Assembly (NCBI GenBank): GCA_016125165.1
Contig: WGMH01000003.1
Coordinates: 310,001-374,000, forward strand
Direction of reading: 5' to 3'
DNA from: Alphaproteobacteria bacterium
GTDB taxonomy: Bacteria; Pseudomonadota; Alphaproteobacteria; Micropepsales; Micropepsaceae
DNA: 64,000 nt
Made by a program: the position numbers and the translations under genes. Shown piece by piece: positions 1 to 64,000 of the stretch; the first letter of the stretch is position 1, and each line of letters begins with the position of its first letter. The notes under the pieces were generated by a model. The model ran no database searches, had not been told where the DNA came from, and saw nothing but the letters and a program-made list of their open reading frames with translations.

Positions 1-2
1 CG

Positions 3-470
3 TGGGCGATGACGGGCTGGCGCATGGGCTGGGTGGTGCATCCCAAGAAGCTCGACCAGCAGATGAGCGTGATGTGCATCGCCAACAACACCGGGCCCAC
101 GAGCTTCGCGCAATTCGGCGGGCTGGCGGCGCTGACGCCGGAAGGCGATGCCTTTCGCAAGGATCTGATCGAACTGTGCCGCAAAGGCCGCGATACGGTG
201 ACCGATTTCATCGGCGCGCAGAACCGCATCCGTTGGATGAAGCCTGAGGGCGCATTCTACGGCTTCCTGCAAATTGATGGAATGAAAGACAGCCTTCGCT
301 TTGCCAGCGATCTGGTACGTGAGGCGCGCGTGGGCGTTGCGCCGGGTTCGGCCTTCGCGCCGCCCGATGATGCGGCCAGCGACACCTATATCCGCATCTG
401 TTTCGGGCAAGACCGCGCACGATTGGAAATGGGGTTGCAGCGCCTTGGCGAAGCGGCGGCGCGGATGTGA
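3..470 (+). CDS. Aminotransferase class I/II, C-terminal part (5' end outside window)
   Basis: PLP-dependent fold-type I aminotransferase, of which only the last 155 residues lie in the window. The visible start reads WAMTGWRMGW, the segment that directly follows the PLP-binding Ser-Lys in class I/II aminotransferases, so the catalytic lysine lies just upstream of base 1. The C-terminal YIRICFGQ holds the conserved Arg that binds the substrate carboxylate. The track starts this ORF at an internal Met (base 9), but the frame is open to the window edge. The gene converges on dnaE. The substrate cannot be judged from this part. Confidence 0.85.
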   Translation, partial: WAMTGWRMGWVVHPKKLDQQMSVMCIANNTGPTSFAQFGGLAALTPEGDAFRKDLIELCRKGRDTVTDFIGAQNRIRWMKPEGAFYGFLQIDGMKDSLRFASDLVREARVGVAPGSAFAPPDDAASDTYIRICFGQDRARLEMGLQRLGEAAARM

Positions 471-483
471 TCTATGGTGTTAT

Positions 484-501
484 GGCCCGCAACTGCGGGC
501 C
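484..501. other. Perfect inverted repeat between convergent genes
   Basis: GGCCCGC-aact-GCGGGCC is a 7-bp perfect stem 14 bases after the aminotransferase stop, in the gap before the dnaE stop. Neither strand has a following T-tract, so it is not a canonical Rho-independent terminator. It could still stabilise either 3' end. Confidence 0.4.
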
Positions 502-596
502 ACCCAGTTGAAGCATACACAACTTTTCAAGAACGAAACGGTGTCACCTGGGTTTGCTGCATTCGCGGCGAATGCCAATTCGTAACTTTGTGTTTC

Positions 597-3500
597 CTAA
601 ACCGTCTCGACCGCCGAAACGCCAGGCAGCGATTTGATGGCACCGCGCAGAGCGCCGGTAACGAGCTGGCGCTGCGGGAGTTTGATCTCCACTTCCTGAC
701 CGTGTTCGCCAGGCACCACGATAGTAACGATGCCTTTGCCGGGCGTTTTCAATTGCACGGCGATGGCGTTGAGGCCCGTCATGTTCTCCAGATAGATGCG
801 CAAGCCCTCGCCCGCATCGGCAGCGGCCTTTTCGAGATCGGACACCGAAAGCGCGCGCAGCTTCAGTTCCTCGCCTTCCCATGTGGCGTTCACTTTCAGC
901 AGCACGGACTTGCCAGCTTCCAGCAGCGGGCGCGAGGCCTGCAACACTTCAGGGAAGAACATCACTTCATACATGCCGGTGGGATCGGAGAACGACACGA
1001 ACGCATAGTTCTGGTCGTTGCGGCCGCGCCGCTCGGATTTGCGGATGATCGTGCCTGCCATCACCGGCTGCGAGGAAGAGCGGCGGTCCTCCAGAATTTG
1101 CGCATAGGTCGCAGCCTGAAGGCGCGTGAGCGCGGTGCGGTAATTGTCGAGCGGATGGCCCGACAGATAAAAGCCGATGGCGCTGAACTCTTCGCCGAGG
1201 CGCTCATGCGGCAGCCAATCTTCGGTGAGCAAGAGACGCAGGTCATTATCTTCCGGTGCGACATCGCCAAAGAGCGTGGACTGGCCGGTCTCCCGCTCGC
1301 GCGCGGTGCGGGCGGCATCGCTCAGTATGGCATCGGCGGATTCCACGAGCTGGCGGCGGTTGGGATTGAGGCCGTCGAACGCGCCCGCCTTCGCCAGGCT
1401 TTCAAACGCACGCTTGTTGACGAGCTTGGGATCGACCCTCCGCGCGAAATCGCCGATGGACTGGAACGGGCCCTCCGCCGCGCGCAGGTCGGTGACGTGA
1501 TCCATCGCCTGACGGCCAACACCTTTCACCGCGGCAAGCGCATAGAAGATCACCTGCTTTTCGTGATCGCATGTGAACGGTGCGGCAGAACGGTTGATGT
1601 CCGGCGGTAACACCTTGATGCCAAGCCGCTGTGCTTCCTGACGGAAGATATTGAGCCGGTCCGTGTTGCCGATATCGAGCGTCATCGAGGCGGCGAGAAA
1701 TTCCACCGGATAGTTCGCCTTCAGATAGGCTGTCTGGTAGGCCACCTGCGCATAGGCCGCGGCGTGGCCCTTGTTGAAGCCATAACCGGCAAATTTGGCG
1801 GCCTGTTCGAAAATGGAATCGGCAATCGACGGCAGAATGCCCTTCTCGCTAGCGCCCTTGACGAAGCGATTGCGATGAACCGCCATTTCACTGGCGATCT
1901 TCTTGCCCATCGCGCGGCGCAGCAGATCGGCTTCGCCGAGCGAATAGCCGGCAAGTTCGCGCGCAATGTTCATGACGTCTTCCTGATACGTCATGACGCC
2001 ATAGGTTTCTTTCAGGATCGGTTCGAGCGTCGGGTGCAGATATTCCGGCGGCTCCTTGCCGCTCTTCACGGCGATATATTTGGGGATCGAATCCATCGGG
2101 CCGGGGCGATAGAGCGCCACAAGGGCCACGAGGTCGTTGATGTGGTCGGGCCGCATCTTGCGCAGCAGGTCACGCATGCCCTGCCCTTCGAGCTGGAACA
2201 CACCCACGCTTTCACCGCGCGCCAGCATCTCGAATGTAGGCTTGTCGTCGAAGTCGATCTCCTGCGTGTTGAGATCGATTCCACGCTTCTTGAGAAGCTC
2301 CTCTGTCTTGGCGATGACGGTGAGCGTTTTCAGGCCGAGGAAGTCGAACTTCACGAGACCGGATTTTTCCGCGTCTTCATAGTCGAACTGTGTCACCGGC
2401 ATGGAAGCGCGGGGGTCGCGATAGAGCGGCACCAGTTCATCGAGCGGCCGGTCACCAATCACCACACCCGCAGGATGCGTGGAGGCGTGGCGGTAAAGCC
2501 CTTCGATCTTCTCCACGATGGAATAGAGCTGCCCTGCAATCGGCTCCTGTTCGGCGATCTGGCCGAGACGGGGTTCCATTTCCATCGCTTCTGACAGCGA
2601 AATGGACTTGCCGGGCGGATTGGGAATGAGCTTGGCGATACGATCTACAAGCCCCAGCGGCATCTGCAGCACGCGTCCCGCGTCGCGCACCGCCGCGCGG
2701 GCCTGCAGCGATCCCAGCGCGATGATATGCGCTACCTTGTCCACGCCGTATTTGTGCTGGACGTAGTGCACAACCTCGTCGCGCCGCTCCTGGCAAAAGT
2801 CGATATCGAAGTCCGGCATCGATATGCGTTCGGGATTGAGGAAGCGTTCAAACAGCAACCCGAAGCGCAAGGGATCGAGGTTCGTGATGTCGAGCGACCA
2901 GGCCACGAGCGACGTGGCGCCGGAGCCGCGCACGCCAACGGGAATGCCCTGCCCGCGCGTCCACTTCATGAAGTCGGACACGATCAGGAAGTAGCCCGGA
3001 AAATCCATGCGGATGATGACGCCAAGCTCGAATTCAAGCCGGTCGCGATAGACCTGTTCATCGGCAAAAAGGCCATGCTGCTTCAGCTTGGCGGCAAGGC
3101 CCGCTTCGGCCTGCGCGCGCAATTCCTCCGCCGGCGGCAGGCCGGATTCCGGCTCGAACTTCGGCAGAATGGGATTGCGCTTCTTCGGGCGGAATGCGCA
3201 GCGCTTGGCGATCTCCACCGTGTTCTCGATGGCTTCGGGCAGATCGGCAAACTGCACCTGCATCTCTTCCGCGGATTTGAAGCGGTGTTCGCGCGTCAGG
3301 CGTCGGCGGTCGGTCTGCGAGACATAAGTGCTGTCGGCGATGCAAAGGAGAGCATCGTGTGCCTCATACATGTCGGCGCTGGCGAAATGCACGTCATTGG
3401 TGGCGACCAGCGGCAGCTTCTTTTCATACGCCAGGTCGATCAGCAGGTCTTCGGCAGCGCGCTCCTCGGGCATGCCATGACGCTGAAGCTCCACATACAG

Positions 3501-4028
3501 GCGGTCCGGAAAAATTTGCGCGAGCCGGTCGAGCATGGCCGAGGCGGCCTCGCGCTGTCCCTCTGCTGCAAGGCGGTTGAGGGGACCGCCGGGGCCGCCC
3601 GTTAACGCGATCAGCCCTTCGGAATGTTCGGCAAGTTTGGCTGTGGCAACATGGGGCCAGTCACCCGCCTCCGCACCGAGATAGGCGGCGCTCAGAAGCT
3701 TGGAGAGATTGCGATACCCCGCATCGTTCTGCACCAGAAGCGGCAGCAGCGGCGGACGCGGACGCACCATGCCTGGCAGCGGCTGATCGGCTCCAAGCTC
3801 CACCGCCAGCAGCGCACCGGCGATGGGCTGTACACCCGCCTTGGCCAGCGTCTCGCTGATCTCGAAAACGCCGAAGAGGTTGTTGGTGTCCGTCACCGCG
3901 ACGGCAGGCATCGCGTTCTGGGTGGCGAGCTTCGCAAGCTCCTTGGGGCGCACCGCCCCTTCCAGCAGCGAATAGGCGCTTTTCACCCGCAAATGGACGA
4001 ATCCCGCCGGATTGCGCGGCTGCGCCAT
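597..4028 (-). CDS. dnaE: DNA polymerase III subunit alpha
   Basis: Replicative polymerase catalytic subunit of 1143 residues, normal for DnaE1. The N-terminal PHP domain begins at VHLRVKSAYSLLEG (about residues 10-210). The polymerase active-site motif PDFDIDF lies near residue 405. The thumb/finger region and tandem HhH part follow, then an OB-fold with GTIIRKSERRGRNDQNYAFVSF near residue 990. No intein or frameshift is seen. It lies 98 bp downstream of the SOS-box-controlled small ORF, with no terminator visible between them, so read-through from that promoter is possible. The long plus-strand ORFs over this gene are antisense shadows. Confidence 0.97.
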   Translation of the reverse strand: MAQPRNPAGFVHLRVKSAYSLLEGAVRPKELAKLATQNAMPAVAVTDTNNLFGVFEISETLAKAGVQPIAGALLAVELGADQPLPGMVRPRPPLLPLLVQNDAGYRNLSKLLSAAYLGAEAGDWPHVATAKLAEHSEGLIALTGGPGGPLNRLAAEGQREAASAMLDRLAQIFPDRLYVELQRHGMPEERAAEDLLIDLAYEKKLPLVATNDVHFASADMYEAHDALLCIADSTYVSQTDRRRLTREHRFKSAEEMQVQFADLPEAIENTVEIAKRCAFRPKKRNPILPKFEPESGLPPAEELRAQAEAGLAAKLKQHGLFADEQVYRDRLEFELGVIIRMDFPGYFLIVSDFMKWTRGQGIPVGVRGSGATSLVAWSLDITNLDPLRFGLLFERFLNPERISMPDFDIDFCQERRDEVVHYVQHKYGVDKVAHIIALGSLQARAAVRDAGRVLQMPLGLVDRIAKLIPNPPGKSISLSEAMEMEPRLGQIAEQEPIAGQLYSIVEKIEGLYRHASTHPAGVVIGDRPLDELVPLYRDPRASMPVTQFDYEDAEKSGLVKFDFLGLKTLTVIAKTEELLKKRGIDLNTQEIDFDDKPTFEMLARGESVGVFQLEGQGMRDLLRKMRPDHINDLVALVALYRPGPMDSIPKYIAVKSGKEPPEYLHPTLEPILKETYGVMTYQEDVMNIARELAGYSLGEADLLRRAMGKKIASEMAVHRNRFVKGASEKGILPSIADSIFEQAAKFAGYGFNKGHAAAYAQVAYQTAYLKANYPVEFLAASMTLDIGNTDRLNIFRQEAQRLGIKVLPPDINRSAAPFTCDHEKQVIFYALAAVKGVGRQAMDHVTDLRAAEGPFQSIGDFARRVDPKLVNKRAFESLAKAGAFDGLNPNRRQLVESADAILSDAARTARERETGQSTLFGDVAPEDNDLRLLLTEDWLPHERLGEEFSAIGFYLSGHPLDNYRTALTRLQAATYAQILEDRRSSSQPVMAGTIIRKSERRGRNDQNYAFVSFSDPTGMYEVMFFPEVLQASRPLLEAGKSVLLKVNATWEGEELKLRALSVSDLEKAAADAGEGLRIYLENMTGLNAIAVQLKTPGKGIVTIVVPGEHGQEVEIKLPQRQLVTGALRGAIKSLPGVSAVETV

Positions 4029-4126
4029 GACCCACCGATTCCTGTTATCGCGACCCCGTCAGTATCCGCACCACGCCCGCGAGCGCGACCCGGCAAACCC
4101 ACCCATCCACAAGAGGTGGACGATAC

Positions 4127-4219
4127 TCAGAACACCGATTGCGCGACGGAGGGCAGCGCAAAGGAACAGACCACGAAAATCAGAAACACAAATCCGGCGG
4201 CGGCGTCTTTCACCCACAT
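4127..4219 (-). CDS. Small (30 aa) inner-membrane protein under a LexA-type box; SidA-like candidate
   Basis: Not in the ORF track because of its size. It reads MWVKDAAAGFVFLIFVVC..., ending SVAQSVF. A short charged N-terminus is followed by one hydrophobic helix (about residues 6-25). A strong Shine-Dalgarno GAGAGGAG precedes the ATG by about 8 bases. A perfect GTTC-N7-GTTC box lies about 30 bp upstream. dnaE follows in the same direction and lolD precedes it. Known: Caulobacter SidA is a 29-residue SOS-induced inner-membrane division inhibitor acting on FtsW. I recall, but could not check, that it lies beside dnaE there. The SidA function is inferred from size, topology, box and context, not from sequence identity. 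An alternative is an unrelated single-pass small protein. Confidence 0.65.
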   Translation of the reverse strand: MWVKDAAAGFVFLIFVVCSFALPSVAQSVF

Positions 4220-4248
4220 GGCCCTTGCTCCTCTCGAATGAAATTGAT

Positions 4249-4263
4249 GTTCTCATATTGTTC
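4249..4263. promoter_or_regulatory. LexA (SOS) box, GTTC-N7-GTTC
   Basis: GTTCTCATATTGTTC matches the alphaproteobacterial LexA direct-repeat consensus GTTC-N7-GTTC exactly. It is 30 bp upstream of the small ORF start. A TTGACC hexamer on the minus strand (plus 4271-4276) would be the -35, so the box would cover the -10 region and repression by occlusion fits. It is the only perfect copy I noticed in an intergenic region of this window. Confidence 0.75.
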
Positions 4264-4334
4264 TCATTGCGGTCAAGAACAAAACGTGACCGTTGGCGCA
4301 AAATTTCGCGACCTATGCCAACTATTTGAAAATA

Positions 4335-5051
4335 CTAGATTTTATGAGCCGTGAACTTACCGCCATCGACGATGTGGCCGTCCTGCATGACCAGCGTGCG
4401 GTCCATCTTAGCGGCGAGATCGAAATTGTGCGTGGCCACCAGCGCCGCCACCTTCTCCGCTCGCGCCAGCGCGATCAGAAGATCGAACACTCCGCCGGCG
4501 GTGCGCGGATCAAGGTTGCCCGTCGGCTCATCCGCCAAAAGCAGGCGGGGATGATTGGCAATGGCGCGCACGATGGCGACACGTTGCTGTTCGCCACCCG
4601 ACAGCTGCGAGGGGCGGTGTTCTATGCGCTGACCAAGGCCGACCAGTTCCAAAAGCCGCCTGGCTTCCGCCCTGGCCGCCTTCTTGGGAACGCCCGCGAT
4701 CATCTGCGGCAGCATGACGTTCTCCAGCGCCGAGAACTCCGGCAAGAGATGATGCGCCTGATAGACGAAGCCGATGGAGTCGCGGCGGATGCGCGTGCGC
4801 TCCGCATCGCTGGCACGCGAGGCCGCCTGCCCGCTGATGAAGATTTCGCCCTCGCTCGGCGATTCCAGAAGACCGGCCATATGCAGCATGGACGACTTGC
4901 CCGCGCCCGATGGGCCGACCAGCGCAACCACTTCGCCGGGCTGGATCGCCACGTTCACATGATGGAACACGACCAGCAGGTTCTGGCCTTGATGATAGGT
5001 GCGCGAGACATGCTGAAGGTTGAGCGCGGCGGGCGCGTAGGCGTCACTCAT
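4335..5051 (-). CDS. lolD: Lipoprotein-releasing ABC transporter, ATP-binding subunit LolD
   Basis: Cytoplasmic ATPase of the Lol complex, which extracts outer-membrane-directed lipoproteins from the inner membrane. It has 238 residues. Walker A GPSGAGKSS is near residue 44, the Q-loop is YQAHHLLPEF, the ABC signature LSGGEQQRVAI is near residue 147 and Walker B is LLLADEPTGNLD. The start overlaps the end of lolC by 8 bases, so both are translated from one message. The MacB/FtsE-type ATPases are close relatives, but the LolC partner settles the assignment. Confidence 0.93.
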   Translation of the reverse strand: MSDAYAPAALNLQHVSRTYHQGQNLLVVFHHVNVAIQPGEVVALVGPSGAGKSSMLHMAGLLESPSEGEIFISGQAASRASDAERTRIRRDSIGFVYQAHHLLPEFSALENVMLPQMIAGVPKKAARAEARRLLELVGLGQRIEHRPSQLSGGEQQRVAIVRAIANHPRLLLADEPTGNLDPRTAGGVFDLLIALARAEKVAALVATHNFDLAAKMDRTLVMQDGHIVDGGKFTAHKI

Positions 5052-6384
5052 AACGAAGCGCCTCCACCGGATCGAGCTTGGCCGCGCGCCACGAAGGGTA
5101 AAGCGTTGCGAGGAAGGAAAGCCCCAGCGCCATCAGCACCACGGAGATCACTTCATCGGTTTCCATCTTCGCGGGCATGTGGCTGAGGAAATAGATTTCC
5201 GGATTAAAGAGTTCCGTGCCCATCAGGGACGACAGGAACTGCCGGATCGTTTCGATGTTGGAGCAGAACAGCACCCCGATCACAAAACCGAGAAGCGTGC
5301 CGATCACGCCGATGCTGGCACCCGAAATGAAGAAGATGCGCATCACTGCGCCGCGCGTGGCGCCCATGGTGCGCAGGATGGCGATATCGCCACTCTTGTC
5401 CTTCACCAGCATGATCAAGCCGGAAATGATGTTGAGCGCGGCCACCAGAATGATGAGCGTGAGGATGAGGAACATCACGTTGCGTTCCACTTCCAAGGCG
5501 CTGAACAACGTGGAGTTCACATCTTCCCACGACGATACGCGCGCATAGGGCCCGGCGGCATCGGCTACCGGGCCGACGAAGGAATTGATGTTGTCGGGGT
5601 TCGACACCATCACCTCCAGCGCGCTCACCGTGTCGCCCATGTTGAAGTAAAGCTGCGCTTCCTTCAGCGGCATGAAGATGAAGGTGGAATCGTATTCACT
5701 CATGCCGATACGGAAGGTGCCAGCAATGGTGTAGCTCTTCACCCGCGGCGTGGTGCCGAATGGGGTCACGTTGCCCTTGGGCGCGATGAGCGTGATCTGC
5801 TCGCCCGGCACAAGCCTGAGCTTGGCCGCCAGCCGGTAGCCCACGATCACTTCATCGCCGCTGTTGAAATTGTCGAGTGCGCCTTTCGACAGCGTGCTCG
5901 AAACGGAATTCAGCGATTTCAGGTTCGGCGTGGAGATGCCGCGCACGATGACGCCGAGATTGCCGCCATTGGCGCTGGCCATCACCTGCCCGTCCACGAT
6001 CGGGGCCGCGCGCGTGATGCCCGGTACGCCGCGCACGCGCTTGGCGATTTCGTCGTAATCCGGCAGGCCGCCCGCTGGGCCATTTACAAGGATGTGGCCG
6101 TTGAGACCGAGGATCTTGCCCAGAAGTTCATGGCGGAAGCCGTTCATCACCGCCATGACGATGATGAGCGTGGCGACGCCGAGCGCGATGCCCACCAGCG
6201 AGAAACCGGAGATGACCGAAACGAAACCTTCGGCCCGGCGCGAGCGCAGATAACGCAGCGCGATCATCCATTCGAACGGCGCAAAGGCGCGGGCCGGTTT
6301 GGACGGCGCGCGGCGGCGGTTCTCCTTCGGGGCCGCACCGATGCGTGCGGCAAGAGCCGGGTTTTGTGAGCGGCGGTCTTCCAT
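5044..6384 (-). CDS. lolC: Lipoprotein-releasing ABC transporter permease (LolC/LolE family)
   Basis: Inner-membrane permease of 446 residues. An N-terminal TM follows a basic tail (FEWMIALRYLRSRRAEGFVSVISGFSLVGIALGVATLI), then a MacB-like periplasmic domain, then three C-terminal TMs of the FtsX domain (LILTLIILVAALNIISGLIMLVKDKSGDIAILRTMGAT). Alphaproteobacteria usually carry a single LolC/E-type permease working as a dimer. The track starts at a TTG (6387), but an ATG at 6384 overlaps the antitoxin stop as TGATG and is the better start. The gene is therefore likely translationally coupled to the TA pair upstream, which is unusual for an essential transporter. Confidence 0.92.
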   Translation of the reverse strand: MEDRRSQNPALAARIGAAPKENRRRAPSKPARAFAPFEWMIALRYLRSRRAEGFVSVISGFSLVGIALGVATLIIVMAVMNGFRHELLGKILGLNGHILVNGPAGGLPDYDEIAKRVRGVPGITRAAPIVDGQVMASANGGNLGVIVRGISTPNLKSLNSVSSTLSKGALDNFNSGDEVIVGYRLAAKLRLVPGEQITLIAPKGNVTPFGTTPRVKSYTIAGTFRIGMSEYDSTFIFMPLKEAQLYFNMGDTVSALEVMVSNPDNINSFVGPVADAAGPYARVSSWEDVNSTLFSALEVERNVMFLILTLIILVAALNIISGLIMLVKDKSGDIAILRTMGATRGAVMRIFFISGASIGVIGTLLGFVIGVLFCSNIETIRQFLSSLMGTELFNPEIYFLSHMPAKMETDEVISVVLMALGLSFLATLYPSWRAAKLDPVEALRYE

Positions 6385-6668
6385 CAAGCCGCCAGCTTCA
6401 ATTTGAGACCGAGTGCATTGGCGACCTTGAGCAGTGTGTCGAGGCGCGGATTGCCATCCTTGGAAAGTGCCTTGTAGAGGCTTTCGCGGCCTAGACCCGT
6501 CTTCTTCGCAATCTTCGCCATGCCCTTCGCACGCGCAACGACACCGAGACCATAGGCGATCAACTGCGGATCGCCATCCTCGAAGATCGCTTCGAGATAA
6601 TTGGCGATATCTTCTTCAGTCTTCAGATAAGCGGCCGAGTCCCAAACTTTTGTCTTCAGCTTTGGCAT
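6384..6668 (-). CDS. Antitoxin of HigBA-like pair (HI1420 / COG3636 type HTH protein)
   Basis: The product is a 94-residue DNA-binding antidote. The C-terminal half is a Cro/XRE-type helix-turn-helix (MAKIAKKTGLGRESLYKALSKDGNPRLDTLLKVANALGLKLKL), characteristic of the HI1420 downstream-antidote family. The track ORF extends upstream through the toxin gene. MPKLKTK at 6668, one base after the toxin stop, is the family-like start. Its stop overlaps the lolC ATG (TGATG). It probably binds the palindrome before the toxin gene and autoregulates the operon. Confidence 0.88.
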   Translation of the reverse strand: MPKLKTKVWDSAAYLKTEEDIANYLEAIFEDGDPQLIAYGLGVVARAKGMAKIAKKTGLGRESLYKALSKDGNPRLDTLLKVANALGLKLKLAA

Positions 6669-6669
6669 T

Positions 6670-6966
6670 TCAACTTTTCTCCACTCGCGCCAACTCAAGT
6701 GCCTTGGATATGTCGTTCTTCTGGGTCCGCTTGTCGCCACCAGCCAGCAACAAATAAACAGTCTGATCGCGGCGCATATAGTAGACCCGGTAACCGGGGC
6801 CGTAGTCGATCCGCAGTTCCGAGACACCTTCACCTATCGGCTTCGCATCTCCGGGATTGCCTAGCGCCAGCCGGTCAATCCGCGCCTGAATGCGCACCCG
6901 AGCCCGCTCGTCGCGCAGACCGAAGTACCAAGCCTCAAAACCGCTTGTGTAGCGAATTTCAAACAT
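6670..6966 (-). CDS. Type II toxin, RelE/HigB-like (HI1419 / Gp49 family)
   Basis: The product has 98 residues. MFEIRYTSGFEAWYFGLRDERARVRIQARIDRLALGNPGD followed by GEGVSELRIDYGPGYRVYYMRRDQTVYLLLAGGDKRTQ is the diagnostic pattern of the upstream HI1419-type addiction killer proteins, presumed ribosome-dependent mRNA interferases. Order is toxin first, antitoxin second, with a 1-base gap. The conserved C-terminal KRTQ.KDI..A segment is complete, so the toxin looks intact. Confidence 0.88.
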   Translation of the reverse strand: MFEIRYTSGFEAWYFGLRDERARVRIQARIDRLALGNPGDAKPIGEGVSELRIDYGPGYRVYYMRRDQTVYLLLAGGDKRTQKNDISKALELARVEKS

Positions 6967-6967
6967 T

Positions 6968-6992
6968 GTATCTTATAGGATACGATTGTCAA
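6968..6992 (-). promoter_or_regulatory. TA operator palindrome and TTGACA hexamer
   Basis: GTATC-ttatag-GATAC (6968-6983) starts one base upstream of the toxin ATG. A consensus TTGACA on the minus strand (plus 6987-6992) lies next to it. With 16-bp spacing the -10 would be TACAAT, which overlaps the ATG itself, so transcription from it would start inside the ORF. Either the promoter is elsewhere or the start differs. The palindrome is a good antitoxin operator candidate. Confidence 0.5.
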
Positions 6993-7068
6993 GCCAAAGG
7001 CGCTGCTTTAAGCGGGTGTCTGCTTCGGCTACTTCTACGAAACCAACTGCTTAAGAGCAATTAACGCC

Positions 7069-8607
7069 ATGCAGCGCGCCCTCTCCATCTCCCGCCAGAA
7101 CTTCCCTGAGTGGTATCAGGCCGTCGTCCGCGACGCCGATATGGCAGAGCCTTCGCCGGTACGTGGCTGCATGATCATCAAGCCTTGGGGCTGGGGCATC
7201 TGGGAGCGCATGCAGGCTCTGCTCGACGCGCGCATCAAGGCGACCGGGCATGAGAACGCCTATTTCCCGCTGTTCATCCCCCTCTCCTTCATCGCCAAGG
7301 AGGCCGAGCATGTGCAGGGCTTCGCCAAGGAGATGGCCCTCGTCACGCACCATCGCCTGAAGGAAATCGACGGCAAGCTCGTGCCCGATCCCGAGGCGAA
7401 GCTGGAAGAGCCGCTGATCGTGCGCCCCACTTCCGAAACCATCATCGGCGATTCCTTCTCGCGCTGGATCCGCAGCCACCGCGATCTGCCGGTGCTCATC
7501 AACCAGTGGGCCAATGTGGTGCGCTGGGAAATGCGCACGCGGCTTTTCCTGCGCACATCGGAATTCCTCTGGCAGGAAGGCCACACCGCGCACGCCAATT
7601 CGGAAGAAGCGGTGGAAGAGACGATGCGCATGCTGGAGCAGTATCGCGCCTTCGCCGAAGACGATGTCGCCATGCCGGTGATCGCAGGCGAGAAGCCGGC
7701 CAATGAACGCTTCCCCGGCGCGGTCGCCACCTACTCCATCGAAGCGATGATGCAGGATGGCAAGGCCCTGCAGGCCGGCACCTCGCACTATCTCGGCACG
7801 CATTTCTCCGAAGCGCAGAACATCCGCTTCCAGAACGACAGCGGCGAACTTCAATATTGCCACACCACGAGCTGGGGCATGTCCACCCGCATGATCGGCG
7901 GCGTGATCATGACGCATGGCGACGATGACGGCCTCCGCCTGCCGCCTGCCATCGCGCCGCGACAGATCGTGATCGTGCCCATGCTGCGCGACAAACCGGA
8001 AGATGCGCAGGTGCTGGAATACGGCCATGCGCTGGTGAAGGAGCTTTCGGGCAAGTTCGCGCTGGACGAGAAAATCCGCGTGCTGCTCGATACCAAGCAC
8101 ATCAAATCATCCGAGAAACGCTGGAACTGGGTGCGCCGTGGTGCGCCCATCATCGTGGAAATCGGCCCGCGCGATGTGGCAAACGGCCAGGTGACATTCA
8201 TGCGCCGCGACATGCTGCGCGACGGCGACAAGGTGAAGTCGCAAGCCATGGCGCGCGACGAATTCGTGGCGAAGATGCCCGCCCTGCTCGAAGAGATGCA
8301 GAAGAGCCTGCACGCAGAAGCCAGGACGCGCATGGATTCCAACATCCGCAGCGACATCAAGACCTTTTCCGATCTGGAGGCTTATTTCGGCGCGGGCAGC
8401 GATGACGATGCCGGTGAGTTCAAGGGTTGGGTACGCGCGGGCTGGGCGAAACCCGAAGGCGCGGCGCTGGATGCGGTGGACGCGCGGTTGAAGGCCCTCA
8501 AGCTCACGCTGCGCAACGTTCCGGCCGACGGCATGAAGGCGGGCGGCACGTGCATCTTCGGTGGCGGCGATGCCAAGGAAGATATCCTGATCGCAAGGGC
8601 CTACTGA
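7069..8607 (+). CDS. proS: Prolyl-tRNA synthetase, archaeal/eukaryotic type (type 3)
   Basis: Class II synthetase charging tRNA-Pro, 512 residues. VRGCMIIKPWGWGIWERMQ, motif 2 RTSEFLWQEGHTAH (about residue 162) and motif 3 GMSTRMIGGVIMTHGDDDGLRLPPAIAP (about 269) are typical of the archaeal/eukaryotic ProRS family. The protein ends in the C-terminal domain with a final Tyr (ILIARAY), another mark of that family. There is no INS editing insertion as in E. coli-type enzymes. Most alphaproteobacteria have a short bacterial ProRS (about 440 aa) at this locus, usually co-directional with lolC. Here the gene is on the opposite strand beside a TA module, which suggests replacement by transfer. It abuts the ATPase stop with no spacer. 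Confidence 0.92.
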   Translation: MQRALSISRQNFPEWYQAVVRDADMAEPSPVRGCMIIKPWGWGIWERMQALLDARIKATGHENAYFPLFIPLSFIAKEAEHVQGFAKEMALVTHHRLKEIDGKLVPDPEAKLEEPLIVRPTSETIIGDSFSRWIRSHRDLPVLINQWANVVRWEMRTRLFLRTSEFLWQEGHTAHANSEEAVEETMRMLEQYRAFAEDDVAMPVIAGEKPANERFPGAVATYSIEAMMQDGKALQAGTSHYLGTHFSEAQNIRFQNDSGELQYCHTTSWGMSTRMIGGVIMTHGDDDGLRLPPAIAPRQIVIVPMLRDKPEDAQVLEYGHALVKELSGKFALDEKIRVLLDTKHIKSSEKRWNWVRRGAPIIVEIGPRDVANGQVTFMRRDMLRDGDKVKSQAMARDEFVAKMPALLEEMQKSLHAEARTRMDSNIRSDIKTFSDLEAYFGAGSDDDAGEFKGWVRAGWAKPEGAALDAVDARLKALKLTLRNVPADGMKAGGTCIFGGGDAKEDILIARAY

Positions 8608-11163
8608 CTACGCCAATCGCGCTCGGAACAGCGGCTTCAAAAGCAGGATGGCCGAGAGGCTGGCAAGACCGGCCAGCAGCACCACGCCCAGATCGTCCCC
8701 ATGCAGCGGACCGAAATGAAAGAGCGCGCGGCCCTGCGGCACAAACAGTGCGAACGAGAGTGCGGCAACGATGCCTGCGAGCAGAAGCCAGAACACGCGG
8801 GAGGCGCGGAATACCGTTTCCCGCAGCGAGAGCGCATAAGAGCCATCCACAAGGATCGCGCCGACATTGACCAGCACCATCGCCGTGAAGGTGAGCGCGC
8901 GCAGTTCGTTCTCCGGCATGGCACGCTGAAGACCGATGGCCATGGTCACGGCGACAGCGGCAAGCAGCAGAAGACCCTGCACAAGCCCCCAAACAATGAG
9001 CGCGCGCGAGAGCACCGGCGCATCGGGCCTTCGCGGCGGGCGGCGCATGACGTTGCGCTCTTCGGGCTCACTCTCAAATACGATCGAGCATGCCGGATCG
9101 ATCACCATTTCGAGAAACGCGATGTGGATCGGCGTGAGGATCGGCGGCAGACCGAACAGGAGCGGCAACAGCGCCAGCCCCGCGATGGGGATGTGCACGG
9201 CCACGATATAGCCCATCGCCTTGCGCAGATTGTCGTAGATACGCCGGCCAAGCCGCACCGTGCGCACGATGGAGGTGAAATCGTCGTCGAGCAGCACGAT
9301 GGAGGCGGCCTCGCGCGCCACATCGGTGCCGCGCCCGCCCATGGCGATGCCGATATGCGAGGCCTTGAGCGCGGGCGCATCGTTCACGCCATCGCCCGTC
9401 ATTGCCACCACGTCGCCATCGGCTTTCAGCGCCTGCACGATCTTGAGCTTCTGCTCGGGCATGATGCGCGCGAACACGTTCACGGTCTTCAGCGCGGTGG
9501 CGAGATCGGCGTCCGGCATCGCCGCGACTTCGGGACCGCTCAAGACATAGGGCGTTTCGATCCCCGCCTGCGCGGCTATGGCACGCGCGGTGACAGGATA
9601 GTCGCCCGTGAGCATGACCACGCGAATGCCCGCGCTCTGGCACTCGCGCACCGCATCGGGCACAGACGGGCGCAGCGGGTCCATGAAACCCACCAGCCCC
9701 AGAAACTCGAAACGGAAGCCGCGCGGCGATTCCGGCAACGATGCACCCGTTGCGTCGCCGCGTGCCACGCCCAGCACGCGCACGCCCTCTTCGGCGATGC
9801 GCGCGACAGTTTCATGCAGCCATGCGAGCTTGTCCGGCGGCATGACGCAAAGGCCCGCGATCGCCTCGGGCGCGCCTTTGGCATAGACGCTGCGGCTTTC
9901 ATCCGCGTCGCTCTGCCAGACATGCGTGACCGCGAGAAGATCGGGGCGAAGCCCGTATTCCTGCACGCGTGTCTGCCCGGCATGGATTCCCGCGCGCCCG
10001 CCTTCCAGACGCTCGGCGGTTTCATGCACCGCGCGTTCCATCGGCTCGATGGCTTCACCCGCGCTGGAGAGCAGTGCCGCCTTTAACACTTCGGCGATGT
10101 CTTCCGGCACTTCGTCGCTTTCCGGCTGCCAGCGCGTGGATGGCGTTTCGACGATAGCGACGGTCATGCGGTTCTGCGTGAGCGTGCCGGTTTTGTCGGT
10201 GCACAGAACCGTTGCCGCACCGAGGGACTCGATGGCGGCGGCGCGGCGCGTGAGCACCCGTGCGCGCGAAATGCGCCATGCACCCATCACCATGAACACG
10301 GTGAGCACCAGCGGGAATTCTTCGGGGAGCATCGACATGCCCACCGCGATGCCGCTCAGGAACGCGGGCAGCCATGCGCCTTCCACAAGCCCTTGCAGCA
10401 GCACCACCGCCACGCACACCACGGCAGCCACGCCGCCGAAGATACGCACGATGCGCGCCGTCTCGCGTTGCAGGCGCGGCGGTTCCAGCTCCAGCGCGCC
10501 GAGGCTGACGCCGATGCGCCCGATCTCGCTCCTGGGGCCGGTGGCTTCCACGATGCCCGTGCCGCGCCCGCGCACCACGAGCGAACCGGAATAGACCAGC
10601 GGCTGGCCATCGCCGCCCGGCCGCATCTCCGCCGAGGCGGCCCCACTGGTCTTGCTGACGGGAACGGATTCGCCGGTGAGAAGCGATTCATCGGCCAGCA
10701 TGTCGCGCGCATGGATCAGCCGCGCATCGGCGGGCACGCGGTCACCTTCGGAGAGGATCATCACGTCGCCGCGCGCGACCTCGCGGCCGGGAATGCGCAT
10801 CTGCACGCCATCGCGCACCACCAGTGCGCGCGGACTGGAAAGATTGCGCAATGCTTCCAGCACCCGCTCGCTGCGCGATTCCTGCACCACCGCGATGGAG
10901 GTGGAGAGCGTGGCGAACCCGAGCAGCACCAGCGCCTCGGTCAGATCGCCGAGAATGAGATAGATCACCCCCGCCGCGATCAAGAGCGCGAACATCGGCT
11001 CGCGCAGAACGCCAAGCACGATCTGGACCGTGCCGCGATGGCCCTGTTGCGGCAGCTCGTTATAACCCTCCGTCTTCAGCCGTTCGGCGGCTTCGGCGGA
11101 AGAAAGGCCATGCTGGGCGATATCGTCGTGAAGCAAGGGCGATGCACCGTGGAGACGGCGCAT
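8608..11163 (-). CDS. Cation-translocating P-type ATPase (P2-like, PEEFP subfamily)
   Basis: Membrane ATPase of 851 residues. It has an N-terminal cation-ATPase domain (GLSSAEAAERLKTEGYNELPQ), TGES actuator motif (about 164), phosphorylation motif DKTGTLTQNRM (about 321), KGAPEAI nucleotide-domain motif and hinge TGDGVNDAPALK (about 586). Around ten TMs are plausible. The M4 motif is PEEFP rather than the PEGLP of Ca2+ pumps, and M6 reads EMVIDPACS instead of N..TDG.P, so the ion is uncertain. There is no heavy-metal-binding N-terminal domain. It is convergent with proS with no intergenic base. Confidence 0.85.
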   Translation of the reverse strand: MRRLHGASPLLHDDIAQHGLSSAEAAERLKTEGYNELPQQGHRGTVQIVLGVLREPMFALLIAAGVIYLILGDLTEALVLLGFATLSTSIAVVQESRSERVLEALRNLSSPRALVVRDGVQMRIPGREVARGDVMILSEGDRVPADARLIHARDMLADESLLTGESVPVSKTSGAASAEMRPGGDGQPLVYSGSLVVRGRGTGIVEATGPRSEIGRIGVSLGALELEPPRLQRETARIVRIFGGVAAVVCVAVVLLQGLVEGAWLPAFLSGIAVGMSMLPEEFPLVLTVFMVMGAWRISRARVLTRRAAAIESLGAATVLCTDKTGTLTQNRMTVAIVETPSTRWQPESDEVPEDIAEVLKAALLSSAGEAIEPMERAVHETAERLEGGRAGIHAGQTRVQEYGLRPDLLAVTHVWQSDADESRSVYAKGAPEAIAGLCVMPPDKLAWLHETVARIAEEGVRVLGVARGDATGASLPESPRGFRFEFLGLVGFMDPLRPSVPDAVRECQSAGIRVVMLTGDYPVTARAIAAQAGIETPYVLSGPEVAAMPDADLATALKTVNVFARIMPEQKLKIVQALKADGDVVAMTGDGVNDAPALKASHIGIAMGGRGTDVAREAASIVLLDDDFTSIVRTVRLGRRIYDNLRKAMGYIVAVHIPIAGLALLPLLFGLPPILTPIHIAFLEMVIDPACSIVFESEPEERNVMRRPPRRPDAPVLSRALIVWGLVQGLLLLAAVAVTMAIGLQRAMPENELRALTFTAMVLVNVGAILVDGSYALSLRETVFRASRVFWLLLAGIVAALSFALFVPQGRALFHFGPLHGDDLGVVLLAGLASLSAILLLKPLFRARLA

Positions 11164-11194
11164 CCTAACAGACAGGATCTCAAATGGCCGCGGC

Positions 11195-12841
11195 CTACCG
11201 CCCCACCACGCTCATGCCCTGAAAAGGCACCTGATAGCCCATGTTCTCGATCAGCGTGCGGATATTGACGGGTGGCGGGGTGTCGATGCCGGAGCCGCGG
11301 GCCTTCTGGTTCAGCTCTGCAATGTTGAAGCCCATCTGTGCGTCATACGTGCGATCCGGCTGGTTGCGCAGGCGCTGTTCGGCCTCGTACCAGCGGCGCT
11401 TCTCCTTGCCATCCCCACAGCTGGCAAGTTCATCCTCGCTTGTCGCACCCCAGCGCAGTTCGATGCAGTGATAGGGATCGAACGACAGCTTGAACATGCG
11501 CTGCGACATGTCGTCGAACGTCATGGGTATGGGCCGTTTGCCTGACGACAGATAGGTGATCGTGCAATTTTTGGAGGCCCTGTCATACGCCGCGAGCAGA
11601 TCGCCCTTCAAATTCGTGCCGTCATAGACAATGCGCGGGTCACGGTTGATCCACATGCCGATCATGTCCGACATGTCCTTGTAAAATGCCGCGAACGCCG
11701 TCTTGATGCGAGCATCGCGCGAAGGCGTGGAGTATTCCTCCCACTCCTGATTTTCCGAGCCGTAGATATTGTCTGGCAACCGGGACGGATGGGCCTTGTT
11801 GGAAATGCCATCCTTGATGGCCAGATCCACATATTGCGCGCGATCATTGAGATCGTTGCACAATGTCTGCATCGTCGCCTTCAGTTCATAGACGGGATTG
11901 AAGCTCATGCGGCCGCCGGAAACCGCAACGCGCACATACTCATAAAACCCAAGATCGATACCGTTGTAGCTGAAGGTCGCTTTCTTCACGTCCATCTTCG
12001 GGTTGGCGCCCGTGCCGGAATATTGCACCAGCGAGTAATCGGAAATCTGGTCGTTCTCTGCCATGGCGATGCGACCGCCAAGGTAATAGCCCTTGCCATC
12101 CTTGTGCGCGCCGACAAGGCGCATGGGCCGCCAGTTCTTGAAACCGCCACCGAGACGCGCCGGACTTTGCCCGAACTGCGCGCCATAGACGCTGCGCGTG
12201 ATCGTGTAATCGGGGTGGGCGTCCATGTAATAGACGCGCCCGTCCTTATCGACCTTGTAGACGATGCCGACGTGACCGTTCACGTCATAGACAATGGTAC
12301 CAGGACGGATGGAGCCGGGCGCGAGCGCGGGCGAATAGAAGTCCGACAACACGCCCTTCTTTTCGGCGGCGTCGGTACGATAGGTGCCGGAGAACACCGT
12401 TTCCACGGCCTGGATAATGGCGCGTGGCGCATTGATGCCACCACCGCGATCAACAATGTCATGCCGGGAAACGGCGCGGTTGGCGGTTTTGGTATAGCGA
12501 AGATCGCCACCCTCTCCGCTCACGCCATCGACATAGCCGAACGGCAATCCGTTCTTCCACGCATAATAGCCGCGCAGCAGATAAGGCAGCTTGGCGCAAT
12601 CCACGTCCACATCGACGAAATTCTGATCCGTCTTTCGATAAGGATTCGCGGCATTGCGCAGACAGCTTTGCGAGGAGCTGCAGTTGGTTTCGCCGATGGC
12701 CTGCACGAAATCGGAGAAGCCCTGCTCGTCCGCCTCGCTCCAGTGATCTTTGGTGATGCGCCATGGCGCCGCCTCAGCCGATGAGGCGGCAAATGCGAGC
12801 GCCAGCACGAATGCCGCGCAAATTCCCGAACGCAAAACCAT
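11195..12841 (-). CDS. Secreted protein with possible NlpC/P60-like cysteine hydrolase core
   Basis: The product has 548 residues when started at MVLRSGICAAFVLALAFAASSAEA, a clear signal peptide with an AEA cleavage site. The track start 12 codons upstream lacks this fit. Near residue 80 is DVDCAKLPYLLRGYYAWKNGLPFGY. Later come GTIVYDVNGHVGIVYKV and YYMDAHPDYT. A Cys at a helix start, then GHVGIV and DAHP, resembles the Cys-His-Asp layout of papain-like NlpC/P60 or CHAP enzymes. This is a motif-level inference and I do not recognise a named family. The long C-terminal part has no clear domain. It could act in the periplasm or outside the cell. Confidence 0.6.
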   Translation of the reverse strand: MVLRSGICAAFVLALAFAASSAEAAPWRITKDHWSEADEQGFSDFVQAIGETNCSSSQSCLRNAANPYRKTDQNFVDVDVDCAKLPYLLRGYYAWKNGLPFGYVDGVSGEGGDLRYTKTANRAVSRHDIVDRGGGINAPRAIIQAVETVFSGTYRTDAAEKKGVLSDFYSPALAPGSIRPGTIVYDVNGHVGIVYKVDKDGRVYYMDAHPDYTITRSVYGAQFGQSPARLGGGFKNWRPMRLVGAHKDGKGYYLGGRIAMAENDQISDYSLVQYSGTGANPKMDVKKATFSYNGIDLGFYEYVRVAVSGGRMSFNPVYELKATMQTLCNDLNDRAQYVDLAIKDGISNKAHPSRLPDNIYGSENQEWEEYSTPSRDARIKTAFAAFYKDMSDMIGMWINRDPRIVYDGTNLKGDLLAAYDRASKNCTITYLSSGKRPIPMTFDDMSQRMFKLSFDPYHCIELRWGATSEDELASCGDGKEKRRWYEAEQRLRNQPDRTYDAQMGFNIAELNQKARGSGIDTPPPVNIRTLIENMGYQVPFQGMSVVGR

Positions 12842-12908
12842 CTTCCCCACCACCAGATGGCAGGGTCCGGATTGCACCGTGGCAAGTCAAGCTGGAACCC
12901 GGAATTGG

Positions 12909-13310
12909 TTAGCGCTGCGCGCGATAGGGGCACGCGGGCGGCGGCGAAACAGCATCCGCAAGGCCCTTCACCACGATTGGGGCACGAACACGATCAAGAT
13001 TGGAATGATGGACAAGAACTTCAGGCACCACGGTTTCGCTGCCCGTGCTCACCGCGAAAGGCGCGCCAGCTGTATCGGCCAGAACAACGGGATTGCCATG
13101 CACATCCACCCCGCCGACCACATCGGCATCCTGCCCTGGCAAGAAACACGTGGAATCGTCGTGGGCTGGCCCGTTCAGGATCGGGTCCGGCGGGGTATCC
13201 CGCACAATTGTTCCGGCAGCGAACGTGGCCGAAAGGGAGGCGCAGAACAGCCCGGCAGCCAGAACGACCGCGGAAAACCTGATTTTTGCAGACGTGAAAT
13301 TTTCGTTCAT
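12909..13310 (-). CDS. Small secreted hypothetical protein
   Basis: The product has 133 residues starting at MNENFTSAKIRFSAVVLAAGLFCASLSATFAAG, which has a basic N-region, hydrophobic core and AxA-type cleavage site. The track start 23 codons upstream would bury the signal peptide and is rejected. The mature part is rich in Pro, Val and Asp with two Cys (DSTCFLPGQDADVVGGVDVHGN and PPPACPYRAQR), perhaps a disulfide. No family is recognised. It is upstream of, and co-directional with, the larger secreted protein (67-bp gap), so they may be co-expressed. Confidence 0.6.
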   Translation of the reverse strand: MNENFTSAKIRFSAVVLAAGLFCASLSATFAAGTIVRDTPPDPILNGPAHDDSTCFLPGQDADVVGGVDVHGNPVVLADTAGAPFAVSTGSETVVPEVLVHHSNLDRVRAPIVVKGLADAVSPPPACPYRAQR

Positions 13311-13340
13311 TTTGCTGCACTGCACATAGAGTTTTCTTGC

Positions 13341-13369
13341 GTGACAAGTCGCTGCGTTTCCAGTATCAC
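13341..13369 (+). promoter_or_regulatory. Candidate sigma-70 promoter
   Basis: GTGACA-N17-TATCAC on the plus strand, divergent from the small secreted gene. A transcript would start near 13376 and run into the first terminator-like hairpin after about 75 bases, then toward the permease gene. Confidence 0.35.
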
Positions 13370-13375
13370 CCATCC

Positions 13376-13451
13376 CCATAAACAGAACGTATCCGCCTCA
13401 GAGCGGCCAAGTTCGGGGAGAAACCAAGGGCCGGATCAACCGGCCCTTTTT
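13376..13451 (+). ncRNA. Candidate short leader RNA or sRNA ending at a terminator
   Basis: The stretch between the candidate promoter and the first hairpin has no ORF with a ribosome site, yet ends in a textbook terminator on the plus strand. No plus-strand gene lies immediately upstream to be terminated. It is either a small RNA or an attenuated 5' leader of the permease. I do not recognise a riboswitch class. Confidence 0.3.
13428..13451 (+). terminator. Rho-independent terminator (first of tandem pair)
   Basis: GGGCCGG-atcaa-CCGGCCC followed by TTTTT. The 7-bp G+C stem with a 5-base loop and T-run fits on the plus strand. Confidence 0.7.
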
Positions 13452-13461
13452 GCTTTTCAGC

Positions 13462-13484
13462 GGGCCTGTTTCACCGGCCCTTTT
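13462..13484 (+). terminator. Second terminator-like hairpin, partial duplicate of the first
   Basis: GGGCC-N9-GGCCC then TTTT. Its tail ACCGGCCCTTTTGCTTTTCAG repeats the tail of the first hairpin (CCGGCCCTTTTTGCTTTTCAG) with one T fewer, so the 3' half of the terminator has been duplicated about 33 bp downstream. Confidence 0.5.
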
Positions 13485-13540
13485 GCTTTTCAGGCACATC
13501 ACGGCAGGCTGCGCGGGCAGATATTCGCGAGTCTAACGCC

Positions 13541-14830
13541 ATGCTCGAGCGCCTCTTTCATCTGAAGGCAAATGGCACAAATGTGCGGCGTGAACTGATC
13601 GCGGGCGCCACCACGTTCCTGACGATGGCCTACATCATGTTCGTCAATCCGAAAATCCTTTCGGCGGCGGGCATGGATCCGGGCGCGGTTTTCGCAGCAA
13701 CCTGCATCGCTTCCGCGCTTACCACCCTGCTGATGGGTCTTTATGCCAATCTGCCGGTGGCGCTGGCGCCGGGCATGGGGCTGAACGCCTATTTCGCCTT
13801 CACCGTCGTGCCTGCACTCGGCGGCAACTGGCAGCTTGCGCTCGGCTGCGTGTTTCTGTCCGGCATTCTGTTTCTGGCCATCTCGCTCACGCCCGCGCGC
13901 GAATGGCTGATCAATGCCATCCCGAAGAGTTTGAAGCTCGCCATCGCGGCGGGTATCGGTTTTTTCCTCGCGCTGATCGGGCTCATCAATGCGGGCATTG
14001 TGATTGCGAGCCCGGCCACGCTCATTCAGGAAGGTCATCTAACCGATCCGAAGGTGCTGATCGCAGGTGCGGCCTTCGTGCTAATTTTCGCGCTGGCCGC
14101 GCGGGGCATCATCGGCGCGGTGTTGATTGGCATCATCGCCGCGACGGTGGCCGCCGTGACGGCAGGGCTCGAACCACAGCCGGGCTATTTCGGCTTGCCG
14201 CCTTCCATCGAACCCACTTTCTTCGCGATGCATTTCAGCGGCGCATCAAGCGCGGCGATTGCCTCCATCGTATTCGTGTTCCTGCTTATCGACATGCTCG
14301 ATACCTCGGGCACACTGACGGCGGTGGCGCATCAGGCGCACCTGCTCGATGCCCACGGCAATCTGAAGAACGCCCGGCGGGCACTGACAAGCGATGCCGC
14401 CGGCACGATGATCGGCTCGGTGCTCGGCACATCACCCGTGACCGCCTACATCGAAAGCGCGGCGGGCGTGCAAAGCGGCGGGCGCACGGGGCTGACCGCC
14501 GTGACCGTGGCAGCGCTGTTTCTGGCAAGCCTGTTCTTCGCGCCGCTGGCGGGCGCGGTACCCGCCTACGCCACCGCGCCGGCGCTGGTATTCGTGGCCG
14601 TGCTGATGGTGAAGGGCCTGAAGGATCTTGACTGGAACGACCTCACCGAAGCGGCTCCCGCGCTACTAACGGCGCTTGCCATTCCCTTCACCTTCTCCAT
14701 CGCGGCCGGAATCGGCATCGGCTTCATCGCCTATATCGGGATCAAGCTGGTGAGCGGACGGCACAGAGACATCAACGCGGCGGTAGCGATCATCGCGCTC
14801 GCCTTCGCGGTGAAGATCGCACTGGCTTAA
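13541..14830 (+). CDS. NCS2-family purine permease (AzgA-like)
   Basis: Inner-membrane nucleobase transporter of 429 residues with about 12-14 hydrophobic segments. The N-terminal GATTFLTMAYIMFVNPKILSAAGMD and LPVALAPGMGLNAYFAF are hallmarks of the AzgA (adenine/guanine/hypoxanthine) branch of NCS2, as is the later FVFLLIDMLDTSGTL. Substrate within the purines is unresolved. The leader carries two terminator-like hairpins, so expression may be attenuated. Its stop overlaps the convergent DUF1467 gene by 4 bases. Confidence 0.88.
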   Translation: MLERLFHLKANGTNVRRELIAGATTFLTMAYIMFVNPKILSAAGMDPGAVFAATCIASALTTLLMGLYANLPVALAPGMGLNAYFAFTVVPALGGNWQLALGCVFLSGILFLAISLTPAREWLINAIPKSLKLAIAAGIGFFLALIGLINAGIVIASPATLIQEGHLTDPKVLIAGAAFVLIFALAARGIIGAVLIGIIAATVAAVTAGLEPQPGYFGLPPSIEPTFFAMHFSGASSAAIASIVFVFLLIDMLDTSGTLTAVAHQAHLLDAHGNLKNARRALTSDAAGTMIGSVLGTSPVTAYIESAAGVQSGGRTGLTAVTVAALFLASLFFAPLAGAVPAYATAPALVFVAVLMVKGLKDLDWNDLTEAAPALLTALAIPFTFSIAAGIGIGFIAYIGIKLVSGRHRDINAAVAIIALAFAVKIALA

Positions 14831-15039
14831 AGCTCAACGTAACCGGCCCTCACCATGCCGTAAAATATCCCCCACAGCACCAGCGAAACGGCTGTGGCGA
14901 TGATGGCTTTCAGCAGCAGGCGCGGTTTGACCGGCGCACCATGATCGTTTGTTTCGCCCGAAAGCCCGATGGGCAGAAGTACGAAAAAAGAGAGAAACCA
15001 CAGAACGACGAACGAACCGGAAAGAACGACATCACGCAT
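14827..15039 (-). CDS. DUF1467 family small membrane protein
   Basis: The product has 70 residues with two TMs (SGSFVVLWFLSFFVLLPIGL and LLLKAIIATAVSLVLWGIFYGMVRAGYV) and the linking GETNDHGAPVKPRL, characteristic of DUF1467. This family commonly sits between rnj and proS in alphaproteobacteria, as here after rnj (9-bp gap). Function is unknown. Confidence 0.85.
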   Translation of the reverse strand: MRDVVLSGSFVVLWFLSFFVLLPIGLSGETNDHGAPVKPRLLLKAIIATAVSLVLWGIFYGMVRAGYVEL

Positions 15040-15048
15040 GATCCAGCC

Positions 15049-16707
15049 TCACACCCAAGCAATCTTTACCCGCGTCACCGGCTTCTTGCCCCATACATCG
15101 TTGGCGGCGCGGCGAACAGCGCGGCGAACCTGTTCGGCGAGTTCGCCTTCGTCGGCGCGCCTGGGATTGTAGCGCCGCGCGGTTTCGGAAGCCGCGCGTT
15201 CGATGGCCTCATGCACCGGTTCAGGAATCCCTTCAATGAAGCACACAGGATCGGACGCGACCTTGCCCTTTTGGTCGAGCGCGACCGTCACAGCGATAAA
15301 GCCCGCGAACGCCAGCGCGCGGCGCGAGCGGGCCAGCCCCAGCCCCTCTTCCACCATCACGCGGCCATCCATATGAACGCGGCCGGAGGGCACCTCGTCG
15401 ATCACCTGCGCGCGGCCCGGCGCAAGCTGCAGCATCTGACCGTTCTCGATCACCACCGCCTGCGGCACCTGCAGCGACCGCGCGAGGCGCGCATGTTCGG
15501 CCATGTGACGCAACTCGCCGTGCACAGGTACCGCCACCTGCGGGCGCACCCAGCGATACATTTCCGAAAGTTCTTCGCGCGCGGGATGCCCCGACACATG
15601 CACGAAATGATCTTCGACAGTGAGCACTTCCACACCCGCCGCGGATAGCCGGTTGTGCAGCGCATGGATCGCGATGTCATTGCCCGGAATGATGCGGCTG
15701 GAAAAGATCACATGATCGCCGGGGCCGAGCTTTACGCTTGGATGATTGCCCGATGCGATGCGCGCCAGCGCCGCGCGTGGTTCGCCCTGGCTGCCGGTGC
15801 AGAGGTAAAGCACCTTGCGCGGCGGCAGATCAGCGGCTTCGGCCTCGTCGATCAGCTTCGGGAAATCGGTGAGATAGCCGGTGTCGCGCGCCGCGCCGAC
15901 AAGCCGGTGCATGGAGCGGCCGACCAGCGCCACCTGCCTCCCGTTGGCCTTCGCCGCCTTCGCAATGGTGTCGAGGCGCGCGACGTTTGAGGCAAAGCCG
16001 GTAACGGCAACGCGCCCCTTCAGCGTGCCGATCAGTTCTGTGAGCGCGGTCTTCACATCGGCTTCGGAGCCGGAGTGGCCTTCCACCAGCGCATTGGTGG
16101 AATCGCAGACCATCGCGAGCACGCCCTCATCGCCAAGCGCCCGGTAGGCTTCGCCGTCCGTTGCCTCGCCGATCAGGGGATCGGGATCGAGCTTCCAATC
16201 GCCCGTGTGAACCACCGTGCCGAGTGGCGTGCGGATGGCGAGCGCGTTCGGTTCGGGAATGGAATGGGTGATCGAAACGAATTCGATGGCGAAGGGACCA
16301 AGTTCCAACTTGCCGCCAAGCGGCACTTTTTTGACTCGTACGCGATCCGAAAGACCAGCTTCGTAGAGTTTGTCTTCCATCAGCCGCGCGGTGAAAGGCG
16401 TGGCATACATGGGACAGCGCAACTTCGGCCAGAGGTAACCGATGGCGCCGATGTGATCCTCGTGCGCATGGGTGAGCACAATGCCGAGCACATTCTCCGC
16501 TTCTTCTTCCAGAAAGCGGATATCGGGCATGATAATATCGACGCCAGGGGTGTCGGTTTCACGTCCGAACAGAACGCCACAATCCACCACGATCCATTTG
16601 CGCTCGTGCGCCGGACCAAAGCCATAGGCATTGAAGTTCATGCCGATTTCGCCCGCGCCGCCAAGCGGAAGAAGCACGAGAGCATTGTCAGAGCGGCGCG
16701 CGTTCAC
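15049..16707 (-). CDS. rnj: Ribonuclease J
   Basis: Metallo-beta-lactamase/beta-CASP nuclease for mRNA decay and rRNA maturation, about 552 residues. LLPLGGAGEIGMNFNAYG opens the fold. The metal motif HAHEDHIGAIGYL is near residue 75, and other ligands include HTGDWKLD and VHVSGHP. The C-terminal region is typical of RNase J. I chose the GTG at 16707, which overlaps the coaX stop as GTGA and gives MNARRSDNALVLLPLGG. The track's start, GTG at 16725, is possible but overlaps more. It is downstream of birA and coaX in the tail of the nuo transcription unit. Confidence 0.93.
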   Translation of the reverse strand: MNARRSDNALVLLPLGGAGEIGMNFNAYGFGPAHERKWIVVDCGVLFGRETDTPGVDIIMPDIRFLEEEAENVLGIVLTHAHEDHIGAIGYLWPKLRCPMYATPFTARLMEDKLYEAGLSDRVRVKKVPLGGKLELGPFAIEFVSITHSIPEPNALAIRTPLGTVVHTGDWKLDPDPLIGEATDGEAYRALGDEGVLAMVCDSTNALVEGHSGSEADVKTALTELIGTLKGRVAVTGFASNVARLDTIAKAAKANGRQVALVGRSMHRLVGAARDTGYLTDFPKLIDEAEAADLPPRKVLYLCTGSQGEPRAALARIASGNHPSVKLGPGDHVIFSSRIIPGNDIAIHALHNRLSAAGVEVLTVEDHFVHVSGHPAREELSEMYRWVRPQVAVPVHGELRHMAEHARLARSLQVPQAVVIENGQMLQLAPGRAQVIDEVPSGRVHMDGRVMVEEGLGLARSRRALAFAGFIAVTVALDQKGKVASDPVCFIEGIPEPVHEAIERAASETARRYNPRRADEGELAEQVRRAVRRAANDVWGKKPVTRVKIAWV

Positions 16708-17495
16708 TCCACCGGCTTTCCGCACTTCGCCGCGTTGCGCTCATAAATCTGCACAAGCCCGCGTATGGTCAGGTCGGGATCGAGGTGTTCGATCGCGCTG
16801 GTCTGCTTGTAGAACGGCGTGGCAAGACCGCCTGTGCCGATCACGGTCATGGGCCTGCCATATTCCTCCCGGATACGCGTCACAATGCCTTCAATCAGGC
16901 CAATATAGCCCCAGTACAGACCGGACTGCATGGCCGGAATCGTGTCCTTGCCGATCACGCTCTGCGTGCGCTGGATCGCGACGCGCGGCAGCATGGCCGC
17001 GGCCTGGTGCAACGCCTCTGCGGAGATATTGGCACCCGGCGCGATCACCCCGCCTTCATAGTCGCCATTCTCCGCCACGATGTCGAAAGTGGTGGCGGTG
17101 CCGAAATCGATGACGATCAGCGCCCCTTTGTAGGAGGCATGCGCCGCCACGGTATTCACGAGACGGTCGGCGCCCACCACCTGTGGCCGGTCCACATTGA
17201 TCCTGATGCCAAGGTCCACATCCGGATCACCCACCACCAGTGGCTCGCATTTCAGATATTGGCGGCAGAAGCGGCGCAGATCGAACAGCGCCGATGGCAC
17301 GACGGTGGCAATAATGGCCGCATCGAAATCGCCGAATGACAGACCGGAAATGTTCAGAAGTTGCGACAGCAGTACGGCGTATTCATCGGCGGTGCGCGTG
17401 GTTTCAGTGACCGCGCGCCATTCGGCACGGATCTCTTTGCCGTCATGCGCGGCAAAGACGATGTTGGTATTGCCCGCATCGATACACAGCAGCAT
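16704..17495 (-). CDS. coaX: Type III pantothenate kinase
   Basis: First step of CoA synthesis, 263 residues. MLLCIDAGNTNIVFA is the ASKHA phosphate-1 motif. GADRLVNTVAAHASY and IVIDFGTATTFDIV match the conserved type III signatures, and GGVIAPGANISAEALHQAAAMLPRV follows. The start overlaps the birA stop (TGATG) and its own stop overlaps the rnj GTG, so the three genes are coupled. Confidence 0.95.
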   Translation of the reverse strand: MLLCIDAGNTNIVFAAHDGKEIRAEWRAVTETTRTADEYAVLLSQLLNISGLSFGDFDAAIIATVVPSALFDLRRFCRQYLKCEPLVVGDPDVDLGIRINVDRPQVVGADRLVNTVAAHASYKGALIVIDFGTATTFDIVAENGDYEGGVIAPGANISAEALHQAAAMLPRVAIQRTQSVIGKDTIPAMQSGLYWGYIGLIEGIVTRIREEYGRPMTVIGTGGLATPFYKQTSAIEHLDPDLTIRGLVQIYERNAAKCGKPVE

Positions 17496-18244
17496 CAGAA
17501 AAATACCTCGCCTGCAGCGATCGTGCGCACCTTGCCCTGCTCCACGCGAAGCTGCAGCGCGCCCGTATCGTCGATGCCTTCGAACACGCCCCAGATCTCC
17601 TCATGCGTCAGCCGCGCGCGGATACGCGAACCCAATCCCGCCGCGCGCGCAAGCCAAGCATCCTGAATGGGATGGAAGCCACGCAACGCCCAGACTTCAT
17701 ACCATTTCGCGAATTGGACGGCGAGTTCGGTGAGTAATGCGCGCGGTTCCGGCACGGCGACGCCAAGTCCGCCAAGCGATGTCGCTGGAAATTCCGTGCC
17801 TTCGGGGTGCGCGGCCAGATTGATGCCGATGCCGATGGCCAGCCAGTGCGGCGCGCCTGCCCCGGCAGATGCGGATTCCAGCAGCAGGCCCGCGATCTTC
17901 CTGCCGCCCACCAGCACATCATTGGGCCACTTTACCCGAACCTCCGCGCCGCGCGCATGAGGCGCTATCGCATCGGCGGCGGCAATGGCGGCCACGAAGG
18001 ACAGCTGCGCGCATTCGGCAACAGGCTTCTTCGGATCGATCAGCAGTGTGGCGTAAAGATTGCCGACAGGGGATTCCCATGGACGCGCCCTGCGGCCGCG
18101 ACCTGCATTTTGCCGCGCAGCGGTGATCCATGTGGGACCGGCGTGACCTGCGACGGCCATGCGCCGGGCCTCTTCGTTGGTAGAGTCGATCTCATCGAAC
18201 TGCTTGAGCGCGTAGCCGGAGGGCCACGCGGATGCTGCACTCAC
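17495..18244 (-). CDS. birA: Biotin--[acetyl-CoA-carboxylase] ligase, class I (no HTH)
   Basis: Biotin protein ligase of 249 residues. FDEIDSTNEEARRMA, the biotinyl-AMP loop GRGRRARPWESPVGNLYATLL and KWPNDVLVGGRKIAGLLLE are the catalytic signatures. There is no N-terminal winged helix, so it is a monofunctional ligase and not a bio-operon repressor. The true start is the GTG at 18244 ([11 protein letters not shown]), overlapping the nuoN stop as GTGA. The track ORF extends 78 codons into nuoN. Confidence 0.93.
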   Translation of the reverse strand: MSAASAWPSGYALKQFDEIDSTNEEARRMAVAGHAGPTWITAARQNAGRGRRARPWESPVGNLYATLLIDPKKPVAECAQLSFVAAIAAADAIAPHARGAEVRVKWPNDVLVGGRKIAGLLLESASAGAGAPHWLAIGIGINLAAHPEGTEFPATSLGGLGVAVPEPRALLTELAVQFAKWYEVWALRGFHPIQDAWLARAAGLGSRIRARLTHEEIWGVFEGIDDTGALQLRVEQGKVRTIAAGEVFF

Positions 18245-19689
18245 GGCATCAGCGCCTTTGCGGCTTCGGCAGCGGCTGCGATCAGCGGCGCACCGACGAT
18301 GGGGATCAGGAACGCTAGGTTCAGGATCACGGAACCGGCAACGATGCCGCTGACGGAGCGGTCCACATCGCCATCGAAGGCAGGCGCGGGCTCGTCGAAA
18401 TACATCGTCTTGAAGATGCGCCAATAATAGAACGCGCCCACGACACTGGCGAGCGCCGACAGGATGGCGAGCGTCCACAATCCCGCCTGCACCGCAGCGA
18501 TCCAGACATAGAACTTCGCCCAGAAGCCCGCGAGCGGCGGAATGCCGGAAAGCGAAATCATAAGCGCCGCGAACGCGGCGGCGAGCGCCGGCTGCGTGCG
18601 CGAAAGACCCGCAAGATCGGAGATCGTTTCCACCGGCTCGCCATCACGCTTCATGGCCAGGATGCAGCCGAATGCGCCGGCCGTGGTGACGATATAGATC
18701 GTCAGATAGATCAGAACGCTCTGCACGCCAGCCGCCGAATTGGCCGCCAGCCCCATGAGCGCATAGCCCATGTGACCGATCGAACTGTAGGCCATCAGCC
18801 GTTTGATGTTGGTCTGCCCGATGGCGGCGAAAGCGCCAAGGCCCATCGAAAGGATCGAGGTGAAGACGATGATCTGCTGCCACTCATGCGCGGAATGTGG
18901 AAACGCCGTCATCAACGCGCGCACGGTGAGCGCCAGCGCCGCGGCCTTGGGTGCCATGGCGAGGAAGGCGGTAACCGGCGTTGGGGCACCTTCGTAAACG
19001 TCCGGCGTCCACATGTGGAACGGCACGGCGGAAACCTTGAAGGCAAGCCCCGCGAGAATGAAAACAAGGCCGAACACCGCACCCAAATTCATCTTGGTAG
19101 CGGTGAGCACAGTTGCCACATCGGCGAAGCTGGTGCTGCCAGTGAATCCATAAACCAGCGAAATGCCGTAAAGCAGCATTCCGGACGAAAGCGCGCCTAG
19201 GACAAAATACTTCAGGCCCGCTTCGCTCGAACGCGCATTGTCGCGCTCGAACGCGGCGAGCACATAGAGCGCGAGGCTCTGCAGTTCGAGGCCCATATAG
19301 AGAGCGATGAAGTTGTTGGCCGAAACCATCAGCATCATGCCGACGGTCGCGAAGATGACCAGCACCGGGAATTCGAAGCGCGCCGTCTTGCGCTGTTCGA
19401 AGGTACCCTGCGCCAGAAGCAGCGCCAGAACGGAACCGGCGAGAATGATGATCTTCACAAATCTCGAGAAGCCATCGGACACGAAGGCGCCCGCGAAAGC
19501 GAGTTCCTTGCCGCTTCCGGAAGTCAACACCATGTAGCCCGCGCCGATGAAAGCCACGACGGTCAAAAGCGAGATGAGCTTCATGCCCTCGCCTTTGCGC
19601 ATCACGCCGCCGACCAGAAGCACAAGGCCCGCAATGGCCAGCATCAGTTCGGGATAGAGAACCTGCAGATCGTGCGCGAAGTTGGTCAC
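18241..19689 (-). CDS. nuoN: NADH-quinone oxidoreductase subunit N
   Basis: Antiporter-like proton-pumping subunit of complex I, 482 residues with about 14 TMs. [30 protein letters not shown] and [17 protein letters not shown] are typical of NuoN, as is [15 protein letters not shown]. The GTG start overlaps the nuoM stop (GTGA). Confidence 0.96.
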
Positions 19690-21215
19690 GGGTGGGCCTC
19701 CTTGGCGGCGGCGCTGGCAAGTTTCGGCGCCTTATCGCGTGCGAGCGCCATCTTGTTCTGCGCCAGCAGGTGCTCGACCGATGCGGTCGTCACATCGAAG
19801 ATCGGCTTGGGATAAACGCCCATCCAGATCGTTATGATCACAAGCGGCGCGAGGATCGCGATTTCGCGCAGGGACAAATCCTGAATGGTTTGCAGGCTCG
19901 GCTTGATGAGCTTGCCGAACACCACGCGCCAATAGAGATAGAGCATATAGGCCGCCGACAGGATCACACCGGTGGCCGCGAAGATCGCCACCCAGGTGTT
20001 CACCTTGAACGCGCCGAGCATGGTGAGAAATTCGCCGACGAAGCCGCCGGTGCCCGGAAGCCCCACATTTGCAAGCGTGAATACCAGGAAACACGCGGCA
20101 TAGAACGGCATGCGGTTCACAAGGCCGCCATAGGCATCGATCATGCGGGTGTGCATCCGGTCATAGATCACACCGACGCAGAGGAAGAGCGCGCCCGAAA
20201 CGATGCCGTGCGAAAGCATCTGGTAGATACTTCCCTCGACGCCCTGATGCGTGAGCGTGAAAATGCCCATGGTGACAAAACCCATGTGGGCAACCGACGA
20301 ATAGGCGATCAGCTTTTTGATGTCTTCCTGCGCCAGCGCGACAAACGAAGTGTAGATGATCGCCACCACCGAGAGCGTGAACACCAGCGGTGTGAACATG
20401 TCGGTGGCGCTGGCGAACATCGGCAGCGAGAACCGCAGGAAACCGTAACCGCCCATCTTCAGCAGGATACCGGCCAGGATCACCGAGCCAGCGGTGGGCG
20501 CTTCCACGTGCGCATCCGGTAGCCAGGTGTGCACAGGCCACATCGGCATCTTCACCGCGAAAGAGGCGAAGAAGGCCAGCCATAGCCAAGTCTGCATTTC
20601 CGGCGGGAAGTGCGTGGAATTGAGCAGGGTCACGATGTCTGTCGTTCCGGCATAGAGATACATCGCCACGATGGCGAGCAGCATCAGGACCGATCCGAGC
20701 AGCGTGTAGAGGAAGAACTTGAAGCTCGCATAAACACGGCGCTGCCCGCCCCACACGCCGATGATGACGAACATCGGGATCAGGCCGCCTTCGAAGAACA
20801 GGTAGAACAGCACCAGATCGAGCGCGCAGAACACGCCCATCATCAGTGCTTCCAGAACGAGGAAGGCGATCATGTATTCGGCGACGCGCTTCTGGACGGA
20901 TTCCCAGCTGGCGAGAATGCAGAACGGCATAAGCACGCCCGTGAGTACCACGAACAGCATCGAAATGCCGTCAACGCCCATGTGATAGGTAATGCCGAAG
21001 CCCAGCCAGTCCGCCTGTTCGACGAACTGAAAGGCTGCGCTGGAACCATCGAAGTTCGCCCACAGAAAGAGCGAAGCCGCCATATCGACGAGCGTCGTGA
21101 TGAGCGCGATGGCCCGCGCATTGCGCGCGCGCGCCTCGCCTTCCCCGCCCATGACGAGAATGGCCGCCGCGCCCAGAAGCGGCAGGAAGGTGATGATGGA
21201 CAGAAGGTGGCTCAC
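19686..21215 (-). CDS. nuoM: NADH-quinone oxidoreductase subunit M
   Basis: Antiporter-like complex I membrane subunit, 509 residues from the GTG at 21215 ([21 protein letters not shown]), which overlaps the nuoL stop as GTGA. The 637-residue track ORF runs back into nuoL in another frame. [31 protein letters not shown] and [34 protein letters not shown] are diagnostic. Confidence 0.96.
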
Positions 21216-23209
21216 TGTGCGCCCCCCCAGAACAGGAAGTAGCTCATCAGCGCCACCACACCGATCAACATGGCGAAAGCGTAGTGGTAGAGATAGCCGG
21301 ACTGGAACCGCACGGTCTGCTTGGTGACATCCAGAACGCGGGCGGCGACACCGTCCGGTCCGAAGCCGTCGATCACGAGGCCATCGCCCTTCTTCCAGAG
21401 GAAGCGGCCAAGTTTCACGGCGGGCTTTACGAACAGGAAGTCGTAAATCTCGTCGAAGTACCATTTGTTGTAGAGGAAGGTGTAGAGCATGCCCTTCCGC
21501 GCGGCGAGCTTCGGCGGCACATCGGGGTGCAGCACATAATAATAGTAGGCAATGGCAAAGCCGATGATCGTGACCACGAAGGGTGCGAATTCCACCCATA
21601 GCGGCAGATGATGTTCTTCGCCCGCGTGTTCGCCGAGCGCAACCGCACCGCGCCAGAACTCGTGCACGCCCTCGCCCGCGAACATGTGATTGAACAGCGC
21701 GCCCGCGAACAGCGCACCCAATGACAGGATCAGCAGCGGTATCAGCATCACCATCGGCGATTCATGCACTTCCGACAGTTTCGGCGTGTGATGGCCGTGA
21801 TCGTCGTGCCCATGCGCTTCGTGGCCGTGCTCGTCCACCGCCGCGCCGCGATAGGGGCCATGGAACGTCATCAGGAATTGACGCCAGGAATAGAACGAGG
21901 TCATCAGCGCGGCCACAACCGTGAGCGTGAAGGCGTAAGAGCCGATGCCGGTGCCGGCGAGATAGGTGGCGTTGATGATGCCGTCTTTCGAATAGAACCC
22001 GGCGGCGCCGATGCCGAGGAGCGGAATGCCGACGCCCGTGAGCGCCAGATTGCCGATCAGCATCATCGCCCAGGTGAAGGGGATCTGCCTGGCGAGTCCA
22101 CCCATCTTGCGCATGTCCTGCTCGTGATGCATCGCGTGGATCACCGAGCCCGCGCCGAGGAACAACAGCGCCTTGAAGAACGCATGCGTGAAGAGGTGGA
22201 ACATGGCGGCGTTGTAAGCGCCCACGCCCGCCGCCGCGAACATGTAGCCCAGCTGCGAACAGGTCGAATACGCGATCACGCGCTTGATGTCGTTCTGGAA
22301 GAGACCAACGGAGGCCGCAAAGAACGCCGTGGTCGCGCCGATGAAGGTGACAAAGGTGAGCGCATCGGGCGCAAGCTGGAACATCGGCGAGCAGCGGCAC
22401 ACCAGGAACACGCCCGCCGTGACCATGGTGGCGGCATGGATGAGCGCGGAAACCGGCGTCGGGCCTTCCATCGCATCCGGCAGCCATGTGTGCAGGAACA
22501 ACTGCGCGGACTTGCCCATCGCGCCCACGAACAACAGCAGGCACAGCGTGGTGAGCGTATCCAGCTGCCAATTGCCGAACTGCATGGTGTGACCGACCAT
22601 GCCCGGTGCGGCTGCGAACACGGCATCGAAATCAAGCGTGCCGAAGACCGTCCAGACGCCGAAGATGCCGAGCGCGAAACCGAAATCGCCCACGCGGTTG
22701 ACGACGAAGGCCTTCATGGCGGCGGCGTTGGCTTCCGGCTTCTGGAACCAGAAACCAATCAGAAGATAGGACGCCAGACCCACGCCTTCCCAGCCGAAAA
22801 ACATCTGCAGGAAGTTGTTGCTCGTCACCAGCATCAGCATCGCGAAGGTGAAGAGCGAGAGGTACGAGAAGAAGCGCGCGCGGTGCGGGTCCTCGTGCAT
22901 ATAGCCGATGGAATATAGGTGCACGAGCGAGGAAACGCCGGTGACCACGACCAGCATCACAGCGGTGAGCGTATCCACGCGCAGCGCCCAATCGGCCTGA
23001 AAATCACCGGAGCCGATCCATGTTGCCAGATGCACGATGCCGCCATGGCCCATCATCGCCACGTCGTAGAACACATAGGCCGACAGCGCGGCGGAAGTGA
23101 ACAGAAGAACCGTGGTGACGAGTTCGGCGGCGCGCGCGCCAATCACCCGGCCGAACAGCCCGGCAATGAAGGAACCCAGAAGCGGAAGAAAGACGATCGC
23201 CGTGTACAC
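21212..23209 (-). CDS. nuoL: NADH-quinone oxidoreductase subunit L
   Basis: Largest proton-pumping subunit, 665 residues. [56 protein letters not shown] and [31 protein letters not shown] identify NuoL. The C-terminal part should form the long lateral amphipathic helix. A His-rich loop ([18 protein letters not shown]) precedes it. GTG start ([14 protein letters not shown]) 3 bases after the nuoK stop. Confidence 0.96.
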
Positions 23210-23212
23210 GCT

Positions 23213-23521
23213 CTAGCCTTTCATCAGGTTCACGTCTTCAACCGCGATGGAGCCGCGGTTGCGGAAGTAGATGACGAGGATCGCAAGCCCGATGGCCGCT
23301 TCCGCCGCCGCAACGGTAAGGATGAACAGCGCGAACACCTGCCCCACCAGATCACCGAGGTAAGAAGAGAAGGCGACGAAGTTGATATTCACCGCCAACA
23401 GGATTAGCTCGACGGACATCAGGATGACGATCACGTTCTTGCGGTTCAGGAAGATGCCGAACACGCCGATGGTGAACAGGATCGCGGCAACCGCGAGATA
23501 GTTTGCAAGCCCGATAGCCAT
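23213..23521 (-). CDS. nuoK: NADH-quinone oxidoreductase subunit K
   Basis: Complex I subunit of 102 residues with three TMs. [38 protein letters not shown] carries the conserved membrane Glu residues of the proton path, and [21 protein letters not shown] follows. Its ATG overlaps the nuoJ stop (TGATG). Confidence 0.96.
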
Positions 23522-24126
23522 CAGGCGCCCTCCCCCGGCCTGGGATCGACAATCGCCATCGCTTCATCCACGCGGCGCGCATTCTGCCGCGCGATGGACT
23601 GGCGGCGCACGCCGGGCCGGTGGCGCAGCGTGAGCACGATGGCGCCGATCATGGCGACAAGCAGGATGAGCCCTGCGATCTGGAAGTAGACGACATAGTC
23701 GGTATAGAGGATGTGGCCGAGCGCGGCGGTGTTGGTCACACCAGCCGGCGCAGCGTGCGCCAGCGCATCAGAAGCAGCGGGCGCGAATATCCAGGCGCTG
23801 CCCGCGAACAGAAGCTCCGCCAGCAACAGCAATCCGACCATCAGGCCGATGGGCAGGTATTGCAGCGCGCCCTTCTTCAACTCCGCGAAATCGATGTCGA
23901 GCATCATCACCACGAAGAGGAAGAGCACCGCGACCGCGCCGACATAGACGACGACCAAAATCATCGCGAGGAATTCGGCACCCAGAAGCACGAAGAGCCC
24001 CGCCGCGTTGAAGAAGGCGAGGATCAGGAACAGCACCGAATGCACCGGGTTGCGCGAAGCAACGACCATGAAGCCCGATGCGACCAGGACGGCGGAGAAC
24101 AGATAGAAGGCAAGCGCGATCAGCAT
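23521..24126 (-). CDS. nuoJ: NADH-quinone oxidoreductase subunit J
   Basis: The product is a five-TM complex I subunit of 201 residues. [53 protein letters not shown] contains the pi-bulge TM3 region typical of NuoJ. The C-terminal tail is basic and cytoplasmic. Confidence 0.95.
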
Positions 24127-24133
24127 GGCGTTC

Positions 24134-24622
24134 TCATCTGTAGGGCGCGTCGAGTTCGAGGTTTTGCGCGATCTCGCGCTCCCAGCGGTCGCCGTTCGAA
24201 AGCAGCCGCGCCTTGTCGTAGTACAATTCCTCGCGCGTTTCGGTCGAGAATTCGAAGTTCGGTCCTTCCACGATGGCGTCCACCGGGCACGCCTCCTGAC
24301 AGAAGCCGCAATAGATGCATTTCACCATATCGATGTCGTAGCGCGTGGTGCGGCGGCTGCCGTCGTCGCGCGGTTCGGCTTCGATGGTGATGGCTTGCGC
24401 CGGGCAGATAGCTTCGCACAGCTTGCAGGCGATGCAACGCTCTTCGCCATTCGGATAGCGGCGCAGCGCATGTTCTCCGCGGAAGCGCGGAGAGAGCGGA
24501 CCCTTCTCGAACGGATAGTTCAGCGTTGCCTTGGGTGAGAAGAAGTAACGCATCGCAAGCCCGAAGCTCTTCACGAACTCCCAGAGGAAGATCGAACGGG
24601 CGCTTTGATCGAGGAATGCCAT
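24134..24622 (-). CDS. nuoI: NADH-quinone oxidoreductase subunit I
   Basis: Peripheral-arm subunit of 162 residues carrying two [4Fe-4S] clusters (N6a, N6b). The motifs are [16 protein letters not shown] and [16 protein letters not shown]. The N-terminal amphipathic helix and [21 protein letters not shown] are as in other alphaproteobacterial NuoI. Confidence 0.97.
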
Positions 24623-24629
24623 AGCCGCC

Positions 24630-25664
24630 TCACATTCCCGGCTGGATGAACGTCACCCAGCCAGCCGTCAGGATCACCCAAACCAGCGACACCGGCAGGA
24701 ACACCTTCCAGCCTAGCCGCATGAGCTGATCGTAGCGATAGCGCGGCACGAACGCCTTCACCATCGCGATCATGAAGAACAGGAACAGCACCTTGCCGAG
24801 GAACCAGACCAGGCCCGGGATCGCGTTCAACGGGAAGATGTCGAAGGGCGGCAGCCAGCCACCGAGGAACATCACCGTCATCAGCGAGCACAAAAGGACG
24901 ATGCTGAGATATTCGCCGAGGAAGAACAGAAGGAACGGCGTCGAGGAATATTCCACGAAGAAGCCAGCCACCAGTTCAGATTCCGCTTCCAGCAGGTCGA
25001 ACGGCGGGCGCTGGGTTTCCGCTAGTGTGGAGATGAAGAAGATCACGAACATCGGGAACAGGATCGAGGCCACGAACCAGCCGTGCTGGGCCTGCGCGTG
25101 AACGATGGCCGTCAGGTTCAGTGAGCCTGCGAACAGCAACACCGTGATAATCACGAAGCCGATGGAAACTTCATACGATACCATCTGCGCTGCAGCGCGC
25201 AGGGCCGCGAAGAAGGCGTATTTCGAATTCGACGCCCAGCCCGCCATGATGACGCCATAGACACCAAGCGAGGACATGGCGAAGAGGTAGAGAATGCCGA
25301 CATTGATGTCGGCAACCACCCAGCCTTCGTTCACCGGCATCACGGCCCAGCCCGCAAAGGCGAGCGTGGCGGTCACCAGCGGCGCGATCATGAAGATCAC
25401 CTTGTTCGCGCCTGCCGGAATGATGACTTCCTTGAACAGGAACTTGAACAGGTCCGCGAAGGTTTGCAGCAGACCGAAAACGCCGACCACGTTGGGCCCA
25501 CGCCGCATCTGAACCGCCGCCCAGATCTTGCGGTCCGCAAGCAGGATGAAGGCGATGGAAACCAGAATGACGACCTGGAAGACGAGAATGAGAACAGCCT
25601 GGCTCAGGAACCACGACCAGCCGTAGGGCAAACCAAGCCACTCAAAGAACGATATGAGCGCCAT
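24630..25664 (-). CDS. nuoH: NADH-quinone oxidoreductase subunit H
   Basis: Membrane subunit at the quinone chamber, 344 residues with about eight TMs. [40 protein letters not shown] and [29 protein letters not shown] are the conserved loops that close the quinone site. Confidence 0.97.
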
Positions 25665-25667
25665 GAT

Positions 25668-27785
25668 CTACTCCGCCGCCATTTTCGCGGAGCCGCTCAC
25701 GAAGATGCGGCTGCATTCGGCCATCGTCTTGCTCGCGCGGGCGATGGGGTTGGTCATGTAGAAGTCACGCATGCCGGAAGCCAGCGGCGCGCTGTCGATC
25801 GCACCGGCTTCGCCGATTGCGCTCCACACGGCGGGGTCTGCGCCGGGGCGCGCGGGGGCCGTGCCCTCTTCCGCGAAATGCGGCGCGTCGGCGATGATGG
25901 CGGCACGTAGCGCGCCAAGATCGTCATATGGCAAGCGCTTGCCGAGCACATCGGAGAGAGCGCGCAGGATCGCCCAATCGTCTTTCGCCTCGCCGGGCGG
26001 GAACGCGGCGCGCTTGCCCCGTTGCACCCGGCCTTCAAAGTTGACGTAAAGCCCTTCCTTCTCGGTGTAAGCAGCGCCGGGCAGGATCACGTCGGCGCGA
26101 TGCGCACCCGCATCGCCATGCGTGCCCTGATAGATAACGAACGCGCTGCCGAGCTTCGCCATGTCGAATTCGTCCGCGCCAAGCAGCCAGACGAAATCGA
26201 TCTCGCCCTTGCTTGCGCCATCGAGAATTCCTGCAACGCCCTTCTCGCTCATGAAGCCCAGATCGAGCGCACCCACGCGGCTCGCCGCGCTATGCATCAC
26301 GTTGAAACCGTTCCAGCCGCCTTCGGATGCGCTGCCTTCCGGGCCGATCATGCCGGTTTCGCCCGCGAGCTTCGCGGCGGCAGCCAGGACTGCCGCGCCA
26401 TCGGCACGCGCCAGCACGCTTGGGCCAACAATCAGCATCGGGCGCTTGGCATCCTTCAACACTTGCGCGAAGGGATGCGAACCATCCGTGAGTTTCGCGA
26501 GCACCGAAGGATCACTGCCAAGGTCTTCAACCGGATAAGTCTGGTCCATCGCAACGCCAACACCGGCAACCTTGAGGCCGTTCAGCCAGCCTTTGCGGAT
26601 ACGCGCGTTCAGCACCGGCGCTTCCCAGCGCGGATTGGCGCCGATCAGCACCAGCACATCGGCGGCATCGACACCGGCGATGGTAGAATTGAACAGATAA
26701 GACTGACGCGGGCCCCTGCCCACCTTCGCGCCATCCTGACGGCAATCGAGATTGGTGACGCCGAGCGAACCCATCAGATCCTTCAGCGCCTTGATCTCTT
26801 CGGCGGCGGCAAGATCGCCGACGATTGCGGCCATCTTCTCCGGCCTTGTGGCGGAGACGCGCGCGGCGATGGCGGCAAAGGCTTCGGCCCAGGTCGCCGG
26901 CACGAGCTTGCCGTTCTTCTTTACATAGGGCTGGTCCAGACGCTGATAGCGCAGGCCGTCGCAGGCATGGCGCGTCTTGTCGGAAATCCATTCCTCGTTG
27001 ACGTCTTCGTTCACGCGCGGCAGCACGCGCATGACTTCGCGCCCGCGCGTATCGACGCGGATGTTGCAGCCCTGCGCATCCATCACGTCCACGGATTCGG
27101 TCTTGCGCAGCTCCCACGGCCGCGCATTGAACGCGTAAGGCTTGGAGGTGAGCGCGCCCACCGGGCACAAATCGACGGCATTGCCGGATAGTTCGGACGC
27201 AAATGCCTTTTCCAGATAGGTCGTGATCTCCATGTCCTCGCCGCGGCCCGTGGCGCCGAGATCGGGCACGCCTGCCACTTCCGTGGCGAAGCGCACGCAG
27301 CGCGTACACTGGATGCAGCGGGTCATGATCGTCTTGATCAGCGGGCCCATATATTTGTCTTCGACCGCGCGCTTGTTCTCGTTGAAGCGGTGGAAGGCGG
27401 CGCGGCCATAGCCCATCGCCTGATCCTGAAGGTCGCATTCCCCGCCCTGATCGCAGATCGGGCAATCGAGCGGATGGTTGATGAGCAGGAACTCCATCAC
27501 CCCTTCGCGCGCTTTTTTCACGTAGGGCGAATTGGTGTTGATGCGCGCGGGCGTTCCATCCTTGTTCGGGAAGATGTCCTTCACCTGCAGCGCACAGGAT
27601 GCCTGCGGCTTCGGCGCGCCGACCCACTCGACAAGGCACATGCGGCAATTGCCGGCGACCGACAGGCGCTCGTGGTAGCAGAAGCGTGGCACTTCCGCGC
27701 CCGCCTGCTCGCACGCCTGCAACAGCGTCAGCGTTTCTTCCGCCTCGATTTCTTTGCCGTCGACGTTGATCTTGCGCGTTGCCAT
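25668..27785 (-). CDS. nuoG: NADH-quinone oxidoreductase subunit G
   Basis: Peripheral-arm subunit of 705 residues. The N-terminal ferredoxin-like domain has CYHERLSVAGNCRMCLVEW for the [2Fe-2S] cluster. HPLDCPICDQGGECDLQDQ and CIQCTRCVRFATEVAG bind [4Fe-4S] clusters. The long C-terminus is the molybdopterin-oxidoreductase-like domain without cofactor. The length matches the mitochondrial-like alphaproteobacterial form, shorter than E. coli NuoG. Confidence 0.96.
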   Translation of the reverse strand: MATRKINVDGKEIEAEETLTLLQACEQAGAEVPRFCYHERLSVAGNCRMCLVEWVGAPKPQASCALQVKDIFPNKDGTPARINTNSPYVKKAREGVMEFLLINHPLDCPICDQGGECDLQDQAMGYGRAAFHRFNENKRAVEDKYMGPLIKTIMTRCIQCTRCVRFATEVAGVPDLGATGRGEDMEITTYLEKAFASELSGNAVDLCPVGALTSKPYAFNARPWELRKTESVDVMDAQGCNIRVDTRGREVMRVLPRVNEDVNEEWISDKTRHACDGLRYQRLDQPYVKKNGKLVPATWAEAFAAIAARVSATRPEKMAAIVGDLAAAEEIKALKDLMGSLGVTNLDCRQDGAKVGRGPRQSYLFNSTIAGVDAADVLVLIGANPRWEAPVLNARIRKGWLNGLKVAGVGVAMDQTYPVEDLGSDPSVLAKLTDGSHPFAQVLKDAKRPMLIVGPSVLARADGAAVLAAAAKLAGETGMIGPEGSASEGGWNGFNVMHSAASRVGALDLGFMSEKGVAGILDGASKGEIDFVWLLGADEFDMAKLGSAFVIYQGTHGDAGAHRADVILPGAAYTEKEGLYVNFEGRVQRGKRAAFPPGEAKDDWAILRALSDVLGKRLPYDDLGALRAAIIADAPHFAEEGTAPARPGADPAVWSAIGEAGAIDSAPLASGMRDFYMTNPIARASKTMAECSRIFVSGSAKMAAE

Positions 27786-27789
27786 GAGC

Positions 27790-29073
27790 CTACTCCGCAG
27801 CTACGGCGGCGCTGCGCCGTTCGGCCATGCGACGTTCGAGTTCGGGCCGGAAGTGACGGATGAGGCCCTGGATCGGCCACGCCGCCGCATCGCCGAGCGC
27901 GCAGATGGTGTGACCTTCCACTTCCTTCGTCACTTCATAGAGCAGATCGATCTCATGCGGATTGGCATCGCCCTTCTGCATGCGGGTGAGTACGCGCCAC
28001 ATCCAGCCGGTGCCTTCGCGGCAGGGCGTGCACTGGCCGCAGCTTTCATGTTTGTAGAAATAGGCCAGCCGCGTGATCGCCTTCACGATATCGGTGGACT
28101 TGTCCATCACGATCACCGCCGCGGTGCCGAGACCGGATTGCAGCGCCTTGAGCGAATCGAAATCCATCGGCAGATCGCCGCAAACATTCGCGGGCAAACA
28201 CGGCACCGACGCGCCACCCGGAATGACGGCCATCAGATTGTCCCAGCCGCCGCGAACGCCACCGGCATGCCTGTCGATCAGCTCGCGCAGCGGAATACCC
28301 ATCTCCTCTTCCACATTGCACGGCTTGTTCACATGGCCGGAGATGCAGAAGACCTTGGTGCCCACATTGTTGGGGCGGCCGATACCGGCGAACCATTCCG
28401 CGCCGCGGCGCAGGATGGTGGGCGCAACCGCGATGCTCTCCACATTGTTCACCGTGGTCGGGCAGCCATAGAGGCCGACATTGGCCGGGAACGGCGGCTT
28501 CAGACGCGGCTGGCCCTTCTTGCCTTCGAGGCTTTCGAGCAGCGCGGTTTCTTCGCCGCAAATGTAGGCACCCGCGCCATGATGCACGTAGAGATCGAAA
28601 TCCCAGCCGTGAATGTTGTTCTTGCCGATCAGCTTGGCTTCATAGGCTTCATCGACCGCGCGCTGAAGCGCCTCGCGCTCACGGATGAATTCGCCGCGCA
28701 CATAGATATAACAGGCATGCGCGCGCATCGCGAAGCTGGCGATCAGGCAGCCTTCCACCAGCGTGTGCGGATCGTGACGCATGATGTCCCGGTCCTTGCA
28801 CGTGCCGGGTTCGGATTCGTCCGCGTTCACGACGAGATAGTGCGGGCGCTCTTTCACTTCCTTCGGCATGAACGACCATTTCATGCCGGTCGGGAATCCC
28901 GCACCGCCGCGGCCGCGCAGGCCCGACTTCTTCATCTCATCGACGATGGCTTCTGGCCCGCGCTCCAGAATGGCTTTCGTGCCATCCCAGTTGCCGCGCT
29001 TCCGCGCCGCTTCAAGGCCGGGGCTCTGGAAGCCATAGAGGTTCGTGAAAATGCGATCGCGATCGGAGAGCAT
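27790..29073 (-). CDS. nuoF: NADH-quinone oxidoreductase subunit F
   Basis: NADH- and FMN-binding subunit of 427 residues. [20 protein letters not shown] is the NADH/FMN glycine-rich site, and [32 protein letters not shown] is the FMN site. [16 protein letters not shown] provides the cysteines of the N3 cluster. The ATG overlaps the nuoE stop. Confidence 0.97.
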
Positions 29074-29723
29074 CAGCCCGCGTCTCCCGTCTTGCCTTCG
29101 GCGCGGCTATAGCCGCCGTTGTAAAGCTGCGGATCGGTGAGCGTGATCGCTCCGCCTTCCGGCTCGGAGGTGTGGCGGCCGTTCTGCGGGCCGGGCTTCA
29201 CCGTTTCGCCTTTGCGCAGCGCTTCGATCAGCGCCTCTGTCTTCGGCCCGTCGAGATCTTCGTAGAAATCCTTGCCGATCTGTAGCATCGGCGCGTTCAC
29301 GCAGGCGCCAAGGCATTCCACTTCCATCCACGAGAACTTGCCATCGGCGGAGATGGTGTCGGGCGTCGGTGCGATGCGCTTTTTGCATGCGGCGACAACA
29401 TCGTCCGAGCCGCGCAGCCAGCACGGCGTCGTCGTACACACCTGCACCTGATAGGTGCCGACCGGATGCAGGTTGAACATCGTGTAGAAGGTCGCCACTT
29501 CCAGCACGCGGATGTACGGCATCGAAAGCTGGGCGGCGACGGATTCGATCATGGGCTTCGACACCCAGCCTTCCTGCTCCTGACCGATCCAGAGCAGCGC
29601 GATCACCGCGCTCGCCTGACGGCCGGCAGGGAATTTGGAAATCCACCATTCCGCGCGCTTCATGTTCTCCGCATTGAAGGCGAAGCTCGCGGGCTGTTCG
29701 GAATGAAGGCGGCGCAGACTCAT
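29073..29723 (-). CDS. nuoE: NADH-quinone oxidoreductase subunit E
   Basis: Thioredoxin-like [2Fe-2S] subunit, 216 residues from [32 protein letters not shown] at 29723. The cluster ligands are in [14 protein letters not shown] and [11 protein letters not shown]. The C-terminal extension is rich in Gly and Glu ([24 protein letters not shown]). The 315-residue track ORF runs upstream into the inserted gene. The ATG overlaps that gene's stop as ATGA. Confidence 0.95.
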
Positions 29724-30199
29724 TTTGTCCCCTTCGCGACCGCGGCGATATCGTTCTTCACGTCGTGGCGTTCTCCACCCTTGGCCGCGCACCAGCGGTT
29801 GCCCTGTTCGAAGAGCCCGGTGAGATATTTGATGAAGGATTTGGCACCGCGCGCACGCTCCACCGACACCTCGCCAGAGGAATAATGCGAATAGTGGCGA
29901 TCCACCGTGTTGCTGGAAGCCAGACGGGGATTTTCGGGAACGCCATCGAGCTTCTGCTCGTTGTCGTCGGCATAGACATCGGCCCTGTCGGATGAATCCA
30001 GCAGGAGCTGGTTGCCACAACTTTCACAGGTTATGTGTCCCGCAACAGGCTCGGTGCAATCGCGCAGATAGACCGTGGCGGCAATGGCAAGGCCGTTGTT
30101 GAATCCTGCGATACGCACCGCGTCGAACGGCGTCGCGGCCTGCACCGAAAGCGGCAGCACGAACGCGGAAATTGTCAGGGCTGTGATGCGCGCGATCAT
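29720..30199 (-). CDS. Hypothetical secreted protein inserted between nuoD and nuoE
   Basis: The product has 159 residues from the ATG at 30199. [28 protein letters not shown] is a signal peptide with an AxA-like site. The mature part has a Cys triad (LRDCTEPVAGHITCESCGNQLLL) that could bind metal or form disulfides, then an acidic segment and a C-terminal KYLTGLFEQGNRWCAAKGGE. I recognise no family. Tight overlaps on both sides (TGATG with nuoD, ATGA with nuoE) show it is translated within the nuo operon. It is not a standard complex I subunit. The track start 26 codons upstream is rejected because it lies inside nuoD. Confidence 0.75.
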   Translation of the reverse strand: MIARITALTISAFVLPLSVQAATPFDAVRIAGFNNGLAIAATVYLRDCTEPVAGHITCESCGNQLLLDSSDRADVYADDNEQKLDGVPENPRLASSNTVDRHYSHYSSGEVSVERARGAKSFIKYLTGLFEQGNRWCAAKGGERHDVKNDIAAVAKGTK

Positions 30200-31377
30200 C
30201 AGCGGTCGATCTCCCCGAACACGATGTCGAGAGAACCCAGTATGGCCGAAACGTCCGGCAGCATGTGGCCGCGGCACATGAAATCCATTGCCTGAAGATG
30301 GGGGAAGCCCGGCGCGCGGATCTTGCAGCGATAGGGTTTGTTCGATCCGTCCGCCACCAGATAGACACCGAACTCGCCCTTCGGCGCTTCAACGGCGGCA
30401 TAGGCCTCGCCCGCCGGCACATGGAAGCCTTCGGTATAGAGCTTGAAGTGATGGATGAGCGCTTCCATCGAGCGCTTCATCTCGCCACGGCGCGGCGGGG
30501 TGATCTTGTGATCCTCCGTCACCACCGGGCCCTTCGGCATCTTCTCGATGCACTGCTTCATGATGTGGTTGGACTGGCGCATCTCTTCCATGCGCATCAG
30601 GTAACGGTCGTAGCAATCGCCGTTCTTGCCCACCGGCACCTTGAATTCCAGATCGCTGTAGCACTCGTAGGGCTGCGCACGGCGCAAATCCCACGCCGCG
30701 CCCGTGGAGCGCAGCATCACGCCCGTCATGCCCCACGCTTCGGCATCCGCGCGGCTGATGACGCCGATATCGACGTTGCGCTGCTTGAAGATGCGGTTGT
30801 TGGTGAGAAGATCGTCGATGTCGTCCAGCACCTTCGGCAGATTTTCGCAGAAGGCATAGATGTCGTCGATCAAATCGGGCGGCAGATCCTGATGCACGCC
30901 GCCGGTGCGGAAATAGGCCGCGTGCATGCGGCTTCCGCTGGCGCGCTCATAGAACACCATCAGCTTTTCGCGCTCTTCGAAGCCCCACAGCGGCGGGGTG
31001 AGCGCGCCGCAGTCCATCGCCTGCGTGGTCACGTTCAGAAGATGCGAAAGCAGCCGGCCGATTTCCGAATAGAGCACGCGGATATATTGCGCGCGCGCAG
31101 GCACTTCGACGCCAAGCAGCTTTTCGATGGCAAGGCAGAACGAATGCTCCTGATTCATCGGCGCGACGTAATCGAGCCGGTCGAAATAGGGGATCGCCTG
31201 CAAATAGGTTTTGTGTTCGATCAGTTTTTCGGTGCCGCGATGCAGAAGCCCGATATGCGGGTCGACGCGGGTGACGATTTCACCGTCGAGATCGAGCACA
31301 AGCCGCAGCACGCCATGCGCCGCCGGATGCTGCGGGCCGAAATTGATCGTTGTGACGTCTGTGGGATCGCGGTCCAT
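30199..31377 (-). CDS. nuoD: NADH-quinone oxidoreductase subunit D
   Basis: The product is a 49-kDa-type quinone-site subunit of 392 residues, related to hydrogenase large subunits but without Ni ligands. [63 protein letters not shown] and the ending [11 protein letters not shown] are diagnostic. I start at the ATG at 31377 (TGATG with the nuoC stop). The track uses a GTG one codon earlier. Confidence 0.97.
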
Positions 31378-31988
31378 CACTTCGCCTCCCCTTTCGCCTT
31401 CTCATCGCCCGGCAACACATGCCGTGCGCCTTCCCACGGGCTCATGAAGTCGAAGTCGCGGAATTCCTGAACGAGCTGCACGGGCTGATAGACCACGCGC
31501 TTCAGCTCATCGTCGTAACGCACTTCCACATAGCCGGTGAGCGGAAAGTCTTTGCGCAGCGGATAACCGGAGAAGCCGTAATCCGTAAGGATGCGGCGCA
31601 GGTCCGGATGATCGGCGAACACGATGCCATACATGTCGAAGGTTTCGCGTTCGAACCAGTTGGCGGCCGGATAAAGCGCGGCGCAGGATGCGATGGCATC
31701 GCCCTCGCCCGCTTCCACCTTCAGGCGAATGCGCTGGTTCTTCGTGATCGAGAGCAGGTGATAGACCACATTGAAGCGCTTCTCACGCTGGGGCCAATCC
31801 ACGCCGCAGATATCGACGAGAATCTTGAAGTCGCAGGTCTGATCGTCGCGCAGGAATTTCAGCACGCGCACGATCTCGCCCGGTTCAATGGCAACTGTGA
31901 GTTCGCCATTCACGACCTGATCGGCGCGCACCGCTTCGGGAAGCGCGGCCTTCAGATGCTGGGCAAGAGCGGAGAGCTTGTCGTCCAT
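31377..31988 (-). CDS. nuoC: NADH-quinone oxidoreductase subunit C
   Basis: The product is a 30-kDa-type peripheral subunit of 203 residues. [18 protein letters not shown] and [51 protein letters not shown] are the conserved signature. It is separate from nuoD, not fused as in enterics. Confidence 0.97.
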
Positions 31989-31995
31989 CGCGCGC

Positions 31996-32565
31996 CTACC
32001 GGTCTATATTGCCCGTGCGGCGGATTTTCCGCTGCAGCAGCATGAGGCCATAGACAAGCGCTTCGGCGGTGGGCGGGCAGCCGGGGATGTAAATGTCCAC
32101 CGGCACGATGCGGTCGCAGCCACGCACAACGGCGTAGGAATAATGGTAGTAGCCGCCACCATTGGCGCAGGAGCCCATCGAGATCACATAGCGCGGCTCG
32201 GGCATCTGGTCGTAGAGCTTGCGGAGCGCAGGCGCCATCTTGTTGGTCAGCGTGCCGGCCACGATCATCACATCCGACTGGCGCGGAGAAGCGCGCGGCG
32301 CAATGCCGAAGCGCTCCAGATCGTAACGCGGCATGTTCGCCTGCATCATTTCCACGCCGCAGCAGGCAAGGCCGAACGTCATCCACATCATGGAACCGGT
32401 GCGGGCCCAGTTGATGAGCGCGTCGGCGCTGGCGGTGAGGAAGCCCTTGTCCGCCAGTTCCAAATTCATGGCGCGGAAATAGGGATCATTGTCGGTTGGC
32501 GGCGTGTGAGCGCCCTCGATCGTGCTGCGCGCCGCGGTGCCGTAAGCGACTTTATCCGGGGTCAT
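31996..32565 (-). CDS. nuoB: NADH-quinone oxidoreductase subunit B
   Basis: The product carries the terminal N2 [4Fe-4S] cluster, 189 residues from the ATG at 32565, which overlaps the nuoA stop (ATGA). An ATG two codons upstream is an alternative. [10 protein letters not shown] holds the adjacent cysteines, and [14 protein letters not shown] and [18 protein letters not shown] the others. Confidence 0.96.
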
Positions 32566-32927
32566 TCCCATTCGAGCGCCCCCTTCTTCCATTCATAGAT
32601 GAAGCCCACGGTCAGCACGCCGAGGAACACCACCATCGACCAGAAGGCGAAAACGCCCGTGTCGCCAAGCGTGATCGCCCAGGGAAACAGGAACGCCACT
32701 TCCAGGTCGAAGATGATGAAGAGAATGGAGACGAGATAGAAACGCACCTCGAAACGGCCGCGGGAATCGCTGAAGGCATTGAAACCGCATTCGTAGGCGG
32801 AAAGCTTTTCGGGATCGGGTTTGGATGGCGCAATCAGGACCGGAACCAGAATGAGAGCACCGGCAATCACCCCTGCAATCCCGATGAAAATCAGGATTGG
32901 CAGGTATTCCATCAGCAGCCGTTCCAT
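32562..32927 (-). CDS. nuoA: NADH-quinone oxidoreductase subunit A
   Basis: The product is a three-TM subunit of 121 residues and the first gene of the operon. [40 protein letters not shown] is diagnostic. The first ATG has AAGGA seven bases upstream and is preferred over the ATG five codons later. Confidence 0.96.
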
Positions 32928-33003
32928 GAGCCGTCCTTAGGGGGCTTGGCGCCCGGCTTAGGGCGCCTTCATTGCGGACAAGGCGGGGTTATTTCGCGGG
33001 CGC

Positions 33004-33037
33004 AGTATATGCAGCGCCCCCCGCGTTGCAACGCGGG
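33004..33037 (-). promoter_or_regulatory. nuo operon promoter with an 18-bp perfect palindrome over the -35
   Basis: On the minus strand, TTGCAA (33031-33026), 16-bp spacer and TATACT (33009-33004) form a good sigma-70 promoter about 70 bp before nuoA. The -35 lies at the centre of the perfect palindrome CCCGCGTTGCAACGCGGG (33020-33037), a plausible operator. No regulator is identified. The rest of the gap from 32928 to the tRNA holds nothing else I can name. Confidence 0.55.
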
Positions 33038-33205
33038 TTTAGACCAAGATTCGTGGGCAGAAAACAGGGATTTTTCAGCATTTTTGCGAGTCATTCGCGA
33101 CTGACTGCTACGCAGGCGGCGCACGCAAGCCGGCGCTGCGAAAGCCGCGCTTTTGTCTTGCGATATGTTCGAAAAATCACCCTCCGCTGCCTTGCAGCTT
33201 GAGAG

Positions 33206-33282
33206 TGGCGGGAGCGACGGGGCTCGAACCCGCGACCTACGGCGTGACAGGCCGTCACTCTAACCAACTGAGCTACGCCCCC
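33206..33282 (-). tRNA. tRNA-Asp (GTC)
   Basis: The cloverleaf starts GGGGGCGTAGCTCAGTTGG. The anticodon loop CTGTCAC gives GTC. The T-arm is GGTTCGAGCC and the CCA end is encoded. The acceptor stem has 7 pairs with one G-U. Confidence 0.96.
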
Positions 33283-33362
33283 GCGGGCGTTCGTGCTTCC
33301 AAACGATGCGAAGCGCGAAGGGCGGACGATGTAGGGCCCGCTCTTCGGCGTGTCAAGCAATC

Positions 33363-33902
33363 TCAACCACCCGGCGGCTCGCGCCGGTCCTGATCCTGCC
33401 CGGGCATCGGTTTCTGCTCGCGCCTGGGGGGCCGCTGACGGCGCGGATTGAGTTCATCCGGCGTCAGAATCCCGTCGCCGTCAGTATCGAACTGGCTGAA
33501 CAGAGAACGCGCGGTTCCGGCATATTCGCTGAAATCGACGCAGCCATCCGCGTTCCAGTCGATCAGCGGCGAAGTGGTGGAAGCGTCGGTCTTCCAGCGT
33601 TCCGCATTGATCGCCGCAACTTCGTTGGTATCGAGACAGCGGTTCCCGTTCACATCATAATGATCGAACTCCGCCTTCAAGCCTGCCTCCAGCTCGGCGC
33701 GCGTGAGCGTGCCATCCTTGTTGGCATCATAGGCGATGAGGATGTTGCGCGGCGGATTGAACGGCTCCTGCTTCGGGCCCGGACCATCGGGACTGCCAGG
33801 ACCGCGCGGACCGGGCGGATGACGCCCGCCGCCGAACAGGCTTGCACAGCCGGCCAGCATCAGCGCGGCCAGCGACACAGCGATAAAGGAAGACGTTTTC
33901 AT
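33363..33902 (-). CDS. EF-hand lipoprotein
   Basis: The product has 179 residues with a lipoprotein signal peptide and lipobox (MKTSSFIAVSLAALMLAGCASL). A Pro/Gly-rich linker is followed by four Ca2+-binding loop candidates: DANKDGTLTRAE, DVNGNRCLDTNE, DWNADGCVDFSE and DTDGDGILTPDE. The tail is Pro/Arg/Gln-rich. It is probably an envelope-anchored calcium-binding protein. It stands between two tRNA genes with no functional neighbour. Confidence 0.85.
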   Translation of the reverse strand: MKTSSFIAVSLAALMLAGCASLFGGGRHPPGPRGPGSPDGPGPKQEPFNPPRNILIAYDANKDGTLTRAELEAGLKAEFDHYDVNGNRCLDTNEVAAINAERWKTDASTTSPLIDWNADGCVDFSEYAGTARSLFSQFDTDGDGILTPDELNPRRQRPPRREQKPMPGQDQDRREPPGG

Positions 33903-34012
33903 GACCGCAAATGCGCCAGCATGTTCGCTGTCCCGTCAACCTTCGACGTGTCGCGAAGTGTCTTGCGGGGATGACAAATTCTACAACCACGCCGCCATGC
34001 GGAGGCGCAGGG

Positions 34013-34088
34013 TGGTGGGCGGTGACGGGCTCGAACCGCCGACCCTATCGGTGTAAACGATATGCTCTGCCAACTGAGCTAACCGCCC
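34013..34088 (-). tRNA. tRNA-Val (TAC)
   Basis: GGGCGGTTAGCTCAGTTGGC start, anticodon loop TTTACAC (TAC), T-arm GGTTCGAGCC, 7-bp acceptor stem and encoded CCA. Confidence 0.96.
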
Positions 34089-34187
34089 AAATGCCCCGGC
34101 GCGCGCCGAAGCAGGCGCGGCTTATACCAGCGCCTTGCACCGTACGTCAGCAGCCCAATTGCAGGCTTCGCAATCTTTTCGGGCAGG

Positions 34188-34460
34188 CTAGTTCAAGGAA
34201 TCCTTGAGCTGCTTGCCCGGACGGAACCGCGGCTGCTTGGAGGGTTTGATGGTGATTTCCTCGCCCGTTTGCGGATTGCGGCCTTTGCCGCCCGCGCGCG
34301 TTGCCACCACGAACACACCGAACCCTGTCAGACGCACTTCGTCGCCGCGTTTCAGCGCAGCGGCGATCAGATCAAATACGCCTTCAACCGCCTTGGCCGC
34401 GTCGTTTTTCTGAAGACCGGCATGGTCGGCCAATTGTGCGATCAGATCATTCTTGTTCAT
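34188..34460 (-). CDS. hupB: HU-family DNA-binding protein
   Basis: Nucleoid-associated histone-like protein of 90 residues. MNKNDLIAQLADHAGLQKNDAAKAVEGVFDLI is the dimerisation half, and GFGVFVVATRAGGKGRNPQTGEEITIKPSKQPRFRPGKQLKDSLN contains the DNA-embracing beta-arm with its RNPQTG tip. Shine-Dalgarno GAAAGGAG. It follows lon after a terminator, the usual alphaproteobacterial order. Confidence 0.95.
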   Translation of the reverse strand: MNKNDLIAQLADHAGLQKNDAAKAVEGVFDLIAAALKRGDEVRLTGFGVFVVATRAGGKGRNPQTGEEITIKPSKQPRFRPGKQLKDSLN

Positions 34461-34504
34461 GGAGAAGGCTCCTTTCGGTGCGAGTCGCTCCCTGTGAAAG
34501 TGGG

Positions 34505-34534
34505 ACTCTAGGCCCCACCTGCAAGCCCCGCCAA
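34505..34534 (-). promoter_or_regulatory. Candidate hup promoter
   Basis: TTGGCG-N18-TAGAGT on the minus strand, between the lon terminator and hup. Both hexamers are imperfect, so this is a weak call resting on position. Confidence 0.35.
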
Positions 34535-34568
34535 GGGGAAAACCCAGTATTTCCGCGACTCTTGAAGG

Positions 34569-34599
34569 AAAAAGAGCCCGAATCCGGGAGGATTCGGGC
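34569..34599 (-). terminator. Rho-independent terminator of lon
   Basis: On the minus strand GCCCGAATCC-tccc-GGATTCGGGC is followed by TCTTTTT. The 10-bp perfect stem lies 38 bp after the lon stop. Confidence 0.9.
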
Positions 34600-34637
34600 C
34601 CCTGAGGCAGTCTGGCGCCAGAAATGGCGCCCGTTTG

Positions 34638-37067
34638 TCAGTGCGTCACCACCGCGTCGTCTGCGGCGGCGCCCGCGGCAAGGGCGGCGGGTTTCACCAC
34701 CGGCTCTTCCCAATCGATGGGCGTGGGCTCGCGCACAAGCGCCACCTTGATCGCCTCACCCACGGTGGAGACCGGAACGATCTGGAGGCCGGACTTCACG
34801 TTTTCCGGAATATCCGCAAGGTCCTTCTCGTTCTCCTTCGGGATCAGCACCGTCTTGAGGCCTGCCCGCAGCGCAGCGAGCAGCTTTTCCTTCAGCCCGC
34901 CAATGGGCAGCACGCGGCCGCGCAATGTCACCTCACCCGTCATCGCCACATCGCGGCGCACGGCAATGCCCGTGATGACGGAGATGATCGAGATGGCCAT
35001 CGCCACGCCGGCCGAGGGGCCATCCTTGGGTGTTGCGCCTTCCGGCACATGCACGTGGATGTCCTTGTGGTCGAACATGGGCGGCTCGATGCCGAAGGTG
35101 GTCGCCTTCGAGCGGACATAGGAGCGCGCCGCGTCGATGGATTCCTTCATCACATCGCCGAGCTTGCCCGTGGTCTGCATGCGGCCCTTGCCGGGCAGCA
35201 TGACCGCTTCGATCTGCAGCGTGTCGCCGCCGACTTCGGTCCATGCGAGGCCCGTGACGACACCCACCTGGTCTTCCGCATCCATTTCACCGAAGCGGAA
35301 GCGGCGCACGCCCGCATAGTCGCCAAGATTGTCCGACGTGACTTCGATCTTCCTGGTCTTGCCGGAGACGATCTCCTTCACCGCCTTGCGCGTGAGGTTG
35401 GCGATTTCGCGTTCGAGCGAACGCACGCCGGCCTCGCGGGTGTAATAGCGGATCAGGTCGCGCAGCGCATCGTCGGTGATGCTCCACTCATCACTCTTCA
35501 GCCCGTGCGCGTCCCGCTCCTTGGAGATGAGGTGGCGCTTGGCGATCTCGACCTTCTCGTCCTCGGTGTAACCGGGGATGCGGATGATCTCCATGCGGTC
35601 CATCAGCGGCTGCGGCATGTTCAGGCTGTTGGCCGTGGTGATGAACATCACGTCCGAAAGATCGAAATCGACTTCCAGATAGTGATCGTTGAAGGTCGAG
35701 TTCTGTTCCGGATCGAGCACCTCAAGCAAAGCGCTCGAAGGATCGCCGCGCCAGTCGGCACCCAGCTTGTCGATCTCGTCGAGCAGGAAGAGCGGGTTGG
35801 CGCTCTTGGCCTTCTTCATCGACTGGATGATCTTGCCCGGCATGGAGCCGATATAGGTGCGCCGGTGGCCGCGGATTTCCGCTTCGTCGCGGACGCCGCC
35901 CAGGCTCATGCGCACATATTCGCGGCCCGTCGCCTTCGCGATGGACTTGGCGAGCGAGGTCTTGCCCACGCCCGGCGGGCCGACGAGGCACAGGATCGGC
36001 CCCTTCATCTTGCCGGCGCGCTGTTGCACGGCGAGATATTCGAGGATGCGTTCCTTGACCTTGTCGAGGCCGTAATGATCCTCGTGCAGGATGTCTTCGG
36101 CGAGCTTGATGTCCTTCTTGACCTTGGACCTCTTGCCCCAGGGCAACGACAGCAGCCAATCCAGATAATTGCGCACGACGGTCGCTTCCGCGCCCATCGG
36201 CGACATCTGGCGCAGCTTCTTGAGCTCGGCCTGCGCTTTCTCGCGTCCTTCCTTCGACAGCTTGGTCTTGCGAATGCGCTCGTCGATTTCCGCAAGTTCG
36301 TCGCGGCCCTCGTCGCCTTCGCCCAGTTCCTTCTGGATCGCCTTGAGCTGCTCGTTCAGATAGTACTCGCGCTGGGTCTTCTCCATCTGGCGCTTCACGC
36401 GGCTGCGGATCTTCCGCTCCACCTGCAGCACGCCGATTTCGCCTTCGATCAGCGACAGCACTTTCTCAAGCCGTTCGACCGTGTTGACCGTTTCCAGCAA
36501 TTGCTGACGATCCCCGATCTTCACGGAAAGATGCGACGCGACGGTATCGGCAAGTTTGGCCGGATCGTCGATCTGCGCGACGGAGGCCAGCGTTTCCGCC
36601 GGCACCTTCTTGTTCAGCTTGATGTACTGCTCGAAATTCGTCTTCACCGTGCGGATCAGCGCTTCGGTTTCGCGCGCTTCGCCCGTGGCTTCCGGGATCG
36701 GTTCGATCACAGCCTGGAAGAAGTCGCTGCGTGGCACGAAATCAGTTACGCGCGCGCGGCCCTTGCCCTCGACAAGAACACGCACGGTCTGGTCGGGCAG
36801 CTTCAGCAGCTGCAGCACGGTCGCCAGCGTGCCGATACGATGCAGACCATCGGTGTTGGGATCGTCGTCGCCCGCGTTCTTCTGGGTGAGCAGAAGGATC
36901 TGCTTTTCCTCGCTCATCACCTCTTCGAGCGCGCGCACGGATTTCTCGCGGCCCACGAACAGCGGAACGATCATGTGCGGAAACACGACGATATCGCGCA
37001 GCGGCAGAACCGGCGCCAATTGGCCGCCATCACCCTGTGCCTTCGTCAGTTCTTTGTCAGACATCAC
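34638..37067 (-). CDS. lon: ATP-dependent protease Lon
   Basis: AAA+ serine protease (LonA) of 809 residues that degrades misfolded and regulatory proteins. The N-terminal substrate domain starts LPVLPLRDIVVFPHMIVPLFVGREKS. Walker A GPPGVGKTSLAKS is near residue 364. The catalytic Ser is in PKDGPSAGVAM (about 682), and the Lys follows in the GLKTVLIPKENEKDL region. A heat-shock-type promoter lies about 115 bp upstream. The 814-residue plus-strand ORF covering it is an antisense shadow. Confidence 0.97.
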   Translation of the reverse strand: MMSDKELTKAQGDGGQLAPVLPLRDIVVFPHMIVPLFVGREKSVRALEEVMSEEKQILLLTQKNAGDDDPNTDGLHRIGTLATVLQLLKLPDQTVRVLVEGKGRARVTDFVPRSDFFQAVIEPIPEATGEARETEALIRTVKTNFEQYIKLNKKVPAETLASVAQIDDPAKLADTVASHLSVKIGDRQQLLETVNTVERLEKVLSLIEGEIGVLQVERKIRSRVKRQMEKTQREYYLNEQLKAIQKELGEGDEGRDELAEIDERIRKTKLSKEGREKAQAELKKLRQMSPMGAEATVVRNYLDWLLSLPWGKRSKVKKDIKLAEDILHEDHYGLDKVKERILEYLAVQQRAGKMKGPILCLVGPPGVGKTSLAKSIAKATGREYVRMSLGGVRDEAEIRGHRRTYIGSMPGKIIQSMKKAKSANPLFLLDEIDKLGADWRGDPSSALLEVLDPEQNSTFNDHYLEVDFDLSDVMFITTANSLNMPQPLMDRMEIIRIPGYTEDEKVEIAKRHLISKERDAHGLKSDEWSITDDALRDLIRYYTREAGVRSLEREIANLTRKAVKEIVSGKTRKIEVTSDNLGDYAGVRRFRFGEMDAEDQVGVVTGLAWTEVGGDTLQIEAVMLPGKGRMQTTGKLGDVMKESIDAARSYVRSKATTFGIEPPMFDHKDIHVHVPEGATPKDGPSAGVAMAISIISVITGIAVRRDVAMTGEVTLRGRVLPIGGLKEKLLAALRAGLKTVLIPKENEKDLADIPENVKSGLQIVPVSTVGEAIKVALVREPTPIDWEEPVVKPAALAAGAAADDAVVTH

Positions 37068-37180
37068 AATTACTCCTGACCGGGCCCTCGACCGGAACCT
37101 CGGTATGGTGGAAAACCGTGCCCCTTTTTGGGCGCACCGGCACTGGATCCGAGCCGCCCGAACAGCCGACTCCCAGTGCG

Positions 37181-37213
37181 TATAAAGTGGCCCCCAAGGT
37201 CTGGTGTTTCAAG
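37181..37213 (-). promoter_or_regulatory. Candidate heat-shock (sigma-32) promoter of lon
   Basis: On the minus strand CTTGAAA, the sigma-32 -35 element, is followed after 16 bases by CCACTTTATA, which resembles the CCCCATNT-type -10. It is about 115 bp before lon, a classic heat-shock gene. Confidence 0.55.
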
Positions 37214-37482
37214 GCAACCCCGGGGGACTAGGTCTAGGGCACGCGGTTTCCCGCCTGTCCGTGGCCACAATAGCGCAGAGGCGTGAACCGCCGCTGAATG
37301 AATCAGGGCACATCCTGCGGCGCTTCGCTGCGCCGGAGCGCAGGTTCCCGGTGAAAATTCCAAGGGTTTCGTTGCGTTTTCGCAATCACCCACAACCATT
37401 GCGGAAACACGTTCCAATGCTTGCGGCGGATTTCGATCTGGGCCAACGTCCGCCGCGCATCACCACCCCATCGCGGAATTCC
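37214..37482. other. Intergenic region without a recognisable gene
   Basis: Between the lon promoter and the interrupted membrane gene I see no ORF with a ribosome site, RNA gene, terminator or repeat. It must contain the promoter of the plus-strand gene, but no convincing hexamer pair stands out. Confidence 0.5.
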
Positions 37483-39039
37483 ATGTCCATTCGCGCCCTT
37501 GAATTCGCGCAACGTCTGCCGCGGGCCGAACAGATCGCGCTTGGGCTGTGCGCCTTCATCGGGCTGGGGCTTTGCTACTCCCTTATCGTTTACATGCCTA
37601 TTTTCGGGGGCGATCCGGAAATCCACATCATCTTCGCGAGGAACCTGCTGGCGGGATACCCGCTTCAGTTCAATCCGGGCGACGCATCGTCCGGCGAAAC
37701 GTCGCCGCTCTATATGGTGATCGTCGCGCTATTTTACGAACTCATGGGCCGCTTCGTTCCCATTGCCATGAAAGCAATGGGTGTTGCGGGCATTTTTGGC
37801 ATTGCGTGAGTGATCAGGCGCGAAGCCCGGCGCGAAGGCGCCAGCGCTTGGATGGCTCTGGCGCTTGGGCTTTTGCCGCTGCTCCTGCCTTCCATGACCG
37901 CACAGGCGCAACTCGGCATGGAGAATGCCCCCTTTGCGTTTGCTCTTCTGGCGTTTCTGCAAGCATGGAAGAACCGCACGGCGAAGACGCCGACAGGTCT
38001 CATGCTCGCCCTGGGGCTGCCCGCACTCTTTTTCTTCCGGCCCGAAGCGGTGCTTCTGGGCGGCGGCATAGGGTTGGTCATACTGGCCAACCGGGACTGG
38101 AAGAATCTCGGCTACATCCTTCTGGGCGGGGCCATCGCCGGGACGATCTATTTTATGATCGAATGGGCAACTGGCGCACCGCTGCAGGCTGCCGGAGAAC
38201 TGCGCGCGGAAATCTCGCGGATCAGCAGCATTGCCGTTTCGCTGGGCGCCTCCACGATCTATCTCAATCCCAAGCCGATTATTGCCATAGCCTACACATC
38301 GCCTTTTGCGCTGCTCCTGTTTTTCCATCGCAAGCGCGTCGTGCGCGATGAGTGGATCATGCTCTTCGCGCTTTATCTGCTGCCATTGATCCTGCACGTG
38401 CTCAATGTTTTCCCGTCCGTGCATTTCTCCCGCTATTTCATGTACGCCTATGCCGCGTTCTTCTACGTTTTCGCGCGGGTCATGGCGCGCAAGCCTGCCA
38501 CAACGGCGCATGCGGCCGCTGTGGCGGCGGCGGCGCTTCTGATCGGTGTGACGCTGGTGCCCTATGAGCAGTTCACGCGGTCAATGCAGGGCCGTTCGCT
38601 GGCACGCGATACCATTGCGGCCCTCGATCCGGCCTTCAAAAAGACGATGAGCGAAGGTTATTTCGAATTGCTGGGACATCCGGCCACGCCCATCGTGGTC
38701 GCCACCGTCGAACCGCAATCGCGCCTCTTTCTGGATGACCGCTTCGTGCTGCGGTCACTGGACGGGATCGTAGACTACAAGCTCGGTGCGTTCGTTCGAG
38801 AAGGCTGGATCGACTATCTGGGCTATCTGAAAAGCCGCCATGTCGATTTTATTGTCTCCTATCCGGCCTACAGTCGCGACCCGAACCACTTCCGCCTGCC
38901 CGATGTCATTGAAGGCGGCGGCGACTATGCGCGCGACGGCGTCTGCTTCCACCGCCTGGGCATGATGCCACAATTGCGGTTTCTGCAGCCCGTCTACGCC
39001 GTACACTACGGTACGGCCTGTCAGGCGGCGCGAAGGTGA
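37483..39039 (+). pseudogene. GT-C-like integral membrane protein split by an in-frame TGA
   Basis: Two track ORFs (ending 37809 and starting 37810) are the same frame separated only by TGA. Read through, they give about 518 residues of a multi-TM protein. MSIRALEFAQRLPRAEQIALGLCAFIG... is followed by FGGDPEIHIIFARNLLAGYPLQFNPGDASSGETSPLYM, an acidic loop and segment like those of GT-C glycosyltransferases. The reading continues past the stop as VIRREARREGASAWMALALGLLPLLLP.... A TGG-to-TGA change at the Trp-like position explains it best. A GTG follows the stop at once, so re-initiation of a second piece cannot be excluded, and a sequencing error is also possible. Confidence 0.7.
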
Positions 39040-39064
39040 ATGATCGCGCCGCCATCAACGATGG

Positions 39065-39496
39065 TCATGCGTGATAAAACGCCACGTTCAGAACGAAGAG
39101 ACAAAGCAGCGTCAGCAATGACCAGATTACGTGGAATGCTGCGTGATGGCGGACGCTATTCAGTCTCGCCATAAGGCCAGCGAGAATCGGCCCCTGCGCA
39201 GCTTGGCCTATGGGCCTTCGTCCTCGGCGCTCGAGAGGCGGCTCTTGCTCGCCATCATCGGTTTCTTTTTCACCGGCACCGATCGGGCTATTGACGACCA
39301 CACATTCACCTTCGACGCGCAACGTCAGTTCATGAATTTGCGCAATGACGAAGTGCACGTGGAAGCGACCCGTCGCGGCCTGCTCGTTGAAATAGTGCGT
39401 GAAAAACTGGATCACATCGGTTTCGGGACGAACCATCGCCTTTACGAACCGGCGCGAACCATCCTGAAACAGTACGACAAATTCTCTCGGTTCCAT
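39065..39496 (-). CDS. Hypothetical protein with C-terminal membrane anchor
   Basis: The product has 143 residues. The soluble N-terminal half is MEPREFVVLFQDGSRRFVKAMVRPETDVIQFFTHYF. An acidic/basic linker follows, then one C-terminal TM (HVIWSLLTLLCLFVLNVAFYHA). The N-terminal LFQDG...KAMV.P pattern resembles the neighbour 39506..39685, so they may be paralogs. No named family is recognised. Confidence 0.55.
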   Translation of the reverse strand: MEPREFVVLFQDGSRRFVKAMVRPETDVIQFFTHYFNEQAATGRFHVHFVIAQIHELTLRVEGECVVVNSPIGAGEKETDDGEQEPPLERRGRRPIGQAAQGPILAGLMARLNSVRHHAAFHVIWSLLTLLCLFVLNVAFYHA

Positions 39497-39505
39497 GGGT
39501 CACCT

Positions 39506-39685
39506 TTACGATACGTAGCGGAAGGTTTTAATGGTGGACTCGTCGTTGAGTCCGAAGCGCTCATGCAGGACCCGCAGCAACGCTTCGCGCACGTATGCAG
39601 ACGTGTGCGCATCCGGCAGGATCATCGCCGTCGTTTCTATGTGACGGCCGTCTTGAAGTTCGATTTCGAAAAAGGTCGGTGACAC
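39506..39685 (-). CDS. Small hypothetical protein
   Basis: The product has 59 residues (MSPTFFEIELQDGRHIETTAMILPDAHTSAYVREALLRVLHERFG...). The track starts at a GTG at 39721, but the GTG at 39685 has the strong Shine-Dalgarno AAGGAGG eight bases upstream and is the likely start. A beta-strand-rich N-terminus and a helix are suggested. It is followed after 9 bases by the membrane-anchored relative, so the two probably form an operon. Confidence 0.55.
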   Translation of the reverse strand: MSPTFFEIELQDGRHIETTAMILPDAHTSAYVREALLRVLHERFGLNDESTIKTFRYVS

Positions 39686-39889
39686 GGTTGGCTCCTCCTT
39701 GGCTTTCACAGGAGCCGCCACAACATCACGCCGGGTACTAGCCGCGAGGACTCTTCTCTAATCGCCGAACGAATCAGGGACGCTTTGCTCTAACCACGGG
39801 AGTTGCTTCCGCAGCGTCAATTGGAAACGCTGTTTTCCGCACAATTGCCCGATTTTTGTTGATTCAGGCGTCTGTAAGGCTGGTTGCGT

Positions 39890-39926
39890 GGCTAGACCTG
39901 GTTAGACTATGCCCCATTCGGCTAGA
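39890..39926 (+). repeat. Three phased GGYTAGA direct repeats
   Basis: GGCTAGA at 39890, GGTTAGA at 39900 and GGCTAGA at 39920, spaced 10 and 20 bp, so on the same helix face. They lie directly before the GTG of the next gene and may be an operator or activator site. Confidence 0.4.
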
Positions 39927-39936
39927 GGCGGTTCCC

Positions 39937-40995
39937 GTGAAAGCCAAACGCACGCGGCGCAAATATTCGCGCGATCCAAGAGATCAAGCGCTGACGGAAG
40001 ATCAGCGGCTGGCCTTGATGGCCCTTGCCAACTACTACCTTGCCAAAAATCAGGACGGAGCGCTGCACGAAAGTGGCTCGCGCCGCCCACTCACGCAAAC
40101 CGATCTCTTTGCAAAGCTCTACCCCGGCGACTGGCAGAAACGGCTGTCAGAACAAAGCGATGCGGCAGAAGCGGAAGCCGATGCCAAACACGCGTTCTAC
40201 AGTTTTCTGCGCGCCGGCTCGGAGATGGGCTGTCACTACTTTTATGAACATCTGAAGCCGATCATGGCGACTGAAAAATACTGGAACACCCAGTATGCAC
40301 GCCCATTCATTCAGGAGGCCATTGCGGTAGCCTTCGGTTTCCGCCCCAAAACCTACGCGCCAAAACGCACGCCCGAAGCCGTCTTCAAGGAACTGACAAA
40401 GGGCGAGCGCGAATTTCTACCCAACATGGCGCGCGATTTCGCAGGACTGTGGGATGTCATCCGCTATTCGGCGCACGGCGACCAGATCGCTCACAAATCG
40501 CGCAACCCACGCGTCATGCGGGCGGGATTGAAGATTTCGGTTCCGGACATAGAAGGCGAAATGCTGCCCTTCGAAATTCACTACCGGCCAGGCGGATATG
40601 GCGAGCCGATCCGCAAGAGTTACGGCTCGATCGTGTCACTCGGGCGCGGAACGCAGATGGAATTTGTCGGCTGGGAAGACCAGCCGCTGCGCTTTCCGCT
40701 CACCATTTGGGCGCCACAGAGTGAAAAGGAACGTCCTGAATTGTTTGTCGGTCTTGTCGTGCGTTTTCACGAAAAGCGCAAAAGCTTTTTCGCCTCACGC
40801 GTGCTTTTCGTTCGGTCGCAGGCAGAAACGCTCGAAGCGCTGGAAAACAAGATCGGCATGACCCGTTACAAGGAATTGCGCGAGCAATTCCGCATCGAAC
40901 GCCCGTCGATGACGGACGAAGACTACAAAGGCCTGATGAGCGAGATCGTAAATGTGATCGGATCGGCCGGACGGTCCGGCCTGCATCAGAATTGA
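39937..40995 (+). CDS. Hypothetical protein, 352 aa
   Basis: I start at the GTG at 39937 (MKAKRTRRKYSRDPRDQALTEDQ) preceded by AGAGGC. The track uses a TTG 27 codons earlier without ribosome site. The N-terminus is very basic. TQTDLFAKLYPGDWQKRLSEQSDAAEAEADAKHAFYSFLRAG looks helical, and the C-terminal half looks beta-rich (ISVPDIEGEMLPFEIHYRPGGYG, FVGWEDQPLRFPLTIWAPQ). There is no signal peptide, TM or recognised catalytic motif. It may be a nucleic-acid-binding or regulatory protein, but this is a guess. It converges on clpX with a 7-bp gap. Confidence 0.65.
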   Translation: MKAKRTRRKYSRDPRDQALTEDQRLALMALANYYLAKNQDGALHESGSRRPLTQTDLFAKLYPGDWQKRLSEQSDAAEAEADAKHAFYSFLRAGSEMGCHYFYEHLKPIMATEKYWNTQYARPFIQEAIAVAFGFRPKTYAPKRTPEAVFKELTKGEREFLPNMARDFAGLWDVIRYSAHGDQIAHKSRNPRVMRAGLKISVPDIEGEMLPFEIHYRPGGYGEPIRKSYGSIVSLGRGTQMEFVGWEDQPLRFPLTIWAPQSEKERPELFVGLVVRFHEKRKSFFASRVLFVRSQAETLEALENKIGMTRYKELREQFRIERPSMTDEDYKGLMSEIVNVIGSAGRSGLHQN

Positions 40996-41002
40996 AGGCC
41001 GA

Positions 41003-42271
41003 TCAGCTTGCCGTCTTTTCCCGTGCGCCGTCCTTGTCGGAATAGGTGTAGAGGGGGCGTGCGCGCCCTTCCACCACATCCGCCGTGATGACGACTTCCT
41101 GAACGCCTTGCAGGGCGGGCAGCTCGAACATCGTTTCGAGCAGAATGCCTTCCATGATCGAGCGCAGGCCGCGTGCGCCTGTTTTGCGCTGGATGGCCTT
41201 GCGCGCAATGGCGTGCAGAGCCTCTTCCTGGAAGCGCAGCTTCACGCCTTCCATTTCGAACATGCGCATATACTGCTTGGCCAGCGCGTTCTTCGGCTTG
41301 GTCAGAATTTCAATCAGCGCCGGCTCCTGCAGATCGCCCAGCGTGGCGAGCACGGGTAGACGGCCGATGAATTCCGGAATGAGGCCAAACTTCAGAAGAT
41401 CTTCCGGCTCCACGTCCCGCAGCACATCGCCGGTGCCACGTTCGTCAGGGCTGCGCACGTTGGCGCCAAATCCCATCGAGGAACCGTGCGTGCGGCCCGA
41501 GATGATCTTGTCGAGACCGGCGAAGGCGCCGCCCACGATGAACAGGATATTGGTTGTGTCCACCTGCAGGAACTCCTGCTGTGGATGCTTGCGCCCGCCC
41601 TGCGGCGGAACGGAGGCGACGGTGCCTTCCATGATCTTCAGCAGGGCCTGCTGCACGCCCTCGCCCGACACGTCGCGTGTGATGGAGGGGTTGTCGGACT
41701 TGCGGCTGATCTTGTCGACCTCGTCGATATAGACGATGCCGCGCTGCGCGCGCTCGACATTGTAGTCGGCATTCTGCAGCAGCTTGAGGATGATGTTCTC
41801 CACGTCCTCGCCCACATAACCGGCTTCGGTCAGCGTGGTGGCATCGGCCATGGTGAAGGGCACGTCGAGAATGCGCGCCAGAGTTTGCGCCAGAAGGGTT
41901 TTGCCGCAGCCCGTCGGACCGATCAGCATGATGTTTGATTTGGCCAGCTCCACGTCGCCGTTTTTGCCCGACGCGTTGATGCGCTTGTAGTGATTGTGGA
42001 CCGCGACCGAGAGCACCTTTTTGGCGTGCTGCTGGCCGACCACGTAATCGTCGAGAACCTTGCAGATTTCCTGCGGCGTGGGCACGCCGTCGCGGCTCTT
42101 CATGAAGGAGGATTTGTTCTCCTCCCGGATGATCTCCATGCACAGTTCGACGCATTCGTCGCAGATGAAGACCGTGGGCCCCGCAATCAGCTTGCGAACT
42201 TCATGCTGGCTCTTGCCGCAAAACGAACAATAGAGCGTGTTCTTGGAATCGCCGCCGCTCGCCTTACTCAT
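41003..42271 (-). CDS. clpX: ATP-dependent Clp protease ATP-binding subunit ClpX
   Basis: AAA+ unfoldase partner of ClpP, 422 residues. The N-terminal zinc-binding domain has [30 protein letters not shown]. Walker [16 protein letters not shown] is near residue 120, the pore loop is GYVGEDVEN and Walker B is [10 protein letters not shown]. Shine-Dalgarno CAGGAG precedes the ATG. It lies downstream of clpP with a 210-bp gap, so it may have its own promoter. Confidence 0.97.
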
Positions 42272-42481
42272 CGCAACTCCTGGGGGCGGCTGGTGATCAA
42301 CCGTTCGCCCTTGTTTCTGCTACCCGCTCTGGCACGCGGGGCTGCTGCCTTGCCCACTCCTGCACGTTCCGGGCCATCCGGATTCGGTCAGGCCTTCAAA
42401 ACTATTCGACCACGATAGGCCAAGGCGGATCAAGAAGTGATTAATCCGCCAGTTCCCTGTGTTTTACCAAAGGATTTCAGC

Positions 42482-43111
42482 CTATTGCGGCTCGCCGCCA
42501 TCGCCGCGATTCTCCAGAACCTTATCGATCAGGCCGAACTGCTGCGCCTCATCCGCGGTCATATAGGTATCGCGATCGAGCGCCTTTTCAATCTCTTCCA
42601 CGGTGCGGCCGGTATGCTTGGCATAGATTTCGTTCAGCCGCCGCTTCAACTTCACGATCTCCTGCGCGTGGCGGGCGATATCGGCCGCCTGCCCGTAATA
42701 GGACGCGGAGGGCTGATGAACCATTACGCGGGCGTTCGGCAGGGCAAAGCGCTCGCCCTTTTGCCCGGCGCACAGAAGCAGCGATGCCGCCGATGCCGCC
42801 TGCCCGATGCACATCGTCTGCACGGAGGGGCGGATGTACTGCATCGTGTCGTAGATCGCCATGCCGGCCGTCACCACGCCGCCCGGCGAATTGATGTACA
42901 TCGCGATCTCCTTCTTGGGGTTTTCGGCCTCAAGAAACAGAAGCTGCGCGGTGATCAGGCTGGCACCGTAATCCTCGATCGGGCCGGTAATGAAGATGAT
43001 GCGTTCCTTCAGAAGGCGGGAGTAGATGTCGAACGCGCGTTCGCCGCGGGCGGTCTGCTCGACCACCATAGGCACAAGCGTGTTCATGTAGACGTCGCGC
43101 GTATCCTTCAC
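42482..43111 (-). CDS. clpP: ATP-dependent Clp protease proteolytic subunit
   Basis: Serine protease subunit, 209 residues from the GTG at 43111 ([43 protein letters not shown]). AGAAGG lies about 10 bases before it and the length is canonical. The track ORF adds 24 unlikely N-terminal residues. The catalytic Ser is in [11 protein letters not shown], His in MVHQPSA and Asp in [11 protein letters not shown]. Confidence 0.95.
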
Positions 43112-43308
43112 GGTCGCGAATTCCTTCTGATTCGGGTTAGAGCGAGCTTCAGGCCCGCCCGGTGAGCCTGTCAACGCTGCCATATATAGTGTGGCCGCCG
43201 GGTTAAGACGACCATTTGGGGTGCGGGGTTATTGGGCGCGGATTGCCGCGCCTCTGTAGCAACGCGCCGGCCGCCTCGATGGCGGCCAGAGCCGCCCTGA
43301 ACATTGGT

Positions 43309-44967
43309 CTATTTTGCAGGCGGCTGCTTCTTGGCCTCACCCAGCGCATAGACTGCCAGGTCCATGAAGGACACGTTGTTGTTGCGGGCGATCTGGAAGA
43401 GCTTGTCGAACGATGTCCGCACATCGGCGGGAACCGAGCATCCGCGCGCCTGCTGCAGCCAATCGAATTGCAGGTCCGTCGGGACCGGACCATTGGGCGC
43501 ATCCCAGACATAGGTATCGTAAGTCGATTGCGTTCCGCTGCAATTCATCGGGACTTTGAAAGTCTTCATATTTTTGTCTGGGCTGCCAAACAGACGTTCA
43601 AGTTCTGCGCCTTCTCCCGGATAGGCTTCCGTCACCGCGCCTTCCTTCAGGCCAAGCTGCACGGTGTATGCGAAGCCCTTTTGCCAAAGGGGCCATGCGC
43701 CTTCCTGACTGAGTGGCCATGTGGCGCCGCGCTTGTAGGCGTCACGGGACAGAAGCGCCGCCTTGGCGATATCCCGCTGCCAGCCATTCTTGCCTTCGCG
43801 AAGATCCGCCGTCAGTGCACCAATGCCGTCTGGAAATCCGTGCTCATCGGCCTGAATCGCCATTGCTTCGGCATCGACACCGGCAATCGCGTCCACCTTG
43901 TGATCGATGACGAGTTTTGAGAGCTGCGCCATCGCCTGATAGTTTTCGTCATTCGCTATCGGCTGCAGAATGCGCGCCGCCGCATCGAAATCCTTATCGA
44001 CGCCCTCGCCCTCCGTCAGCATGGATGCCGCCTGCACGGCGGAATAACCATCACCGTAGAAGGCCGCCCTTTTGAACCAGCCGAGCGCCTTGGGCTTGCT
44101 AAGAGGATACTGGTCTCCATAGCGATAGGCATTGGCAAGCTGGCGCATCGCCAGCGACGAATTCATCTTGGCGGCCTTCTCGTAGAGTTTCAGCGCCGCG
44201 GCTTTGTCCACCGGCTGTCCGGTGCCGTACCACGCAAAATCGCCAAGCGTGGCATAAGCCCCGGCATGCTCCTTCGCCGCGGCCTTCTCGATGTAGTCGC
44301 GCGCCTTGGGAATATTTCTTTCATTCTCCGGCGCCTGGTACGCGTAATAGGTTCCCAGAACATAGAGACATGGCGCAAAACCCGCGTCCGCGCCGGATTG
44401 CCACCACGAAAGCGCTTCTTCAACGTTCTTGGGTCCACCGAGCCCGCCTGCGAGCATGCTGCCATAAGCCAGCGTTGCGCGCTTGAAACCCGAAAGCACC
44501 GAACGCCGCAAATATTCACGCGCGCCATTCAGATCTTCTCTGGTGCCGATGCCGCGCCACTTTGCGATGCCCATGAGGTATTGCGCTTCGCCATCGCCAC
44601 CTTCGGCGGAAGCCTCCAAGTCTTCGATCGGCTTCTGCGCAAGAACACGCCGCAACAGCGGCAGTCCGTCTTCCGCGGTGTCGTATTCGCCGCGGCCGAT
44701 GCCGTTATTGTCCAGTTCCGGCGGCGTGCTGCCACGCTCCACGCAGGAAGGCGCGGTCTTGTCGACCCAGCAATAGGCGATCTGCATGGGATCGTGGCCG
44801 TAGTGGCCCCAGATCACCAGAAACGTGACGGCAAGCGCCAGACCAAAAGCAACCTGTAGAACACGTCCGATTGTGGAACGGGCCTGCACCAGCCCCTGAA
44901 CGATCAATGGCGCGGCGATGACGCTCGCCAAAGCAATAATGATGTCAACAATGGTTGAAGTGATCAC
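43309..44967 (-). CDS. Membrane-anchored Sel1-repeat protein
   Basis: The product has 552 residues. Two N-terminal TMs (TIVDIIIALASVIAAPLIVQGLV and VLQVAFGLALAVTFLVIW) are followed by a series of Sel1-like repeats (for example AQYLMGIAKWRGIGTREDLNGAREYLRRSVLSG, APCLYVLGTYYAY, AYATLGDFAWYGTGQPVDKAAALKLYEKAA, AMRQLANAYRYG). Such solenoids bind proteins. The C-terminal region is not recognised. It is inserted between tig and clpP. GTG start. Confidence 0.75.
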   Translation of the reverse strand: MITSTIVDIIIALASVIAAPLIVQGLVQARSTIGRVLQVAFGLALAVTFLVIWGHYGHDPMQIAYCWVDKTAPSCVERGSTPPELDNNGIGRGEYDTAEDGLPLLRRVLAQKPIEDLEASAEGGDGEAQYLMGIAKWRGIGTREDLNGAREYLRRSVLSGFKRATLAYGSMLAGGLGGPKNVEEALSWWQSGADAGFAPCLYVLGTYYAYQAPENERNIPKARDYIEKAAAKEHAGAYATLGDFAWYGTGQPVDKAAALKLYEKAAKMNSSLAMRQLANAYRYGDQYPLSKPKALGWFKRAAFYGDGYSAVQAASMLTEGEGVDKDFDAAARILQPIANDENYQAMAQLSKLVIDHKVDAIAGVDAEAMAIQADEHGFPDGIGALTADLREGKNGWQRDIAKAALLSRDAYKRGATWPLSQEGAWPLWQKGFAYTVQLGLKEGAVTEAYPGEGAELERLFGSPDKNMKTFKVPMNCSGTQSTYDTYVWDAPNGPVPTDLQFDWLQQARGCSVPADVRTSFDKLFQIARNNNVSFMDLAVYALGEAKKQPPAK

Positions 44968-45066
44968 AATATATCAGTCGCGAACGCGCCCCCCGGCGGC
45001 CACGGATGAACTATAGCCGCTTTTGGGGAACGGGTGAAATCGGCGCGCGACTGACCCGTAGGGCTG

Positions 45067-46425
45067 TTACGCCTTCAACTTCTCGGCGGCTTCGTCCGGA
45101 TCCATGAACAGCGTTTCGCGGTCCACGGTCTTTTCCGTCACGTCGGCCAGTTCGGCGATGAAGTCCACGACCTTCTCTTCGAAGATGGGCGCGCGGATTT
45201 CGGCCTGGGCCTGCGGGTTGTTCGCATAGAACTGGAACACCTGCTGTTCCTGACCGGGGAACTGGCGCGCGCGCATGGAGATGGCGCGGTTGATCTCGTC
45301 GGGCGCAACCGTGATGCCGTTCTGCTCGCCAAGACGGGCCAGCACGAGACCGAGGCGCACGCGGCGCTCGGCGATGTCGTGATATTCCTTCTTGAGCTCG
45401 TCTTCGGTCTTGCCTTCGTCTTCCGCTTTCTTGCCTTCCTGCTGAAGCTCGGCCTCGACCGCCTTCCAGATGGAATCGAATTCGCCTTCCACCATGGTGG
45501 GCGGCAGCGGGAAATTGTGCTTCTCATCGAGCGCGTCGAGGATACGGCGCTTCAGATGCATGCGGCTGGCACGAGCGAAATCGCCCTTGATCTGGTCGCG
45601 GATGCGATCCTTCAAAGTTGCAAGTCCGTCGAGACCGAGGCGTTTGGCAAGCTCGTCATCAATGGCGAGTGTGTCGGGGCTTTTCACCTCTTTCACGGTC
45701 ACCGCGAATACCGCCGGCTTACCGGCAAGCGAGGCCTCCGGATAATCGTCCGGGAAGGTCACGTTCACATCGCGCGTTTCGCCGACCTTGGAGCCAATCA
45801 GTTGATCCTCGAAGCCGGGGATAAGCTGACCGGAACCGAGCGTCAGGTTGAAGCCTTCGGCCTTGCCGCCGGCAAATTCCACGCCATCGACCTTGCCCAC
45901 GAAATCGATCAGCACCGCATCGCCCTTTTCGGCGGCGGCGCCCTCTTCGCGCGGGGAATAGGTGCGCGCGCCTTCGGCCAGACGGTTCAGCGCGTCGTTC
46001 ACTTCCTCGTCGGTGACATCGGCGACGAGCTTTTCCACCTTCAGCGTGGCCGGATCGATCAGGTCGAAATCCGGCATCAGATCCACCTTCACGGTGAATT
46101 CGAGATCGGAATTGCCGTTCACGACATTCTCAAGCTCGCTGGCCAGCTCCACGCGCGGCGGGAAGGCGGGCTTGAGCGAATTGTCCGTCACGGCCTTCTG
46201 GCTGGATTCGGAAACCGCCTGCTCGACGATCTCGCCCATCATGGACTTGCCGAAGCTCTTCTTGAGGAAGGAGACCGGCGCCTTGCCCGGGCGGAAGCCC
46301 TTCAGGTGCATGCGCGGCTGAATCTCGGCGAGCTTGCCAGTCAGGCGTTCGTCCAGGTCTTTTGCGCCAATGACGATCTTGTATTCGCGGCGCAGGCCTT
46401 CGGAGACGGTCTCGGTAATCTGCAT
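45067..46425 (-). CDS. tig: Trigger factor
   Basis: Ribosome-associated chaperone/PPIase of 452 residues, starting MQITETVSEGLRREYKIVI (the ATG three codons into the track ORF). GFRPGKAPVSFLKKSFGKSMMGE is the ribosome-docking signature. The FKBP domain (about 168-250) reads GDAVLIDFVGKVDGVEFAGGKAEGFNLTLGSGQLIPGFEDQL. The C-terminal helical arm region follows. Confidence 0.96.
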   Translation of the reverse strand: MQITETVSEGLRREYKIVIGAKDLDERLTGKLAEIQPRMHLKGFRPGKAPVSFLKKSFGKSMMGEIVEQAVSESSQKAVTDNSLKPAFPPRVELASELENVVNGNSDLEFTVKVDLMPDFDLIDPATLKVEKLVADVTDEEVNDALNRLAEGARTYSPREEGAAAEKGDAVLIDFVGKVDGVEFAGGKAEGFNLTLGSGQLIPGFEDQLIGSKVGETRDVNVTFPDDYPEASLAGKPAVFAVTVKEVKSPDTLAIDDELAKRLGLDGLATLKDRIRDQIKGDFARASRMHLKRRILDALDEKHNFPLPPTMVEGEFDSIWKAVEAELQQEGKKAEDEGKTEDELKKEYHDIAERRVRLGLVLARLGEQNGITVAPDEINRAISMRARQFPGQEQQVFQFYANNPQAQAEIRAPIFEEKVVDFIAELADVTEKTVDRETLFMDPDEAAEKLKA

Positions 46426-46546
46426 GGTCCTCAATTCCTAAGAAATCTGCTGGCCTGCCAAGGCGAAGCAACGCGAACCCATTGTCCGCCCGGCGTCGCG
46501 CTGGCGCGCTACGCCGTGGCAGCCTCCACGCTCGCGCTGCGGAGAC

Positions 46547-46631
46547 TGGTGCGGGCGGAGGGACTCGAACCCCCACGACTTGCGTCACTGGAACCTAAAT
46601 CCAGCGCGTCTGCCAGTTCCGCCACGCCCGC
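46547..46631 (-). tRNA. tRNA-Leu (TAG)
   Basis: The 85-nt class II tRNA starts GCGGGCGTGGCGGAACTGGCAGACGC, with anticodon stem-loop CTGGA-TTTAGGT-TCCAG (TAG), long variable arm, GGTTCGAGTCC T-arm and encoded CCA. Confidence 0.96.
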
Positions 46632-46785
46632 GCGCGGGCCATCCCGCGGAGCCGGGCCCACCCCGATCCCGCGAGAAGGGCGCCGCTATAGCAGGGGTTT
46701 TCGGGGGTGGCTAGGGCCGCTTTGCGGGTTGGCTTAAGGGCCGTAAGGCTTGGGGCGGTCTTTGCGACAACCGGCCCGCCAAAGA

Positions 46786-47289
46786 TCAGTCCAACGTCTT
46801 CTCAAACCACACCACATCCCAGTATTGGCCGAACTTACGGCCCACTTCGTGGTAGATGCCGGTGCGCTTGAAGCCCATCGCCTGGTGCAGCCCCACCGAC
46901 GCGTCGTTGGGGAGCGTGACGCCGCCATAGGCGCGATGGATGTCTTCGCCCTTCAACGAATCGAACAGCGCGGTATAGAGCGTCCGCCCGAGCCCCTGCC
47001 CGCCCTCGCCCGCCTTCAGATAGATGCTGGTTTCGATGGAGGTGTCATAGGCCGCGCGGTCCTTGAACTTGCTCGACGATGCCCAGCCGATGGCAACGTT
47101 ATCCTTCTGTGCCACATAGCAGCGATACTTCCCCGTGGGCGCATAATGGCTCAGCCATTCCTGCCGCTGTTCCAGCGTCTTCGGTTCCACATCGAAGGTA
47201 ATGGGCGTGGTCAGGACGTAGTGATTGTAGATGTCGCGCAGCGCAGCGGCATCTTCGGGAACCGCGTGGCGGATGATGATATCGCTCAT
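46786..47289 (-). CDS. GNAT family N-acetyltransferase (phosphinothricin acetyltransferase-like)
   Basis: The product has 167 residues starting MSDIIIRHAVPEDAAALRDIYNHYVLTTPITFD, typical of the PAT/bar-type GNAT family. The acetyl-CoA loop is GQGLGRTLYTALFDSL and the C-terminal motif is NDASVGLHQAMGFKRTGIYHEVGRKFGQYWDVVWFEKTL. Real substrate is unknown; such enzymes often act on small amino-acid analogues. The track start two codons earlier is less likely. Confidence 0.85.
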   Translation of the reverse strand: MSDIIIRHAVPEDAAALRDIYNHYVLTTPITFDVEPKTLEQRQEWLSHYAPTGKYRCYVAQKDNVAIGWASSSKFKDRAAYDTSIETSIYLKAGEGGQGLGRTLYTALFDSLKGEDIHRAYGGVTLPNDASVGLHQAMGFKRTGIYHEVGRKFGQYWDVVWFEKTLD

Positions 47290-47348
47290 GGCCAAACCGG
47301 AATCGTGCGCGAAGAAAATCTATCACGCGCCGCGCAAGACAAGTTGCG

Positions 47349-48818
47349 CTAGCTGGAATGCAATGCCTGCAACACGCGCGGCAGCATTTCAGGAATGTCT
47401 TCGGCGATCAGCCCGATTCCAAAGCAGTTTGCCGCTTCGCCGTGCAACCATGTGCCCGCTAAGGCGGCATCGAACGCATTCATGCCTTGTGCGAGCAATC
47501 CACCGATGATTCCGGCCAGCACATCGCCCGAGCCCGCCGTGGCGAGCGTGGGCGGCGCGTTGGTGTTCACCGCCGCGCGACCGTCAGGCGCCGCGATCAC
47601 CGTGTCTGCGCCTTTCAACAGCACCACACACTTCGCGGCGGCGGATGCGGCGCGCACGGCTTCGATCTTGGATTGCGAATGCGCAAGCACACCGGGGAAG
47701 ATGCGTTCGAATTCGCCTTCATGCGGCGTCAGCACCGCGTTATCGCGCAAAAGCAGATAGAGCGCCTTCGGATCGCCAGCGAAGGATGTGAGCGCATCGG
47801 CGTCCAGAACTGCCGCCGCGCTACTTGCGAGAATCGCGCCCACAAGCTCCTGCGTTGCCCGACCAACGCCGCAACCCGGCCCAGCGACAACCGCATTCAG
47901 GCGTTTGTCCGACAGCAGATCGGCCAGGCCCTTCGCGCCGGCGAACGGCTTGACCATGATCGCGGTGAGTTGCGCTGCGTTCACTGCCACCGCATCAGGT
48001 GGGCTCGCCACGCTCACAAGCCCTGCCCCCGCACGCAGCGCACCGCGTGCAGCCAGCCGCGCCGCACCGGTGGATTGCATGGACCCGCTCACAACCACGC
48101 AATGTCCGCGCGCATATTTGTGCGCGTCTGACTTCGGCCAAGGATAGCGCGCGCGCCACAGCGCCGGACCATTTTCGAACAGCGAGCATACGTTCGCCGC
48201 CGCTTCGGGAATGCCGATATCGGCAACAACAGTTTCGCCGCACAGCGCACGCCCCGGCATCAGCACATGCGCAGGTTTCTTGCGGAAAAAGGTGACGGTT
48301 ACGTCCGCTTTCACGCAAGCATCGCCCAGGGGCTTGCCGCTATCGCCCTGCAATCCGCTCGGCACATCCACGGCGATGATCTTGGCATCGCTGGCGTTCA
48401 TCGCCTCTGCGGCACGCGCGGCTTCGCCATCGAGCGGGCGCGAAAGCCCGGCGCCGAACAGCGCATCGACCACCAGCGTTGCATCGCCGATGCAATCGCC
48501 GGAGAGCGGGCCGATGGCGCCGTCCCAGCGCGCGGCCATCTCCGCCGCATCGCCCTTCAACGCATCGAGCGCGCCGAGCAGCGAGAGCCGCACATCGAAC
48601 CCGCGCCCGGCCAGCAGCCGTGCCACCACAAAGCCGTCGCCACCATTGTTGCCGGGTCCGCACAGAACAGCGGCCTTGCAGGGCTTGAAGCGCGCAGCAA
48701 TTTCATGAGCAATCGCGCGCCCGGCGTTCTCCATCAAGGTGAGCGTGGGCGTGCCTAGCGCTGCCGCATAACGATCCGCCGCATAGCATTCTTCGACGGT
48801 GAGGATTTCGCCGCTCAT
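47349..48818 (-). CDS. nnrDE: Bifunctional NAD(P)H-hydrate epimerase / ADP-dependent dehydratase
   Basis: Repairs hydrated NAD(P)H, 489 residues. The N-terminal YjeF epimerase domain has NAGRAIAHEIAARF, VLCGPGNNGGDGFVVARLLAGRGF and VDALFGAGLSRPLDG. The C-terminal ribokinase-like dehydratase has AGPGCGVG, LTPHEGEFERIFP, VLLKGADTVIAAPDGR and TAGSGDVLAGIIGGLLAQG (about residue 428). It is a housekeeping enzyme on the edge of the catabolic-looking cluster. Confidence 0.95.
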   Translation of the reverse strand: MSGEILTVEECYAADRYAAALGTPTLTLMENAGRAIAHEIAARFKPCKAAVLCGPGNNGGDGFVVARLLAGRGFDVRLSLLGALDALKGDAAEMAARWDGAIGPLSGDCIGDATLVVDALFGAGLSRPLDGEAARAAEAMNASDAKIIAVDVPSGLQGDSGKPLGDACVKADVTVTFFRKKPAHVLMPGRALCGETVVADIGIPEAAANVCSLFENGPALWRARYPWPKSDAHKYARGHCVVVSGSMQSTGAARLAARGALRAGAGLVSVASPPDAVAVNAAQLTAIMVKPFAGAKGLADLLSDKRLNAVVAGPGCGVGRATQELVGAILASSAAAVLDADALTSFAGDPKALYLLLRDNAVLTPHEGEFERIFPGVLAHSQSKIEAVRAASAAAKCVVLLKGADTVIAAPDGRAAVNTNAPPTLATAGSGDVLAGIIGGLLAQGMNAFDAALAGTWLHGEAANCFGIGLIAEDIPEMLPRVLQALHSS

Positions 48819-48827
48819 TGCGGGAGC

Positions 48828-50231
48828 TTAGAACCCCTCCGGCACTTTGTCATAGAGCGGATGCGCCAGCTCATACGCGTAAGACGCCGCAAGCACGCCC
48901 GCGTCGTCATACATTCTGCCGACAATCTGCAGCCCCACGGGCAGGCCGTTGCTGGCGAAGCCGCAATTGATGCTGGCCGCCGGCTGCTGTGTGAGGTTGA
49001 AGGGGAACGAGAACGGCGTCCATTGCATCCAGGCGCGGCCGTCATCGTCCATCGGTGAAAGCTGGCCGACATTGAACGCCGTCGTTGCGATGGAAGGCGT
49101 AAGCAGGAAGTCGTATTTCTCCATGAACTGGCGAAGCCCCGCGCCATAGGCGCCGCGCGCCATGGTGGCGTCGAGAAATTCCTTCTTGGAGAATTTCACG
49201 CCCTCTTCCGCCATGCGGCGCAAGCCCGGATCGAGTTTCGCCTTTTGCTCGTCCGGCAGATCGCCCAGAAGATAACCCGCACCCGACCACCAGATTTTCT
49301 GGAAAATTGTGCCCGGATCGCCACCCGGCGGATCGACAACGTCCACATTCGCACCCATGGCCTCGAAGCGTTTCACAGCGGCGGCAACGATCTCTTCCAC
49401 TTCCGCATCGATGCGCGTGACCCAGCCAAGGCGCGGGCTGAACGCGATGCGCTTGCCCTTCATAGGCATTTCGAGTTCGGCAGCGTAATCGATCGGCGCG
49501 TAAGGCAGCGAATGCCAGTCGCGCGCGTCAGGTTTGGCGATCACATTCATCATCATCGCCGCGTCGCGCACCGTGCGCGTCATCGGGCCGACATGCGCCA
49601 CTGTGCCGAACGGCGATAGCGGATAGGCCGGCACGCGACCAAAGCTCGGCTTCAGGCCATAGGTGCCGGTGAAGCTCGCCGGTATGCGAATGGAGCCGCC
49701 GCCATCGGTGCCGAGCGTGAGCGGCGCGAAACGCGCGGCCAGCGCGGCGGACGATCCGCCCGAAGAGCCGCCGGGCGTCTTCTCCAGATTCCACGGATTG
49801 CGCGTGATGCCGGTGAGCGGGGAATCCGTCGATCCCTTCCAGCCGAATTCCGGCGTGGTGGTTTTGCCCAGCATCACTGCGCCGGCTTCCTTCAGCCGCG
49901 CAACACACGGCGCGTCGGCTTCCCACGCCCCCTTGGGATCAACGGTGAGCGAGCCGCGCCGCGTGGGCCAGCCCTTGGTGACGAGCAGGTCCTTTACCCC
50001 CACCGGCACGCCATCGAGCGGCGATAGCGGCTCGCCCGCCATCCAGCGCGCTTCGGATTCTTCGGCTTGCTTGGTGGTCGTGCCCACATCGATCAGGCAG
50101 AAAGAATTGACCTTGGAATCCAGCGCCTCGATGCGGCCGAGCAACGCCTCGGTCACCTCCACCGGCGAAAGCTCGCGGGACTGGTAAGCAGCGGACAATT
50201 CCGCCGCGGTCATTTCATGGGGTTCGCGCAT
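48828..50231 (-). CDS. Amidase signature family hydrolase
   Basis: The product has 467 residues with the Ser-cisSer-Lys catalytic set: VGVKDLLVTKGWPTRRGS holds the Lys and NPWNLEKTPGGSSGGSSAALAARFAPLTLGTDGGGSIRIPA is the signature with both serines. It is more like stand-alone amidases than GatA, since no gatB/gatC is adjacent. The ATG overlaps the phosphatase stop (TGATG). Substrate unknown. Confidence 0.9.
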   Translation of the reverse strand: MREPHEMTAAELSAAYQSRELSPVEVTEALLGRIEALDSKVNSFCLIDVGTTTKQAEESEARWMAGEPLSPLDGVPVGVKDLLVTKGWPTRRGSLTVDPKGAWEADAPCVARLKEAGAVMLGKTTTPEFGWKGSTDSPLTGITRNPWNLEKTPGGSSGGSSAALAARFAPLTLGTDGGGSIRIPASFTGTYGLKPSFGRVPAYPLSPFGTVAHVGPMTRTVRDAAMMMNVIAKPDARDWHSLPYAPIDYAAELEMPMKGKRIAFSPRLGWVTRIDAEVEEIVAAAVKRFEAMGANVDVVDPPGGDPGTIFQKIWWSGAGYLLGDLPDEQKAKLDPGLRRMAEEGVKFSKKEFLDATMARGAYGAGLRQFMEKYDFLLTPSIATTAFNVGQLSPMDDDGRAWMQWTPFSFPFNLTQQPAASINCGFASNGLPVGLQIVGRMYDDAGVLAASYAYELAHPLYDKVPEGF

Positions 50232-50785
50232 CAGTTCACCTTCGTCAGCGGCGCTTCGCTGCCCTTTTCGATCAGATGCAGCTTCGCGCCGTCCGTTTCG
50301 AAGACGGTGATCGAGCAGTTCTCCGGCGAATAGACCGTCACGCGGTCATCGCCCATTGCCGCGCCCACCGCCACGTTCAGCGCCACATAGTGAGAGAAGA
50401 TTGCCACGTCTTCGCTTTGCGCCACCAGCGCGGCGATGCAGGCTTCACGCCACATCGCCAATTCCATCGGCACATCGCGCCAGGAGCCTTGCATCAGATT
50501 GCGCAGCCACACCACGCGATCTTCCAATGTCGTGCCGTCCGGCGACGGGATTTCCGCCACCGCCGGTTCGATCACCGGTTCGCGCTTCCAAAGCTTCGCC
50601 AATGGCGCTGCGGTTTCGCGCGCGCGTGCCAGCGGGCTCGACAGCAGCGCCAGCGGTCCCTTCGGCGCCAGCACGGCGGCGGCGCCCTCGGCCTGCTGCT
50701 TTCCGAGTTCGTCCAGCCCCGGATCCATATGACCGCCGAAACCCGCCGCGGCCTTGCCGTGACGCACCATGTAAATACGAGCCAT
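50231..50785 (-). CDS. Histidine phosphatase family protein
   Basis: The product has 184 residues starting MARIYMVRHGKAA, with the catalytic RHG. LSSPLARARETAAPL is the second conserved Arg region, and the C-terminal AIFSHYVALNVAVGAAMGDD contains the second His. The ATG at 50785 is preferred over the GTG at 50791. It belongs to the phosphoglycerate mutase-like fold but is more likely a phosphatase. It is coupled with the DUF169 gene upstream and the amidase downstream. Confidence 0.85.
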   Translation of the reverse strand: MARIYMVRHGKAAAGFGGHMDPGLDELGKQQAEGAAAVLAPKGPLALLSSPLARARETAAPLAKLWKREPVIEPAVAEIPSPDGTTLEDRVVWLRNLMQGSWRDVPMELAMWREACIAALVAQSEDVAIFSHYVALNVAVGAAMGDDRVTVYSPENCSITVFETDGAKLHLIEKGSEAPLTKVN

Positions 50786-50787
50786 GT

Positions 50788-51558
50788 TCACTTCCTGTCC
50801 GGGTAACTCACCGCCATGCCGGCGCGCACATCCTGCTGCACGCCATATTGCGGGAAGGGATAACGGAAACCGTTCTTCGCGAGCGCCTTCATGCCTTCGA
50901 TCGCTTTCTGCAACTGATCGGGCGGCAGCGCCATCAGCATTTCTTCATCAAGCACACCGCCATAGCGCCGCTCCGCGAAGCAGGGAATGGAAAGGCTGGG
51001 TTCGCGCTTTGTCAGCGCCCTGCCCCAGCTATCGGCGCAGGCGCTTTCGCCCACCACGCTCCAGTCGAAGCGCCTGTAGCCCGCCCATTGCAGGCCGTTG
51101 ATGAAATAGATCATCGCGCCGGGCGTGGCATAGAACAGGGCAATGTCCGGCGGATCGAGGCGGCCACTCGCCAGCGGCGCAACCGCCAGCGCTTCGAATT
51201 GCCCGTCGGGCACGCAGTTCATAGCCGCCTGATGCGCGCTGGCATCTTCGAGCGTGGAGAACCACACGCCCTTCATGTGCTTGCCGGATTTCCACTCATC
51301 GGTCTTCGCGCCGCCAAGCCCGACAACCGCGCGGCATTGCGCGCCGACGAGATCGTCCGATGTGATGCCCACCGTCCAGCCGAGACGAGACGCCATGCCG
51401 ACAATCTGGTCCATCGTGTGGATCGAGCCCGGGCGGCGGATGCGCGGGATCGCTTCCATCTCTGCGCGATCCACGAACATCTTCATGCCGAAGGGAACGG
51501 ATCGCAGCTTCAACAGATCCTGAAGCTCGGCAACGATGCCTGCCCAATCTTCCGCCAT
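50788..51558 (-). CDS. DUF169 domain protein
   Basis: The product has 256 residues. VAELQDLLKLRSVPFGMKMF at the start, DLVGAQCRAVVGLGG, and the middle PDIALFYATPGAMIYFINGLQWAGYRRFDWSVVGESACADSWGRALTKREPSLSIPCFAERRYGGVLDEEMLMALP match the DUF169 (COG2043) family with its conserved Cys residues. Molecular function is unknown. Same strand and tight spacing with the histidine phosphatase. Confidence 0.8.
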   Translation of the reverse strand: MAEDWAGIVAELQDLLKLRSVPFGMKMFVDRAEMEAIPRIRRPGSIHTMDQIVGMASRLGWTVGITSDDLVGAQCRAVVGLGGAKTDEWKSGKHMKGVWFSTLEDASAHQAAMNCVPDGQFEALAVAPLASGRLDPPDIALFYATPGAMIYFINGLQWAGYRRFDWSVVGESACADSWGRALTKREPSLSIPCFAERRYGGVLDEEMLMALPPDQLQKAIEGMKALAKNGFRYPFPQYGVQQDVRAGMAVSYPDRK

Positions 51559-51581
51559 GTTTGCCTCCTTTCTCCGTCAGA

Positions 51582-52718
51582 TTATTTGGAAAGCTGTTCC
51601 CACATCACGCCGAGATACCCGAAGGCGCGCATGTCGCCGGTTGTTGTGCCCTGCATCTTGTTCATCACGTAGCTGAAGGTCGTGCGCGCATCCATGTCGA
51701 TGATGATGACCGAGCCGCCATAGCCGCCCCAGAACATGGAGTTCGGATTGGGCAGCGGCACCATGCCGCCCGCCAGCCCGAAGCCGAGGCCGAAGCGCGC
51801 CGGGATATTCATGATCTTGTCGGTGCCTTCGATCTGCAATTCCAGCGCCTTGCGGCAACCGGCTTCGCTCAGGAAACGCTTGCCTTTGGCAACGCCGCCA
51901 TTGGCAAGGATGGTGTGGATCTCCGCGACAGAGCGCGCATTGCCCGTGCCGCCCGCCGCCGGAATTTCCGCGGCACGCCACGCGCGCGTTTTCGTTTCCG
52001 AAACGTCGATGCCCGGATTGGTGGACATGTTCTTCAGAAGTTCGCTCATCTCCGCGCCATCGCCGATGGCCCCGCGCGGCGGCGGCGGGATGAGTTCGGC
52101 GACGCGCTCGTCTTCCGAAGCTGGCAAGCCGATCCAGAAATCTGCGCCGAGCGGTCCAGCGATCTCTTCGCGGAACACCGTTCCCAACGATTTTCCGGTA
52201 ATGCGGCGCACCACCTCGCCCACCAGATAGCCTTGCGTCAGCGCGTGATAGCCCGGCGCGGTGCCCGGCTCCCAGAACGGCGCCTGCGCCGCCAGCATCG
52301 CAGTGGCCTTCTCCCAATCATAAAGCTCGTGCTTGGTGATCTTCTCCGCCCAGCCGGATAGCCCCGCCGAATGGCTCATCAGATGACTGACCTTGATGGC
52401 CGCCTTTCCGTTGGCGGCAAATTCCGGCCAGTACTTCGCCACCGGCGCATCGAAATCGAGCTCGCCACGGTCAGCGACAAGCAGCGCGGTCAACGCCGTC
52501 ATCGTCTTGGTGGTGGAATAGACGTTGACGATGGTGTCCTTCACCCAGGGCTTGGTCTTTGCCGCATCGGCATGACCGCCCCAGATATCGACAACCGTTT
52601 CGCCGTTCAGCGTGGCGCAGAACGATGCGCCCACATCCGCGCCGCTTTCGAGGCTTGCTGCCATCACATCTTTGGTGGCGGCGAATTTGTCGTCGGCGAA
52701 ACCGTGTATGTCAGCCAT
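51582..52718 (-). CDS. Serine hydrolase, class C beta-lactamase-like
   Basis: The product has 378 residues from MADIHGFADDKFAATKDVM at 52718. The nucleophile motif is YSTTK (S-x-x-K), and GYHALTQGYLVGEVVRRITGKSLGTVFREEIAGPLG provides the Tyr motif of the esterase/beta-lactamase family VIII group. There is no signal peptide, so it is probably a cytoplasmic esterase rather than a resistance enzyme. The track start three codons upstream is a TTG and less likely. Confidence 0.88.
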   Translation of the reverse strand: MADIHGFADDKFAATKDVMAASLESGADVGASFCATLNGETVVDIWGGHADAAKTKPWVKDTIVNVYSTTKTMTALTALLVADRGELDFDAPVAKYWPEFAANGKAAIKVSHLMSHSAGLSGWAEKITKHELYDWEKATAMLAAQAPFWEPGTAPGYHALTQGYLVGEVVRRITGKSLGTVFREEIAGPLGADFWIGLPASEDERVAELIPPPPRGAIGDGAEMSELLKNMSTNPGIDVSETKTRAWRAAEIPAAGGTGNARSVAEIHTILANGGVAKGKRFLSEAGCRKALELQIEGTDKIMNIPARFGLGFGLAGGMVPLPNPNSMFWGGYGGSVIIIDMDARTTFSYVMNKMQGTTTGDMRAFGYLGVMWEQLSK

Positions 52719-52733
52719 GTGCCGCAATTTCCT

Positions 52734-54290
52734 TTATGCGAACTTGAAAAGGTTGCTGTCGCCCGGCGTCACCGTGCCGGTGCGGCCCAGCATATCCTCG
52801 CGCATCATCCAGTCGAGCGTCTGGTCGTCATCCGGCGTATTGGCCAGGAAGCGCGCGCCGTTCAGAAGCCGCCCCACCACGATGCCGAAACGCTTGCCTT
52901 TACGGTCGGTCACCACGGTGTAGGTTTCGATGCGAGCATCGCCGCTGGGCATTTCCTCAATGCGCGGATGTGCCTCGGCATCGATCACCTTCTGATACAC
53001 CGAAGGCGCCGTGCGCTTCCACACGCCTTTCACCGGCTCCGTGGAATAGATGCCGGCGGAATGTTTGGTCACATACCAGCCGTTCGCTGTGCACAGCCCA
53101 TAGCTGCCGCGTTTCGCGCGCACCTTCTCCACCATCGTGACGATGGAGTGCATCACATAGTCGTTGCCTGCCCCGCCGAAATAGGGAAGCCCGCCCGTGA
53201 CGGTGAGCCCGCGCGGATCGTCCGTCGCGATGCCAAGCTCCTTGCAGCCGATTTCCACCGCCGCCGGGAAGCAGGAATATAGATCGATGAAGTCCATGTC
53301 CGCGGCGGTCTTGCCGGCCTGCACAAACGCGGCCCGCCCCATGGCGCGAATGGCGGGCGAGGAATGATAGTTCACACGCTCGGTGACATACCAAAGATCG
53401 TTGGCATCGCCCGCGCCGTGCAGATAGACCCATTTGTCTTCGGGAATGCCAAGCTCGCGCGCCTTGGCCACGGAGGTCATCACGACACCAGCGGCCATAT
53501 CCACCTCGATCACCGCGTTCAGATACTTCGTATACGGATAACCGACGAAGCGGTTCTTCTCGCTTGGCGTAGAAATCTCTTCCGGCGAACGGTAGGTGGG
53601 AAACCACGAATGCGGATTTTCGCTCGCCACCTTGGTGAACGGCGAGAAAAATTCGCCGAGCCATTTCAGATGCTCCGCCGGGGTGCGGCCCGCCTGCCCA
53701 CGCAGCGCGTTCTCGAACAAGGGATAGGTGTTCACCGGAAAGGCGAGCCCATAGCGCGCTTCATAGGGCGTCACGCCGGGCTTCTGGTTGCCGATCTCCT
53801 CGGGATCCCTGCCGGGGTCTTCCTTGTCGCCCCATTTCAGATCGAAGCCCTGCTTCACCGCGCCGATCATGCTGGCGATATATTCCGCGCCCACCAGCAG
53901 CGCCGCTTCGCATTCGCCGTTTGCGATTTCTTCCGCCGTGCGGTTCACCAGCCATTGCGGGGTGTTGCCGCCGGTCGCGGTATAGAAATTTCGGCGCGCG
54001 GAAATGCCGAGCTTCTTCGCCACCGACAGCGGCGGATTGCGATACATGCGCTTCGGCAACCGGCCCTGATCGCCCGGTGAATCCGCCGTGAAACGCACCA
54101 CCGCGATCGTATCCACCGCGCGCTTCAGCGCATCCGCCTTGCCAGTGTCGGCCAGCGCGAGATTCGCCGCCTTTTCCAGCATGGCGATGGGATCGAGACT
54201 CTCGGCGATCTTGCCTTCGCGCGCCGTGCGCTGCGTGAACTGCCCCACGCCGACAAGAATGGGGGTGCGGGGGTGAACGGTGTCGGTCAT
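52734..54290 (-). CDS. Thiolase-like protein lacking the canonical nucleophilic Cys
   Basis: The product has 518 residues. TPILVGVGQFTQR starts a thiolase fold, and HGAGDANDLWYVTERVNYHSSPAI and DLYSCFPAAVEIGCKELG are conserved in SCP2-thiolase-like proteins often labelled acetyl-CoA acetyltransferase. The canonical VNR.C.SG site is replaced by FYTATGGNTPQWLVN and the C-terminal GGHPxG/CxG by TGGLPYFGGAGNDYVMHS, so ordinary thiolase chemistry is doubtful. It probably acts on acyl-CoA esters of unknown identity. Confidence 0.8.
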   Translation of the reverse strand: MTDTVHPRTPILVGVGQFTQRTAREGKIAESLDPIAMLEKAANLALADTGKADALKRAVDTIAVVRFTADSPGDQGRLPKRMYRNPPLSVAKKLGISARRNFYTATGGNTPQWLVNRTAEEIANGECEAALLVGAEYIASMIGAVKQGFDLKWGDKEDPGRDPEEIGNQKPGVTPYEARYGLAFPVNTYPLFENALRGQAGRTPAEHLKWLGEFFSPFTKVASENPHSWFPTYRSPEEISTPSEKNRFVGYPYTKYLNAVIEVDMAAGVVMTSVAKARELGIPEDKWVYLHGAGDANDLWYVTERVNYHSSPAIRAMGRAAFVQAGKTAADMDFIDLYSCFPAAVEIGCKELGIATDDPRGLTVTGGLPYFGGAGNDYVMHSIVTMVEKVRAKRGSYGLCTANGWYVTKHSAGIYSTEPVKGVWKRTAPSVYQKVIDAEAHPRIEEMPSGDARIETYTVVTDRKGKRFGIVVGRLLNGARFLANTPDDDQTLDWMMREDMLGRTGTVTPGDSNLFKFA

Positions 54291-54333
54291 GCGTAATCCT
54301 TCAGCGATTCCGTGATGTTGGGATGAATGTTTG

Positions 54334-54480
54334 CACGCGAAGACGCGGAGGCGCGGAGCGGTGCGTCATGCAGGAGATCCTCCATGCCATTGATCGGAGC
54401 GCCTTGCGCGCCAACAATTTCGGCCAGCCCACAAATCCTGATCGGAGAACTCATCCTCCGTGCCTCCGCGTCTCCGCGTG
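54334..54480. repeat. REPIN/MITE-like element with 25-bp inverted repeats
   Basis: CACGCGAAGACGCGGAGGCG... (54334-54358) and the reverse complement CACGCGGAGACGCGGAGGCA... (54456-54480) match at 23 of 25 positions and flank 97 bp. The unit lies between the thiolase-like gene and the aminotransferase, and its right arm encodes the last residues of the aminotransferase (HAETRRHGG). GC-rich repeats giving AETRRHGG-type peptides are dispersed in many bacterial genomes (from memory). I saw no second copy in this window. Confidence 0.65.
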
Positions 54481-55635
54481 GAAGTATTTCTGCAGCCGCG
54501 CCAATGCATCTTCGAGCACGGTGCGGCTTTTGCAGAAGGCGAAGCGCACGAGGTGATCGGGCTTGCCGCCCTCGAAGAAGACGCTGAGCGGGATTAGCGC
54601 CACGCCGGCCTCGCGCACCAAGCGCTTGCAAAAATCGATGTCGCTTTCGTTGGTGACGCCGGTGATGTCAGCGGTGAGGAAGTAGGAACCTTCGCAGGTG
54701 AGCGGCTTGAAGCCGAGTTTGGCAATGCCTTCGGCCAGAAGATCGCGGTTCGCTTGAAGTTCTTTGGTCAGGTTCAGTGTGAAATCCATTTCCTTGTCGA
54801 GCGCGTGCGCGATGCCAAGCTGCAAGGCGGGGGAGGTCGTGAAGGTCAGGAACTGGTGCGCTTTGGAAACAACATCCACCAGCGCCGCGGGCCCCGAGAC
54901 CCAGCCGATCTTCCAGCCCGTGAGCGAGAACATCTTGCCCGCCGAACCCACGCGCACGCAGCGCTCGCGCATGCCGGGAAACGTCATCAGGGGTTCGAAC
55001 GGTTTGCCGTCGAACACCAGATGCTCGTAAACCTCATCGCAGATCACAACCGCGCCGCATTCCTTCGCGACTTTCGCCACCGCTTCCAGCTCGCCGCGAT
55101 CGAACACCCGGCCAATGGGATTCAATGGTGTGTTGATGAGGATGGCGGAGGTCTGGCCGCTCACCGCCGCGCGCAGCGCGTCTTCGGTCAGCCGCCAATG
55201 CGGTGGCGACAGCACCACGGTCTTCACCACCGCACCCACAGCTTCGGCAATGGGGCGATAGGAATCGTAGGCCGGCTCAATCAGAATAATCTCGCCGCCT
55301 TTTCCCACCAGTCCCATGATGCAGGAAGTCAGCGCTTCGGTGGCGCCGGAGGTAATCAGAACTTCATGCTCGGGATCGAAGTCGAGCGCATAGAAGCGTT
55401 TGGCATGCGCGGCGATGGCTTTGCGCAAAGGCAAAAGACCGCGCGACGGCGGATACTGGTTCGGCCCTTCCAGCAGCGCCTTGGCGGCGGCTTCGCGGAT
55501 AGCGAGCGGCCCGTCCGCGTCGGGAAAGCCCTGCCCCAGATTGAGCGCGCCATGCTCGGTGGCAAGCGCGCTCATCACCGTGAAGATGGTCGTGGGCAGT
55601 TGGGAGAAGACGGGATTGGCGCGGGAAGCGGTCAT
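54451..55635 (-). CDS. Aminotransferase class I/II (aspartate/methionine type)
   Basis: PLP enzyme of 394 residues. HGALNLGQGFPDADGPLAIREAA, NTPLNPIGRVFDRGEL, CDEVYEHLVFDG and the PLP-lysine region RVGSAGKMFSLTGWKIGWVSGP are typical of class I enzymes of the kynurenine/glutamine or methionine aminotransferase branch. The C-terminus runs into the inverted-repeat element (KYFHAETRRHGG), so the native stop was probably displaced. The enzyme core is complete. Confidence 0.9.
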   Translation of the reverse strand: MTASRANPVFSQLPTTIFTVMSALATEHGALNLGQGFPDADGPLAIREAAAKALLEGPNQYPPSRGLLPLRKAIAAHAKRFYALDFDPEHEVLITSGATEALTSCIMGLVGKGGEIILIEPAYDSYRPIAEAVGAVVKTVVLSPPHWRLTEDALRAAVSGQTSAILINTPLNPIGRVFDRGELEAVAKVAKECGAVVICDEVYEHLVFDGKPFEPLMTFPGMRERCVRVGSAGKMFSLTGWKIGWVSGPAALVDVVSKAHQFLTFTTSPALQLGIAHALDKEMDFTLNLTKELQANRDLLAEGIAKLGFKPLTCEGSYFLTADITGVTNESDIDFCKRLVREAGVALIPLSVFFEGGKPDHLVRFAFCKSRTVLEDALARLQKYFHAETRRHGG

Positions 55636-55730
55636 GGCGCGCCACCTTCGCGGGGCGCGCCCCCGGATTCAATAGTGCCCTAACGTCAAGAAAGCCGGCA
55701 CAATACGGAAAGCCGGGCCGAACGCGGCGA

Positions 55731-56867
55731 TCAGCCGTCCGTCTTCATCCACATTTTCATCACTTCGTCATGCGGCGGGACCTGTTCCTCGGCCGCGACG
55801 AAGCCAGGAAAGGAACGCATGTAGGTGACGAATTTCGGACTAAGGCCCTCCTTGGCCAGATAATCGGCGGTCACCGGAAGCGGCGGCGAGGCATAGTTCG
55901 CATCGGCCTGCACACGTTTTGGAAAATCGTGACGCAGGATCGCGGCGCGGCCAATGAGTGCGTAGTCACAGCCGCCGTCGATCACCTTCATCACATCCTC
56001 GGCATTGCGAATCTTGCCAGCAACGCCAAGGCGCACATCCCCACGCGGCAACTCCGTGAAAATGCTCATCAGCGAGCGGCCCTTGAACGCTTCGTCGGTG
56101 GGTTCGATGGTGTAATCCCACAGCGACATGTCGAGATAGTCGATCTTGCCCTGGCGCAGCACTTCGGCGGCGACATCGTGCATCTCCGCCAGCACAACAC
56201 CGAAGCGTTCCGGGGAGAGGCGCAAGCCTACCTGAAAATCGGGGCGGCACGCCGCGCGCACGCCATCGATGATCTCGAACAGAAGCCGCGCGCGGTTTTC
56301 AAGGCTTCCGCCATAGCGGTCCTCGCGCCGGTTCAGTTTCGGCGAGAGGAATTCCAGCAGGATGTAACCGTGCGCGCCGTGCAGTTCGACGCCATCGAAG
56401 CCCGCGCGTTCGGCGCGTTTGGCGGCGGCGATGAAATCGTCGCGCAGATGCTCCACTTCGGCGAGCGTCAGCGCGCGCGCACCGGTGGCCGGATCGTCAG
56501 ACGGGCAAACGACATCGCCCACCAGGTCCTTCGGCGAACGGTTGCCGGCATGATGAAGCTGCACTGCCGCCAGCGAGCCTTTCGCCTTGATCGTGGAGGC
56601 AAGGCGCGTGAGCCCTTCAATATGCTGATCGCCGAAGATGCCGAGCTGGCCCGGGAAGCCCTGCCCGCGCGCCTGCACATGCGCGGCGCACGTCATCGTC
56701 AGGCCGAAGCCGCCATCGGCGCGCATCGTCAGCCAGTGGAATTCTTCGTCGGACAGCGTGCCGTCTGCATGGCTCTGGCAGTTGGTCAGCGGCGCCAGCA
56801 TGAAACGGTTCTTCATCGCCGGGCCGTGTTTGAAAGACAGCGGCTCGAACAGCTTTGCGGTGGACAT
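55731..56867 (-). CDS. NADH:flavin oxidoreductase (Old Yellow Enzyme family)
   Basis: FMN-dependent oxidoreductase, 378 residues from MSTAKLFEPLSFKHGPAMKNRFMLAPLTNCQSHADGTLS at 56867. The track start 66 codons earlier reads through promoter DNA and is rejected. AAVQLHHAGNRSP, GFDGVELHGAHGYILLEFLSPKLNRREDRYGGSLENRARLLFEI and the C-terminal DYALIGRAAIL are the OYE FMN/substrate signatures. Acts on an unknown enone or nitro substrate. Divergent from glnB. Confidence 0.92.
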   Translation of the reverse strand: MSTAKLFEPLSFKHGPAMKNRFMLAPLTNCQSHADGTLSDEEFHWLTMRADGGFGLTMTCAAHVQARGQGFPGQLGIFGDQHIEGLTRLASTIKAKGSLAAVQLHHAGNRSPKDLVGDVVCPSDDPATGARALTLAEVEHLRDDFIAAAKRAERAGFDGVELHGAHGYILLEFLSPKLNRREDRYGGSLENRARLLFEIIDGVRAACRPDFQVGLRLSPERFGVVLAEMHDVAAEVLRQGKIDYLDMSLWDYTIEPTDEAFKGRSLMSIFTELPRGDVRLGVAGKIRNAEDVMKVIDGGCDYALIGRAAILRHDFPKRVQADANYASPPLPVTADYLAKEGLSPKFVTYMRSFPGFVAAEEQVPPHDEVMKMWMKTDG

Positions 56868-57036
56868 GGGATTCTCCGGATTGCGAGGTTGGAGAAATAG
56901 GTAGGGGCGGTACCGTGCCTTCGCAAATGCGGGCTTACCCAAACGCCGCCATCGCCCACGGACTGGGTGCGCTATCGGAAAGGCGAAGGTCACCGCCAGA
57001 TTTGCCTTGAAAATGATCATTTTGATTATTTCGCGT

Positions 57037-57050
57037 GCAGAAAAATCTGC
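57037..57050. promoter_or_regulatory. Palindrome upstream of glnB
   Basis: GCAGA-aaaa-TCTGC, 59 bp upstream of the sigma-54 element. It could be an enhancer or operator half, but it does not match the 17-bp NtrC consensus. The rest of the 308-bp gap shows nothing more specific than an AT-rich patch at 57010-57030. Confidence 0.3.
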
Positions 57051-57108
57051 CCGCAAATTCGGCAAGCATATAACCCATTGTTTCTGCTTGTGGATAAGTT
57101 TGCGCCGG

Positions 57109-57125
57109 TTGGCACAAGTACTGCT
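57109..57125 (+). promoter_or_regulatory. Sigma-54 promoter of glnB-glnA
   Basis: TTGGCACAAGTACTGCT has GG-N10-GC with TGGCAC and CTGCT, close to the TGGCAC-N5-TTGCW consensus. It lies about 50 bp upstream of the glnB ATG. glnBA of related bacteria is known to use sigma-54/NtrC promoters. Confidence 0.7.
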
Positions 57126-57127
57126 AA

Positions 57128-57514
<387 letters not shown>

Positions 57515-57559
57515 GCCGCAACATCCACCGTTGGAACTTCAAGGGGAAGACCGACCACC

Positions 57560-58969
57560 ATGTCCAGTCCAGACAGCATCCTGAAACTGATCAAAGACAA
57601 GGAGGTCAAGTTCGTTGACCTTCGCTTCACCGATCCGCGCGGCAAGTGGCAGCACGTCACGTTTGACCTGTCGCTGGTCGATGACGACTTCCTCACCAAC
57701 GGCACCATGTTCGACGGTTCGTCGATCGCGGGCTGGAAGGCAATCAACGAATCCGACATGACACTGGTGCCCGATCTGGACACCGCGGTCATCGATCCGT
57801 TCTTCGCGCAGACCACGCTGCTGCTCACCTGCGACGTCGTCGAACCGTCGACCGGCCAGCGCTATGGCCGTTGCCCGCGCTCCATCGCCAAGGCTGCCGA
57901 AGCGTATGTGAATTCTTCGGGTGTCGGCGATACCGCTTTCTTCGGTCCCGAAGCCGAATTCTTCGTGTTCGACGATGTGCGCTTCGACACCGGCATGAAC
58001 AAGGGCTTCTACTTCCTCGATTCCGTCGAAGGGCCCTACAACTCCGGCACCGAATATGAGAGCGGCAACCTTGGCCACCGCCCCGCCGTGAAGGGCGGTT
58101 ACTTCCCGGTGCCGCCGATCGACTCACTCCAGGACATGCGCAGCGAAATGCTTGCGATCATGGGCGACATGGGCATCGAGCCGGAAAAGCATCATCACGA
58201 AGTGGCCGGTTCGCAGCATGAGTTGGGCTTCAAGTTCAACACGCTGACGAAGTGCGGCGACAACATGCAGATCTACAAATACGTGATCCACCAGGTCGCG
58301 GCGGCCTATGGCAAGTCCGCGACCTTCATGCCCAAGCCCGTCTATGGCGACAACGGTTCGGGCATGCACGTGCACCAGTCGATCTGGAAAAGCGGCAAGC
58401 CGCTCTTCGCCGGTTCGGGCTATGCGGACCTGTCCGAAACCTGCCTCTACTACATCGGCGGCATCATCAAGCATGCCAAGGCGCTCAACGCCTTCACCAA
58501 CCCGCTGACCAATTCCTACAAGCGCCTGATCCCCGGCTTTGAAGCGCCGGTGCTTCTGGCCTATTCGTCGCGCAACCGTTCGGCCTCCTGCCGCATTCCG
58601 TTCTCCGCTTCGCCGAAGGGCAAGCGCGTGGAAGTGCGCTTCCCCGATCCGGGCGCGAACCCGTATCTGGCCTATGCGGCGATGCTCATGGCAGGCCTCG
58701 ACGGCATCGAGAACAAGATTCATCCGGGCGACCCGATGGACAAGGACCTCTATGCCCTGCCGCCGGAAGAGCTGAAGGAAGTGCCGCAGGTTTGCGGTTC
58801 GCTCCGCGAGGCGCTGGAAAACCTCGATGGCGACCGCGCCTTCCTGAAGAAGGGTGGCGTGTTCTCGGACGACTTCATCGACAGCTATATCGAGCTGAAA
58901 ATGAACGATGTTTATGCCTTCGAACACACGCCGCATCCGGTCGAATTCAAGATGTACTACAGCGTCTGA
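57560..58969 (+). CDS. glnA: Glutamine synthetase, type I
   Basis: Ammonia-assimilating enzyme of 469 residues (GSI-beta). [37 protein letters not shown], the ATP-site region [20 protein letters not shown] and [10 protein letters not shown] are conserved. [11 protein letters not shown] carries the adenylylated Tyr (about 398), so GlnE control is expected. A strong terminator follows. Confidence 0.97.
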
Positions 58970-58991
58970 TCCACGCTGGCATGGGTAGCGA

Positions 58992-59019
58992 AAGGCCGGG
59001 AAGCAATTCCCGGCCTTTT
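58992..59019 (+). terminator. Rho-independent terminator of glnBA
   Basis: GGCCGGGAA-gcaa-TTCCCGGCC followed by TTTT, about 23 bp after the glnA stop. The 9-bp stem is perfect. Confidence 0.9.
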
Positions 59020-59111
59020 CGTTTGCGCCCGGCCCTTGCCCTGCCGCAACCGTGGCCCGCTTCCCAAGCGCCTCGCCGCCCCATAGTCTCCGCCCCCACA
59101 TGGAGGCTCCA

Positions 59112-60050
59112 ATGCACCCTTCCCTGCCCATGATCCGCCGCGCGGCGATCCTGCTTCTGATCGCTGCCGCCGTAGCCTCCCCGGCCCAGGCCGAACCCTA
59201 TGCCGGCCTCAAGAAGACCGTGGCCGTTGATACGTTTCAGGCGGCTGAAGGTGTGGGAGGCAGCGTCACCGCCGACGGCCTCACCTCCATGCTCACGGAA
59301 GCCCTCATCAAGGACGGCCGCTTCGTCGTCGTGGAGCGGCCCGGCCTTGCTTCGGTGCAGAACGAGCAGGCCATCGGCATGGCCGGACAGGTGAACGCCG
59401 AAACCGCGGCGAAGGCTGGCAAGCTGATCGGCGCCAGCGCCATCATCCGTGGCGCGGTCATCAAATACGAAGCCAACGCCAAGGGCGGCTCCGTCGGCGT
59501 CGCCGGCTTTTCGATGGGTTCGCTCTTTGGTTCGCAGGCCACGGCCGATCACAAGGAGGCAGTCCTCGTGATCCAGCTCAGGCTCATCGACACCACGACC
59601 GGTCAGGTGATCTCCACCTCGACGGCGGAAGGCACGGCATCGTCAACCGGCGTCGGCGCCAATGTGGTCAGCATGAAGACCGGCGTCGCCGCAGGCGGAA
59701 ACCTCTTCAAGAACTCCCCGATCGGCGAAGCCGCGGAGGAAGCAATCCAGAAGGGCGTCGAACAGATCGCCGCTGGCATGCGCAATGTGCCGTGGTCCGC
59801 GTCCATCGTCGATGCCAGCGACAAGATCTATGTCGGCGCGGGAACGGATCGCAATGTCACGCCGGGCATGACGCTCAATGTCTATCGCACAGGCAGGGTG
59901 CTGACCGATCCGGGCACCGGAGAAACTCTCGATGTCGCGATGGACAAGGTCGCCACCATCACCATCGACGGGGTGCGCGAGAAATTCTCCACCGCCACGC
60001 TGGTGAGCGGCAACATGCCGATGCGCGGCGACATCTGCAAAAAGGAATAG
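59112..60050 (+). CDS. CsgG-family secreted protein
   Basis: The product has 312 residues from the ATG at 59112, seven bases after GGAGG. MHPSLPMIRRAAILLLIAAAVASPAQAEPY is a signal peptide with an AxA site. KKTVAVDTFQA, LTEALIKDGRFVVVERPGLASVQNEQ and GASAIIRGAVIKYE match the CsgG/HfaB-like fold. No Cys follows the cleavage site, so it is not lipidated as CsgG is. Such proteins may form outer-membrane pores or assemblies. No curli genes are nearby. It converges on a histidine kinase with a 3-bp gap. Confidence 0.82.
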   Translation: MHPSLPMIRRAAILLLIAAAVASPAQAEPYAGLKKTVAVDTFQAAEGVGGSVTADGLTSMLTEALIKDGRFVVVERPGLASVQNEQAIGMAGQVNAETAAKAGKLIGASAIIRGAVIKYEANAKGGSVGVAGFSMGSLFGSQATADHKEAVLVIQLRLIDTTTGQVISTSTAEGTASSTGVGANVVSMKTGVAAGGNLFKNSPIGEAAEEAIQKGVEQIAAGMRNVPWSASIVDASDKIYVGAGTDRNVTPGMTLNVYRTGRVLTDPGTGETLDVAMDKVATITIDGVREKFSTATLVSGNMPMRGDICKKE

Positions 60051-60053
60051 GAT

Positions 60054-61493
60054 TCAGGCGGCGCGGTTGATGCCGTCTGCATTCTCCTGCCCTTCGGCGG
60101 GAAGCAGCACGAAGGCGCGGCAGCCATGGCCTTGCTCGCTCTCAAGCCACGCGCGCCCGCCGTGCAGTTCGGTCAGGCCGCGCACGAGCGCAAGGCCAAG
60201 GCCCGTGCCCCCGCCCTGCCGGTCGTAGCGATTGTTCACCTGGCTGAATGGCTTGAAGATCTTGTCCAGCTTGTCGCGCGGAATGCCGGGTCCGTTGTCT
60301 TCCACCATGATCTGGAACGAACCGCAGCGGGACTTGCTTCCCACCACGCGGATCAATCCGCCTTCCGGTGTGAACTTCACCGCGTTGGACGCCAGATTGA
60401 TCAGTATCTGCTTTAGTGCCCGTTCATCGGCATAAAGTTTCGGCGCGTCGTCGTGTATTTCAATGACTAGGCGCTGGTTGCGTTCGCGCGCCTTGGCGCC
60501 CACGAGCTTGAGCGCAATGTCGAGCGCTTGCCGGGCATCCAGAAGTTCCGGCTCGATCTCCATGCGTCCGGCCTCGATCTTGGCCACGTCGAGCAAATCG
60601 TTGATGAGACTGAGAAGGTGGGCGCCGGAAGAATGGATGTCGCCCGCATATTCCTTGTAACGCGGCGATCCCACCGGGCCAAAGCATTCCTGCGCGATGA
60701 TTTCCGAGAAGCCGAGAATGGCGTTCAGCGGCGTGCGCAGTTCATGGCTCATATTGGCGAGGAACGCAGTCTTCGAAGCGTTCGCCGTCTCCGCCTCGAA
60801 GCGTTTGTGCAGGGCCTCGTCGCGGGCCTCTTCCAGATCGCGCGCAAGGTCTTCCACCTCGAAACGCAGGCGGGAGTCCTCTTCCATGCGGTCAGAAAGG
60901 CGGCGGCCATCATGAAACAGCTGATAGCCGTACACGATGAAGAACGCGGCGATCCCAAGATCAAGCCACGTGCCGGAAAGCGCGAAGCAGGCAGCGGACA
61001 TCGAGACCATCGGCACCAATGTCGCGAGCAGCATGATTTTGTGATTGGCGCGCGACGCCACGAGGCTCGACAGCACCGTGACCACGGCGCCCGCAAGAAA
61101 CAGATGATTGATGCTGCTGCCATGTTCCCAGAGAAGCCACGGCATCAATCCCCATGACGCGCTGATAACGCTCTGGATGGCGATGATACGGCCGAACCAG
61201 GGTTGAAGTTCCGCTGCGTCGGAGGAGCGCGCCGTATCGATCTGGTAGATCGAAACCAGTATCGCGCAGACGAACATCACGGCGGTGATGAGAATGGGCA
61301 GATAAACCAGAAGCGTGAACCCGGCATTGCCGAACACGCCAATGCTGCTGGACGCCAGCCACGAAATCGCAAGCGCCCACATCGGCGAGGTGTACCGCGT
61401 TGAGCGGATGACACCTGCGATCAGATCCAGTTCAGCACGCAGGACACGAATGTCCGCGTTCTTCTGGACACGTAGTCGTTGACCGTACCCCAC
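60054..61493 (-). CDS. Membrane sensor histidine kinase
   Basis: The product has 479 residues. GTG start (MGYGQRLRVQK) preceded by GGAAGGA. About six TMs between residues 35 and 200 are followed by a short coiled linker. The HisKA is FLANMSHELRTPLNAILGFSEI with the phospho-His near 250. HATPase boxes are NLASNAVKFTPEGG, DNGPGIPRDKLDKIFKPF and GGGTGLGLALVRGL. There is no PAS or receiver domain. It is a full-length paralog of the next kinase. No response regulator gene is adjacent. Confidence 0.93.
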   Translation of the reverse strand: MGYGQRLRVQKNADIRVLRAELDLIAGVIRSTRYTSPMWALAISWLASSSIGVFGNAGFTLLVYLPILITAVMFVCAILVSIYQIDTARSSDAAELQPWFGRIIAIQSVISASWGLMPWLLWEHGSSINHLFLAGAVVTVLSSLVASRANHKIMLLATLVPMVSMSAACFALSGTWLDLGIAAFFIVYGYQLFHDGRRLSDRMEEDSRLRFEVEDLARDLEEARDEALHKRFEAETANASKTAFLANMSHELRTPLNAILGFSEIIAQECFGPVGSPRYKEYAGDIHSSGAHLLSLINDLLDVAKIEAGRMEIEPELLDARQALDIALKLVGAKARERNQRLVIEIHDDAPKLYADERALKQILINLASNAVKFTPEGGLIRVVGSKSRCGSFQIMVEDNGPGIPRDKLDKIFKPFSQVNNRYDRQGGGTGLGLALVRGLTELHGGRAWLESEQGHGCRAFVLLPAEGQENADGINRAA

Positions 61494-61566
61494 GTTCCTT
61501 CCAGCCTTCCCCTAGGCACGAGAAGGATAGCGGGCGGAAACCTAAGATTTGCTTAGTGTGGCAGGT

Positions 61567-63006
61567 TCAACCGTTTACGGCCTGCATCAGCGGTGGCGCT
61601 TCTTCGCGCGCATCGCAGCAGAGCGGCAACTCGACATAGGCGCGTACGCCCTTGCCCGGTTCGCTTTCGATCCAGACCTTGCCGTCGTGCAGTTCGGTAA
61701 GCCCGCGCACAAGCGAAAGCCCAAGCCCGGTGCCGCCTTCCTGCCTGTCATAGCGGTTGTCAATCTGGTTGAACGGTTTGAACAGCCGTTCCAGCATTTT
61801 TGGCGCAATGCCCGGACCGTTGTCGCTGACACACAGGCGGAACGCGCCATTTGCGCCTGCGCAGGTTGTCACCTCAACATGACCGCCTTCCGGCGTGAAT
61901 TTTACTGCGTTGGTTACCAGATTGATAACGATCTGCTGAAATGCGCGCGAGTCGGCATAAAGGTCCGGCGTGCCGGGCATCAAATTGGTAACGACACTGA
62001 TCTTCTTGTCGTGGGCCCGCGGCATCACGAGATTGACCGCGCGTTCGATCTCTTTGCGCGCGCAGATGCTCTCCGGCGACACTTCCATGCGCCCCGCCTC
62101 AATCTTCGCCACATCCAGAATGTCGCTGATGATGCTGAGCAGGTGTTTGCCGGAATCGTAGATATCTCCTGCATATTCCTTGTAGCGCTTCACGCCCACC
62201 GGACCGAAGGTTTCGTGCGCGATGATCTCCGAGAAGCCCAGAATGGCGTTCAGCGGCGTGCGCAGTTCATGGCTCATATTGGCGAGGAAGGTGGTCTTTG
62301 AAGCATTCGCGGCTTCTGCCTCGAACCGCTTGCGCAGAGCTTCGTCGCGCGCGCGCACCAGATCCTGGGTGAGCACGTCGTTCGCCAGCTTGTTCCGCAG
62401 CATCTCCGCAAAGCGCAGACGCGTGCCGCTGGCGATCACGAGCGTGATCGTGAAGGCGATGGCTAGGATGAGTATCAGCGGCGGCGCGACAGTATCCGAG
62501 GATGTCGCGAACCGCGCCATTCCCAGAATGAATGCCGGCGCAACAGCCACAACATAAATGTAGAAATTCATCACGCGGCCGACCGCATAGGACAGCAGCA
62601 CGATCGACATCAGCGAAAAGACAAGCACATGGTTGGCGTCATTGCCCGGAACCCAGAACAGCCACGCCATCGCGCCCCAAGAAAGGCCAATCATGAACTG
62701 AAGCGCCCCAAGCTGAAAATGCGCCCTGTGTCCAAACGTGCCGGTGCCCCGGAAATGGCGAAACAGCCACACGCCGATGATGCCGCTCAGGATTTGCGAT
62801 CCGAGTGCCAGGATCAGATGCCATGCCGGAACCGCACCAAAGGCGGGAAAGGCGCCGCTGAAGGCGCCCACGAACACCGCCGTCCAAAGCGGGTTGAACC
62901 ACGCCATCACAGGCAGCGTGTCCACGAACAGCTGAAGCTGTGCGCTAACGAACTGTTCCGCCGGAAACGGCGTTCTGTTCCTGTTGATGGTGGCGTCCAC
63001 GTCCAT
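61567..63006 (-). CDS. Membrane sensor histidine kinase (paralog of the neighbour)
   Basis: The product has 479 residues from the ATG at 63006 (MDVDATINRNRTPFPAEQFV), exactly the length of its neighbour; the track start is 19 codons earlier. About six TMs, then KTTFLANMSHELRTPLNAILGFSEIIAHETFGPVG with the phospho-His near residue 248, NLVTNAVKFTPEGG, DNGPGIAPKMLERLFKPFNQIDNRYDRQEGGTGLGLSLVRGL. The kinase cores are much more alike than the sensor halves, so the two may read different signals into one pathway. Divergent from parE. Confidence 0.93.
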   Translation of the reverse strand: MDVDATINRNRTPFPAEQFVSAQLQLFVDTLPVMAWFNPLWTAVFVGAFSGAFPAFGAVPAWHLILALGSQILSGIIGVWLFRHFRGTGTFGHRAHFQLGALQFMIGLSWGAMAWLFWVPGNDANHVLVFSLMSIVLLSYAVGRVMNFYIYVVAVAPAFILGMARFATSSDTVAPPLILILAIAFTITLVIASGTRLRFAEMLRNKLANDVLTQDLVRARDEALRKRFEAEAANASKTTFLANMSHELRTPLNAILGFSEIIAHETFGPVGVKRYKEYAGDIYDSGKHLLSIISDILDVAKIEAGRMEVSPESICARKEIERAVNLVMPRAHDKKISVVTNLMPGTPDLYADSRAFQQIVINLVTNAVKFTPEGGHVEVTTCAGANGAFRLCVSDNGPGIAPKMLERLFKPFNQIDNRYDRQEGGTGLGLSLVRGLTELHDGKVWIESEPGKGVRAYVELPLCCDAREEAPPLMQAVNG

Positions 63007-63162
63007 GGTTCTGCATCTGCGGCGCAAAGGTTGTTGCTCCGCCCAGGTCAACAGGTTAGGCAAACACGCTTAAGAAATACCTTCCCGGGCGCGGGAACGT
63101 TTTTTCTCCTTAACGTAAAATGAATGGCGAATCGTCGCCGCCCCAGTGAACCGCAAGAGCGC

Positions 63163-64000
63163 ATGGCAAAAGCACCAGACCTGTTCGACGCAAACCCCGC
63201 CTCTTCCAAGGGTTACACCGCCAAAGACATTGAAGTGCTGGAGGGGCTGGAGCCTGTGCGCCGCCGTCCCGGCATGTACATCGGTGGCACCGACGAGCGC
63301 GCGCTGCATCACTTGGCCGCGGAAATTCTGGACAATGCGATGGATGAAGCGGTCGCCGGGTTCGCCACGCGGATCGAATTCGAGCTGCAGGCGGATGACG
63401 TTGTGGTGATCCGTGACAATGGTCGCGGCATCCCCACCGATCCGCATCCCAAGTTCAAGAACAAATCCGCGCTCGAAGTCATCATGACCACGCTGCATGC
63501 GGGCGGCAAGTTCGGTGGCAAGGTCTATGACACGTCCGGCGGCCTGCACGGTGTGGGTTCTTCTGTCGTCAACGCGCTGTCGGAATGGATGGAAGTGGAT
63601 GTGGCGCGCGACCGTCATGCCCACATGATGCGCTTCGAGCGAGGCAAGCCTGTTGGCAAGCTGAAGGATCTCGGCGGGGTCAACCGGCGCGGCACGATCG
63701 TGTCGTTCAAGCCCGACCGTCAGATATTCAAGGATGCGCATTTTTCGCCGGCCACGCTGCATCGCATGGCGAAGTCGAAGGCCTATCTGTTTCGCGGCGT
63801 GGAAATCCGCTGGGCCTGCGATCCCGCGCTTCTGAAGCCCGGCGCGGCCACACCTGCCGAAGATGTTCTGCATTTTCCCGGCGGCCTGCTTGATTTCCTG
63901 AAGAGCGAAGTGGGATCGACACCCACCGTCACGCAGCGGAATTTCTTTGGCCGAACCGAAAACCGGGATGGCAAGGGTGCCGTGGAATGGGCCGTCGCCT
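63163..64000 (+). CDS. parE: DNA topoisomerase IV subunit B, N-terminal part (3' end outside window)
   Basis: ATPase subunit of the chromosome-decatenating topoisomerase; 279 residues are visible. MAKAPDLFDANPASSKGYTAKDIEVLEGLEPVRRRPGMYIGG is the ParE-type start. The GHKL motifs are EILDNAMDEAVAG, IRDNGRGIPTDPHPKFKNKSALEVIMTTLHAGGKF and TSGGLHGVGSSVVNALSEWMEV. It differs from GyrB in the N-terminal region and the HPKFKNKSALE loop. The ATG at 63163 is in frame; the track lacks this ORF because it has no stop in the window. Confidence 0.93.
   Translation, partial: MAKAPDLFDANPASSKGYTAKDIEVLEGLEPVRRRPGMYIGGTDERALHHLAAEILDNAMDEAVAGFATRIEFELQADDVVVIRDNGRGIPTDPHPKFKNKSALEVIMTTLHAGGKFGGKVYDTSGGLHGVGSSVVNALSEWMEVDVARDRHAHMMRFERGKPVGKLKDLGGVNRRGTIVSFKPDRQIFKDAHFSPATLHRMAKSKAYLFRGVEIRWACDPALLKPGAATPAEDVLHFPGGLLDFLKSEVGSTPTVTQRNFFGRTENRDGKGAVEWAVA

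Follow-up and report, generated by a model that had tools for sequence, protein, structure and literature searches.

The window analysed here, a 64,000-nucleotide stretch of DNA from an alphaproteobacterium of the Micropepsaceae, carries on its minus strand dnaE, the gene for the replicative DNA polymerase III alpha subunit (597..4028; TIGR00594, 1139.7 bits). Upstream of dnaE and on the same strand lies an ORF of 30 codons plus stop (MWVKDAAAGFVFLIFVVCSFALPSVAQSVF, 4127..4219), and the upstream neighbour of this ORF, which is also seen in synteny, encodes a lolD-type ABC transporter ATPase (4335..5051, minus strand). The ORF had been pointed out in a sequence-only reading that did not give its strand; it runs from 4219 to 4127. 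The hydrophobic helix described there was borne out by a Kyte-Doolittle maximum of 2.61 and by a predicted structure consisting of one helix (residues 2-29, mean pLDDT 90). The same is true of the strong Shine-Dalgarno sequence, read from the sequence as GAGAGGAG (4228..4235, minus strand) 8 nt 5' of the ATG, and of the perfect LexA box, said to lie about 30 bp upstream and found 29 nt from the ATG (4249..4263, minus strand; GAACAATATGAGAAC on the gene strand, GTTCTCATATTGTTC on the plus strand). The gap between the stop codon and dnaE is 98 bp as claimed, and a scan of positions 3950-4420 found no terminator-like site, in keeping with the claim that none separates the two genes. No Pfam or NCBIfam model covers the window micro-ORF, and searches of Pfam, PHROGs and PDB returned nothing useful. 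At some distance, between lolC and proS, the window also holds a likely toxin-antitoxin pair (6384-6966, minus strand): a Gp49/RelE-like toxin (PF05973) followed by a HigA-like antitoxin, the latter assigned by eye.

Conservation of the ORF and its operator in Micropepsales

In a sample of 96 Micropepsales genomes, all from the one family of the order and with Rhizomicrobium electricum among the named relatives (Rhizomicrobium being the named genus closest to the window), a profile of the ORF matched in 68, although a few of the weakest matches outside the main genus may be due to chance. The consensus of the window family is MW-x-KDAAAGxGLxxFMVSSFxLAxxAQA. The sequence-only reading had proposed to compare synonymous with non-synonymous sites, and this comparison came out in its favour: summed over 24 independent nearest pairs, pN/pS is about 0.40 (Fisher p 7e-34), the pairs being small, so that single-pair values scatter while the sum is clear. 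Divergence at codon positions 1, 2 and 3 is 0.35, 0.26 and 0.53. Judged by these substitution patterns, purifying selection acts on this reading frame.

Is the LexA box a genuine operator? GTTCN7GTTC occurs five times in the window against 1.6 expected by chance, and the other four matches lie within or behind genes, none of them 5' of a gene. Across the genome GAACN7GAAC occurs 93 times, compared with 63 for the reversed control. With such numbers a lone motif match is weak evidence, and conservation is the test. This test, also suggested earlier, gave an unambiguous result, since a perfect GAACN7GAAC box stands 5' of the ORF in all 48 distinct Micropepsales coding sequences. We looked for the opposite outcome, namely the lack of a conserved ORF or box at this locus in related genomes, and did not find it. 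The distance from box to start codon is roughly 36-69 nt in 47 copies and 212 nt in the remaining one (L010). Twelve weaker-scoring copies, two of them from a sister genus, likewise all have the box and an adjacent dnaE. In the window genome the same motif precedes recA (L345; Pfam RecA), a ribonucleotide reductase gene (L357) and an imuA-type gene (L338). Pfam gave no match for the last of these, which was recognised by eye and from the dnaE2-type gene that follows it at about 2.2 kb. The GAACN7GAAC operator grammar is therefore valid in this organism, and the micro-ORF is predicted to be under LexA (DNA-damage) control.

Immediately upstream of the box lies a conserved promoter-like element, TTTTGTTCTTGAC (4269..4288, minus strand), a putative -35 region; TTGTTCTTG is found 5' of the box in 43 of the 48 copies. 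A generic sigma-70 scan found no promoter site. The LexA box would overlap the expected -10 region, an arrangement that fits repression by occlusion. GATC often stands ahead of TTTTGTTCTTGAC, and in 27/48 copies GATC is followed by TTTGTTC. Just past the ORF stop there is a further element, TGTGGAT(A/G) (4105..4111, minus strand), which resembles part of a DnaA box, the window copy having only 7/9 bases of the DnaA-box consensus. TGTGGAT follows the stop on the ORF strand in 42 of 48 copies against 0.18 expected, usually within 20 nt, and it keeps company with the ORF where dnaE is distant.

In most relatives dnaE is co-directional and begins 41-164 bp 3' of the ORF. In R. electricum (L261) and in L267, L257/L088 and L266 the two are 0.5-1.0 kb apart, and the box is still 48-69 nt 5' of the ORF. 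Because the box stays with the ORF where dnaE is separated, the operator belongs first to the ORF. The spacer in these genomes holds one or more DUF3788-family genes. Where ORF and dnaE are adjacent, read-through from one into the other, and with it the earlier suggestion that SOS induction might raise dnaE transcription, is possible.

Relationship to SidA of Caulobacter

We examined the region upstream of dnaE in 27 Caulobacteraceae genomes. The Caulobacter genome was picked by its DnaN, which is 100% identical to a chain of PDB 5wce, an entry we take to be the C. crescentus clamp. In 26 of the 27 loci an ORF of 24-30 aa, nearly always of about 29, stands directly 5' of dnaE, with one or two LexA boxes that are perfect or one base off. 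With 71.3 bits (cut-off 35), the 29-aa ORF of Caulobacter is matched from end to end by NF033228, the NCBIfam model 'cell division inhibitor SidA', and on its other side it is flanked by an inosine-uridine nucleoside hydrolase gene. Of the distinct Caulobacteraceae ORFs, 16 of 16 match the model at E up to 1. It has been reported that sidA is CCNA_02004 (PMC10769358) and that CCNA_02005, beside it, is a nucleoside hydrolase (PMC3667746). The profile match and this neighbour therefore place sidA immediately 5' of dnaE. In three genomes of one Caulobacteraceae genus (g58; L246, L247, L248) two perfect LexA boxes stand in tandem, 18 nt apart, 5' of sidA, whereas most other genomes have a single perfect box.

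The sequence link between the two families is indirect. NF033228 did not match the window ORF (E up to 10), the 30 aligned members of its family (E up to 1), the peptides of the intermediate families or, when searched there, the window locus. By hhalign, the intermediates (e.g. MADWIKDTAALLVLGAVMWSGFALTAAAQAVH) are linked both to the window family (probability 94.5, E 8e-8) and to SidA (probability 91.3, E 1e-6), with 0/150 column shuffles scoring as high in either case, whereas the direct comparison of window family and SidA is not significant (5/150 shuffles scoring as high). These E-values are for single comparisons and the N-terminal extensions of some intermediates were trimmed by hand, so that they are to be read as support and not as proof. 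The FVW core, invariant in SidA (A2), is absent from the window family (A1). When WxKD is aligned with the RxxRE start, F15 of the window family coincides with the F of this core. The SidA of another Caulobacteraceae genus, MSRWVKDMLSLASCGGFVWMVWQAAFLIG (L247), has both a window-type WVKD start and an FVWM core. Close to their C-terminus the SidA-like families share A-[QHKS]-x(A) (residues 26-28 in the window peptide), a motif which could serve in helix packing or be a signal peptidase-like site.

Like Caulobacter SidA (NF033228; CCNA_02004), the window ORF lies directly 5' of dnaE, has a GAACN7GAAC box, is nearly equal in length (30 versus 29 aa), is predicted here to form a single hydrophobic helix and is tied to it by profile comparison through intermediate families. 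Unlike SidA, its family has a WxKDAAAG start, has no FVW core and falls below the NF033228 cut-off. Locus, LexA box, length and bridging intermediates thus support the earlier proposal of a SidA counterpart, and the ORF is best read as a putative unannotated, divergent SidA ortholog.

Distribution in Alphaproteobacteria

A sequence-only search of Alphaproteobacteria found little beyond Micropepsales, and for this reason we turned to synteny. Among 130 dnaE loci sampled across the class, Caulobacteraceae being extra, a perfect box with a hydrophobic ORF of 30-47 aa behind it is present at 19, from 8 of 58 families; at the same loci the reversed and inverted control motifs gave 0 and 1, respectively. 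In total, LexA-boxed hydrophobic micro-ORFs at dnaE occur in at least nine families, the window's family and Caulobacteraceae included, while in most families of the sample dnaE is not accompanied by an ORF of this kind. On a DnaE tree, presence of the micro-ORF requires 8 changes against 30 with shuffled labels, a clustering that is helped by near-copies and that would fit inheritance with losses. In a sample of 387 genomes of the class, NF033228 scored above its cut-off in only one, which belongs to Caulobacteraceae; it is a conservative model for a fast-evolving micro-protein.

Proposed function and its alternatives

We consider it likely that the ORF is the Micropepsales sidA ortholog, LexA-repressed and induced by DNA damage, and that its product is a membrane peptide that delays division. 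For the window peptide we infer LexA binding, induction, membrane insertion, an FtsW target and division arrest. In an undamaged cell, LexA on the promoter box would repress the ORF. Upon DNA damage RecA would be activated and LexA cleaved, and the peptide would be made and take up its place in the inner membrane as a single helix. There, like SidA, it would act on the septal peptidoglycan machinery of late division (FtsW/FtsI/FtsN) and hold back constriction until the damage has been repaired. Action of SidA on FtsW/FtsI/FtsN and a delay of cytokinesis after damage are described in PMC4211646, citing Modell 2011, and for its contact with FtsW the TM7 face has been predicted (PMC13396833). That the target is the same as that of SidA would follow from orthology, although the core residues differ.

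Other damage-related division inhibitors offer points of comparison. DidA of Caulobacter, too, is a small membrane protein with a single helix, and DNA damage induces it, but unlike the window ORF it is 71 aa long, SOS-independent (activated by DriD), FtsN-binding and encoded at another locus (PMC4211646). YneA, SosA, ChiZ and DivS of Gram-positive bacteria are small membrane proteins that are induced by SOS or damage and act at a late stage of division, as proposed for the window peptide, and YneA binds FtsW (PMC13396833). In contrast to the window ORF they are longer and have extracytoplasmic parts (a LysM domain in ChiZ). They are not known to be related to it in sequence, and the resemblance is, as far as known, convergent.

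An SOS-induced ortholog at the SidA locus might nevertheless have another target or job, acting on some other divisome protein, as DidA does on FtsN, or as a general membrane-depolarising stress peptide of the kind represented by TisB and DinQ in E. coli. The WxKDAAAG start in place of FVW and the unmatched NF033228 model point in this direction, and SOS- or damage-induced micro-proteins with differing actions are known elsewhere (DidA, PMC4211646; DinQ, PMC3567139). However, locus and control are shared with SidA, the length is nearly equal and homology extends through the intermediates, and we regard this reading as unlikely. Far less probable is the role of a leader peptide or upstream ORF, in which translation, together with the LexA box, would mainly regulate dnaE. 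The close, co-directional dnaE of most relatives and the lack of a terminator-like site in the window would suit such a role, but conservation of the amino acid sequence is that of a membrane helix, WxKD and small residues included, box and ORF remain together across the long spacers of R. electricum and three relatives, and the equivalent position in Caulobacter is held by SidA, an effector. Slightly less probable again is a processed, signal-peptide-like precursor, with the C-terminal A[QHK]A as a signal peptidase site from which a fragment is released. Although AxA is found near the C-terminus in 37/48 Micropepsales copies, cleavage would leave only a few residues, the net side-chain charge is near neutral, unlike that of a typical signal peptide start, and the published description of SidA places it in the inner membrane (PMC4211646). 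Finally, a chance ORF beside a chance box, which the mild enrichment of the motif by itself in the window might suggest, has a negligible probability: box and ORF co-occur, boxed micro-ORFs across the class exceed control motifs, and conservation in 68 of 96 genomes together with purifying selection refutes it.

With LexA-boxed micro-ORFs at dnaE in at least nine families, many Alphaproteobacteria may possess an SOS division checkpoint, overlooked because its gene is only about 90 bp long and evolves fast. It is tempting to go further and to see in SidA an old checkpoint of the class and not a Caulobacter speciality, anchored at dnaE and so far diverged as to be traceable only by synteny and the LexA box, with TGTGGAT as a second conserved control element that could tie the unit to replication initiation as well; this we put forward as a tentative idea, well short of probable. 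Such micro-ORFs form a natural set (29-47 aa, with a shared WxKD/RxxRE start and a variable helix) in which the predicted contact with FtsW may be tested by comparison. More generally, the combination of synteny and operator is a recipe for revealing micro-proteins that are invisible to sequence search.
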